Assembly: GCA_012523925.1 (NCBI GenBank)
Contig: JAAYSQ010000056.1
Span: forward strand, 1-42,085
DNA: 42,085 bases
Reading direction: 5' to 3'
Source of the DNA: Clostridiales bacterium
GTDB lineage: Bacteria > Bacillota > Clostridia > Lachnospirales > Lachnospiraceae
The notes beneath the pieces are model-generated. The model made no database searches, had not been told where the DNA came from, and saw nothing but the letters and a program-made list of their open reading frames with translations. Positions 1-42,085 of the stretch are shown one piece after another (positions within the stretch are counted from its first letter, which is position 1; each line of letters starts with the position of its first letter). The translations under genes were made by a program, and so were the position numbers.

Positions 1-255
1 AAAGTACCTGTTTTGAAATTTTATATAAAATTTCTCCATAATCTTATAAAGATAGTAAATGAAGGTAACAAAATAATTGTTAAGTATCTAGAATCTAAGG
101 AGGATTGTAGGACATCTTACTTCCTATACTTTGCTTGACTAATTCAAGTTATTGGTATATCTTTTAAAGAAGATTAAAGTAATTATTAAGATTGTTTTTA
201 ATGAAGTTAAGCATACAATAACACGCTGCATGAAAAGTGGAAGGAGAACCTATAA

Positions 256-1707
256 ATGGAAAAGAGAAATTTAACTTTATTAACTGATTTTTATGAATTA
301 ACAATGATGCAGGGTTATTTTTATAACAAGGAAGAAAGTACAGTTGTTTTTGATGTATTCTATAGGGAAAACCCATGCAAGGGTGGTTATGCAATATGTG
401 CCGGCTTAGCACAAGTGATAGAATACGTAAAAAACTTACGCTTTACAACAGAAGATATCGAATACCTTAGAGGTTTAAAAATCTTTAAAGAAGATTTTTT
501 AACCTATTTACAAAACTTTAAATTCAGCGGCGATATTTATGCAATACCAGAGGGAACCGTGATATTCCCTATGGAGCCAATAATAAAAGTAATTGCACCG
601 ATTATGGAAGCTCAATTAATCGAAACTGCTTTACTTAATATTATTAACCACCAAAGTTTGATTGCAACGAAAGCATCCCGTGTAGTTTATGCTGCAAAAG
701 GTGGTCCTGTTATGGAATTTGGCCTTCGGAGAGCTCAAGGGCCAGATGCTGGAACCTTAGGGGCTAGGGCGGCGATTATTGGAGGATGTATTGGAACAAG
801 TAATATGATGTCAGCGAAATTATATGATATGCCTGCGCTTGGTACCCATGCTCATAGCTGGATTATGAGTTTCGATGATGAACTTACCGCATTCCGTAAA
901 TATGCAGAACTATACCCAATGAATACTACTCTTTTGGTTGACACCTATGATACTCTTCGTTCTGGAGTTCCTAATGCGATTAAAGTATTTAGCGAGTTAA
1001 GAGAACAGGGTAAAACACCAGTGAAATACGGTATCCGTTTAGATAGTGGTGACCTTGCATATCTTTCAAAAGAAGCTAGAAAAATGTTAGATGCCGCTGG
1101 TTTTCAAGACGCAACTATTACTGCTTCCAGCGATTTAGATGAGAACTTAATTGATAGCTTAATATCACAAGGTGCCAAAATTGATTCTTGGGGAGTTGGA
1201 ACTCGATTGATAACCTCGGAGGATAACCCATCCTTTGGTGGCGTATATAAATTATCCGCCATTCAAAAAAGCGGTAAATTCATTCCTAAGATAAAACTTT
1301 CTGATAACCCATGGAAAATAACTAACCCTGGTAATAAAAAGATATATCGTGTTTATGAAAAAGAAAGTGGTAAAGTAAAAGCAGATCTTATTACCCTTGA
1401 AGATGAACATTTTTCATCAGAAAATCCACTTTTAATATTTGATCCACATGCCACCTGGAAAAAGACCTACTTAAAGCCGAACACATATACTCTTAGAGAA
1501 CTTCTTGTTCCTATATTTATCTCTGGTGAATGCGTTTACGAATCTCCTTCAGTCATGGAAATTCGTGATTACTGTCAAAAGGAGCAAGACACCCTATGGG
1601 ATGAGGCTAGGCGCCTTGTTAATCCACATAATGTATATGTCGATCTCTCTGAGAGACTATATCAACTAAAATCAGAGCTTTTAAATAATAATTCTGTCCG
1701 TGGATAG
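256..1707 (+). CDS. pncB: Nicotinate phosphoribosyltransferase
   Basis: Makes nicotinate mononucleotide from nicotinate and PRPP in the cytosol, the entry step of the Preiss-Handler NAD salvage route. The 483-residue protein opens with LLTDFYELTMMQGYF, typical of the family. It carries EFGLRRAQG (about 154-162), GTHAHS (196-201, with the histidine region phosphorylated in this family), DTYDTLRSG (229-237) and RLDSGDL (261-267), which form the phosphoribosyl/nicotinate site. Length suits the bacterial NAPRTase clade. The ATG follows GGAGAACC at good spacing. The 255 bases upstream are AT-rich with no gene; TTGACT near 135-140 could be part of a promoter, but no convincing -10 sits at the right distance. 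It appears to be a single-gene unit ended by the hairpin at 1782-1816. Family assignment is secure; the regulation is unknown. Confidence 0.96.
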   Translation: MEKRNLTLLTDFYELTMMQGYFYNKEESTVVFDVFYRENPCKGGYAICAGLAQVIEYVKNLRFTTEDIEYLRGLKIFKEDFLTYLQNFKFSGDIYAIPEGTVIFPMEPIIKVIAPIMEAQLIETALLNIINHQSLIATKASRVVYAAKGGPVMEFGLRRAQGPDAGTLGARAAIIGGCIGTSNMMSAKLYDMPALGTHAHSWIMSFDDELTAFRKYAELYPMNTTLLVDTYDTLRSGVPNAIKVFSELREQGKTPVKYGIRLDSGDLAYLSKEARKMLDAAGFQDATITASSDLDENLIDSLISQGAKIDSWGVGTRLITSEDNPSFGGVYKLSAIQKSGKFIPKIKLSDNPWKITNPGNKKIYRVYEKESGKVKADLITLEDEHFSSENPLLIFDPHATWKKTYLKPNTYTLRELLVPIFISGECVYESPSVMEIRDYCQKEQDTLWDEARRLVNPHNVYVDLSERLYQLKSELLNNNSVRG

Positions 1708-1781
1708 ATAATTTTTTCCATAATATTTTTTCTACAATAAACTATAAATTTCTTTCTAAAAATGTTATAATATAAAAAGAA

Positions 1782-1816
1782 GCAGATTAGGATTTTGCTC
1801 CTAATCTGCAGTTTTT
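1782..1816 (+). terminator. Intrinsic terminator after pncB
   Basis: A perfect 11-bp stem, GCAGATTAGGA paired with TCCTAATCTGC around a 6-base loop, is followed by AGTTTTT. It lies 75 bases after the pncB stop and about 50 bases before the next start. A TATAAT with an upstream TGT (1763-1771) lies just before the hairpin, so the hairpin could instead act as an attenuator for the following gene. Confidence 0.8.
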
Positions 1817-1865
1817 ATAATTCAACTTAAGATCGTACTTGCATAAAGAAAGGAGGCAACTACAA

Positions 1866-3239
1866 ATGAGAAAAATCATGATTGTCCTGGCAGCGGTGGT
1901 GTCCGTTTCGCTAGCCGGCTTTTTAGTTGTCAGTATAATTTCTCCAACCGGTAGCCGCACACATTTAAATGCCTCCGAAATTGAGACATCAACGACTACC
2001 ACACCTGGATCCATTGATGATACATACATACCGCCTGCAACAGACAGCGAAGAAAAGGATAATAAGGATAGCGCGGATAATATTACAAAGACTCCATTTG
2101 TTCCTGCTACTGAAATTGATACCGATATAACCAGTATCACCGTATTTATAAATAAGGAATATGCTTTGCCGAAGGATTATGTACCGGAAGATATGGTGAT
2201 TCCGAATGTATTATTTAATTTGAAATACCACGATGAGCGAAAATTAATGCGCCCAGAGGCTGCAGCTGCCCTTGAAGATTTGTTTGATGCGGCAAAAGCA
2301 GACGGCTATACCCTCTACGGCATTTCCGCCTATCGTTCTTATGATAGACAACGTAAAATTTTTATAAACAACATAGTTAAAAAGGGAAAAAATCATACTT
2401 TAAAATACTCTGCAGTACCTGGAACTAGCGAGCATCAATCTGGTCTTGCCATTGATGTTTCTACCAAATCCTTAGGATTTAAATTAATTGAAGCTTTCGC
2501 AGATTCCCCAGAAGGTATCTGGTTAGCAAATAATGCACACCGTTTTGGATATATCATTCGCTATCCAAAGGACAAATTAGAGATTACAGGGTATGCTTAT
2601 GAACCATGGCATATTCGATATGTGGGTAAGGATTTGGCCAACTATCTCTATACTAATGATTTGACCTTAGATGAATATTATCAATATACTCCAAGTGAAG
2701 GTTTTGATTTTGAAGCAAAATATGCTTATCTAATTAACTACCGCCCACCGATTGTTACCGCACCACCGTTGGATGATGATCCTGCTTTATCCGATGAGGA
2801 AGCTTTACTCGATGGAGAAACGGTAGATGACGAAGAATTAGAAGATGATGAAGCATCTGATGAGAAGGAACTGATTGATAATGATGAAGTACTTCCTGAA
2901 GATGAAATTGAAGAAGAACCTGAGGATCCCAATTCCGATAAAGAGGAAGAAGATTTAGAAGGCACTTTGGAAGAACCTGATATTGAGGATGAAAATCCAG
3001 TGGAAGATGAAAATGAGGATCCTGTCGATGCTGATGAGGATGAAGATGAAGATGAAAATAATAACATACCAGATGATGTAACTATAACTCCTACGGGGAT
3101 TCCTATCAATGAGGATGCCAATAACCATACGGATAGTAGCCAGACATCGCAAGAGCAAATGCAAGATAAAAACAATGGTGAATTGCAGGACAGTGATACT
3201 AAAGCTCTACCTCCTCACATAACACCAACTTATCCGTGA
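1866..3239 (+). CDS. VanY-family D-alanyl-D-alanine carboxypeptidase with long acidic C-terminal tail
   Basis: Probable zinc D,D-carboxypeptidase that trims the terminal D-Ala from peptidoglycan stem peptides outside the membrane. The start is the ATG behind AAAGGAGGCAAC; an in-frame TTG 27 bases earlier lies before that site and is not used. The 457 residues begin with an N-terminal membrane anchor (about 4-25), then a Thr/Ser/Asp-rich spacer. The VanY (M15B) domain spans about 95-265 with AYRSYDRQ (155-162), the zinc motif SEHQSGLAID (188-197: H190, D197) and EPWHIR (246-251, H249). The last 150 residues are an unusual run rich in Asp and Glu, densest around residues 310-420. VanY alone does not imply vancomycin resistance, and no vanHAX genes are nearby. 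The function of the tail is unknown; it could hold the enzyme off the anionic wall or bind cations (inference). Confidence 0.9.
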   Translation: MRKIMIVLAAVVSVSLAGFLVVSIISPTGSRTHLNASEIETSTTTTPGSIDDTYIPPATDSEEKDNKDSADNITKTPFVPATEIDTDITSITVFINKEYALPKDYVPEDMVIPNVLFNLKYHDERKLMRPEAAAALEDLFDAAKADGYTLYGISAYRSYDRQRKIFINNIVKKGKNHTLKYSAVPGTSEHQSGLAIDVSTKSLGFKLIEAFADSPEGIWLANNAHRFGYIIRYPKDKLEITGYAYEPWHIRYVGKDLANYLYTNDLTLDEYYQYTPSEGFDFEAKYAYLINYRPPIVTAPPLDDDPALSDEEALLDGETVDDEELEDDEASDEKELIDNDEVLPEDEIEEEPEDPNSDKEEEDLEGTLEEPDIEDENPVEDENEDPVDADEDEDEDENNNIPDDVTITPTGIPINEDANNHTDSSQTSQEQMQDKNNGELQDSDTKALPPHITPTYP

Positions 3240-3311
3240 GAAGGCTAAATAGCTAGTGCGCTCGTATAAAGAGATTTTCTTTCTATTACTGGAAAGCGGA
3301 GGTGTTATTTT

Positions 3312-4046
3312 ATGCGTTTAATATTGGTTTTACTATTTTTAATTCTATTTTTTATAATAAGTATTCCATTATTCATAATTGAATATATCATCGGCAAGTT
3401 TAGCCATCGCGCAAAAGTGGCAAGTTCACAGAAGATTGTCGTTTGGGCTTTCCGTGTTATTCTATTCATTAGCGGCGTTAAATACACTGCAATTGGTATA
3501 GATAATGTTCCGAAAGATGAAGCCGTATTATATGTTGCAAATCACAGAAGCTACTTCGATATTCTGGTTTCTTATGTTACAGTACCCACCTTAACCGGAT
3601 TTATAGCGAAGAAAGAAATACGTAAAGTTCCTTTTTTGAGAACCTGGATGGAATTTCTGCAATGCCTCTTCCTTGACCGCAATGACGTTCGCCAAGGTAT
3701 GAAGGTGATTCTTCAAGCGATAGAGCAAGTAAAAAATGGTTACTCCATATTTATTTCACCAGAGGGGACCCGTAGCCCGGGAAATGAAATGCTTCCATTT
3801 AAGGCGGGTAGCTTTAAAATTGCTGAAAAAAGCGGATGTGCTATTATTCCAGTTTCTATATCCAATACGGAAGCCATATTCGAAAATCAGCAGCCATGGA
3901 TTCGAAAAGCTCATGTTGTAATTGAATACGGCAAACCGATTTACCCAAAAACTCTGGAGAAAGCGCAATTAAAGTCACTTAGCACCTATGTACAGGGAAT
4001 TATAAAGGACACACTGGATAAAAACGATTCTTTAGTTAAATATTAA
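3312..4046 (+). CDS. plsC: 1-acyl-sn-glycerol-3-phosphate acyltransferase (PlsC family)
   Basis: Adds the second acyl chain to lysophosphatidate, giving phosphatidate, the precursor of membrane phospholipids; acts at the inner face of the membrane. The 244-residue protein has a hydrophobic N-terminus (about 3-28), the acyltransferase motif I NHRSYFD (77-83, catalytic His and Asp), a second block around FLDRND (120-125) and motif III PEGTRS (150-155), in the expected order and spacing. The ATG follows GGAGGTG with good spacing. It starts 72 bases after the VanY gene with no terminator between, so the two may be cotranscribed. Other acyltransferases of the LPLAT superfamily share these motifs, so the exact acceptor is inferred. 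Confidence 0.92.
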   Translation: MRLILVLLFLILFFIISIPLFIIEYIIGKFSHRAKVASSQKIVVWAFRVILFISGVKYTAIGIDNVPKDEAVLYVANHRSYFDILVSYVTVPTLTGFIAKKEIRKVPFLRTWMEFLQCLFLDRNDVRQGMKVILQAIEQVKNGYSIFISPEGTRSPGNEMLPFKAGSFKIAEKSGCAIIPVSISNTEAIFENQQPWIRKAHVVIEYGKPIYPKTLEKAQLKSLSTYVQGIIKDTLDKNDSLVKY

Positions 4047-4256
4047 GTAGAGATTTGCTATCGATATTATTTACACTTAATTTGACTGACTTAGTCGATG
4101 CAACTTGTATTTAAGCGAATATCGCGATCATTGTCGAACAAAATTTCAGGTATTTTCTATTTTACTATTTATTTTTTTATAAAAAGATGGTACAATTAAC
4201 GATGCCCTGAACTGGGACACGCTAGAAAACGTACAATATTAGGAGGTACATAGTTC

Positions 4257-4712
4257 ATGGATACATTAACAATCGTATTACTTGTTGTTGCCGTAGTAGT
4301 TATTGCGGTTTTCGTTGCATTATATTTTGTAGGAAAGAAACTTCAGCAAAGGCAGGAAGATTCCGAAGAACAAATGAAAGCAGCAGCTCAGACGGTTTCA
4401 ATGCTGGTTATTGATAAGAAGATGATGAAATTAAAGGAAGCAAACCTTCCTAAGATTGTACTTGATCAAACACCGAAGTATATGAGAGGATCCAAGGTTC
4501 CTATCGTAAAAGCAAAAATCGGACCAAAAATTATGTCCTTAATCTGTGATGCTAAGGTATTTGAAGTTATTCCAGTTAAAAAGGAAGTAAAGGCAGTTCT
4601 AAGCGGTATTTACATTATGGATGTAAGAGGGCTTCGAAGCGGCCTTGATACTAAGAAAGAAAAGCAAGGGTTTTTCAAGAGAATCACAGGCAAATTTAAA
4701 AAAGAAAAATAA
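4257..4712 (+). CDS. Small single-pass membrane protein of unknown function
   Basis: I do not recognise a named family. The 151-residue protein has one strongly hydrophobic N-terminal segment (about 5-27), then a charged cytoplasmic-looking part: a short helical stretch rich in Gln/Glu (31-50), a mixed alpha/beta region with several VIPVKKEVKAV-like beta segments, and a very basic C-terminus ending KKEK. The start ATG follows AGGAGG. A TACAAT with an upstream TG (TGGTACAAT, 4188-4196) about 60 bases before the ATG could be an extended -10 promoter. A clear terminator follows, so it looks like its own transcription unit. The basic tail suggests contact with membrane lipid or nucleic acid (inference). 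Confidence 0.8.
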   Translation: MDTLTIVLLVVAVVVIAVFVALYFVGKKLQQRQEDSEEQMKAAAQTVSMLVIDKKMMKLKEANLPKIVLDQTPKYMRGSKVPIVKAKIGPKIMSLICDAKVFEVIPVKKEVKAVLSGIYIMDVRGLRSGLDTKKEKQGFFKRITGKFKKEK

Positions 4713-4722
4713 AAATCATATT

Positions 4723-4767
4723 CCTCTTACCTTCATGGCATAATTGTTATAAGGTAAGAGGTTTTTT
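4723..4767 (+). terminator. Intrinsic terminator
   Basis: CCTCTTACCTT and AAGGTAAGAGG form a perfect 11-bp stem around a 17-base loop and are followed directly by six T. It ends the unit of the small membrane protein only 20 bases before the next start codon, so the following gene may depend on read-through or on a promoter inside this region. Confidence 0.88.
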
Positions 4768-4786
4768 AATCGGAAAGGAAGATACT

Positions 4787-6121
4787 ATGAAGCAAAAGAA
4801 TATATTACTTCTAATATTATTCGGTTTCCTATCCCTTGTATCACTTTGCAGTCTCCTCATATACGCTTTCAAGATACAAAACCGCCAGGACGAAATAGAT
4901 GAAAGAAATAGTCATGAGCATATAGGGGAGGCCATTACCGATACGGATTATAATCAGTCACTTAATAACGATAGCAATAGTAGTGACTCGCTAGATAGCA
5001 GTAGCAACAACACTTCTCAAAATGAAGATGAAGCTGATCTTGATTTGGCAGAGAATCATGATATCAAAGAAGGTAACCCTTCAGATAATAACACAGAGAA
5101 TGAACCAGTACCGGGGGATCATATAACTGATCCTAGCCTGGAAACGGATAGCTCTAATGAAGAGCCAAATCGTACAATTGTACTTGGTTTTGCAGGCGAT
5201 ATTAACTTTGATGAGAATTCAAAGCCGGTTGCCCGCTATGATCGAGAGAAAAAGGGAATTCTGGGAGGCCTATCCGAGGACCTCGTTGGAGAAATGAATG
5301 CTGTTGACATTATGATGCTCAATAACGAATTTGCCTATAGTACAAGGGGAACCAAAACACCGAACAAATCGTATACATTTCGTGCTGATCCAAGTCGTGT
5401 AGGAATTCTTAACGAAATGGGCGTTGATATAGTTTCCCTTGCCAACAATCATGCATTAGATTATGGCCCAGATGCACTTATGGATACCTTCGCTACCTTA
5501 GATGAAGCTGGAATTGACTATGTAGGTGCCGGTGAAAATTTAGCAAGAGCTGAAGCCCCAGTTTACTATACGATTGGAGATAAGAAAATTGCCTATCTCG
5601 CATCTTCCAGAGTAATCTTTGCTATGAATTGGTATGCAACTGAGGATTCCCCGGGAATGGTTGGAACTTATGATCCCACGCCTCTTATTGAAGCAATTGA
5701 AAAGGCTGCTCAAGAAAGTGACTATGTAGTTGTATATCTTCATTGGGGCGTAGAGCGTAACGAATACCCAGAGAAATATCAGCGAGATTTTGCTAAGAAA
5801 TATATAGATGCTGGAGCAGATATTGTTGTGGGATGCCATCCACATGTCATGCAGGGATTTGAATTTTATAAAGGAAAACCCATTGCTTATAGTTTAGGCA
5901 ACTTCTGGTTTAATAGTGCCAAACGTGAAACTGGATTACTGAAAATACACTTAGACTCAGAAGATGATATTCGAATGCAAATTCTACCTGCCATGGGGAA
6001 GGACACCTACACCTATCTCCTTACAGAGGAAAATGAACGCAAATCCTATTTTGACTATATGGAGAAAATCTCCTTTGATGTTACCATTGATGAAGATGGA
6101 TTCGTTACTCCAAAGGAATAA
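4787..6121 (+). CDS. CapA-family (poly-gamma-glutamate synthesis type) metallophosphatase-fold protein
   Basis: Anchored extracytoplasmic protein of the PGA_cap (CapA/PgsA) family, which has a calcineurin-like phosphoesterase fold. Of 444 residues, about 5-28 form the membrane anchor, 35-130 are a low-complexity Asn/Ser/Asp/Glu linker, and the CapA domain runs from about 131 to the end. Visible motifs are GFAGDIN (134-140), NNE (179-181), ANNHALD (219-225), HWGVE (319-323) and GCHPHV (349-354), which match the metal-ligand positions of the family. No capB or capC genes are present, so a role in poly-gamma-glutamate capsule synthesis is not supported here. Such stand-alone CapA-like proteins are common in clostridia and their substrate is not established. 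It is followed by a large stem-loop. Confidence 0.88.
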   Translation: MKQKNILLLILFGFLSLVSLCSLLIYAFKIQNRQDEIDERNSHEHIGEAITDTDYNQSLNNDSNSSDSLDSSSNNTSQNEDEADLDLAENHDIKEGNPSDNNTENEPVPGDHITDPSLETDSSNEEPNRTIVLGFAGDINFDENSKPVARYDREKKGILGGLSEDLVGEMNAVDIMMLNNEFAYSTRGTKTPNKSYTFRADPSRVGILNEMGVDIVSLANNHALDYGPDALMDTFATLDEAGIDYVGAGENLARAEAPVYYTIGDKKIAYLASSRVIFAMNWYATEDSPGMVGTYDPTPLIEAIEKAAQESDYVVVYLHWGVERNEYPEKYQRDFAKKYIDAGADIVVGCHPHVMQGFEFYKGKPIAYSLGNFWFNSAKRETGLLKIHLDSEDDIRMQILPAMGKDTYTYLLTEENERKSYFDYMEKISFDVTIDEDGFVTPKE

Positions 6122-6148
6122 TTTCCTAAAGTAGACTGCTTGTCGCCC

Positions 6149-6197
6149 AGTACTTAGGTTGTGTCAGATACACTTATCTGTCACAACCTTATGTACT
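6149..6197. terminator. Stem-loop between convergent genes
   Basis: AGTAC, AGGTTGTG and CAGATA pair with TATCTG, CACAACCT and GTACT, with small bulges and a short loop. It lies between the plus-strand CapA gene and the minus-strand DUF1934 gene. Neither side has a good T-tract, so it may be a bidirectional terminator or an mRNA 3' end stabiliser. Confidence 0.55.
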
Positions 6198-6235
6198 ACT
6201 ATGAACGACAACCAAGCGAGAACTTGTTTATGTTT

Positions 6236-6661
6236 CTATTTAGTTTCTTGTGATTGTATTGTAATCTTTGTACGGTTCTTAGATAGAAGATCCCCATTAG
6301 CCATGATGGTATATGATAGATTGATGTTAAGCGAGTCGGTATCTTCTTTCACTTGCATCTGGCTTGTTTGTATTTGAAGCATTAGATTACCATAAGGCGT
6401 TTGATAACTTGTACTCGTAACTTCGTTTAAACGAAAGGTCATAGTCGTGCTAGCTGCGCCTTTCTTTGTAATCTTAACTAAATCAGGAGTTACCTTAATA
6501 AGGTTTTTAGTTGCTCCTTCCACGCCATCTATCATCTCTTCATAACGAATATAATGATTTCCCTTCTGCAATTGATACAAACCGTTTGCTTTCGTAATAA
6601 TCCTATCGTTTTCTTCCCCCAGTTGTAATCCTTCAATTGTAACAATTACATCCTTTGTCAT
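6236..6661 (-). CDS. DUF1934 family protein (YwiB-like)
   Basis: A 141-residue cytosolic protein that looks like the DUF1934/YwiB family, a calycin-like beta-barrel family of unknown function in Firmicutes. The sequence is almost entirely alternating beta-type segments, for example the N-terminal VIVTIEGLQ, the central LIKVTPDLVKITKKG and the LNINLSYTI near the C-terminus, with no signal peptide or membrane segment. It starts 13 bases after the end of murI on the same strand and has its own AAAGGTAGG site, so the two genes form an operon read from the murI promoter. Pairing with a wall gene hints at a role around the cell envelope, but no function is shown. Confidence 0.8.
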   Translation of the reverse strand: MTKDVIVTIEGLQLGEENDRIITKANGLYQLQKGNHYIRYEEMIDGVEGATKNLIKVTPDLVKITKKGAASTTMTFRLNEVTSTSYQTPYGNLMLQIQTSQMQVKEDTDSLNINLSYTIMANGDLLSKNRTKITIQSQETK

Positions 6662-6674
6662 ATCTGCCTACCTT

Positions 6675-7484
6675 TTAATAACTTTCAATATTTACATCCT
6701 TCGTTTCCACAACTTCACAAGATAATATGGTATTTGCAAAATGTTTAAACTTTTCCGCGCCGTCACTTACAAAAAATTGATGGTTAGGTTTCATAGTACT
6801 ATTATTTTCTAATCGGTTCTGCATAAGTACTTCCTTTAGCTTTCTAGCGGTTTCATATGCAGGGTTCACTAATGTTATCTGCTCTCCTACCACTCTCTGA
6901 ATGGTTTTTCTAAGCAATGGATAGTGTGTGCATCCTAATACTAAAGTATCTATATCAATTTCTAGTAGATCTTTTGTATATCTTCTTACCATCTCCGTTG
7001 TTATCGGATCATCAATCAAGCCTTCCTCAACAAGAGGAACCAAAAGCGGACAGGGTTTGCCAAATATCTGAACTTGAGAGTTTATATTATTAATATAGTT
7101 ATTGTATATTCCACTATAAATTGTTCCTTCGGTCGCAATTATACCGATTTTACCATTCCTGGTAGTATCAGCAGCAACCTTTGCACCAGGTTTAACGACG
7201 CCAAGGATAGGTATATTAATTTCTGTCTTTACCGTCTCTAATGCTAATGCACTAGCCGTGTTGCAGGCTACTACAATAACCTTAACGCCCTTCCCCATTA
7301 GAAAGCGGATAATTTGTCTTGTGTAGGTAACAATGGTCTCTTGTGATTTACTTCCATAGGGAAGTCTCGCTGTATCACCAAAATATATGATAGATTCCTG
7401 CGGTATCTGATTCATAATCTCTTTTACAACGGTTAACCCGCCGATACCAGAATCAAAAACCCCAATTGGTGCATTACTTGACAT
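6675..7484 (-). CDS. murI: Glutamate racemase
   Basis: Converts L-glutamate to D-glutamate for peptidoglycan stem peptides in the cytosol. I choose the ATG at 7484 (MSSNAPIG...) because it sits behind GGGAGG at ideal spacing; an upstream in-frame codon is on the wrong side of that site. The 269-residue protein has GVFDSGIGGLTV (8-19), the first catalytic cysteine in VVACNTAS (C74), and the second in VLGCTHYPLL (C185), plus GDTARLPYG (37-45). Length is normal. It shares an operon with the downstream DUF1934 gene and has a clear vegetative promoter at 7543-7571. Confidence 0.96.
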   Translation of the reverse strand: MSSNAPIGVFDSGIGGLTVVKEIMNQIPQESIIYFGDTARLPYGSKSQETIVTYTRQIIRFLMGKGVKVIVVACNTASALALETVKTEINIPILGVVKPGAKVAADTTRNGKIGIIATEGTIYSGIYNNYINNINSQVQIFGKPCPLLVPLVEEGLIDDPITTEMVRRYTKDLLEIDIDTLVLGCTHYPLLRKTIQRVVGEQITLVNPAYETARKLKEVLMQNRLENNSTMKPNHQFFVSDGAEKFKHFANTILSCEVVETKDVNIESY

Positions 7485-7542
7485 AATTAAGCCTCCCGCC
7501 GTCATTTTGTAAGCGATTAATTTCTTTAGTTAACGCTATCTT

Positions 7543-7571
7543 ATTGTACTATCAAATAAACACAAGTTCAA
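7543..7571 (-). promoter_or_regulatory. Sigma-A type promoter for murI
   Basis: On the minus strand TTGAAC (7566-7571), a 17-base spacer and TACAAT (7543-7548). It lies about 60 bases upstream of the murI start codon. Confidence 0.72.
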
Positions 7572-7647
7572 GCTGTTTTCCATACATACCATTACTATCG
7601 ATATTTTAAATACTAATTATCTATAAGATAAATTTTCGTTATTATTC

Positions 7648-7676
7648 GTATAAAAGAGGTAGTCTGTGGTAATACT
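7648..7676 (+). promoter_or_regulatory. Sigma-F type promoter for spoIIR
   Basis: GTATA (7648-7652), a 15-base spacer and GGTAATACT (7668-7676). This fits the known forespore sigma-F pattern, GYATA then about 15 bases then GGNRANANT, at every fixed position. It lies about 110 bases before the spoIIR ATG; spoIIR is a sigma-F gene in studied spore formers. Confidence 0.7.
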
Positions 7677-7786
7677 CTAACAGAACAAATATACCATTTA
7701 TTGGTTAGCTTATTGAAGCATTTTAAGTCCATCATGGCTGATATAAGTACAACACTAGAATCTGGAACAATAAAGGAGTAGATATC

Positions 7787-8545
7787 ATGAACATAAGGAA
7801 TAGCAACGAAATGCGTGATTTAATCAAGGCAGTACATAAAGATGAAATAGATACAGTAGGAGCAAAAGAAAACTTATATAACAAAATAGTTAAATCAATA
7901 TGTCTTTGGAATAGCAAATTCCGGGTTTTTCTACTGCTGCTTATTCTTGTTTTCTCTGGTATTGTTATGGGATTTGTAAAAGCAGACGCAGCGAAGAATT
8001 CACAGATACAGGCTGGTATTGCTAGAGACATTATTCGTTTTCATGTAATTGCCAATAGTGATAGTAATGAGGACCAAAATCTCAAGCTAAAGGTAAAGGA
8101 GAAAATAGTTTCAGAGATCTCTCCTTATCTTAGAGAAGCTACAAGTATTACCGAGGCTCGGAATATTCTATTTGACATGTTACCAACCATTCAGGAAATT
8201 GCAGAGGAGGTCATAGAAGAAGAAGGGTTTTATTATCCTATCAGTGTAAGTTTAGAAGAATGTAATTTTCCACTCAAAGTCTATAGTGACTATACCTTTC
8301 CTCCTGGAACTTATGAAGCACTCCGCGTAAAAATTGGCGATGCCCAGGGAAAGAACTGGTGGTGCGTTCTATTTCCTCCACTCTGTTTTGTTGACGAGAC
8401 CTATAGTATAGTCGATGAAAAATCAGAAGAACAACTAAAGTACCTGCTTACCGAGGAAGAATTTGATACTCTTAAATCACAAAAAGCACCTGTGAGAATT
8501 AAGTTTAAACTATGGGAAGAAATCAAGGCATATTTTGATTTGTAA
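7787..8545 (+). CDS. spoIIR: Stage II sporulation protein R
   Basis: Forespore-made signal that crosses into the intermembrane space and triggers SpoIIGA to cleave pro-sigma-E in the mother cell. The 252-residue protein has an unusually long cytosolic lead (1-44), one membrane segment (about 46-64), then the conserved extracytoplasmic block with FHVIANSDSNEDQNLKLKVK (85-104). The later Trp-Trp-Cys region, KNWWCVLFPPLCF, is also diagnostic. The start follows AAAGGAGTAG. A sigma-F type promoter lies upstream and an intrinsic terminator downstream, so it is a single-gene unit. The spacing between promoter and start (about 110 bases) leaves room for a 5' leader. Family assignment is secure. Confidence 0.95.
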   Translation: MNIRNSNEMRDLIKAVHKDEIDTVGAKENLYNKIVKSICLWNSKFRVFLLLLILVFSGIVMGFVKADAAKNSQIQAGIARDIIRFHVIANSDSNEDQNLKLKVKEKIVSEISPYLREATSITEARNILFDMLPTIQEIAEEVIEEEGFYYPISVSLEECNFPLKVYSDYTFPPGTYEALRVKIGDAQGKNWWCVLFPPLCFVDETYSIVDEKSEEQLKYLLTEEEFDTLKSQKAPVRIKFKLWEEIKAYFDL

Positions 8546-8596
8546 TGAAATATAAAGTGTGATAAAATACCAATATAATTTATTGCAAAGAAATAT

Positions 8597-8635
8597 AAGG
8601 TCATTATGAAAGATAATCTTTCAATGACCTTTATT
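8597..8635 (+). terminator. Intrinsic terminator after spoIIR
   Basis: AAGGTCATT and GAAAGAT pair with ATCTTTC and AATGACCTT in a nearly perfect long stem, followed by TTATTTAT. It lies 50 bases after the spoIIR stop and 45 bases before ispE. Confidence 0.78.
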
Positions 8636-8678
8636 TATGCTTAGCTTAATACAAATGCCCTTATGGAGGTATTATCCT

Positions 8679-9548
8679 ATGAAGTTACTTACTAGAAAAG
8701 CTTATGCGAAAATAAATCTCGGCTTAGATGTACTGCGGAGAAGAGAAGACGGTTATCATGAACTTCGCATGATAATGCAAACCATCGATCTATATGACAA
8801 GGTCAAGATTGAATTAAATGATTCCGGGAAAATTACAGTGAAAACGAATTTACCCTATCTACCAACTGACCGCAGGAATCTAGTTTACAAAACAGCACAA
8901 ATATTTATGAAGCGTTTTGGGATTCGCAAAGGAGTTAAAATCACACTTGATAAAAATATACCCGTAGCCGCAGGTTTGGCTGGAGGTAGTGCAGATGCTG
9001 CTGCCACCCTATGCTTACTTAATGAAATATTTCAAATCGGGCTTTCTGAGAGTGAATTAATGGAGCTTGGAGTAACTCTCGGAGCAGATGTTCCCTACTG
9101 CATTCAGATGGGTACTGCCCTATCGGAAGGGATTGGTGAGATTCTCACCCCTTTAAAGCCGATACCAGATTGCTTCATATTACTTGTAAAACCAAATATT
9201 AGCGTATCCACAAAATATGTATATTCTAATTTGAAACTAACACCCTCCCTTAAACACCCGGATATCGATAAAATGTTGCTTGCTATTGATAAGGGCGATC
9301 TATATGAGCTTACGCGTCATATGGATAATATACTTCAGACAGTTACCATTTCAAAGTATCCTATTATCACAAAAATCAAGAATCAAATGTGTGAACTAGG
9401 AGCATTAACTGCCCTTATGAGCGGAAGCGGACCCACAGTCTTTGGTATATATGATAATGAAAGTCTGGCAGAGAATGCCTTAGACTATTTTAGAAAGTCG
9501 GGTCTTGGAAAACAGATATTTTTAACGAAACCATACTGGCCAGATTAA
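8679..9548 (+). CDS. ispE: 4-diphosphocytidyl-2-C-methyl-D-erythritol kinase
   Basis: GHMP kinase that phosphorylates the 2-hydroxyl of CDP-methylerythritol in the MEP route to isoprenoids, including the undecaprenyl carrier of the cell wall. The start is the ATG at 8679 behind TGGAGG; a more upstream in-frame ATG would begin inside the terminator region. The 289 residues show AYAKINLGLDV (9-19, catalytic Lys11), the ATP loop PVAAGLAGGSADAA (95-108), GADVPY (135-140, catalytic Asp137) and the C-terminal LMSGSGPTVFG motif. Length is normal for IspE. The MFS gene follows after 24 bases and may be cotranscribed. Confidence 0.96.
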   Translation: MKLLTRKAYAKINLGLDVLRRREDGYHELRMIMQTIDLYDKVKIELNDSGKITVKTNLPYLPTDRRNLVYKTAQIFMKRFGIRKGVKITLDKNIPVAAGLAGGSADAAATLCLLNEIFQIGLSESELMELGVTLGADVPYCIQMGTALSEGIGEILTPLKPIPDCFILLVKPNISVSTKYVYSNLKLTPSLKHPDIDKMLLAIDKGDLYELTRHMDNILQTVTISKYPIITKIKNQMCELGALTALMSGSGPTVFGIYDNESLAENALDYFRKSGLGKQIFLTKPYWPD

Positions 9549-9572
9549 AATAGAAGAGGAAGGTAACCACTT

Positions 9573-10826
9573 ATGACAAAACTATATACATATAAGAATA
9601 CAACCTATGCATGCTACAGAGGATATATTACTCAGGCAATTATTAATAACTTAGCACCTATACTATTTATTATTTTCCAAACCAATTATCATATTTCCTA
9701 TGATAAAATAGGGCAACTAATCTTAATTAACTTTGGAACTCAGCTGATTACAGATATCTGGGCTACTAAGTATGCGGACCGTTTCGGATACCGAAAATGT
9801 ATGGTGGCTGCCCATGCATTAAGTACTGCAGGTCTTCTATCTTTAAGTATTCTGCCCCAGCTCCTGCCCTCACCTTATCTTGGTTTAGTAATTTCAGTAG
9901 CCATGTATGCTATTGGAGGTGGTCTCATTGAAGTGATCATCAGTCCAATTATTGAAGCATTACCGAATGATAATAAAGAATCTGCAATGAGTCTATTACA
10001 CTCATTTTACTGTTGGGGGCAGATGGCAGTAGTCCTTATTAGCACCATCTTATTACAAGTGATTGGACGAAATATGTGGTTCATTCTCCCTCTGTTATGG
10101 TCGCTATTTCCTCTATATAATTTATTTCAGTTTCTCCGTGTTCCCATCCTCCCTCTTGTTCAGGAAGGAAGCGGAATGAAATTAAAAGAACTATTTTCAC
10201 ATCCTGGTTTTTATCTATCAATGTTACTTATGATATGTGCGGGAGCAAGTGAATTAAGTATGTCTCAATGGTCATCCCTTTTCGCAGAACAAGGGTTACA
10301 AGTTCCAAAACTCGTAGGGGATATGCTAGGGCCAGGTCTTTTTGCACTATTTATGGCGATTGGTAGAACAATCTATGGATATTATGGCGAGCGACTTCCT
10401 ATTAAGGGCTGTCTGATTGCTAGCAGCGCCCTCTGTATAGTTACCTATCTTGCTACCGTATTAAGCCCGCATCCACTACTTTCCTTATTAGCTTGCAGTT
10501 TGACTGGTCTTTCCGTAAGCTTGATGTGGCCGGGTACTTTCAGCCTATCTTCTGCAGCCTATCCAAAAGGCGGAACCCTAATGTTTGGTATCCTTGCCAT
10601 CTGTGGTGATATAGGATGCGCTATTGGTCCATGGATAGCTGGTATTCTATCAAACTATATCCAAAAGGCGGGGCGGAGCCTTTCCATATGGATGAACCAA
10701 GGTCTTGATTTAGAACAACAGGGATTAAGGTTAGGTTTACTGGCTTGTACCATCTTTCCCGTATTGATGTTATTAGGACTTTTAACTTTTCATAGAAAAA
10801 AACTACACAAAATGCCATATAAATAG
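9573..10826 (+). CDS. Major facilitator superfamily transporter
   Basis: A 417-residue protein of 12 predicted membrane segments. The typical loop between segments 2 and 3 is visible as ATKYADRFGYRKCMV (about 64-78), a variant of the MFS GxxxDRxGRR motif. The segment with GGGLIEVIISPIIEAL and the second-half repeat with AIGRTIYGYYGERL resemble the FucP/YfkF-like sugar and drug efflux branch. The substrate cannot be read from the sequence. It starts 24 bases after ispE behind GAGGAAGG and ends at a bidirectional terminator. No regulator gene is adjacent. Confidence 0.85.
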   Translation: MTKLYTYKNTTYACYRGYITQAIINNLAPILFIIFQTNYHISYDKIGQLILINFGTQLITDIWATKYADRFGYRKCMVAAHALSTAGLLSLSILPQLLPSPYLGLVISVAMYAIGGGLIEVIISPIIEALPNDNKESAMSLLHSFYCWGQMAVVLISTILLQVIGRNMWFILPLLWSLFPLYNLFQFLRVPILPLVQEGSGMKLKELFSHPGFYLSMLLMICAGASELSMSQWSSLFAEQGLQVPKLVGDMLGPGLFALFMAIGRTIYGYYGERLPIKGCLIASSALCIVTYLATVLSPHPLLSLLACSLTGLSVSLMWPGTFSLSSAAYPKGGTLMFGILAICGDIGCAIGPWIAGILSNYIQKAGRSLSIWMNQGLDLEQQGLRLGLLACTIFPVLMLLGLLTFHRKKLHKMPYK

Positions 10827-10835
10827 CAATTCCAT

Positions 10836-10881
10836 AAAAAAAGCGTATGTAGATAGCAGTGCTATTCTATATACGCTTTTT
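10836..10881. terminator. Bidirectional intrinsic terminator
   Basis: AAAAAAGCGTAT pairs with ATACGCTTTTT, with an inner stem around AGATAGCA and TGCTATTCT. A-tract on the left and T-tract on the right serve both the plus-strand MFS gene and the minus-strand sipL gene that converge here. Confidence 0.85.
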
Positions 10882-10931
10882 GCTATTATAGCATTCAGTT
10901 TCGATTTGGCTAGAATTTGGCTAGACCCTTC

Positions 10932-12500
10932 CTACAGGACAGCATCTACTTTTTTCATTATGATGAGTTTATCTCCCTCTTCGATCATATCATCTTCCAT
11001 CTCATTGATGCTCATGATACTATCTACCGTGGTATAGTATTTCTTAGCTATATCCCACAAAGTGTCATTTGGTTTAACAACATAGCCAATTATACCAGGC
11101 ATATCCTGCAGTTTTTGTAGATCAAGATCAGCCACTTCAATGTCTGTAATAATTTCTTCCGTTATGCGATCAAATACGATAGTATTAAGACTAACAGTAG
11201 CTTTAACTTCTATTTCCTCACTATCAAGCATCATAACGCTAAGCTGATCTAGATTGGGTCTTATTTCATAATTACTATCCGGCTTTATACCCTTCACTTC
11301 GATCATCTGTACAAATGGAATTGCTCCTTTTACAGAATTGAGCGGGATACTGTCATCTTCAGATATATAAAGAATATCCGCTTCGACAACCCCTTCCACC
11401 TGTAGTTGATTTCCATCCGGAATGATCTCATCAATTTTAATAGCCCCATTAGCGTGGCAGATTTGCAGGATTCGAGGCTGACTCTCCAGAACACGAATAC
11501 GATCAGCTATACGATATTTACTATTGTTCTTAACTACTAAATTCTCGTAAACTGCTTCCTTAACAATCGGTGTTATCTCCTTAGATGGACTATAAATATC
11601 ACAAAGGATCTCTGGTTCTTCAATTTTATAAACTTTAATATCCATATCTAGGATAACTTCAATATCAAAGGCTCTTTCCTCTCCGTCCTCATCCGCCTTA
11701 ATTTCTATAAACTTGTCAGAAATACGGAACAATATATCCTCGATCATATCCTCATTACAGCCATTACATTCGATAACACCGCCAAATGGAATCTCAGTTT
11801 CATAGTATTCCATCGGATTTTCTTCATCCTCACTGGTATATAGGATAAAAACAGGTATTTCTCCTTTTATACTAAAGCGGTCTTCAAGCAATCTAACTTC
11901 TACATTATTCAAACCAATATCATGGTAAAGTAGAGTTGATATATTCCCTTTATTCGCAGGGAGAAGAATCTCATCCTTAATTCGGAAGGTATCCTTTCTT
12001 TTTACCCCCACATCGGTTATCTCGATCTTTTTGTTCATGTATTGAACATCTTCCGATCCTTCTACCATAACTGCGGTCTCTTCATCATAAAGTTCCTCTA
12101 CCGATACATTTAACTGAACAATGGATTTTACACTCAGTTTTCTAGAATTAATCATTCCTGTAGATAGATCTTCAAGCTCCCATTTTACAGTAGGATCATC
12201 ATCAGCACAGGTTAGATCCATATTAATAACTTCATCAAAAGGAATTTCTCCTGCAATATTATGTACTGGCCTTTGATCTTCACCGTTTAAATATAATACA
12301 TTAAATCTCAAAGCACCCTTGACAAGAAGTTTTCCATTCATTGCCTTAATATCAGTAATTCTAACTTCGCCCTGCTCCTTGATAATTTTATCGATGTCAG
12401 GTTTAACATCCGGTACATTAAAGTCATCGTCCAATGTAAGCTGCAGGGTACTCTTACATTTTAATTTATTCATATGAATATTCTTTTTAATTAACTCCAC
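10932..12500 (-). CDS. sipL: SipL-like spore coat morphogenesis protein (SPOCS/DUF3794 repeats plus LysM)
   Basis: Looks like SipL, the clostridial protein that binds SpoIVA and anchors the coat to the forespore membrane (known from Clostridioides difficile, where it replaces SpoVID). The 522 residues contain SPOCS (DUF3794) domains: an N-terminal one with LTLDDDFNVPDVKPDIDKI (about 22-40), a second around residues 160-260 (with VEVRLLEDRFSIKGEIPVFILY) and a third around 330-450 (with GNQLQVEGVVEADILYISE). The C-terminus is a LysM domain, GYVVKPNDTLWDIAKKYY, at about 466-517. Length and domain order match SipL. The start follows AAGGAGGG; the start codon reads GTG. In C. difficile the gene is under sigma-E, and a weak sigma-E-like site lies at 12566-12593. 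Confidence 0.88.
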   Translation of the reverse strand: MELIKKNIHMNKLKCKSTLQLTLDDDFNVPDVKPDIDKIIKEQGEVRITDIKAMNGKLLVKGALRFNVLYLNGEDQRPVHNIAGEIPFDEVINMDLTCADDDPTVKWELEDLSTGMINSRKLSVKSIVQLNVSVEELYDEETAVMVEGSEDVQYMNKKIEITDVGVKRKDTFRIKDEILLPANKGNISTLLYHDIGLNNVEVRLLEDRFSIKGEIPVFILYTSEDEENPMEYYETEIPFGGVIECNGCNEDMIEDILFRISDKFIEIKADEDGEERAFDIEVILDMDIKVYKIEEPEILCDIYSPSKEITPIVKEAVYENLVVKNNSKYRIADRIRVLESQPRILQICHANGAIKIDEIIPDGNQLQVEGVVEADILYISEDDSIPLNSVKGAIPFVQMIEVKGIKPDSNYEIRPNLDQLSVMMLDSEEIEVKATVSLNTIVFDRITEEIITDIEVADLDLQKLQDMPGIIGYVVKPNDTLWDIAKKYYTTVDSIMSINEMEDDMIEEGDKLIIMKKVDAVL

Positions 12501-12565
12501 AAATATCCCTCCTTAATATGGACATACGATGGATGCCTCTGTCATATCTTATTCGTACAAAAAAG

Positions 12566-12593
12566 GATTTATGATTTCATTCTTAGAATATTG
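12566..12593 (-). promoter_or_regulatory. Possible sigma-E type promoter for sipL
   Basis: On the minus strand CAATATT (12587-12593), a 13-base gap and CATAAATC (12566-12573). This resembles the sigma-E pattern (ATA about 16 bases before CATANNNT), but the final T is C. The context (sporulation gene, 65-90 bases upstream) is what makes it credible. Confidence 0.35.
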
Positions 12594-12638
12594 CAAAAAA
12601 ATAGGGCTAAACCGTAATTTAAATATCACGGCTTGCCC
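12594..12638 (-). terminator. Intrinsic terminator after veg
   Basis: On the minus strand GGGC...GCCGT pairs with ACGG...AGCCC, followed by TATTTTTTT. It lies 25 bases beyond the veg stop and separates veg from sipL. Confidence 0.8.
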
Positions 12639-12662
12639 AGTCTATCACTTATGTTCTCATTC

Positions 12663-12908
12663 TTATCTACATAAGATAAGCTCTACGTCTTTTGTTAATA
12701 CATCTGTATAGCTGTAGGATAATGTTCTTACAGGCATATCTTTTGTTTCTTGTATCTTAATTAAAAAGATGCTTGGGTAGGTTTCCGAAATTACGCCCTC
12801 TGTCTCGTCGATTTTATGCCTGCCTCTGTTTATCCTTACCTTAACCTTTTTACCGATTTGGTTAATAACAGCGTTTCTTACCTTGTTTACATCATTTTGC
12901 TTCATCAT
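12663..12908 (-). CDS. veg: Veg family protein
   Basis: An 81-residue protein of the Veg (DUF1021) family, a small beta-barrel protein that in Bacillus subtilis stimulates biofilm formation. It begins MMKQNDVNKVRNAVINQIGK and shows the family block KVRINRGRHKIDETEGVISE (about 25-44), with the typical YPSIFLIKI beta segment after it. I choose the ATG at 12908 because AAGGAG sits 7 bases before it; an upstream in-frame TTG lies before that site. It has a near-consensus vegetative promoter at 13020-13049 and its own terminator, so it is probably highly expressed as a single gene, as in Bacillus. Confidence 0.92.
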   Translation of the reverse strand: MMKQNDVNKVRNAVINQIGKKVKVRINRGRHKIDETEGVISETYPSIFLIKIQETKDMPVRTLSYSYTDVLTKDVELILCR

Positions 12909-13019
12909 TATTTTTCTCCTTACCAATGCTTTCTGATTCCATGTATGAACCTATGCCATTCAATAGAATTTAAAGCATAAATTGAAATAACTCTGTTACA
13001 AATAATATGCATCGTTTAA

Positions 13020-13049
13020 ATTATAACATAAAACTTTATTGTTTGTCAA
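13020..13049 (-). promoter_or_regulatory. Strong sigma-A promoter for veg
   Basis: On the minus strand TTGACA (13044-13049), an 18-base spacer and TGTTATAAT with a perfect -10 TATAAT (13020-13025). Both hexamers are consensus. The leader is about 100 bases. The veg promoter is also exceptionally strong in Bacillus. Confidence 0.88.
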
Positions 13050-13422
13050 TAAATATTCTGACAATTCAATCAACTGTAATTATATTGTACCTAAAAAATC
13101 GCCTATTGACTTATTGTATTTTTGTTGAATATCATGGAATATTTTCACAAAATAACATGTTTACACTATTTTACATTAATTATATTGCACAAAAGCAGGA
13201 AGTGATTTTCACTTTTGACCATCAATCTTACAAAATTCAAATTTCCACAATATATAGTTTATCTAAACTTTTAACCAACAAAATATAGTCTTTTTCCATA
13301 CATTTTTCCATTATTTTGCCAGATAATATGTCCTAGACTTTAAGCCTTAGGTTTATTTTCTACTCAAATGGGACCCCTCATTTCTAAACAGATTAAAAAT
13401 GATGAAGTCCCCATATTAGAAC
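13050..13422. other. AT-rich intergenic stretch between veg and the PrcB-like gene
   Basis: About 370 bases, very AT-rich. Open frames here have no ribosome binding site and low-complexity translations, so I call no gene. An imperfect hairpin at about 13370-13415 (ATGGG/CCCAT ends) may help end the minus-strand lipoprotein gene, but it lacks a T-tract. Confidence 0.6.
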
Positions 13423-13839
13423 TTATTCAAAAACAACTCTTTTATCCATAAACTCAATTTTAACTACTACGTACGGATAAGTAACACCTTGAGCAACTAA
13501 ATCCTCCTGTGAAGGTCCAATTAAATTGGTATCGATATAAATCGCATTACTCGTTAAGTACAATTCATCTACAGCAATACTATAACCCCCACTATTCTGC
13601 TGCCCGTATCCAACCACAATATATAAATAATCCTTGTTGGAATAGGTCAATTTGAATGGTTTCTCTTTCTTTTCGTCGATAATTTCCTTTAACTCACCGG
13701 GTAGATCAGCATCCTCAACTACCGTAAATTCTAAATCTTTTAATTTCTTTATATCCGTATCCTCTGTCTTACAGCCACTAATTCCGAGAACTGTAATAAG
13801 CATCATAAGAAGCAGAATTAATATTCTAAGCCTTCTCAT
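13423..13839 (-). CDS. PrcB-domain lipoprotein
   Basis: A 138-residue predicted lipoprotein. A signal peptide (about 1-22) ends in a lipobox GISGC with the acceptor Cys23. The rest resembles the PrcB C-terminal domain family: FTVVEDADLPGELKEII, YLYIVVGYGQQNSGGYSI and VVKIEFMDKRVVFE. PrcB in Treponema is a subunit of a surface protease complex; in Firmicutes the domain occurs in stand-alone lipoproteins of unknown role. The start ATG at 13839 follows GGAGG at 5 bases; an ATG-like codon 12 bases earlier is inside that site. No protease gene is adjacent. Function beyond cell-surface attachment is inferred. Confidence 0.82.
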   Translation of the reverse strand: MRRLRILILLLMMLITVLGISGCKTEDTDIKKLKDLEFTVVEDADLPGELKEIIDEKKEKPFKLTYSNKDYLYIVVGYGQQNSGGYSIAVDELYLTSNAIYIDTNLIGPSQEDLVAQGVTYPYVVVKIEFMDKRVVFE

Positions 13840-13967
13840 ACTAACCTCCATAGAATAATCACTTATTTAATTCTATGATTCATAAGGACAAAAAATACTA
13901 TAACACTGTAGCTTTAAGCTCATTATTCATTACATCCTTTTGAAAGGTATAAATCTTTATCATTCGA

Positions 13968-13996
13968 TTGCATTATAAAATTTAATATATTATAAT
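13968..13996 (+). promoter_or_regulatory. Sigma-A promoter for azlCD
   Basis: TTGCAT (13968-13973), 17-base spacer, TATAAT (13991-13996). It gives a leader of about 125 bases that contains a hairpin (AGAAC, CCGC / GCGG, GTTCT at 14015-14037) and a short open frame before azlC. Confidence 0.75.
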
Positions 13997-14065
13997 CTAT
14001 CACAATATATAGAACCCGCTTCTTATGCGGCAGTTCTTGTATTTAACATTAGGTTGGAATTATAA

Positions 14066-14116
14066 ATGGCAGAAAATCATAAAGCCGTAGAAGATAGCGC
14101 AATCATTTCACAGTAA
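14066..14116 (+). CDS. Possible 16-codon leader peptide upstream of azlC
   Basis: ATG at 14066, behind AGGTTGGA, opens MAENHKAVEDSAIISQ and stops with TAA at 14114-14116, 12 bases before azlC. It is in the azlCD leader and downstream of a hairpin. It contains one Val and two adjacent Ile codons, which fits, but does not prove, a sensing role for branched-chain amino acids. It may also be chance or a remnant. Confidence 0.3.
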   Translation: MAENHKAVEDSAIISQ

Positions 14117-14128
14117 AGGAGTTTTATT

Positions 14129-14830
14129 ATGATCAACAAAAAAGCAGTATTAAAGGCTACCATACCATATACAATACCAGTGCTTACCGGATACTTGTGT
14201 TTAGGAATAGCTTATGGAATTTTGATGGATCGTATGGGTTTTCCTTTGTTTTGGACCCTTCTTGCCAGCCTATTTATATATGCAGGATCAATGCAATTTG
14301 TCACTATATCTTTATTAGCCGCCGGCTTTGATCCAATTGGAACCTTCCTGATGACCCTCATGGTAAATGCTAGACATATCTTCTATGGAATATCTATGCT
14401 GAAAAAATACCAAGGGATAGGAATATTGAAACCCTACCTTATACTTGCTCTAACTGATGAGACCTTCTCAATTGTTTGCTCCGAGGAACCCCCGGAAGGT
14501 ATTAACAGAACCTGGTTCTATTTTTTCATTACCTTATTAAATCATCTTTATTGGGTTACCGGATCCTTGCTAGGAGGTATTTTAGGTAGTATTATCACCA
14601 TTAATACAAAAGGACTGGACTTTGCCTTAACCGCATTATTTGTTGTTATATTCGTTAATCAATGGAAATCGACCACTAACCACCTTCCGGCACTCATTGG
14701 CGTCCTTAGTGCAATCACCTGCCGGCTCATCTTTGGTTCGAATGACTTTATTATTCCATCAATGGTCACCATCTTAATCCTAGTTACAGTATTAAAAAAA
14801 CCAATAATAAGGGGGAAGAAGAAGAATTGA
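14129..14830 (+). CDS. azlC: AzlC-family branched-chain amino acid exporter, large subunit
   Basis: Inner-membrane subunit of the AzlCD two-component exporter, known in Bacillus for export of branched-chain amino acids and the leucine analogue azaleucine. The 233-residue protein has about seven hydrophobic segments and the family signature GYLCLGIAYGILMDRMGF (21-38) followed by FIYAGSMQFVTISLLAAGF and MLKKYQGIG. The start ATG follows AAAGGAG. The small partner azlD overlaps its stop codon, indicating tight translational coupling. The promoter is at 13968-13996. Confidence 0.92.
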   Translation: MINKKAVLKATIPYTIPVLTGYLCLGIAYGILMDRMGFPLFWTLLASLFIYAGSMQFVTISLLAAGFDPIGTFLMTLMVNARHIFYGISMLKKYQGIGILKPYLILALTDETFSIVCSEEPPEGINRTWFYFFITLLNHLYWVTGSLLGGILGSIITINTKGLDFALTALFVVIFVNQWKSTTNHLPALIGVLSAITCRLIFGSNDFIIPSMVTILILVTVLKKPIIRGKKKN

Positions 14831-15162
14831 ACTTTACAACAACACAATTAATTATATTTTTTACAATTGTAATACTCGGAACCATTTTAACCAGAACACT
14901 GCCTTTTCTACTCTTTCCAGAAAAGAAGGAAATACCCAAATACATAACATACTTAGCGGATGTTCTTCCTTTTACCATCATAGGCATGCTGGTTGTATAT
15001 TGCCTAAAGGATATCTCCTTCTCACAAGCTCCGAATGGTTTTCCGGAACTTATTAGTATCGCTGTAATCATAGCCTTACATTTATGGAAAAATAATACTC
15101 TATTAAGCATTGGAGCCGGTACACTGCTCTATATGTTCTTAGTACAAGTTGTGTTTGTATAA
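14827..15162 (+). CDS. azlD: AzlD-family branched-chain amino acid exporter, small subunit
   Basis: Small partner of AzlC, 111 residues with three or four membrane segments and the typical AzlD start LIIFFTIVILGTILTRTLPFLLF. The initiation codon is TTG at 14827, within TTGA, where it overlaps the azlC stop; GGGGGAAG lies just upstream. No ATG start is possible at the right place. The usual AzlD motif with charged Arg in the first segment (TRTLPF) is visible. The pair is complete, with no sign of decay. Confidence 0.88.
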   Translation: MNFTTTQLIIFFTIVILGTILTRTLPFLLFPEKKEIPKYITYLADVLPFTIIGMLVVYCLKDISFSQAPNGFPELISIAVIIALHLWKNNTLLSIGAGTLLYMFLVQVVFV

Positions 15163-15236
15163 ATGGAATTAATATTAATAAATAATATTTTGCTAAGTAT
15201 ATACCATAGATATTTAAGATTAACAAAGATAAAAAA

Positions 15237-15346
15237 GGATTGTATTATCTTCTTTATGATATGCTAGCTTCAGATATACAAGTTTCTAATCTTATTGTTA
15301 CCTTGTATTCAGAAGAGAGCATATCCCTTTAAAAGATATACAATCC
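15237..15346 (-). terminator. Long imperfect hairpin, likely terminator of the HD-GYP gene
   Basis: GGATTGTAT at 15237 pairs with ATACAATCC at 15338-15346, and the arms continue with many matches (GATATGCT/AGCATATC, ATACAAG/CTTGTAT) for about 50 bases each side of a short loop. On the minus strand it is followed by TTTTTTATC. It sits between convergent azlD and the HD-GYP gene. The size is large for a plain terminator, so a degenerate miniature element is also possible. Confidence 0.6.
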
Positions 15347-15420
15347 TATTATTATCATTCATTTAAGATAATGGCACGGATATATAATATTTATTATTCT
15401 GAGAATTCATATTCCGCCTT

Positions 15421-16491
15421 TTATATAATCGCTTCGATACTCAGATTATGTTCTTTTGATAAATCAACAAAGGTATCTCCTACTTTAACCATTGGCCTTG
15501 ATAAGGATAGTCTATTGATCATAACCACGACTCCCTCACGACCATCACTTAATCGGACAAGATTATGCATATAGGATTCAACAATTCTCTCTAGGAAAAT
15601 CATAAGATACTTTGGATCATATTTTAAGAAACCTTCCAGTTCAAAGTTTTCTACAACATCAAAGGGACAGAAAGCCTCTCGGTAGCAGCGATTCGATGTC
15701 ATGGCATCATACACATCGGCAATTGCTATAATCTTTGCATGTTTTTCAATCTGGTTCGCAACAAATCCGTTAGGATATCCTGACCCATCACATCTTTCAT
15801 GATGCATGAGAGCAGAATATTTTACTGTTATATCAACGGGTAAATCCTTTAATAACTGATACCCTTTAATCGTATGGGATTTTATAATTTCAAACTCGTC
15901 CTCTTCCAGCTTTCCAGGCTTTTGAATAATCTCCTTCGGTATCAGCATCTTACCGATATCATGAAGTAGTCCCGCTAAGATTAGTGATTTGGTTTCCTCA
16001 TCAGAAAGCTTCAACCATCCAGCGAATATATTACATATCAAGGACACATTCATACTATGTATATAGGTCGTATCATCGTAGTTTCGTATTCCATGGAGCA
16101 TTTCTAATACATGTGCTCCATTACGCCCTTTATTAATGACTTTATTCATTTCTTCAAGCAATCTATCAATATTGATTTCTTCATTACCTTGGACGATTCC
16201 ATTAAAATTATCCTCAACACTATTCACCGTATCTACATAGGTCCTATTAAATTTCTTGAAGTCTTGGGAATTTCGAAGTGTTTGAATATAGGATTCCTCT
16301 TGGTTTTCTTCCTCCTCAGATTTCTGATATACATTAAAACCATAAATACTATAAAACCGTAATTTTGTAATTACTTTTTCATTTAGCTCGGTTCCCTTGG
16401 TGATTATTAGTTGATTATTCATTGTATAGATATCATTTGCTACAATCATCCCCGGTACTGCCTGGTCTGTACGTACTCTGAATATCTCCAT
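15421..16491 (-). CDS. HD-GYP domain protein, probable cyclic-di-GMP phosphodiesterase
   Basis: Cytosolic 356-residue protein. An N-terminal region (about 1-120) has no named domain I recognise and includes a Glu-rich stretch (58-67). The HD-GYP domain runs from about 125 to 300: H145 in THSM-like YIHSMNVS, HDIGK (177-181), SHTIKG (205-210), MHHERCDGSGYPNG (229-242) and IADVYDAMTSNR (257-268). These are the metal ligands and the GYP motif of active HD-GYP enzymes, which hydrolyse c-di-GMP to GMP or pGpG. The start is the ATG at 16491 behind AAGGGAG. No receiver or membrane sensor domain is attached, so the input is unknown. Related proteins can act on other cyclic dinucleotides. Confidence 0.88.
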   Translation of the reverse strand: MEIFRVRTDQAVPGMIVANDIYTMNNQLIITKGTELNEKVITKLRFYSIYGFNVYQKSEEEENQEESYIQTLRNSQDFKKFNRTYVDTVNSVEDNFNGIVQGNEEINIDRLLEEMNKVINKGRNGAHVLEMLHGIRNYDDTTYIHSMNVSLICNIFAGWLKLSDEETKSLILAGLLHDIGKMLIPKEIIQKPGKLEEDEFEIIKSHTIKGYQLLKDLPVDITVKYSALMHHERCDGSGYPNGFVANQIEKHAKIIAIADVYDAMTSNRCYREAFCPFDVVENFELEGFLKYDPKYLMIFLERIVESYMHNLVRLSDGREGVVVMINRLSLSRPMVKVGDTFVDLSKEHNLSIEAII

Positions 16492-16643
16492 AATATCTCC
16501 CTTCCACATTATCTTTAGTATAATACTTCTAATATCGCCCTATCTTTTAATTGTAGATTAACTGGGCAGTAATCTTTTCCCATAACATCCTTATTAATGA
16601 TACTATTTTTATTTAATGAGATTATATTATTTGGCGCTGCACA

Positions 16644-16901
16644 TTACCATCTAGAGTGTATTGCTGGACAAGCTCGCTTCTTAATTGCTGCACGATACTC
16701 AACAAAACAACCGCAGAGTCTGCAGATACCCTCATTCAAATTATCACAATCCAAACAAAGGCGTATTCTCTCCTGGTATAAGTTTTCATCAGCTTTTATT
16801 TCATCATCCAAACCATTTAGATAGATTCTCATATTCTCTATGAATTCATCCGGCATAATATCCTGCAAGAGGCATCTTTTACAAAATCGTTTATTTTCCA
16901 T
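16644..16901 (-). CDS. Small cysteine-rich protein (DUF6171-like)
   Basis: An 85-residue cytosolic protein with eight cysteines at 7, 10, 49, 52, 60, 63, 65 and 78. They form FCKRCLL near the N-terminus and CLDCDNLNEGICRLCGC later, which looks like two zinc ribbons or one treble-clef fold. It resembles the DUF6171 family of Firmicutes, function unknown. A short acidic helix lies between (residues 18-46). It follows DUF951 after 24 bases on the same strand; both small zinc-type proteins are probably one operon. It could bind RNA or iron, but nothing in the sequence decides this. Confidence 0.75.
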   Translation of the reverse strand: MENKRFCKRCLLQDIMPDEFIENMRIYLNGLDDEIKADENLYQERIRLCLDCDNLNEGICRLCGCFVEYRAAIKKRACPAIHSRW

Positions 16902-16925
16902 ATCTGTTATACTTTCCTTAATATC

Positions 16926-17114
16926 TTACGGTTTTTCTGGTTTTCTGATCTGCCGAATACTTTTTTCTACCTGTTTGCGAGGAAGCATGACTTGATGGCT
17001 ACATCCCAGACATTTTAGTCGAAAGTCCATACCGGTTCTAAGAATTTCCCATTCGTTGGTTCCACAAGGATGCTGTTTTTTTAGTTTTATAATATCTCCT
17101 ATATTTAAATCCAT
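16926..17114 (-). CDS. DUF951 family protein
   Basis: A 62-residue basic protein beginning MDLNIGDIIKLKKQHPCG, typical of DUF951. This is a tiny family of Firmicutes with a KOW-like beta fold and cysteines that may bind zinc: Cys17, Cys35 and Cys38 (KCLGC). In many genomes it sits beside chromosome-partition or ribosomal genes; here it pairs with the DUF6171-like gene. Function unknown; the basic charge and RIxKP-like end suggest nucleic acid contact (inference). Confidence 0.85.
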   Translation of the reverse strand: MDLNIGDIIKLKKQHPCGTNEWEILRTGMDFRLKCLGCSHQVMLPRKQVEKSIRQIRKPEKP

Positions 17115-17210
17115 TCTCTATATCACTCCAGTAATTAATATATTATTTCTCATTCTAAGCTTCAATTGGTTTGCTTGTAACTACTATAATCTTTGACTAG
17201 CTATAGGTAT

Positions 17211-17239
17211 AGTATAACATAATCTCCCTTTTATTTGAA
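17211..17239 (-). promoter_or_regulatory. Candidate promoter for the DUF951 operon
   Basis: On the minus strand TTCAAA (17234-17239), 17-base spacer, TATACT (17211-17216), about 100 bases upstream of DUF951. Confidence 0.5.
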
Positions 17240-17465
17240 TCAAAAACATTGTTCGAATATTATTTAATGTTAACTTATAAATTTATCTTGCATTTCCCAA
17301 CCACATACTATAGTATATAGGTAGGCATTACATAGTTTCAATAACCACATGATATAATATATATATCTACCACATTCTTCATTAATTCAAATACATGGCA
17401 GTCATATTATTAGACATCCGCCATCCACTACATCATCGCATGACATTTTAAAAGGAGTTGATTCT
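17240..17465. other. AT-rich divergent intergenic region
   Basis: With the preceding promoter it forms a 350-base gap between divergent DUF951 and the hemolysin III gene. TATAAT at about 17352-17357 could be a -10 for the plus-strand gene, but I see no matching -35. No gene or repeat seen. Confidence 0.5.
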
Positions 17466-18128
17466 ATGTCAATAAAAAACATCAAAGACCCAGGTAGCGC
17501 TATTACCCATTTTATCGGCACATTAATGGCTTTGTTCGCAGCAACACCCTTGCTAATCAAAGCCGCGTCTCACCCAAGGCCTGTCCATATGATATCTCTG
17601 GGTATCTTTATTTTAAGTATGATTTTATTATATAGCGCTAGTACTATATACCATAGCATTAAAGGATCACCGAAAGTAATTAGCAGACTTAAGAAATTTG
17701 ATCATATGATGATTTATGTATTAATCGCAGGAACTTATACTCCCATTTGCATTATTGCCCTTGGTGGTAAGACCGGATTGGCTCTTCTTAGTTTTATATG
17801 GGCTTTAGCTATCATAGGCATTATTGTTACAGGTTTCTGGGTCAACTGTCCAAAATGGCTTTCCTCCATCATCTACATTGCAATGGGATGGACTTGTATA
17901 CTTACTTTTACGCAACTAATTAATGCTCTTTCGTCTGCAGCATTTGCCTGGTTACTAGCAGGTGGTATCATTTATACAATTGGTGGGATTATTTATGCGC
18001 TGAAACTTCCTCTTTTTAATCAAAAATACAAACATTTTGGTTCCCATGAAATTTTTCATTTGTTTGTTATGGGTGGTAGCCTGTGTCACTTCATCCTAAT
18101 GTATAACTATATTGCCGTAATGCCTTAA
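17466..18128 (+). CDS. Hemolysin III (PAQR) family membrane protein
   Basis: A 220-residue integral membrane protein with seven predicted segments, of the hemolysin III/YqfA branch of the PAQR superfamily. Visible family motifs are DPGSAITHFIGTL near the N-terminus, STIYHSIKGS (about 60-69), KKFDHMMIYVLIAGTYTP (about 77-94) and the C-terminal EIFHLFVMGGSLCHFILM with its two conserved histidines. PAQR proteins are predicted metal-dependent hydrolases of the CREST group; most bacterial members have no shown haemolytic activity. The start ATG follows AAAGGAG. Single gene. Confidence 0.9.
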   Translation: MSIKNIKDPGSAITHFIGTLMALFAATPLLIKAASHPRPVHMISLGIFILSMILLYSASTIYHSIKGSPKVISRLKKFDHMMIYVLIAGTYTPICIIALGGKTGLALLSFIWALAIIGIIVTGFWVNCPKWLSSIIYIAMGWTCILTFTQLINALSSAAFAWLLAGGIIYTIGGIIYALKLPLFNQKYKHFGSHEIFHLFVMGGSLCHFILMYNYIAVMP

Positions 18129-18192
18129 TTTTATTTACCAGGGATCATCATTTATTATAATGCAAACTTGGCTATTATTTTTGAAAATAACA

Positions 18193-18228
18193 AATCCGCC
18201 CCTTTTGCAAATGCAAAGGGGGCGGATT
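18193..18228. terminator. Strong GC-rich hairpin
   Basis: AATCCGCCCCTTTTGC pairs with GCAAAGGGGGCGGATT (16 positions, one G-U) around AAAT. On the minus strand it is followed by TTTGTTATTTTC, so it suits a minus-strand transcript that ends here (the fragment at 18241-18345); it may also stop the hemolysin III transcript. Confidence 0.7.
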
Positions 18229-18240
18229 GTCATATCTATG

Positions 18241-18345
18241 TTAAGCAGCCGAATATTTCTGGTAAGGTATCAAGGCAGTAATCTGTTCACACTCAGTAAG
18301 AGGTAAAAAGGGATTCGGTTGCGGATAATCAAAGATATGTATACC
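18241..18345 (-). pseudogene. Short protein-like open frame without a start codon
   Basis: Minus-strand frame of 34 codons that ends in TAA at 18241-18243 and is closed upstream by TAG at 18346-18348. Its C-terminal part reads ECEQITALIPYQKYSAA and an earlier part DYPQPNPFLPLT, which has real-protein composition. No ATG, GTG or TTG lies where it would start, only ATA behind a GGGG stretch. A strong hairpin with a T-rich flank follows. It may be the tail of a decayed gene, or a small gene with a rare start codon. I do not recognise the family. Confidence 0.35.
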
Positions 18346-18465
18346 CTACCCCTTCATTACCGCTCTTAGTACCAAAACTTTCGATACTATATTATACTCT
18401 CACCTTATTATTGTGTGACAGCAAAAAACTTCCTGTTAAAAATATTCTTCGACTGCTTATGCTTT

Positions 18466-19812
18466 CTATAATCTCTTTAATAGCTCTTCTCTCTGCGCCT
18501 CGTATCCAGGCTTACCAAGAAGTGCAAACATATTTCTCTTATAACTCTCTACACCTGGCTGGTCAAATGGATTAACTCCTAATAAATATCCACTGACACC
18601 ACAAGCAAACTCGAAGAAGTAGAATAATTCACCGAGGAAAAATTCATTTTTTTCTGGTATATTCACTAAAAGATTTGGAACATCTCCATCGGTATGTGCT
18701 AGTAAGGTACCCTTCATAGCGCTCTTATTAACAAAATCCATAGTTTGTCCAGCTAGATAGTTAAGGCCGTCAAGGTCCTCTTCCTCTTTCTCGAGAATAA
18801 TTTCATCCGCAGACTTTTCCAAGTTAATTACCGTTTCAAACATAATACGAGATCCATCTTGAACAAACTGACCCATAGAATGCAAATCAGTTGTGAAGTC
18901 TACTGATGCAGGATAGATACCTTTTTGATCTTTTCCCTCACTCTCACCATATAGCTGTTTCCACCATTCAGATACATAATGAAGGGATGGTTCATAATTA
19001 ACAAGAATTTCAATACTTTTACCTTTACGATGTAATATATTTCGTACCGCAGCATACATCATAGCATCATTCTCTTCATATGCACTATTTAGGCAATGCT
19101 CGCGCATGCTCGCTGCACCTTCCATTAGCTTTAAGATATCTGCACCACTTACGGCAATTGGCAGAAGGCCTACTGCAGTCAATACGGAGTAGCGACCACC
19201 GATATCATCCGGCACGACAAAAGTCTCATAACCTTCCGCATTAGCAAGATTCTTTAGGGCTCCTTTTGCCTTATCTGTGGTAGCATAAATTCTCTTAGCC
19301 GCTTCTTCTTTGCCATACTTCTCAATTAATTTCTTCTTTAAGATACGGAAAGCAATTGCTGGTTCTGTCGTTGTACCAGATTTACTGATGATGTTAACAG
19401 AGAAATCTCTATCTCCTATCACATCCAGCAGATCTTTCATATAACTACTACTGATATTATTACCACAGTAATAAATCTCAGGTGTTTTTCTAATTTCATT
19501 AGAAACAGAATTATAAAAACTATGTCTTAGGAACTCAATCGCAGCTCTTGCACCAAGGTAGGATCCTCCGATACCAATAACAACCAGTATCTCAGAATCT
19601 TTCTGAATCTTAGCAGCAGCTTTCTGAATACGTGCAAACTCTTCCTTATCATAGTTAACAGGAAGGTCGATCCATCCAAGAAAATCACTTCCTTCACCAG
19701 TGTGATTTACAAGCTGTGCTTTTGCAGCTTCTGCAAGCGTCTTTATTTTTGCTATTTCATCGATTGAAACAAATTTTTTTGCAGCAGAATAATCAAATGA
19801 TACTTTTGCCAT
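18466..19812 (-). CDS. pgi: Glucose-6-phosphate isomerase
   Basis: Interconverts glucose 6-phosphate and fructose 6-phosphate in glycolysis and gluconeogenesis. At 448 residues it is the compact Firmicute form. It shows [13 protein letters not shown] (78-90), SKSGTTTE (143-150) for the sugar phosphate, GGRYSVLT, and the later [16 protein letters not shown] and [10 protein letters not shown] blocks with the catalytic Glu and His. The ATG follows AGAGGTATGAC. It has its own promoter (19849-19877) and appears monocistronic. A 240-base gap follows its stop and contains the short frame above. Confidence 0.97.
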
Positions 19813-19848
19813 GTCATACCTCTTTTCTTAATTTTTTTACCTTATCCT

Positions 19849-19877
19849 ATTCTAACAAAGACAAACTCTATATTCAA
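19849..19877 (-). promoter_or_regulatory. Sigma-A promoter for pgi
   Basis: On the minus strand TTGAAT (19872-19877), 17-base spacer, TAGAAT (19849-19854), giving a leader of about 30 bases. Confidence 0.75.
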
Positions 19878-19906
19878 TGATTATTCTTCCATTGACAATC
19901 GATTTT

Positions 19907-21061
19907 TTATGCAAAAAATTCTTTTAAAATATCTTCAACTAGTTTTTCTTCCTGCGAACTTAGATTTTTAAATGTTTTTCCTTTCTTTTTTGTCTGCGAT
20001 TCTCTCGGTTGTGTCTGAAGAACCTCTTCCTTTTCTTCTACCGCAGCAATCTCATCCATACCAGGAATTATAATATCCATATCATTTTCAACTTCCTCAA
20101 GATTTGAGAATAGATTCTTTTCCATACTATGTAGCAATTCATCACTTTCTTCCACCATATGCTGCTTACGTAGATTCATCATCTGTTGTTTTTCTTCTGC
20201 TTTTCTCCTTGCTTCCATTTTCCTGGCTTCTAATGCAAGTCTTTCCTCTTCTAATCGTTTCCGTTCCTCTTCTCTACGCTTTGCCGCTAGCTTCTTTCTT
20301 TCTTCCATTTTTCTTCTTTCTTCTTCCTTACGGGCTTCTTCTAGCCGCTTTTGCTCTTGTGCTTTCTTTATTGCCTTAAGCCGTTTTTCTTCCTCTTTTC
20401 TAAGCCTACTTTCTCTTCTTCGATCCAATTCCGTTTTTGTTTCTACTTTTGTAGCTACAGTAGCAGTATTAATTGGTTTGTTTGACTTAACTGCTTGGAA
20501 ATACTCCTGACGATATTGTTCTAACTCTTCTGGATGGAAAACTTCTTTCTCTAATCGGACCTTACAAAAGTTTTCAAAATAATCCTCTAAATTCACTTTT
20601 ATCATTATTTTCTTATTTGACAGGTTAATGCTTTTATCCACAACTATCAAAATTGCACTTCCTAATATACCCACAGCCCCTGTTAATAAAACTTGGTTTT
20701 GATCACTTTCAAAAACCACCCCAAATACAGCACTTACCGGCACTAATAGCAGGGATAAATATAGAACTTGTCCACTAAAATTTTCCCATGTGGATAACAG
20801 AATTCCACAAAATCGGTGCTTATATACATTCTTATCCACAAATGTATCCACATTATTCACACCTATCTTCAATTTGTAGCAAGTTTCAAACTTTAATTTC
20901 ATGCGATTCAGCTTTTTATTTTTCGTTGAACCCATATTATCTGTTTCTTTGACTAACCGGCTATATACCAAACTCATTATTAACCGAGTAACAAATCCAA
21001 GCCCACAAAGTCCGGCAAAAATGTAGATAATGATATTTTCTTCAATAAGATATTTTACCAT
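19907..21061 (-). CDS. Membrane protein with long charged coiled coil, function unknown
   Basis: A 384-residue protein I cannot assign. I choose the ATG at 21061 (MVKYLIEE...) because AGAGGGG precedes it at 6 bases. It has a hydrophobic N-terminal segment (about 9-28), a basic loop, then two adjacent hydrophobic segments around residues 102-120 and 130-150 (with VLYLSLLLVPVSAVFGVVF). A long, strongly charged Arg/Glu/Lys/Ala heptad-like helix follows at about 210-310 (RREEERKRLEEERLALEARK). The acidic C-terminus ends with EEKLVEDILKEFFA. This layout suggests a membrane anchor that displays a long cytosolic rod, perhaps a scaffold. The PEGA-domain gene lies upstream on the same strand. Base use matches neighbours, so no sign of transfer. 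Confidence 0.75.
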   Translation of the reverse strand: MVKYLIEENIIIYIFAGLCGLGFVTRLIMSLVYSRLVKETDNMGSTKNKKLNRMKLKFETCYKLKIGVNNVDTFVDKNVYKHRFCGILLSTWENFSGQVLYLSLLLVPVSAVFGVVFESDQNQVLLTGAVGILGSAILIVVDKSINLSNKKIMIKVNLEDYFENFCKVRLEKEVFHPEELEQYRQEYFQAVKSNKPINTATVATKVETKTELDRRRESRLRKEEEKRLKAIKKAQEQKRLEEARKEEERRKMEERKKLAAKRREEERKRLEEERLALEARKMEARRKAEEKQQMMNLRKQHMVEESDELLHSMEKNLFSNLEEVENDMDIIIPGMDEIAAVEEKEEVLQTQPRESQTKKKGKTFKNLSSQEEKLVEDILKEFFA

Positions 21062-21094
21062 AAAAGCCCCTCTCTTTTCCATGTTTTTACAATT

Positions 21095-21123
21095 ATTATA
21101 GCTTACAAAAGCTTGTTTGAAAA
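21095..21123 (-). promoter_or_regulatory. Candidate promoter for the coiled-coil membrane protein gene
   Basis: On the minus strand TTTTCA (21118-21123), 17-base spacer, consensus TATAAT (21095-21100), 34 bases before the chosen ATG. Confidence 0.5.
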
Positions 21124-21247
21124 GAGAGAGGCTGCAAAAATCGATTGACATAGATTCTTACAATATTCAATTATATGATGTATTTATAGTAAATTTTATT
21201 TATCACGACAGTAAATTACATAAAACTGCTTATTTAATAATTAATAT

Positions 21248-22645
21248 TTATTCTAAGGGCACTAAATCTGGCATATTCAGATATGTATTTAATCCATCAT
21301 CCTCGACTTCAATAGTATAGCTTTTCACTTCAAAGCCATCTTTTATAAATGTAATGACATGGGTACCAATCATCTTTTCAAAGTCAATCGGGGAAGTGCC
21401 CATATACTCACCATTGAGATAAACAGAAGCCTCTACTGGATTTTGAACATAGATAAAATGATCCTCATCAATTGTATAAACTTCATTATTATCCATCTCA
21501 CCTACATCATTTTCCAGTTCAATCCGATCCGGAATGGTTTCCTGGCTAGATTCAGTAAAATCCTCCTCTTTCTTGCTGCTTGCCTCCGGTAGAGTAACGT
21601 TTACGACCTGATTTTCTTCCCTTACATTTAAGTTTCCTTTATAGGTAGTATATCCTCCAAGGGAAACCATAATATCGTGGTTACCAAAGGTGAGTTCAAT
21701 AGGGTTTGCATATGATGTTAGTTTACCATCAATAAAGAGATCAGCACCAAATGGTGAAATGTTAAAAATTATCTTACTTGTTTCCTCTAATTTTGGTTCA
21801 AGATCTTTTAGAGATACCAGCGTTTCTTCATTGCGAATAATATCAATATTCTTCGTTACGCTATACTCGCCATTTTCAACTGTAAGATTAAAGTTACCTT
21901 CCCTTACAGTTATCTCCATATTCTCAGTAATCTGCTGCATTGCTTCATAACCCACCGTAACATTACCACCCTGAAAACCTTCCGTATCTACTAATTTCAC
22001 ACTTCCATGGCCTTTGTTAACGATCACTGACCAAGCAGTCTCATCGAGCCCACGTATCGTAAGCACATCCTGCTCTTTTACATCATCTATTGAAATAAGA
22101 TTTTCACTATCCAAGATTATGATATCATCGAAATATTGATATACCTTTGTACCAATTTTTATGATTCTCAAGGAGCGATCAATACTAAAATTACTAACCT
22201 CAATGTATTCCCAAACCTTTGTTGATAGCTGCATTTTAATCAACTTATCTGTATCCATTTGGTAACCTACATCAACCATGCTTCCGATGGTAATCTGATT
22301 AATAGTAATTATTTGATCATACCTATCCCTAATATCACTTGCACCGTTATAGGTTAATGTTAGGGCTTCTTTTGTATTGACATTAAACATGGTAACTTCC
22401 TGTTTCAATTCATCAATACCAATCACTACAGCCAATATCTCACTATCATAATTACCATAGGAATAGCTCTGCCCCTCCAATGCTATATTTGGAGTATTCC
22501 TTGCCTTTTGGGATTGTTTTGGAGTTTTTGGTGAACTAAACATCATCGATAAAAATACTATCGAAAGAAACATCAACCCCATAAGAAGACTCATAATTGG
22601 CCTAGTATATAATTTGTTGCGTCTCTTAAACTCTTGGTTATCCAT
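21248..22645 (-). CDS. PEGA-domain membrane-anchored protein
   Basis: A 465-residue protein with a basic N-terminus, one membrane segment (about 14-34) and the rest probably extracytoplasmic. A beta-rich region of unknown type spans about 50-280, including repeated VTV/ITI segments. Two PEGA-type beta domains follow: one at about 287-350 (with GADLFIDGKLTSYANPIEL and HDIMVSLGGYTTYKG) and one at about 400-460 (VEASVYLNGEYMGTSPIDF and HVITFIKDGFEVKSYTIEV). An acidic Ser/Glu linker (352-395) separates them. PEGA domains occur in S-layer and surface proteins and are thought to bind other proteins or polysaccharide. The start ATG at 22645 has only a weak upstream site (AAGGGTACGATA). Exact function unknown. 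Confidence 0.85.
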   Translation of the reverse strand: MDNQEFKRRNKLYTRPIMSLLMGLMFLSIVFLSMMFSSPKTPKQSQKARNTPNIALEGQSYSYGNYDSEILAVVIGIDELKQEVTMFNVNTKEALTLTYNGASDIRDRYDQIITINQITIGSMVDVGYQMDTDKLIKMQLSTKVWEYIEVSNFSIDRSLRIIKIGTKVYQYFDDIIILDSENLISIDDVKEQDVLTIRGLDETAWSVIVNKGHGSVKLVDTEGFQGGNVTVGYEAMQQITENMEITVREGNFNLTVENGEYSVTKNIDIIRNEETLVSLKDLEPKLEETSKIIFNISPFGADLFIDGKLTSYANPIELTFGNHDIMVSLGGYTTYKGNLNVREENQVVNVTLPEASSKKEEDFTESSQETIPDRIELENDVGEMDNNEVYTIDEDHFIYVQNPVEASVYLNGEYMGTSPIDFEKMIGTHVITFIKDGFEVKSYTIEVEDDGLNTYLNMPDLVPLE

Positions 22646-22684
22646 TATCGTACCCTTACATTTCTTCTAATTGTTATTTATCAA

Positions 22685-22714
22685 AGTATACCATAGTTCA
22701 ATATAATTCGGCAA
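22685..22714 (-). promoter_or_regulatory. Candidate promoter for the PEGA-domain gene
   Basis: On the minus strand TTGCCG (22709-22714), 18-base spacer, extended -10 TGGTATACT with TATACT at 22685-22690. It lies in the 83-base gap after the CotS-family gene. Confidence 0.5.
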
Positions 22715-22728
22715 ATCTTAGATTCTTC

Positions 22729-23817
22729 CTATAGAATACTTTCTAGCTTACGTAGAAAGACTTCTTTCTTCGGATTCTGCTCACCAATGCTATTGAGTTT
22801 TTGAATATTACGCACGGAAATCCAGGATTTCTTTCCATTATAATAATAATTCGTAATCTTCCAGAACTTCTCCGGAAAAAGTAAAAGTATGTACAATAGG
22901 TTTAGCTCTGATTTCGAGATTGGTTTGATCTTATCGTAAGCTTCAATAATATTGCTTCCATAGAGAATATCCCAATCATTCTTCTCCATAACCTTGCGTA
23001 TAAATTGATAAAGATCAGTTATCTGTAGTCCTATATGGGATTTTTCAAAATTCGTTGTAGCCACCATTGAACCATTATATGCTGGAATATTTGTAACCGA
23101 AAGTGGTTGCCTATTTATCCAACCCGGAGGTACATAAGTTTTACTTATAGCCTCTGTTTTCTCCTTAACCATAATTATATTGTGGTATGTATAATTTCCA
23201 TGGCAAACTTGACGTTCTTTAACCGCCTCAGTTATCAGGTGATTATAATTGGACTTATGGATCTTATTGATTGCCTCCAGTCCCTGATTATAAAATTCAT
23301 CATAATAATTAAGATAGGAAACCTCAAATTCATTTTTCTGTCGTTTATCTCTGATATAGCTTCGAACTCTTTTTAATTCCCGACTTCGTTTTTCAAAGGT
23401 CTGAGGCAAATTGCTCGATATATTGTACGCCATCTCTTCCTTTTTAAAGTCAACATTTACTAATATATTATGAAGTCTAGCCAGATTAGCTGCAGCTATC
23501 TCGATCTGGGAAAGCTCTTTTAGATTGCACTCTTCCCCCCAGAACCAATTTTTCATCGTATATTGACAACCACTCGAATCCTGTGAAATAATTTCACCTT
23601 TCATGGTTCTAACAAACAGATCTATATTATGATAACCATGTCCGAACAGATGCTCTTTTACCTTATCTTCAAAATTTGCCCGGTTAATTGTTCCTTCAAA
23701 ACTCTTAAAAAGTTTTAAACCACAATCGGTCTCAAGCAAAAAAGCACCTCTGGCTCTATATATATTGTAAATCTTAAGACAATACTTTTTTAAAACTTCT
23801 TGATTTCTGTCCTCCAC
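22729..23817 (-). CDS. CotS-family spore coat protein (aminoglycoside phosphotransferase-like fold)
   Basis: A 362-residue protein of the CotS/CotI/YsxE group, whose members sit in the spore coat and share a protein-kinase-like (APH) fold. Seen are the N-terminal YRARGAFLLETDCGLKLFK (about 20-38, the nucleotide-lid region with Lys), KEHLFGHGYHNIDLFVRT, the LARLHN segment (about 111-116) and the catalytic-loop position VCHGNYTYHNIIMV (about 208-221), where CotS-like proteins carry H-G-D/N. Here the usual catalytic Asp is replaced by Asn in HGNYTYHN, so activity may differ. Start codon is ATG-like or GTG behind GGAGG. Surface location is by analogy. No neighbouring coat genes are adjacent, but sipL and spoIIR are in the same window. 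Confidence 0.82.
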   Translation of the reverse strand: MEDRNQEVLKKYCLKIYNIYRARGAFLLETDCGLKLFKSFEGTINRANFEDKVKEHLFGHGYHNIDLFVRTMKGEIISQDSSGCQYTMKNWFWGEECNLKELSQIEIAAANLARLHNILVNVDFKKEEMAYNISSNLPQTFEKRSRELKRVRSYIRDKRQKNEFEVSYLNYYDEFYNQGLEAINKIHKSNYNHLITEAVKERQVCHGNYTYHNIIMVKEKTEAISKTYVPPGWINRQPLSVTNIPAYNGSMVATTNFEKSHIGLQITDLYQFIRKVMEKNDWDILYGSNIIEAYDKIKPISKSELNLLYILLLFPEKFWKITNYYYNGKKSWISVRNIQKLNSIGEQNPKKEVFLRKLESIL

Positions 23818-23888
23818 AGTCTAACCTCCCAACTAATGATAATACCCGTCTTACTAATCTTATGATAAAACATTCCAATTCATGAATA

Positions 23889-23934
23889 TAAAAAGGTCTT
23901 GGAAAAAATTCTTATTCAATTTCTTCCAAAACCT
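23889..23934 (-). terminator. Intrinsic terminator after cca
   Basis: On the minus strand AGGTTTTGGAA...AAATT pairs with AATTTTTTCCAAGACCT, then TTTTTAT. It lies 90 bases beyond the cca stop, upstream of the CotS-family gene. Confidence 0.82.
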
Positions 23935-24023
23935 GATTATTTAACATTATAAGCAAAGCTATATCAGCTTAATGTAATATCGATTGGATTACTACAAAGT
24001 ATTCCTGTGGAGGCGCCAATATG

Positions 24024-25382
24024 CTAACTTTTTTTAGCCAACTCTAAAAGCTTTTCCTTTTGATTTAAATTGGGATTCTCTATTACAGCATCAAGTAGAG
24101 ATTTTAATATTTCTCCCATCTCTTTCCCTGGCTTAAAGCCTGCAGCAATTAAATCTTTACCATTAATGTTAAGTTCCTTTAAACTGATACATTGCTGTTT
24201 CTCTTGAATTTCCTTATATATGTTTTTCGCCATAGCAAGGGTTTCATACATATCCATAATTAGTTCCGGATTCTTTGCTGAGTTATCGGCACGATTAACT
24301 TCAAATAGTAGTTCCATATATTCCTTACCAATCTTAGAAGCCGCTCTTCGCATTCCGACTGGAGTTAATACGAAGCGGTAATCATGCCAACGGATTAAAT
24401 GGACTACTGCATTAATAGTGTCATTATCAAATTTTAATCTTCTGAGAATCTTCTTTGCTTTATTTGCACCTTTCTCCTGATGTCCATAGAAATGATTTTG
24501 GCCATCTTTACCGACACTAATAGTGTTTGGCTTCTCTATATCATGGAGCAGCATGGTCCACCGAAGAATCGTTCTTTCCTTTGGCAGAAAGAGTTCCTCT
24601 TCCTGTTTACCTGCAACTTCACATACGGCTCGTATCGTATGCTCGCCAACCGTATAGATATGGTGAATATTATTTTGTTCCGTCACCATAGCTTTATCAA
24701 ATTCAGGAATAACAACACCAGTAATACCTGTATCGTATAATAGTCGAAGACGGTCTGGGTGATCGGATATCAAAAGTTTCGTTAATTCTTCGCGGATACG
24801 CTCTACACTGATTTTCGAAAGAAGCTTTACCTTAGCTTTCAATGCCATTAAGGTATCTGATTCGATTGCAAAATCTAGTTGTGCTGAGAAGCGCACTGCA
24901 CGCATGATGCGCAGTGCATCCTCTTCAAAGCGTTCCTCCGCTCTCCCAACACAACGTATTAATCGATTTTTTAAATCTTCCAATCCACCAAAGAGATCTA
25001 TGAAGCCTTCTTTTTTATTATAAGCCATCGCATTAATAGTAAAATCCCTGCGCTTTAAATCCTCTGCTAGATTTGCTGTAAAAGAAACCTCCTTAGGACG
25101 CCGGTTATCTTCATATACTCCATCTAGACGATAGGTGGTTACTTCAAAATGCTCTTGTTCTAGGAGCACCGTAACGGTCCCATGCTGTATCCCCGTATCA
25201 ATCGTCCTACGAAAGATTTGCTTCACTTCAGAAGGATTTGCCGAGGTGGTTATATCCCAATCCTCAGGAAACCTTCCTAACACCATATCCCGGACACAAC
25301 CACCCACAACATAAGCCTCAAAGCCATGCTGATTTAGCGTGTCAATTATATAATTTACTTTATCGGGAATTTGGATCTCCAT
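24024..25382 (-). CDS. cca: CCA-adding tRNA nucleotidyltransferase
   Basis: Builds or repairs the 3' CCA end of tRNAs without a template. The 452-residue class II enzyme has GGCVRDMVLG (27-36), the catalytic DWD (41-43), the RRDFTINAMAY motif (about 111-121), and DALRIMRAVRFSAQLDF, which together form the head and neck. An HD-type domain lies in the second half (LLHDIEKP and HLIRWHDYRF), as in many clostridial CCA enzymes, where it may have phosphatase activity or be structural. The start ATG follows AGGAGGG. It begins 38 bases after proS on the same strand and probably shares its T-box-controlled message, which links tRNA maturation to proline charging. Confidence 0.94.
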   Translation of the reverse strand: MEIQIPDKVNYIIDTLNQHGFEAYVVGGCVRDMVLGRFPEDWDITTSANPSEVKQIFRRTIDTGIQHGTVTVLLEQEHFEVTTYRLDGVYEDNRRPKEVSFTANLAEDLKRRDFTINAMAYNKKEGFIDLFGGLEDLKNRLIRCVGRAEERFEEDALRIMRAVRFSAQLDFAIESDTLMALKAKVKLLSKISVERIREELTKLLISDHPDRLRLLYDTGITGVVIPEFDKAMVTEQNNIHHIYTVGEHTIRAVCEVAGKQEEELFLPKERTILRWTMLLHDIEKPNTISVGKDGQNHFYGHQEKGANKAKKILRRLKFDNDTINAVVHLIRWHDYRFVLTPVGMRRAASKIGKEYMELLFEVNRADNSAKNPELIMDMYETLAMAKNIYKEIQEKQQCISLKELNINGKDLIAAGFKPGKEMGEILKSLLDAVIENPNLNQKEKLLELAKKS

Positions 25383-25420
25383 GGTAACCCTCCTATTAAC
25401 TGATGATTAGCGCATGTTTA

Positions 25421-26854
25421 TTAGTAAGCTTTTCCCCAGTATACCATCGTTTTAGCAGGTTTATTACAGCACACGCAAGTATCTGCAATATGCTCCTGCT
25501 CAAAAGGCATACAACGGGAGGTTGCGCCAGTTTTATCTTTAATCTCATTTTCACATGCCTCATCACCACACCACATAGCCTTGATAAATCCAGGTTTCTC
25601 AGCTGCTGTTTTCTCAAACTCTTCCATTGTCTTGACGGTATAGGTATGAGTATCTCTATGCTCTTTAGCTCTATTTATCATATCGGACTGCATTTTATCT
25701 AGAGTCTCCCCAACTTTAGCTACAATATCATCTAAAGAAACAATAATCTTCTCCCTCGTATCTCTACGAACAATAACAGCCTGATTTGCTTTAAGATCCT
25801 TAGGTCCAATCTCCACACGTAGCGGAATGCCTTGTATCTCCTGCTCGCTGAATTTCCATCCAGGACTCTTATCAGAAAGGTCTACTTTTACTCGATATAC
25901 TCCCAGCTTCTCTTTCAACTCTAATGCTGCGTCCATAACCCCTTCCTTGTTCTGGTTAATTGGAATAACCATTACCTGTGTAGGAGCAATTCTTGGTGGA
26001 AGTACAAGACCACTGTCATCACCATGTACCATAATAATTGCACCAATAAGTCTAGTAGTCATTCCCCAAGAGGTCTGGTGAACATACTGTAATTTATTAT
26101 CTTTGTCTGTATATTGAATATCAAATGCTCTAGCAAATCCATCACCAAAGTTATGGCTGGTTCCGGATTGTAGTGCTTTACCATCATGCATTAATGCTTC
26201 AATCGTATAGGTTGCTTGGGCACCTGCAAATTTCTCTTTCTCCGATTTACGACCTTTAATCATTGGTATTGCAAGAACGTTCTCACAGAAATCAGCATAT
26301 ACATTTAGCATTTGGATAGTTCTTTCTTCTGCTTCCTCAGCTGTAGCATGTGCTGTATGACCTTCCTGCCATAAAAATTCCATGGTACGTAGGAATGGTC
26401 TTGTTGTTTTCTCCCAACGTACTACAGAACACCATTGGTTGTATAGTTTAGGTAGATCTCGATAGGATTGAATGATATTGGAATAAAATTCACAGAATAA
26501 AGTTTCTGAAGTAGGACGAACGCATAGTCTCTCCTGTAATGGTTCATTTCCTCCATGGGTTACCCATGCTACTTCTGGAGCAAACCCTTCTACATGATCC
26601 TTCTCCTTCTGTAATAAGCTCTCTGGAATAAACATTGGCATATATACATTTTCCACTCCAGTAGCCTTAAATGCTGCATCCAGCTCCTTCTGGATATTCT
26701 CCCAGATTGCATAACCATTGGGACGAATAATCATGCAGCCACGTATGCTGGAATATTCAATTAATTCCGCTTTTTTAACAACATCAGTATACCATTTCGC
26801 AAAATCTTCTTCCATTGAGGTAATCGCCTCAACGAGTTTCTTATCCTTAGCCAT
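25421..26854 (-). CDS. proS: Prolyl-tRNA synthetase, archaeal/eukaryotic-type
   Basis: Attaches proline to tRNA-Pro. The 477-residue protein is the short ProS type 3 (archaeal/eukaryote-like) rather than the long E. coli type with an editing insertion. Class II motif 2 is [26 protein letters not shown] (middle part [15 protein letters not shown]), and motif 3 lies in the region around [17 protein letters not shown]-terminal zinc-like region has four cysteines: GDEAC, SRC, TCVCC. The start is ATG 26854 behind AAAGGAG; upstream in-frame codons lie within the leader. A T-box leader precedes it, so it is induced by uncharged tRNA-Pro. Confidence 0.96.
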
Positions 26855-26932
26855 AAATACTCTCCTTTCTTTCCGTATACATATACATACTGATACGCCA
26901 CCATATTTTTGCGTATCCACTTTGTTTCAATA

Positions 26933-27186
26933 AAAAAAGCCCCTCAATCCCGTAAGGGACCGAAAGACTACTCGGCGGTACCACCCTAATTAGCTGAACT
27001 TCAGCTCTCTTCATTCCGTTAACGCCGGTATACGTCATATTTGGGGGAATTCTATATGAATCAGAATGCCTTTCATATGATGCTCTGAGGCCGGTTCGTT
27101 AGCATCTACATAAGAAGCTTCCACCAAACGCTTCTATCTCTGGAATGCGATTACTAATTACTATCCCTCTTCAACGCAATTTAATG
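26933..27186 (-). promoter_or_regulatory. T-box leader of proS
   Basis: On the minus strand the T-box core AGGGTGGTACCGCC is at 26974-26987, followed by the terminator GTCCCTTACGGGATTGAGGGGC and seven T (26934-26940). Stem I is visible as TAGAAGC/GCTTCTTA around a GTTTGGTGGA loop, with the AGAGA bulge before it. A stem III hairpin AGCTGAAGTTCAGCT also shows. The TGGT of the T-box suits a tRNA with A73, as tRNA-Pro has. A candidate specifier is CCG within AACGAACCGGCC, but its exact position is not certain. It controls proS, and probably cca. Confidence 0.9.
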
Positions 27187-27192
27187 TACTTT

Positions 27193-27221
27193 ATTTTATG
27201 CTAGAATATCCATTTTGTCAA
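27193..27221 (-). promoter_or_regulatory. Sigma-A promoter of the proS T-box transcript
   Basis: On the minus strand TTGACA (27216-27221), 17-base spacer, TAAAAT (27193-27198). The -35 lies in the loop of a dyad, GAATATCC (27204-27211) and GGATATTC (27224-27231), which also overlaps the stop codon of the upstream AI-2E family gene. Confidence 0.85.
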
Positions 27222-27229
27222 GTGGATAT

Positions 27230-28324
27230 TCAATCATCGGTATAGGAAAGGTCCGCCTTATCTAATGCATTACCCTCTATTTTCTCGCGTACAACCTTCA
27301 CCGTAGTTACAATAATAACAAGTCCAATAGGTCCTAGTGCGAAACCAGCGAAGGAAAAAAGTTGCAGACCTACATACATCGCAATTAAAGTAAATAAGGG
27401 TTTTGTTCCAATACTCTTTCCAATCAATTTGGGTTCTAACACTTCTCGAACCACCTGACAGATAAGATAGGTAGTTATTAAAATAGCTGCTGCATAAATA
27501 TTGCCATTAATAAGCATAATAATACTCCAAGGAATAAAAACCATTCCGCTCCCGAGGATTGGAAGCGCATCCATGATAGCAATACCCAGTCCTATAAGTA
27601 ATGCGTATTCATTCCTAATGATGGTTAATCCAAGTACACATAAGAATGCAACAATAACCATGATGATTAATTGGGATCGAAGGTATGCAATCCCAGTGTC
27701 TGCCAGCTTTTCCGTGATCTTATGAAAATCATGATAAAATTTACTTTTTTCAATGGTACTTCTCATATATGGAAGATCCTTTACTATTAAAGCCGCTGAA
27801 ATAAAGATAATTAACATGATACCGATTGCACCAACAAATTTCACTGTAAAGGAAAGTGTATGCTCAGTTAACCCCGGCATAATATTATTTTTTACCCGAT
27901 CGACCATTATGATTAAATTATCATCTACAAAACCTCTTGCAGTACCATTTACTAGGCCGAATAGCTCATCACAATTATCGCAGATGACATCTAATTTATC
28001 CGCAATAATATTTAAATAAATTGGTATGTTTTTTGCAAATAAAATCGCTTGCTTTACCAACTTGTTTATTAAAAAAAACAGCAAAGTACCTAAAATACTG
28101 ATTAATAATAGTAAGGATATGGATCCACCAATAATTCTTGGTAATTTAAAACGCCGATTAAGAAATTCTGTTATCGGTCTTACAACCCATGCTAAAAAAT
28201 AGGCCACTACAAAAGGAAAAAACATTGGTAAAAGAAACTTGAAACCGATAAATACTGCTAATGTAGTAATAATAACTGTTAAGAGCAATTTCCTTCGAAC
28301 ATAGCTATCATCACGTAATTCCAT
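27230..28324 (-). CDS. AI-2E family transporter (YtvI-like permease)
   Basis: A 364-residue membrane protein with about eight hydrophobic segments, of the AI-2E/PerM/YtvI family. Features are the N-terminal double segment (about 12-60), a central cytosolic loop rich in charged residues (about 85-140), the VGAIGIMLIIFISAALIVKDLPYM block, and the C-terminal EPKLIGKSIGTKPLFTLIAMYVGLQLF motif typical of the family. Most members are not shown to move AI-2. Related YtvI proteins are sporulation-linked, and others are Na+/H+ or lipid-like exporters. The start is ATG at 28324 with a near-perfect AGGGGGTGA site. The gene ends next to the proS promoter. Confidence 0.88.
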   Translation of the reverse strand: MELRDDSYVRRKLLLTVIITTLAVFIGFKFLLPMFFPFVVAYFLAWVVRPITEFLNRRFKLPRIIGGSISLLLLISILGTLLFFLINKLVKQAILFAKNIPIYLNIIADKLDVICDNCDELFGLVNGTARGFVDDNLIIMVDRVKNNIMPGLTEHTLSFTVKFVGAIGIMLIIFISAALIVKDLPYMRSTIEKSKFYHDFHKITEKLADTGIAYLRSQLIIMVIVAFLCVLGLTIIRNEYALLIGLGIAIMDALPILGSGMVFIPWSIIMLINGNIYAAAILITTYLICQVVREVLEPKLIGKSIGTKPLFTLIAMYVGLQLFSFAGFALGPIGLVIIVTTVKVVREKIEGNALDKADLSYTDD

Positions 28325-28400
28325 GAAAATCACCCCCTATAATTTGTTACAAGCCTAATCGACATGACATACCAAACGTTCTCTTTTATTCTACAAGAAA

Positions 28401-28523
28401 GAGTTTCGCTTGCGAAACTTTCGCGCCGAGCGCGGTCGGCATGGCCGATATAATACATTACGCGCGAGTGTGCATCCTAGCGGAGCATTTTTATTGAATA
28501 GGACGAATTTTCCTATTCAATAA
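28401..28523. repeat. GC-rich palindromic intergenic element
   Basis: About 90 bases (28401-28490) with roughly 50 G or C by hand count, in a region otherwise about one-third GC. It contains nested palindromes: GTTTCGC TT GCGAAAC (28403-28418), TCGGC ATG GCCGA (28436-28448) and CGCGCCGAGCGCG-like repeats. At its right end lies a perfect 13-bp hairpin, TTATTGAATAGGA with TCCTATTCAATAA (28491-28523). It has no open frame I trust and no protein signature. It looks like a dispersed intergenic repeat, but only one copy is in this window. Confidence 0.55.
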
Positions 28524-28548
28524 AAAAAGAATTCATATTACTATGAAT
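28522..28548 (-). terminator. Candidate terminator after the cytidylate-kinase-like gene
   Basis: On the minus strand ATTCATA-GTAA-TATGAAT is followed by TC and seven T. The stem is only 7 bp and AT-rich, 120 bases beyond the stop, so its efficiency is uncertain. Confidence 0.5.
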
Positions 28549-28670
28549 CCTCTTATCTTTATTGTTAGCGAAACCATTCTTTCTATCCTCGGTGATATTT
28601 TGAAATAATTTCGCTAAATTTCTCTGTATAACTAATATTTTCATCCGTTTATTTATTATCAAACATTTGA
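28549..28670. other. AT-rich stretch with one inverted repeat
   Basis: Rest of the 346-base gap between the AI-2E family gene and the kinase-like gene. It holds TTAGCGAAA (28565-28573) and its inverse TTTCGCTAA (28609-28617) with a 35-base loop. No gene seen. Confidence 0.5.
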
Positions 28671-29468
28671 TTAATTCATAATTAAAATTTGAACATAAGG
28701 AACCTTTGCAAGATAGGCAGCTTTAGCCTCCTTCATTCCTTCTACCACAGTAAATACATCATCTTTTTTAGTAACTTTGATCACTATATCCAATACCAAT
28801 TCTTCTTTACTATACTCTTCTATCAAATGCTCTAATTCTCCATCATCTTCTGATCTAAAATCATCTTCTCCTACTAATCGTTTGGGAGAAACGAACATTT
28901 TAGTTGTATTCGGATATCCGTTTTTTTCATGTTCCTTTGCTTCTTTTAAAATGATTTCTGCTATTTTCTCAGGTCCACAATAGGTACTATCAATAATTAA
29001 ATTATAATTCCCATAGTCCATATAATTCAATTTATATATTTCCTGATAACGAACTCGTTCGGTAGCAGCACGTTCTGCCAGCATTTTTCTCGCTTCTTCA
29101 AAGGAGGAGTACTGCTCTTCTTTCCCTCGATTGTCATTCATAACTCTTGTGACAGCTTCATCCAAACTGACTGAAACGAACACTTTAAATGATTTTTCTA
29201 CAAAGTTCCAAGCGAGTCTCGAATCAAAAATAATATTTTTATCCGGATTTTCTTTTGAGATTTTAGCAGTTGCATCATCAATCATATGGTCGTATTTATG
29301 ATTACTTCGCATCAATTGATTTAATTCCAAAGTCGTCATTGACATTTCTCTTGCCAACTCTCGCTGAACTTTACCTGTTGAATATATCTCATATTGATGT
29401 TTTTCACTCAATATCTTACATATGGTTGATTTACCGCTTCCTAGATTTCCCGTTATCGTTATATGCAT
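28671..29468 (-). CDS. Cytidylate-kinase-like P-loop kinase with C-terminal extension
   Basis: A 265-residue cytosolic protein. The N-terminal 180 residues are a nucleoside-monophosphate-kinase-type P-loop fold: TITGNLGSGKSTICKIL (4-20, Walker A GNLGSGKST), a conserved DSRLAWNFV block (about 82-90) and an Arg-rich lid region (about 125-140). This resembles the archaeal-type/cytidylate-kinase-like family (Cmk2). An unusual 75-residue C-terminal region follows, Glu-rich first, then with alternating beta strands LVLDIVIKVTKKDDVFTVVE. Full-length bacterial Cmk usually lacks this tail. Candidate substrates are CMP/dCMP or another small nucleotide; this is not established. It has its own promoter at 29545-29573. 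Confidence 0.78.
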   Translation of the reverse strand: MHITITGNLGSGKSTICKILSEKHQYEIYSTGKVQRELAREMSMTTLELNQLMRSNHKYDHMIDDATAKISKENPDKNIIFDSRLAWNFVEKSFKVFVSVSLDEAVTRVMNDNRGKEEQYSSFEEARKMLAERAATERVRYQEIYKLNYMDYGNYNLIIDSTYCGPEKIAEIILKEAKEHEKNGYPNTTKMFVSPKRLVGEDDFRSEDDGELEHLIEEYSKEELVLDIVIKVTKKDDVFTVVEGMKEAKAAYLAKVPYVQILIMN

Positions 29469-29544
29469 AATGGATTTTCCCTCTTTCTATTCATCTTGTA
29501 GATAGCAGCTATAACTTAGCCTTATATTTAATGTATTATAGCGT

Positions 29545-29573
29545 ATTATATCGGATACCTAATAAAAATACAA
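29545..29573 (-). promoter_or_regulatory. Sigma-A promoter for the kinase-like gene
   Basis: On the minus strand TTGTAT (29568-29573), 17-base spacer, TATAAT (29545-29550), about 75 bases before the start codon. Confidence 0.7.
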
Positions 29574-29608
29574 CATTTGTTTGCACATTATGTAGCTTAT
29601 TGCATTAA

Positions 29609-30184
29609 TTAATTTAGAAGAATTAAATTCGCTTGAAGAATCCTCACCTCATCTATTTCATGGGTTACAATAATCACAGTTTTTCCGGCTGTTTTCTCTT
29701 TCACATATTCAATAACTTTCTGTTTTAAGCTAGAATCAAATCCCTTAAAGGGTTCATCCATAATAATCAAATTACTTTGGTGTAACATTGCTCTTATAAT
29801 AGAAACTCTTCGTCGCATACCTCCACTGAGTGTATGAACTGGTTTATTCTTATACTCACTTAAGTCTATTTTGGCAAATTCTTGCTCAATTTGATTTACT
29901 GTAATCTTCTTGTCACATACCAGCTTGACATTCGAAATGGCATCCCAATGCTCTATTAATCGATCTTCTTGGAATACGGCAGCAATTAGTTTATCTTCTA
30001 AACCTTGTATCTCACCAGAATCTGGTTGTTCTAATCCCATTAAAAGATTAATCAATGTCGTTTTTCCAACGCCCGAAGGACCCATTATACAATTCAAACA
30101 CCCTTCTTTAAAGGTTAAATTTACTTTATTTAATACAAGATTTTGCTTGTATCGTTTTACTATGTTAATTAGATTGATATCCAT
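29609..30184 (-). CDS. ABC transporter ATP-binding subunit (SsuB/TauB-like)
   Basis: Cytosolic energy subunit of an importer. The 191-residue protein, starting at ATG 30184 behind AGAGGAG, is short for the family (usually about 240). Still, all motifs are present: Walker A GPSGVGKT (35-42), Q-loop Gln72, signature LSGGM (119-123), Walker B LIIMDEP (139-145) and switch His175 in VTHEIDEV. It is the last gene of the unit: regulator, binding protein, permease, ATPase. The stop lies soon after the H-switch, so the usual C-terminal regulatory part is missing. Substrate unknown; family members take up sulfonates, taurine, nitrate or thiamine precursors. Confidence 0.9.
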   Translation of the reverse strand: MDINLINIVKRYKQNLVLNKVNLTFKEGCLNCIMGPSGVGKTTLINLLMGLEQPDSGEIQGLEDKLIAAVFQEDRLIEHWDAISNVKLVCDKKITVNQIEQEFAKIDLSEYKNKPVHTLSGGMRRRVSIIRAMLHQSNLIIMDEPFKGFDSSLKQKVIEYVKEKTAGKTVIIVTHEIDEVRILQANLILLN

Positions 30185-30265
30185 GAAATCTCCTCTTAAT
30201 AACTTATCACAGTTCACACGCGATTATTAGCATGCCCATTTCTTTATAATACAGAATTCTATTCT

Positions 30266-31075
30266 TTACTCTTCTTTAAAATTTTTTCCTTGACTATCTA
30301 TCGTACGATATCGTAGATGCTTTAATATAAGTATCACAATATTTTCAAACAGTATACTAATTATGATAATAACTATGGTCCATGCAAATAATTCGTTTGT
30401 CATTAAGTATATTTTTGATTCATACAGCCATTCGCCGATGGAACCAGAAGGAATTCCTATTACCTCAGCTGCAATTCCTGCCTTCCAGCAAAATCCCAAC
30501 CCTACGGAAACAGCGGAATAAAAATACGGCATAACGGTAGGAAAATAGATTGCTTTTACCTTTTTCCACCTGCTTAAACGAAATACCTTAGCCATTTCTA
30601 AAAGTTTTTGATCCCTTGCAAACAAGCCCTGTAATACATTGGTATAAATCATTGGTACAACCATAAGAAAGGCGATAAGAATCGATAAATTACTTGCTTT
30701 CGTCCATAGAAGTGCAAGAATTATAAAAGAAGCAACTGGCGTAGCTTTGATTACCTTAAAAATGGGATTAATCAACTCTTTCACAATCCAATTGTTATAA
30801 GAGAGTATCGCCAATAATATTCCCAAAACCATCGCCAATAGGAAACCAAGCACAATTCTTATAAAGGAAAACGCAATGGCCTGCCAAAATGCTATCTGTC
30901 CTGCCAAATCCCATAATGTATTTAAAACAGTAGTGGGAGATACTAGAAATATTTCATTATCAATCAAACGGTATAAAATTTCCCAAAAAAGGAGCCAAAA
31001 GCATATAACAAGTATTCTGACTCCCCAGCGGTTAAGCAAAACAGACTTCGCTACCGAATCGCTTTTTCTTGCCAT
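30266..31075 (-). CDS. ABC transporter permease (SsuC/TauC-like)
   Basis: Membrane subunit of the importer. About 269 residues from the ATG at 31075, six hydrophobic segments. The EAA-like coupling loop is visible as AEVIGIPSGSIGEWLYESKI (about 219-238), and the earlier stretch WDLAGQIAFWQAIAFSFIRIVLGF is typical of BPD permeases of the sulfonate/nitrate/thiamine group. An alternative start at 31081 is only 3 bases from AAGGAG, so the second ATG is preferred. It lies between the substrate-binding protein and the ATPase on the same strand. Confidence 0.88.
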   Translation of the reverse strand: MARKSDSVAKSVLLNRWGVRILVICFWLLFWEILYRLIDNEIFLVSPTTVLNTLWDLAGQIAFWQAIAFSFIRIVLGFLLAMVLGILLAILSYNNWIVKELINPIFKVIKATPVASFIILALLWTKASNLSILIAFLMVVPMIYTNVLQGLFARDQKLLEMAKVFRLSRWKKVKAIYFPTVMPYFYSAVSVGLGFCWKAGIAAEVIGIPSGSIGEWLYESKIYLMTNELFAWTIVIIIISILFENIVILILKHLRYRTIDSQGKNFKEE

Positions 31076-31235
31076 ATGCATTCGCTCCTTCTATCATTGT
31101 TTATTAAAATCTAAGCTTTCATACAAAGTACTATCCAGATCTATATAAATAAGCGTACCTCTAATTAATGCCTGCAGATTTTGGGACACATTATCTAGAG
31201 ATATCAGTATTTATCAGATGATCTTCTCTAAACTT

Positions 31236-32348
31236 TTAATCCTCTGTAATATAGTAGAAATCATCTGCTGGAAGTGCTCCTCCTATAGACTTTGGATTTT
31301 GATTATAAAGAGCCGTGAGATAGCCACTAACCTTTTCCTTCATTTCATCCCCCTGGATAAAAGTAATATTACTAAAAGGAATTGCTTTCTGGGCAATGGC
31401 AGCTTTGAAAATTCCAAACTTTTCAATAAGCACTGCAGCTTCCTCTACATTTTCATTAACATAATCTGTAGATGCACGATATTCCGCAAGGAACGAATCG
31501 ACTGCTTCTTTATTCTCCTGTAGAAAATCACTGCGAACAACTACAACACCAGTAACGACACTGCTGCCATCAGTGCTTACCGCTTCCCACTCTTTCGTAA
31601 CATCAAGTGCAATTCTTACCTTATCATTATTCATCATAACCGTTGTAACAAAAGGCTGGGGTAACATAGCAACTGCATTCTCAGCTTCACTTAAGCTAGC
31701 TGCAACCTCTGTGGCTTCCGATTTATATTCAACTTGAACATCCTTTTCCGGATCCATTCCATTACCTGTTAATAAATAGTTTAGGGTATATTGTGGAGTT
31801 GTTCCTTTTCCTGTTGAATAGATTGTCTTTCCTTTCAGGTCCCCTACGCTGTTAATCGCATCGCCGGTCTCAATGATATAAAGCACACCTAAAGTATTAA
31901 TTCCAGCTAATGTAATATTGCCATTGGTATTATTATATAGTACTGAAGCTAAATTACAAGGCACCGCTGCAATATCAATCTCACCTTTGGCAAGTGCTGC
32001 GCTAAGTTCATCTGCTGCACCAGCTATTTTAAAAGAATAGTTGTTGCTGGTTTCATTATTCTCAGCATCTTCCATGACTTTAATCATCCCCATGGAAGTT
32101 GGTCCTTTTAATGCCCCGATGTGAATATCAATTTTATCTGTTGCAGCATTCGTATCCTTATCCTCTAATTCCTCTAAATCATCCCTGCTGTTTTCCTCAT
32201 TCTGTATCGGTTCCTGTGTTGGTTCCGGCGTCACTGTAACTTCCTGCTTTCTTGCATCTTTGCTAACCTTAGCTTCATTATCCTTCGTGCAGCCGGCAAA
32301 TACCATCATACATAGAACGAGTAAAAGTAATACTTTCAATTTCTTCAT
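31236..32348 (-). CDS. ABC transporter substrate-binding lipoprotein (NMT1/THI5-like or SsuA-like)
   Basis: Extracytoplasmic binding protein, 370 residues. The signal peptide ends in lipobox VFAGC with the lipid-acceptor Cys20. A Glu/Asp/Thr-rich linker (about 25-70) leads to a type II periplasmic-binding fold beginning IDIHIGALKGPTSMGMIKV (about 74-92). The block AALAKGEIDIAAVPCNLASVLYNN (about 115-138) is typical of NMT1/SsuA-like proteins. Family ligands include sulfonates, nitrate and the thiamine precursor HMP; the ligand here is not known. The start ATG follows TGGAGG. The gene belongs to the operon behind the structured leader at 32673-32821. Confidence 0.9.
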   Translation of the reverse strand: MKKLKVLLLLVLCMMVFAGCTKDNEAKVSKDARKQEVTVTPEPTQEPIQNEENSRDDLEELEDKDTNAATDKIDIHIGALKGPTSMGMIKVMEDAENNETSNNYSFKIAGAADELSAALAKGEIDIAAVPCNLASVLYNNTNGNITLAGINTLGVLYIIETGDAINSVGDLKGKTIYSTGKGTTPQYTLNYLLTGNGMDPEKDVQVEYKSEATEVAASLSEAENAVAMLPQPFVTTVMMNNDKVRIALDVTKEWEAVSTDGSSVVTGVVVVRSDFLQENKEAVDSFLAEYRASTDYVNENVEEAAVLIEKFGIFKAAIAQKAIPFSNITFIQGDEMKEKVSGYLTALYNQNPKSIGGALPADDFYYITED

Positions 32349-32392
32349 AGATTAACCTCCAATGATAAATGTTACCACCGCAAGCATAGGAA

Positions 32393-32638
32393 TTATTTTT
32401 TTGAATAAATGGTTTTAACACTGACACCTTTTAGCATACCTAGCTTACCAGCTAATGTACTAATCGTGTTGGCTTCGGCATTCACTACGATACTAATAAT
32501 GCTAATATCCTTTTCCCTATATGGAAGGCCCATTCTGCCAATAATATATTGTCCATAATCATGGAGTATACTATTTAATTTCTCTACAGCTTCCATATCC
32601 TCAACAACGATTCCTATTAAAGCTACCCGTGTTTCCAA
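32393..32638 (-). CDS. TM1266-family regulator (iron-only hydrogenase system regulator-like)
   Basis: An 81-residue protein resembling TM1266, a small ferredoxin-fold protein with an ACT/NikR-like C-terminal domain, usually placed beside hydEFG [FeFe]-hydrogenase maturation genes. I see ETRVALIGIVVEDMEAVEKL at the start and ISIISIVVNAEANTISTLAGKLG in the second half, ending in a basic VKTIYSKK. I choose a TTG start at 32638, since GAGGTGG lies 8 bases upstream and other in-frame starts are inside the leader. No hydrogenase gene is in the window. Here it heads an ABC importer operon, 44 bases before the binding protein. A DNA- or metal-responsive role is possible but unproven. Confidence 0.8.
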   Translation of the reverse strand: METRVALIGIVVEDMEAVEKLNSILHDYGQYIIGRMGLPYREKDISIISIVVNAEANTISTLAGKLGMLKGVSVKTIYSKK

Positions 32639-32672
32639 ACCTACCACCTCAAATCTTCCTAATAAGTTTATC

Positions 32673-32705
32673 AAAAAAATCCCTATGCCATAAAGACATA
32701 GGGAA
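32673..32705 (-). terminator. Intrinsic terminator inside the leader of the TM1266/ABC operon
   Basis: On the minus strand ATTCCCTATG pairs with CATAGGGAT around a short loop, followed by seven T. It sits 35 bases before the TTG start of the regulator, inside the transcript, so it must be conditional. Confidence 0.88.
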
Positions 32706-32821
32706 TCGCATCCTTCACCGCTTCGTAAATCTTTCTGCCCGGGAGAACCCCGCAGCCATTAGAACTACGTGCTTTATTGCTCTATCCTATGCCTTCTCGT
32801 CAGGCGTACCTTTCGTTTGGC
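32706..32821 (-). promoter_or_regulatory. Structured leader, candidate riboswitch of unassigned class
   Basis: The transcript from 32828-32856 begins at about 32821 with GCCAAACGAAAGG. It then has a hairpin GCCT...AGGC, and later CTGC/GCAG and GGG/CCC in GGCTGCGGGGTTCTCC (about 32728-32757), and GCGGTGAAGGATGCG before the terminator. A CCTATGCC copy (32786-32793, plus strand) repeats the terminator arm (32682-32689), so this segment can compete for the other arm and act as antiterminator. No known class fits clearly: no TPP, SAM, T-box, glycine, lysine or cobalamin signature. GCGGGGTT resembles part of GEMM-I (c-di-GMP), but the rest does not. Confidence 0.68.
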
Positions 32822-32827
32822 AAGATA

Positions 32828-32856
32828 ATTTTAGCACTTTGTTAATAAAATGTCAA
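32828..32856 (-). promoter_or_regulatory. Strong sigma-A promoter for the TM1266/ABC operon
   Basis: On the minus strand TTGACA (32851-32856), 17-base spacer, TGCTAAAAT with -10 TAAAAT (32828-32833). Consensus -35 and extended -10. It lies just after the stop codon of the response regulator gene. Confidence 0.85.
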
Positions 32857-32883
32857 TTGTTTTGCAACTACAATCCTTACGTA

Positions 32884-33573
32884 TTATACCTTAAAACGGT
32901 ATCCTACACCCCAGATGGTTTCAATATACTGCGGTTTGGATGTATTATATTCAATCTTTTCTCTTATTTTCTTAATATGAACCGTTACAGTTGCAATATC
33001 ACCTATGGATTCCATATCCCATATCTCACGGAATAGTTCTTCTTTGGTATATACATGATTAGGGTTCTCTGCAAGGAAGGTTAACAAATCAAATTCTTTA
33101 GTAGTAAAGTTTTTTTCTTCATCGTTAATAAATACTCTTCTTGCAGTTTTATCAATCTTTAATCCACGGATTTCAATTACATCGTTTACCTTTGCACCGG
33201 ATCCTATTAGACGCTTATAACGGGCAAGATGGGCCTTAACCCTTGCCACCAATTCACTTGGGCTAAAGGGCTTTGTTATATAGTCATCTGCACCTAAACC
33301 TAAGCCTCGAATTTTATCAATATCTTCTTTTTTCGCAGATACCATGATAATTGGAATATTTTTTTCTTCTCTAATCTTTTTACATATTTCAAATCCATCC
33401 ATATTCGGAAGCATCAGATCTAGGATAATTAAATCAAATTCTTCGGAAAGCGCACGATCTGCTCCTAGCTCACCATCCGTTTCTACATCAACGTCAAATC
33501 CGCTTAATTCCAGATAGTCTTTCTCTAATTCAGCAATTGCAACTTCATCTTCAATAATTAAAATTCTACTCAT
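32884..33573 (-). CDS. OmpR-family response regulator
   Basis: A 229-residue regulator with an N-terminal receiver domain (phospho-acceptor Asp52 in IILDLMLPNMDG; acidic pocket E8-D9-E10; Lys in DYITKPFS at about 102) and a C-terminal winged-helix DNA-binding domain (about 130-229: EKNFTTKEFDLLTFLAENPN, VTVHIKKIREKIE, ETIWGVGYRF). Typical OmpR/PhoB or VanR-type layout. Its start overlaps the end of the sensor kinase gene by 8 bases (ATGAGTAG), so the two are translationally coupled. The target genes cannot be read from sequence. The next unit downstream is the TM1266/ABC operon, which has its own promoter. Confidence 0.95.
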   Translation of the reverse strand: MSRILIIEDEVAIAELEKDYLELSGFDVDVETDGELGADRALSEEFDLIILDLMLPNMDGFEICKKIREEKNIPIIMVSAKKEDIDKIRGLGLGADDYITKPFSPSELVARVKAHLARYKRLIGSGAKVNDVIEIRGLKIDKTARRVFINDEEKNFTTKEFDLLTFLAENPNHVYTKEELFREIWDMESIGDIATVTVHIKKIREKIEYNTSKPQYIETIWGVGYRFKV

Positions 33574-35089
33574 TTCCTAATGCTCCTTTATAAGAATATT
33601 GTTCCATATCTTTCTTTACCTTTCTTAAGGTAAAGAAAATTGTTGTTCCTCTTCCTTGCTCACTCTTTGCCCATATCTGGCCAGAATGATCCTCTATAAT
33701 CTTTTTCGCGATTGCTAATCCTAAACCACTTCCACCCTTCTTGGTATTTCTAGAAGAATCCGCCCTATAAAATCGGTCAAAGATATAAGGAATATCTTGG
33801 TCTGCAATACCCCTGCCATTATCCTCAATCGCTATTAGAACATTTTCTTTTTGATCAGAAATAAGAATTCGTATTGTACCTTTCTTTTTATCTAGGTATT
33901 TAACAGAATTTCCAATAATATTATTAATTACTCGTTTTAACTGTTCTGCATCCGCCATTATAAGGACTGTTGGATCCACTTCATTCTTAAAAACAATTTC
34001 GATATTCTTAACCTCCAAATCTAAGGTAAGTTCCTCGATACAGTCATCAAAATACTCATGGAGATTAATTTCAGTAAAGCTATATGGTACCGTATTACAA
34101 TCAATCTTAGCATAGAAAGCTAGCTCATCTACCAATACGGACATATCATTTGCTTTTGCACATATGGTTTTTAAGTATTTATCCTGCTTCTGGGGTGTAT
34201 CTGCAACACCATCCATTAAGCCTTCCGCATACCCCTTAATCGCTGTCAAAGGCGTCTTCAAGTCGTGAGAAATATTACTAACGAGTTCTTTGATATCCTC
34301 CTCATATCTAAGGCGGTCATCGATTAACTCTTTTAATCGAATCCTCATTTTTTCAAAATCATAACATAACTGACCAATCTCATCGTTCGATTGGAAACTT
34401 ACTGAGTAATCTAAATCACCCTCTCCAATCTGATTAGTAGCAAATCTTAATATATTTAAAGGCCTAACAATACTACGATAAATCCAAAGCATTAATACAA
34501 GGGCTGTAAAGCATATAATAATCAGGAAAGAAACAATACTTTGAATTACTACTGCTTTAATCTGAGGCACTAGGACATTTAGATCGGTAATAACAAAGAT
34601 AGTCCCTTCGCCACCATCGGAAAAATAGAAATCCTGTGCTTTAAGAAGAAAAGGATTCTTTCCTCCCACATAGATTCCACCATCTACGTTAGTATCATAA
34701 ACACCAAAGGCCGGAAGACTGTTTGCAATTAGGTTCAACTTTCTGGAATTACCAGAGTATATATACTGTCCATTCTTTCGAACTGTTATAAAAGAATATT
34801 TATTCTGAATTTCTTCATTAAGATTCTTGATATAGGATTCATCCTCTAATTTCTCTGGGGCCTTTAATGCCACTAGCTTAATTTCGTTATATACGCCTCT
34901 GGTCAAGCGATTGAATATCTGAATTGGATTTGTTATAACTTCCATGGTATCAGATTCCACATCATAGGTTTCTTGAATGGAATGCATCTGAAAGTTAACA
35001 ATCGTACCTCCAGCAACACAAATCATTATAATTGGCATTGTTATCAATATGAAAAATGCAATTATGATTTTATTCTTTAATTTCAACAT
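33566..35089 (-). CDS. Sensor histidine kinase
   Basis: A 507-residue membrane sensor kinase. It has a first membrane segment (about 8-32), an extracytoplasmic sensing region (about 33-178, possibly dCache-like), a second membrane segment (about 180-203), a HAMP linker (about 205-258), the dimerisation/phosphoacceptor helix with His275 in SNISHDLKTPLTAIKGYAEG, and the ATPase domain: N-box NNIIGNSVKY, G1 EDNGRGI, F-box FDRFYRAD, G2 GGSGLGLAIAKKI. All catalytic boxes are intact. The signal is unknown. ATG sits close to AGGTGAG; a TTG immediately after would give better spacing. It has a consensus extended -10 promoter upstream. Confidence 0.94.
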   Translation of the reverse strand: MLKLKNKIIIAFFILITMPIIMICVAGGTIVNFQMHSIQETYDVESDTMEVITNPIQIFNRLTRGVYNEIKLVALKAPEKLEDESYIKNLNEEIQNKYSFITVRKNGQYIYSGNSRKLNLIANSLPAFGVYDTNVDGGIYVGGKNPFLLKAQDFYFSDGGEGTIFVITDLNVLVPQIKAVVIQSIVSFLIIICFTALVLMLWIYRSIVRPLNILRFATNQIGEGDLDYSVSFQSNDEIGQLCYDFEKMRIRLKELIDDRLRYEEDIKELVSNISHDLKTPLTAIKGYAEGLMDGVADTPQKQDKYLKTICAKANDMSVLVDELAFYAKIDCNTVPYSFTEINLHEYFDDCIEELTLDLEVKNIEIVFKNEVDPTVLIMADAEQLKRVINNIIGNSVKYLDKKKGTIRILISDQKENVLIAIEDNGRGIADQDIPYIFDRFYRADSSRNTKKGGSGLGLAIAKKIIEDHSGQIWAKSEQGRGTTIFFTLRKVKKDMEQYSYKGALGNE

Positions 35090-35135
35090 CTCACCTGCTC
35101 TATCGATAAATAGAAATTGTGCCTACTTAATATGA

Positions 35136-35144
35136 ATTATAACA
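35136..35144 (-). promoter_or_regulatory. Extended -10 promoter for the two-component operon
   Basis: On the minus strand TGTTATAAT, consensus -10 with TG extension (35136-35141 for the hexamer), about 50 bases before the kinase start. No good -35 is visible at 17 bases, as is common for extended -10 promoters. Confidence 0.55.
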
Positions 35145-35218
35145 TATAGTGCATCAAATTGTATAATTAAGTAACTATGACCTTTCTAAAGTTTCCATGA
35201 AATAATCAAAGAAGTATT

Positions 35219-35262
35219 TAAAAAGGTTATACCATCTTATTCTAATTAAGATGATATAACCC
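35219..35262 (-). terminator. Intrinsic terminator after metK
   Basis: On the minus strand GGTTATATCATCTTA pairs with TAAGATGGTATAACC (one mismatch), followed by TTTTTAAAT. It ends metK 20 bases after the stop. Confidence 0.88.
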
Positions 35263-35282
35263 TCATTTTTATCAATGATAAA

Positions 35283-36467
35283 TTACAGATATTCTTTTAA
35301 TTCATCAACTTTATCAAGTCTCTCCCATGAAAGATTCAAGTCATTTCTTCCGAAGTGCCCATATGCTGCGGTCTGCTTATAAATTGGTCTTCTAAGGTCT
35401 AACATTTTAATAATTCCAGCTGGTCGCAAATCAAAGTGTTTACGAATAATGGTCACCAATTCTTCCTCGGTCAACTTTCCTGTACCGAAGGTATCTACCA
35501 TGACTGAAGTGGGTTCGGCAACACCGATTGCATAGGATAATTGAATTTCACATTTATCTGCTAGTCCAGCTGCTACTATATTCTTAGCTACATAACGTGC
35601 AGCATAGGAGGCAGAGCGGTCTACCTTAGTACAATCCTTACCAGAGAAGGCACCGCCACCATGTCTTGCATAACCACCATAGGTATCTACAATAATTTTT
35701 CTTCCTGTCAAACCGCTATCACCATTTGGACCCCCAATAACAAAACGACCGGTAGGATTAATGAAGAACTTTGTGTTCTCATCTACCAGCTCTGCTGGAA
35801 GAATTGGGTCTAGTACATACTTTTTTATGTCCTTACGAAGCTGTTCACCGGTAACATCCTCGTCATGCTGTGTGGAAAGTACAACCGCATCAAGATGAAT
35901 TGGCTTACCGCTTTCATCGTACTCAACAGTAACCTGTGACTTCCCATCTGGTCTTAAATATTTTAATACGCCATCTTTTCTTATCTTAGTAAGCTGTCTT
36001 GTTAACTTATGTGCTAATGATATAGGATAAGGCATATATTCCTCAGTTTCATTGGATGCATATCCAAACATCATACCCTGATCTCCTGCTCCAATGGATA
36101 GATCCTCATCCTTCACTTTGCTTTCCTTTGCTTCTATGGATGCATCAACACCCATAGCGATATCCTTGGACTGCTCGTCCAATGCTACGATAACACCGCA
36201 AGTATTGGCGTCGAATCCATAATCAGATTTATCATATCCAATTTCTCTTATAGTATCTCTCACTATTTTTTGAATATCAACATACGCGTTAGTAGTAATC
36301 TCACCCATAACAAGAACTAATCCAGTTGTAATTGCTGTTTCACAGGCAACTCGACTCATTGGATCTTGCTCCATTAAGGCATCTAATACTGCGTCAGATA
36401 TCTGGTCACAAATTTTATCTGGATGTCCTTCGGTCACTGACTCTGAAGTAAATAATCTTTTCTGCAT
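35283..36467 (-). CDS. metK: S-adenosylmethionine synthetase
   Basis: Makes S-adenosylmethionine from methionine and ATP in the cytosol. The 394-residue protein has the start [29 protein letters not shown], the [15 protein letters not shown] block (about 117-128), [26 protein letters not shown] (about 241-266) and [19 protein letters not shown] (about 270-288), which are the diagnostic AdoMet synthetase motifs. The ATG follows AGGAGGAA. A SAM-I riboswitch with terminator lies upstream, so its own product should shut it off: a direct feedback loop. It is a single-gene unit between murA and the two-component operon. Confidence 0.98.
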
Positions 36468-36553
36468 TTTTTCCTCCTATTACATTTGAAAATCATAGGC
36501 ATGTTCTTTATCACAATTTTACAATAGCCGTATTATAGCTGAATCTGAGTGTT

Positions 36554-36597
36554 TTTAATTTAATAGGAATTGCAGAGTAATTTCCTATTAAATTAAA
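36554..36597. repeat. Perfect 16-bp hairpin downstream of the SAM terminator
   Basis: TTTAATTTAATAGGAA (36554-36569) and its inverse TTCCTATTAAATTAAA (36582-36597) with a 12-base loop. It lies in the metK leader, between the riboswitch terminator and the start codon, and shares its AATAGGA core with the hairpin at 28491-28523. No T-tract on either strand. Confidence 0.6.
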
Positions 36598-36620
36598 ATA
36601 AGTCCGCAATATGCGGACTT
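36590..36620 (-). terminator. Terminator of the SAM-I expression platform
   Basis: On the minus strand AAGTCCGCA and TGCGGACTT (36600-36620) form a perfect 9-bp stem with a 3-base loop, followed by ATTTTAATTT. It follows the aptamer by 18 bases. Confidence 0.8.
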
Positions 36621-36638
36621 GATAAACATAACCAAATC

Positions 36639-36735
36639 CTCCTATTGTTCGATTACTCGCTCAGGTTGGCACCTTCCTTATAAGGGGTTGCCGTGACTTC
36701 ACAGAGCCTTTACTCTCCGTCACTCTGAATAAGAG
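36639..36735 (-). promoter_or_regulatory. SAM-I riboswitch (S-box) for metK
   Basis: Minus-strand aptamer with P1 CTCTTAT (36729-36735) pairing with ATAGGAG (36639-36645). The conserved core reads CAGAGTGACGGAGAG, GGCTCTGTGAAGTCACGGCAACC, GAAGGTGCCAACCTGAGCG, typical of the SAM-I class. High SAM should stabilise P1 and permit the terminator at 36590-36620. Its gene is metK. Confidence 0.95.
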
Positions 36736-36795
36736 AAATTTATTAATTATTTATTATTAAACATGCTATGATTGTATGAATAAGTATCTGCTAAT

Positions 36796-36824
36796 AGCAT
36801 ATAACGAAAAGCTGTATCCGTCAA
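36796..36824 (-). promoter_or_regulatory. Sigma-A promoter of the metK riboswitch transcript
   Basis: On the minus strand TTGACG (36819-36824), 17-base spacer, TATGCT (36796-36801). It starts within 15 bases of the murA stop codon and gives a leader of about 60 bases before the aptamer. Confidence 0.7.
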
Positions 36825-36835
36825 GGAAATTTTAC

Positions 36836-38131
36836 TTAACCAACTTTTAATTTGAATTTTTGAATTGCTTTAATATCCTTTGAGTCCACTTTTTCAATCA
36901 TTGCACCAAGCTGCTGCATCTTATATTCAAAGCACTCATAGCCTCTTTCAATAAATTCTACATTTTCTACAATCGTAAATCCTTCTGCCATAATCCCAGC
37001 AATCACCAAGGCAGCTCCAGCACGGAGATCCGGTGCACTTACCACAGCTCCTGTTAAGCGGTCAACACCATCAATAATTGCTGTATTGCTTTCAACTTTA
37101 ATGGATGCTCCCATTCGGGATAACTCATCAACATACTTAAAGCGATTCTCGAAGATACTCTCAGTTACAATGCTAGTACCTTTCGAAACAGATAATAAAG
37201 TTGTCATCTGCGGCTGCATATCGGTAAGAAAACCTGGATAAACTAGGGTTTTTACATGAGTATTACCAAGTCTCCCTTTTGCGCTTACACGGACAGCATC
37301 GTCAAACTCTTCTACTTCTGCTCCAATTTCTAATAGTTTAGCAGTAAAAGCCTCAAGATGTTTTGGTATTACATTTTTAATTAATACGTCACCTTTGGAA
37401 GCCGCGGCTGCAAACATAAAAGTTCCTGCTTCAATTTGATCCGGTATAATGGAATATTCGCTTCCGTGTAATTTTGATACACCTTTGATTCGAATAACGT
37501 CCGTACCAGCTCCCTTAATATTCGCCCCCATACTATTTAAAAAGTTGGCTACATCAACTACATGGGGTTCCTTTGCAGCATTTTCTAATATGGTTAATCC
37601 ATCTGCTAGGCAAGCTGCTAGCATTGTATTGATGGTTGCACCAACACTAGAACCGTCAAAATAAATATGAGCACCAGCCAAATTGATTGCCTGTGCACAA
37701 ATTAAACCATGTTCTATCTTCACTTCACAACCAAGAGCTTCAAAGCCCTTAATATGCTGATCTATTGGCCTGCTACCAATATTACATCCTCCAGGCAGTG
37801 CTACATTCGCTTTTTTATATTTACCAAGTAAAGCACCAAGTAAATAATAGGATGCTCTTATTTTTCTGATATAATCAAAATCTACAGTTATGGAATTAAT
37901 ATTACTCGCATTTATTGTTACTGCATTCTTTGAACGTTCTACTTTCGCTCCAATATCTTCAATTGCTTGTAATAAAAATTCTATATCTTTTACGTTCGGT
38001 ACGTTTTCTATTTTAACCGTTTCATCCGTCATAATTGCTGCAGCTATAATTCCTAAAGCAGCATTTTTATAGCCACTAATCGTAACCTCACCGTTTAGTG
38101 GCCGTCCACCTTTTATAATATATTGCTCCAT
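36836..38131 (-). CDS. murA: UDP-N-acetylglucosamine 1-carboxyvinyltransferase
   Basis: First committed step of peptidoglycan synthesis: adds enolpyruvyl from PEP to UDP-GlcNAc. The 431-residue protein shows K22-N23 in SGYKNAALGIIAA, the catalytic loop LPGGCNIGSRPIDQHIKG with Cys116 (the fosfomycin target, so the enzyme should be sensitive on this criterion), EPHVVDVANFLNSMGANIKGAGTD and the late DLRAGAALVIAGIMAEG block. It probably represents one of two MurA paralogues common in clostridia. Start ATG follows GGTGTGC-like sequence; the site is weak. Its promoter is near consensus (38233-38260). The metK promoter is just after its stop. Confidence 0.97.
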   Translation of the reverse strand: MEQYIIKGGRPLNGEVTISGYKNAALGIIAAAIMTDETVKIENVPNVKDIEFLLQAIEDIGAKVERSKNAVTINASNINSITVDFDYIRKIRASYYLLGALLGKYKKANVALPGGCNIGSRPIDQHIKGFEALGCEVKIEHGLICAQAINLAGAHIYFDGSSVGATINTMLAACLADGLTILENAAKEPHVVDVANFLNSMGANIKGAGTDVIRIKGVSKLHGSEYSIIPDQIEAGTFMFAAAASKGDVLIKNVIPKHLEAFTAKLLEIGAEVEEFDDAVRVSAKGRLGNTHVKTLVYPGFLTDMQPQMTTLLSVSKGTSIVTESIFENRFKYVDELSRMGASIKVESNTAIIDGVDRLTGAVVSAPDLRAGAALVIAGIMAEGFTIVENVEFIERGYECFEYKMQQLGAMIEKVDSKDIKAIQKFKLKVG

Positions 38132-38232
38132 TGCACACCTCGAATACTTTTATCTTTATCTATCGAACATTTGATTGTTCATTATGCATATAAAACTAGT
38201 AATAAATTTGTTAAATTTTAATCGTTACTTTG

Positions 38233-38260
38233 ATTATACCACAAAGTTAAGTTTTGTAAA
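38233..38260 (-). promoter_or_regulatory. Sigma-A promoter for murA
   Basis: On the minus strand TTTACA (38255-38260), 16-base spacer, TGGTATAAT with consensus TATAAT (38233-38238) and a TG extension. The leader is about 100 bases long. Confidence 0.8.
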
Positions 38261-38537
38261 TTGTTTTTTACTAATACAATACGCCAATTACATGGTTTCT
38301 GCTGCATTTCTGCCACATATTTCTCCGTCCTTTCAAAATTAAATGGAAAATTTCCCGAAATATAACAAAAACATGATTCTAGAACAAGTTTTTAAAATCT
38401 TATGCAAACATATAGTACTATTATTTTGAATAATATTTGTTTTTCTATTCTACATTTCAATTAGAACTATTAGGTAATTTTCTAATGATATATACGACCT
38501 ATGGAAACCATCTATAATTTAAATTTTTTATAAATTA
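38261..38537. other. AT-rich intergenic region between divergent murA and the Ig-like gene
   Basis: Part of a 480-base gap. Very AT-rich. I see no gene, no clear repeat and no riboswitch signature in this part. Confidence 0.6.
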
Positions 38538-38546
38538 TGCTATAAT
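38538..38546 (+). promoter_or_regulatory. Extended -10 promoter for the Ig-like gene
   Basis: TGCTATAAT with consensus TATAAT (38541-38546) and a TG extension, about 68 bases before the start codon. No strong -35. Confidence 0.55.
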
Positions 38547-38613
38547 TTACATTGTAATTGATAAATTCCTTAATGTCACACAAATGAAAATGCTTTTAAA
38601 TGGAGATGATTTT

Positions 38614-38955
38614 ATGGCATCGAATTATATTAAAATTGAATCTGTAAGCGGCGGTGTTAAAAATCGTGTTAAGCAGAATTTAAAATTCAAAACAGGACAA
38701 TTTGTTTGGAGAATTAAATTTACCGCTCCCCTGAATCCTTCTACGGTAAATAATCGTAATTTATATGTAACTTCTTTAAATCAGGTACCATTGCTTACTA
38801 ATATACGTTATGATACCGTTAATAATTATATTGAAGTGGAGCCTTTGGAGCCGTATGAAAAGGACCAATCTTACCTATTACATGTCACCACCAATGTAAG
38901 ATCGAAAGGCGGGCAAAAACTTCCAAATGAAATAACAATACAATTTCGAGTATAG
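38614..38955 (+). CDS. Free-standing Ig-like (Big_5-type) domain protein
   Basis: A 113-residue protein that is essentially one bacterial Ig-like domain of the Big_5 type: beta strands with FVWRIKFTAPLNPSTVNNRNLYV (N-terminal half, FTAPLNPST is the signature), then YIEVEPLEPYEKDQSYLLHVTTNVRSKGGQKLPNE. I take the ATG at 38614 behind GGAGATG; an earlier in-frame ATG (38584) lies before that site. There is no signal peptide or membrane segment, unlike most Big_5 proteins, which are modules of cell-surface enzymes. It may be cytosolic or exported unusually. It has its own promoter, followed by an inverted repeat. Partner unknown. Confidence 0.8.
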   Translation: MASNYIKIESVSGGVKNRVKQNLKFKTGQFVWRIKFTAPLNPSTVNNRNLYVTSLNQVPLLTNIRYDTVNNYIEVEPLEPYEKDQSYLLHVTTNVRSKGGQKLPNEITIQFRV

Positions 38956-38975
38956 CCCAATCTTTATAAATTTCT

Positions 38976-39048
38976 CAAATGGAGCAGTAATCTAATCAAT
39001 GAATATTCCTTCTTAATTGTTAATAAATTAACACTTATGCTCCATTTG
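38976..39048. repeat. Inverted repeat after the Ig-like gene
   Basis: CAAATGGAGCA (38976-38986) and TGCTCCATTTG (39038-39048) are a perfect 11-bp inverted pair. Inside the 51-base loop, TGTTAAT-AA-ATTAACA forms a second perfect hairpin. Not followed by a T-tract. It may end the Ig-like transcript or be a small element. Confidence 0.5.
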
Positions 39049-39134
39049 GCATAAATTCATTTCCTTATCTGTTGTAGTAAACTCCTCTATAGCGTTATTC
39101 TTTTGGTCTTATATTCCTCTAGAAATACTTTGGC

Positions 39135-39851
39135 CTATTTTTCTTTTTCACTATCCTTATTATTTTCCTCTGAACTATTTGAAAGATCCGCAATGTCTTC
39201 TGAATCATCTTGAAACTCCTTACTTTGTTTTGCTAACTGGGCTCGGCGTTTCAATTCTTCAATCATTTTTTCTTTGCTGGTTTCACCGGAAAAATACTCT
39301 CTCAACATTTTTGCTTTTTCTACATAGCTTCCTTTGCCAAACCATAGTATAATATCAGAGCACTCCTGTATACATTCTTCTTCCATACCAGCTTTATAAT
39401 ACAACTTTGCTAATTCATAAGCCCATTTTTCTATGTATGCTTTATGCTTTAACTTGACTAATGTAGCAATTAATGTTTCATAGGGTTCGCCTTTTAATTT
39501 ATCAATTTTATAGCGGAAAATATAGTTATAGAAGTCATTCGGTGCAAGTCTCTGATACTCCTGAAAGTAATACTCTGCATCCTCAACATGAAGCAATTTT
39601 ATGGATAATGTTGTCAATTGAAACACTACTTTTCTTGTCTTAGATTTCTGGTATATCTTTAAAAGAAGCTCAAATGCTTCTTCATATTTTCCATTTTTCT
39701 CAAACACTTCAACCATAATGCTCAAATCTATGGTGTTTTTTATTTTTCTTAGGGGAATTGTATCCAATATTTTCTGAGCTGTCTCATAGTCTCCTTCCCC
39801 CATTCTTCTCCTTATTTCTTCAATCTTAATCATGTTTTCATAGGCACCCAT
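39135..39851 (-). CDS. TPR-like helical repeat protein
   Basis: A 238-residue soluble, helical protein. Segments such as GDYETAQKILDTIP (about 19-32), GKYEEAFELLLKIYQ (about 53-67), HVEDAEYYFQEYQRLAPND and EKWAYELAKLYYKAGMEEECIQECSDII are TPR or Sel1-like pairs of helices. The C-terminal 40 residues are a low-complexity Glu/Asp/Ser/Lys tail ending EKEK. Start ATG behind AAAGGAGG. The large unknown gene lies upstream on the same strand and ends 135 bases before, with a terminator hairpin between. TPR proteins are scaffolds; the natural guess is that it binds a partner, perhaps its neighbour (inference). Confidence 0.82.
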   Translation of the reverse strand: MGAYENMIKIEEIRRRMGEGDYETAQKILDTIPLRKIKNTIDLSIMVEVFEKNGKYEEAFELLLKIYQKSKTRKVVFQLTTLSIKLLHVEDAEYYFQEYQRLAPNDFYNYIFRYKIDKLKGEPYETLIATLVKLKHKAYIEKWAYELAKLYYKAGMEEECIQECSDIILWFGKGSYVEKAKMLREYFSGETSKEKMIEELKRRAQLAKQSKEFQDDSEDIADLSNSSEENNKDSEKEK

Positions 39852-39938
39852 AAATGAACCTCCTTTGCATTACAATGTAACACCTAGTATAGCAATATAG
39901 TACCATTTGTGTCATTCTTAGACAAGCATGCGGTAATA

Positions 39939-39971
39939 GGAAAATACTGTCTCAACTAGGTAAGACAGTAT
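39939..39971 (-). terminator. Intrinsic terminator after the large unknown gene
   Basis: On the minus strand ATACTGTCT pairs with AGACAGTAT (39944-39971 region) around a 10-base loop, followed by TTTTCC. It lies 15 bases after the stop, upstream of the TPR-like gene. Confidence 0.75.
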
Positions 39972-39985
39972 CTGAAATTTACAAA

Positions 39986-42085
39986 TTAAGACTCCTTATA
40001 ATATGTAAGTGTATCCAAGAGTTCTTGTGGAACTTTAATCCCTTCTTTCTCTAAATGACGGTTTCGTGATTCCACTTCCCGTATCTTCTTTAGTTTTTCT
40101 CGATTATAGCGAGCCATTGCTTCTTCAAATAGTGGCTGCATCCTTACTTTTTCACGAATTGGTTTTGAAAATGGACAATAAGTCGCCAACATTTCACGAA
40201 CCGGCTTGTTTAACTTAATCGCCCCTTTTGCTTCATAATTAATCCAATTTTCATAATCGATAACAAAGATCTCTCTACTATTGTTTCTACCCTTCCGAAT
40301 CTGATTCTTGAGTTTTTCTTTCCAGTCTTCCGAGAGTTCTCTATTCTTCCGATAGAATTGTAAATAATCTGAATATTCCGAAGTAAGCGATTTATGCTTT
40401 ATATCATTCCAAGCTGTACCTTCGATGGTTCTACACATTTCCCACCGGAATCTTCCGCATACTTTTACCATTAGAGATGACAGATTGGAATCTGTAAATA
40501 TCGGAAACAGGAAACGCCCTGATGTGTCTCTTTTCTTGCCTGTTATTTCCTGCCACATAATTCCATTGACTCCCACGGTTGGCATAAGAATAATGTCAGG
40601 AAAAACCCGTTTAATCATATACTCTTTTACGATTTTAGCTTCCTCGTTGGAGTAAATAACCTCATGGTCGAAAACAGAATAATCAATTGCTAGCAGCTCT
40701 TGAAGCGCAGTATTAATTTTATCTGGTGTCACATGGATACGTTCAAAATCACTTGCAAGCATATCCTTATGTAGTACAGGAACGAAGATAGATATCTGTC
40801 CATTGGTTGTCCGATTATTATGAGTAAACATGTTTTGAATCTCATATTCAACTCTTCTAATCGGATTAACAAGCCAATCCTTTACATCCTTCTCGCTCAA
40901 CTTTCCTTGCTTTCTTAAAGAATTTAAAAACTCTGGATACTCCATGTCGAATTCATTTTTTGAAGGTTCTTTCTTACCTTCAAAAATTAATGTCAACCAC
41001 TCTTTTATGTTAAATACACCGCAAGGACCTGTGTTCTCCTTTTCCTTCAAAAAATATAATGAAAGAAGCTGTTCTTTTGACAAAAGCCTTTCATCTGCAA
41101 ATCCATATTTTAGAAACAAATCAATAACTTTCGGTATTCTCTTACTATGATAAGCCTTAATAAAGACTTTCAAATATATCTCATAGAAATGTTTAGCCAA
41201 GTTTCTTCTAATGAGACGAGCATCATTATCATATGAAATACGATCTCTAAGGTTTATAAAATCCAACATCGTATTGTTCATAATTTCAGCTTTCTCAGAA
41301 TCCATCTCTGCATAAGTTAAAATTTTCGAGAAGGAATCTTTTAATTCCTCTAGTGCTTGTTCTGAGTCTTCCGTCGGATACTTTAAAAATGTATGAGAAG
41401 AGCTTGTTCCCTTTCTACTTCTAAGAAGCAGATTGTAGATTTCTTCCATCCGTTCTCGATTTACCTTGTATTGGATTCCAAGAGCACGATTTATAAAATT
41501 ATCTGCTATATTAACCTCTTCAATAATCTGATCCATTAAACTCAGGAGCTCCTGGCTATCACCATCCCCTTTATTAATCTCAAGAATCAAGCTAGCGATT
41601 AACTGGAAGAAACAATGATCTGTAGTATCAAAGAGACACTCTACCATCGTAATATATTCCTTTGAAAACACCTTTAGGATTTCTAGCAGTTGGTTTATTA
41701 TGGCCACTTGATCTTCTACTTGATATAGGGTAATTGCATTCCCATAGGAATAGAATTCTTTAACCACGCCTATTGGAAGTGCTTTACATTCTATGTAATA
41801 GTTAATGCGATCTCTGATCAATTCTAAATCATGTACCGGCATTTGTAACTCCGCGATACTATTGGAAGTTCGAACTTGATAACCCTGCCTTGTTCCAGTT
41901 TCTATGTATTCCTGATAACTCCTTGTTAGAAACTCAAAGATACGAGACCAAGATTTACAAAAACCTCGGTAGATTTGATCTAGCTCCGAAATGATATGAT
42001 TATTAGATGCTACCATAAAACCATGATAGTCATTATTCATCGATAAAACCTGCTCTAAATCATCTTGCTGATTAACGGAAAAAGC
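39986..42085 (-). CDS. Large uncharacterised protein, 5' part beyond the window
   Basis: At least 699 residues with no stop before the right edge. An ATG at 42040 is in frame, but the 15 codons upstream of it (ending LEQVLS) also read as protein, and the site before that ATG is weak, so the true start is probably outside. It is mostly helical, rich in Glu, Lys, Ile and Leu, with no signal peptide or membrane segment. A distinctive stretch in the C-terminal third contains LPTVGV-like IILMPTVGVNGIMWQEITGK, KVCGRFRWEMCRTIEGTAWND and REIFVIDYENWINYEAKG. I recognise no domain, motif or active site. It is followed by a TPR-like gene. Base use matches neighbours. Could be a structural or regulatory protein of this lineage. 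Confidence 0.75.
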   Translation of the reverse strand, partial: AFSVNQQDDLEQVLSMNNDYHGFMVASNNHIISELDQIYRGFCKSWSRIFEFLTRSYQEYIETGTRQGYQVRTSNSIAELQMPVHDLELIRDRINYYIECKALPIGVVKEFYSYGNAITLYQVEDQVAIINQLLEILKVFSKEYITMVECLFDTTDHCFFQLIASLILEINKGDGDSQELLSLMDQIIEEVNIADNFINRALGIQYKVNRERMEEIYNLLLRSRKGTSSSHTFLKYPTEDSEQALEELKDSFSKILTYAEMDSEKAEIMNNTMLDFINLRDRISYDNDARLIRRNLAKHFYEIYLKVFIKAYHSKRIPKVIDLFLKYGFADERLLSKEQLLSLYFLKEKENTGPCGVFNIKEWLTLIFEGKKEPSKNEFDMEYPEFLNSLRKQGKLSEKDVKDWLVNPIRRVEYEIQNMFTHNNRTTNGQISIFVPVLHKDMLASDFERIHVTPDKINTALQELLAIDYSVFDHEVIYSNEEAKIVKEYMIKRVFPDIILMPTVGVNGIMWQEITGKKRDTSGRFLFPIFTDSNLSSLMVKVCGRFRWEMCRTIEGTAWNDIKHKSLTSEYSDYLQFYRKNRELSEDWKEKLKNQIRKGRNNSREIFVIDYENWINYEAKGAIKLNKPVREMLATYCPFSKPIREKVRMQPLFEEAMARYNREKLKKIREVESRNRHLEKEGIKVPQELLDTLTYYKES

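Follow-up and report, generated by a model that had tools for sequence, protein, structure and literature searches.

A conserved leader RNA, very probably a transcription attenuator, in the [FeFe]-hydrogenase maturation regulon of Clostridia and other Firmicutes

Introduction

Tandem-aptamer riboswitches, those for glycine among others, have two similar modules placed serially in the 5' leader and a terminator-based expression platform. The NMT1-type and ykkC riboswitches occur upstream of NitT/TauT-like importers, and in the protein-dependent attenuators of the PyrR and HutP type the first gene of the operon encodes the RNA-binding regulator. The Rfam family RF01055 we take to be the Moco and Wco RNA. 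A passage of PMC9481103 reports hydrogenase genes preceded by Wco tandems.

The leader RNA described here precedes a TM1266 family gene and an ABC importer in the window, i.e. the whole stretch of 42,085 nucleotides that was analysed. It has the same two-module series and terminator platform as the tandem-aptamer riboswitches, but its modules are much smaller and covariance models give no match. Like the Moco and Wco RNA it is a cofactor-linked leader, yet it has no match to that Rfam family and belongs to a different regulon. Both this leader and the NMT1-type and ykkC riboswitches stand upstream of a THI5/SsuA-like substrate-binding protein, whereas no Rfam match was obtained here and the importer is tied to TM1266 and hyd genes. 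By analogy with PyrR and HutP, the first gene, TM1266, would be the RNA-binding regulator; its product, however, weakly resembles NikR_C, not PyrR or HutP.

Materials and methods

Model R1 is a two-module model built from 26 leaders of the genus, with the window included in the training. Models R2 and R3 both describe module 2, the former from 14 copies, three of them genus leaders, and the latter from 35 copies, none of them from the 34 genus genomes. The genome searches with these RNA models used no protein information. Alignment A1 contains 26 genus leaders and omits the truncated or inserted leaders L014, L022, L034 and L037, and also L019. In the MAFFT alignment A3 two registers of the single module were mixed, and no model was built from it. 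HydE, HydG, HydF and TM1266 were confirmed by NCBIfam in the examples L235 and L229 and were named by tblastn elsewhere.

Results

Promoter, leader and operon in the window

The features of the locus are as follows.

32828..32856, minus strand: sigma-70-type promoter, TTGACA at 32856-32851, 17 nt, extended -10 TG-TAAAAT at 32833-32828
32673..32821, minus strand: leader RNA from predicted start to U-tract end (promoter, fold and homologues)
32791..32821, minus strand: module 1 (d1), from alignment A1 and pair counts
32786..32793, minus strand: candidate antiterminator strand GGCAUAGG, the d1 3' strand plus 5 nt, same as the terminator 3' arm
32724..32769, minus strand: module 2 (d2), the window copy being a divergent version of the putative class-wide module
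32680..32704, minus strand: intrinsic terminator stem-loop, 10-bp stem, U7 tail at 32679-32673
32393..32638, minus strand: TM1266 family gene (TIGR03959, PF21699), likely TTG start at 32638
31236..32348, minus strand: ABC importer substrate-binding lipoprotein, SsuA/NMT1-like (ORF and domain matches)
30266..31081, minus strand: ABC importer permease (ORF and domain matches)
29609..30217, minus strand: ABC importer ATPase (ORF and domain matches)

The promoter has 11 of 12 consensus matches, and a similar one stands ahead of the leader in most of 36 upstream regions from the genus. Transcription is predicted to start about 7 nt past the -10 box, near 32821, and the leader is therefore approximately 149 nt long. 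The ORF list starts TM1266 at TTG 32674; TTG 32638, which is 35 nt past the U-tract, is the likelier start, as it follows GAGGTGG and gives the family N-terminus METR. On the plus strand CCTATGCC is present twice, at 32786-32793 and 32682-32689. At the RNA level GGCAUAGG (32793-32786) is identical to the 3' arm of the terminator, so that it can compete for the 5' arm. An earlier note on this DNA had described a leader at a strong promoter, an intrinsic terminator 35 bases before the TTG start of the regulator, and an 8-mer common to the upstream part and the terminator arm, and it was correct in all three. The predicted fold of the leader beats 195 of 200 dinucleotide shuffles (z -2.4), a modest signal which is partly owed to the terminator.

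The TM1266 protein of the window scored 118 bits against TIGR03959 (cut-off 60.8). In Pfam (E<=0.001) it matched its own family only, plus NikR_C below the cut-off, and no DNA-binding domain was found. Structures have been solved for TM1266 (2NZC) and for the importer protein (3HN0), and their listed entries name no ligand. Downstream of the importer (28671-29468, minus strand) there is a Cytidylate-kinase-like protein (PF13189) that exceeds the matched domain in length.

Module architecture and conservation in the genus

The leader begins with a first hairpin, GCC-AAA-CG-AA-AGG-UACG-CCU-GA-CG-AGAA-GGC, after which come AUAGG, another hairpin domain and the intrinsic terminator. In module 1, P1 is formed by GCC 32821-32819 and GGC 32793-32791, P2 by CG 32815-32814 and CG 32799-32798, then comes a tandem AA/GA, and P3 is formed by AGG 32811-32809 and CCU 32804-32802 with the loop UACG. 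The outer helix of module 2 pairs CGUAGUUCU (32769-32761) with AGAUUUACG (32732-32724), with one U-U mismatch, and its interior has a CUGC/GCAG inner stem plus a GGG/CCC hairpin. Both modules consist of P1, an internal loop, P2, a purine-rich 2x2 loop and a short P3, and they are arranged in tandem.

TM1266 is present in 33 of the 34 genus genomes, and the same layout was found in the upstream regions of the genus genes. R1 matched 31 of the 34 genomes (E<=0.1; the tally leaves out the weak second matches G030:C53 and G005:C30, about 28 bits), in 30 of them just upstream of TM1266 and in one (G011, L115) upstream of an importer gene. As to the three genomes without a match, G004 has TM1266 without the leader, the sole TM1266 of G020 is divergent and preceded by another leader, and G024, at 61 % completeness, yielded no TM1266. 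A complete module 2 is missing in some genus leaders (L014, L022, L037), and in L031 the terminator was not found. By eye, the leader was not seen at the TM1266 paralogues L040-L043 or at the orthologue L023.

In alignment A1, 87.1 % of the cells were paired, compared with 78.1 % in shuffles and at most 52.2 % in slid controls; since the boundaries and the structure were drawn by eye from the same sequences, the comparison with the slid controls favours structure. Cells with both sides changed numbered 60, against 23.7 in shuffles. P2 of module 1 varies freely in the genus (UCUA/UAGA, UUCA/UGAA, UUUG/CGAA) and the inner P3 pair covaries (G-C, A-U, C-G), while several bases of the purine loops and P3 (AAG, CU, A) are invariant.

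Some other arrangements were seen by eye. In L034 (G028:C38), AGAACATGTT-like repeats are inserted between module 1 and the terminator. The divergent TM1266 genes L040 and L042 (G020, G013) have a mutually similar other leader, TTCTGACAC ... GTGAAAGGT, with a terminator-like hairpin at its end. An apparent ArsR-type regulator gene lies just upstream of the leader or of TM1266 in L011, L013, L017 and L023, as judged from the DNA.

Comparison with described RNAs

No family of Rfam 15 reached its gathering score on the leader when the window was searched, and at E<=5 the leader region had sub-threshold matches only. The search of the window does find a T-box leader (26952-27183, minus strand, 124.5 bits) and a SAM-I riboswitch (36639-36735, minus strand, 72.9 bits) elsewhere; the ORF at 35283-36467, downstream of the latter, is presumably S-adenosylmethionine synthetase-like. 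When 47 related loci (16, 13 and 18) were compared with Rfam at E<=1, the seven matches were all below the gathering scores. L10_leader scored 30.6 bits over the motif in L222, its cut-off being 44 (E 0.37). The T-box was rejected as a class for the leader, having no covariance-model match there while the true T-box was recovered, and the GEMM-I c-di-GMP riboswitch likewise, with no covariance-model match on the leader or the 47 related loci. The view of the earlier note that known classes do not fit is upheld by this Rfam check, which it had proposed and which left the leader without a confident match to any of them; the resemblance to GEMM-I that it mentioned is not.

The leader RNA was not found in searches of the open-licence literature, nor in passages of PMC9481103, PMC11109978, PMC8632094, PMC8040213 and PMC6239172, and the relevant terms are absent from PMC7266159. 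The automated human-microbiome candidates of PMC8040213 may include it unnamed. The folded leader RNA is apparently undescribed so far.

Searches beyond the genus

In 60 genomes of the family, R1 gave one strong match, the window itself, and 19 weaker ones, one of which (G103) lies upstream of the importer; six of the weaker matches were viewed as alignments and judged unconvincing. The importer protein is present in 60 of 150 sampled family genera. Single-module leaders exist, of the form UCGUUCUGA..GCAU..GGGUNCGUCCC..UGG.AAGGCGA or UUCGUGCUAACCC.AAAGG..CCUGAUGGGAGAAGGCGA, and no such motif was seen by eye at most of the importer genes inspected. From a scan of named genomes, which gave 581 relatives, the best 80 were retained.

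R2 was run on 341 class genomes and gave 31 sites in 30 of them (E<1e-3, up to 58 bits), including the training sequences L205, L207 and L208 (the same as L147, L159 and L186). TM1266 lies downstream of 29 of the 30 sites fetched, and also of the 31st (G540:C17); the remaining fetched site stands before hydE-hydG. The phylum gave five sites in 5 of 249 genomes (E<=0.005), all ahead of TM1266, and R3 found 15 sites among 295 order genomes, one per genome (E<=0.005), 14 before TM1266 and one before hydE. The three match lists share no genome. In total there are 51 sites in Clostridia and other Firmicutes, 49 upstream of TM1266 and two upstream of hydE, not counting two weak class matches (G472 and G479, about 23 bits, TM1266 not found); these counts are lower bounds because only the best first-look candidates were scored (18 to 118 per genome). 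At the 49 TM1266 sites the TM1266 match is on the same strand and begins within about 520 nt. As the next target genes, the fetched DNA shows hydE, hydG or hydF at 40 sites and the ABC importer at the other 11. Leaving out the three training sites gives 48 sites (46 TM1266-first and two hydE-first; hyd genes at 40, importer at 8). In G540 the motif precedes both hydE-hydG and TM1266-importer, and these therefore form one regulon. No significant match to the RNA model was found at the TM1266 loci in trans (L249-L258).

The RNA, which is regulatory, unlisted, conserved and covarying, belongs to the [FeFe]-hydrogenase maturation regulon. The earlier note had seen it as the leader of a TM1266/ABC-importer operon; the importer is indeed a target, but the element is wider and its main context is TM1266 with hydE, hydG and hydF (40 compared with 11 sites).

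The first alignment of module 2, with 14 copies, showed weak covariation (4 both-side-changed cells compared with 2.2; 83 of 500 shuffles as high). With 35 copies, 95.7 % of the cells were paired compared with 90.4 % in shuffles and at most 55.7 % in slid controls, and 25 cells had both sides changed compared with 6.5, in an alignment that leans towards structure because most copies were fetched by covariance model. Covarying helices are thus found among the homologues, in the genus and in the 35 module 2 copies, where the earlier note had proposed conserved structured segments and suggested looking for covariation.

Relation of the window copy to the class, and of the two modules to each other

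Among 37 genus loci, R3 recovered module 2 at seven, always at the expected place (L033 56, L019 51, L039 28, L028 26, L011 23, L115 21 and L013 18 bits); in L024, L017, L020 and L027 the scores at the expected place were 10-12 bits and not significant. Module 2 of the window itself was found by neither R2 nor R3, being too divergent. Its putative class membership is argued from its orthologues and from R1, whose training set contained the window copy.

Module 1 of R1 weakly reached single-module leaders of other genera (L083, 22.5 bits, E 0.02; L079, 19.8 bits, E 0.08; L087, 17.8 bits, E 0.2), and R3 reached some of the same leaders (L085 23.9, L083 21.8 and L079 19.1 bits). Matches to shared leaders suggest a relationship between modules 1 and 2, which would make the leader a tandem. 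As the two-module class alignment A5 aligned module 1 poorly, module 1 was sought automatically in 51 leaders, single-module leaders included, and ranked against shuffles. It ranked <=1 of 40 in 15 of the 51 and <=4 of 40 in 21 of them, where about 6 would be expected; 14 had no fit at all, and the picks in L073 and L079 are unlike the motif. In some of the leaders this search finds a second module of the same architecture ahead of module 2, and tandem homology of the two modules is likely. L105 (G192:C4) has two module copies approximately 1.4 kb apart (49 and 40 bits), and the copy adjoining TM1266 overlaps the likely ribosome-binding site.

Mutually exclusive pairing

In the window, GGCAUAGG is complementary to the terminator 5' arm CCUAUGUC at 8 of 8 positions, one of them G-U. 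One of the 26 genus leaders has no terminator; in 23 of the other 25 (all but L033 and L039) at least 7 of 8 positions of the corresponding 8-mer pair with the 5' arm of the terminator. Letter-shuffled 8-mers reached at least 7 positions in a mean of 2.8 leaders, with a maximum of 10 in 2000 runs.

Terminators are different in other genera, where the module 2 3' strand plus the 18 nt after it fits its own terminator better than those of other loci: the pairing energy with the own terminator arm was -14.4 kcal/mol compared with -12.0 for mismatched ones, and 0 of 20000 permutations were as low (37 leaders). The test is conservative because close relatives count as mismatches. It omits 9 of 46 leaders in which no terminator was detected, some of which have one visible by eye (L099, L100, L125, L128), and in L206, L215 and L220 the script chose a doubtful hairpin. 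By eye, the 3' strand extends into the ribosome-binding site in L105, L066 and L058; these may be translational versions.

When the window transcript is cut in the terminator loop it is predicted to fold with the antiterminator (-38.2), and forcing P1 costs 6.2 kcal/mol. In the minimum-energy fold of the complete 152-nt leader (from 32824) the terminator forms and P1 of module 1 does not; a 157-nt fold starting 5 nt earlier, beyond the likely start, does close P1. The pairing swap in the manner of attenuators that was proposed in the earlier note is thus borne out by prediction, and the conserved, covarying and unlisted leader is very probably a transcription attenuator within the [FeFe]-hydrogenase maturation regulon.

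Discussion

The RNA-only searches, the covariation and the antiterminator pairing support the idea of a structured leader and widen it to the [FeFe]-hydrogenase maturation regulon. Located before the hydrogenase-maturation genes and the linked importer, the leader can probably turn their transcription on or off when a signal is perceived. Conservation, covariation, gene context and the potential for mutually exclusive pairing were established by computation. A covarying domain in the 5' leader, predicted exclusive pairing and association with one pathway (51 of 51 sites) agree with what is generally expected of riboswitches, and we lean towards a riboswitch-like transcription attenuator, of a class outside Rfam, that senses a metabolite. 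With P1 of module 1 closed, presumably the liganded state, GGCAUAGG would be held and the terminator would form (OFF); with P1 open, GGCAUAGG would be free to pair with CCUAUGUC in the 5' arm of the terminator, giving read-through (ON). Other Firmicutes would have a similar wiring through the 3' strand of module 2. The targets would be TM1266, hydE, hydG, hydF and the TM1266-linked ABC importer. We infer both the OFF direction upon closing of P1 and the direct sensing of a small molecule, linked either to the making of the H-cluster or to the compound that is imported. A counterpoint to an aptamer is that P1 of module 1 has only 3 bp and that the modules are small for this role.

A more specific proposal, which we consider unlikely, is that a tandem riboswitch class senses an intermediate, a product or a building block of the H-cluster, e.g. 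a product or by-product of HydG or the imported compound, and would shut off both maturation and precursor import. In that case an H-cluster-related compound, so far unrecognised, would be delivered by the co-regulated importer.

The TM1266 protein itself could also be the trigger, given how strictly the motif is linked to its gene. It is possible, though somewhat unlikely, that TM1266, perhaps as an oligomer on the two tandem modules, binds the leader and sets the choice between terminator and antiterminator, for its own operon and in trans for hydE and importer operons. That 49 of the 51 RNA-only sites are upstream of TM1266 would suit such a role, as would the Pfam result for the protein. 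In addition, 12 of the 13 genomes with a copy away from TM1266 carry TM1266 elsewhere (G103, G090, G206, G172, G011, G540, G081 and the genomes of L158, L133, L135, L137 and L139); these copies are model-supported, except L158, a training sequence, and with a base rate of 61 % (209 of 341) the count is suggestive only. All 30 class genomes with a strong motif have TM1266, compared with the 209 of 341 overall, but this adds little because it follows mostly from adjacency. Against a role of TM1266 as the trigger, many genomes with TM1266 have no detected motif (209 compared with 32), and the Chloroflexi MAG of L140, which may be incomplete, has a 35-bit motif (R3) and TM1266 was not found in it.

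Attenuators that act through terminators have many triggers, and the window holds a true T-box too, so that short-peptide translation, a tRNA, temperature or a different protein might be the signal for a structured attenuator of this kind. We regard this as improbable, as no T-box or ribosomal-leader family of Rfam matched at threshold and the sequence-conserved internal loops suit a bound partner better than a peptide leader. That the conservation reflects a promoter and a terminator with no regulatory RNA between them, for which the modest single-sequence fold signal could be cited, is hardly credible in view of the covariation, the RNA-only searches that reach one regulon and the antiterminator matching.

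With this leader, [FeFe]-hydrogenase maturation gains a candidate dedicated RNA control element across Firmicutes. The leader also links TM1266, a 'putative regulator', and an orphan ABC importer to this process. Both the signal read by the cell for making active hydrogenase and the role of TM1266 become testable.

As to the imported compound, a clue may come from locus L233, in which a HydE-like radical SAM protein (3740-4726, plus strand; 201 bits compared with the HydE cut-off of 254.6) is encoded directly after the TM1266-ABC importer genes.
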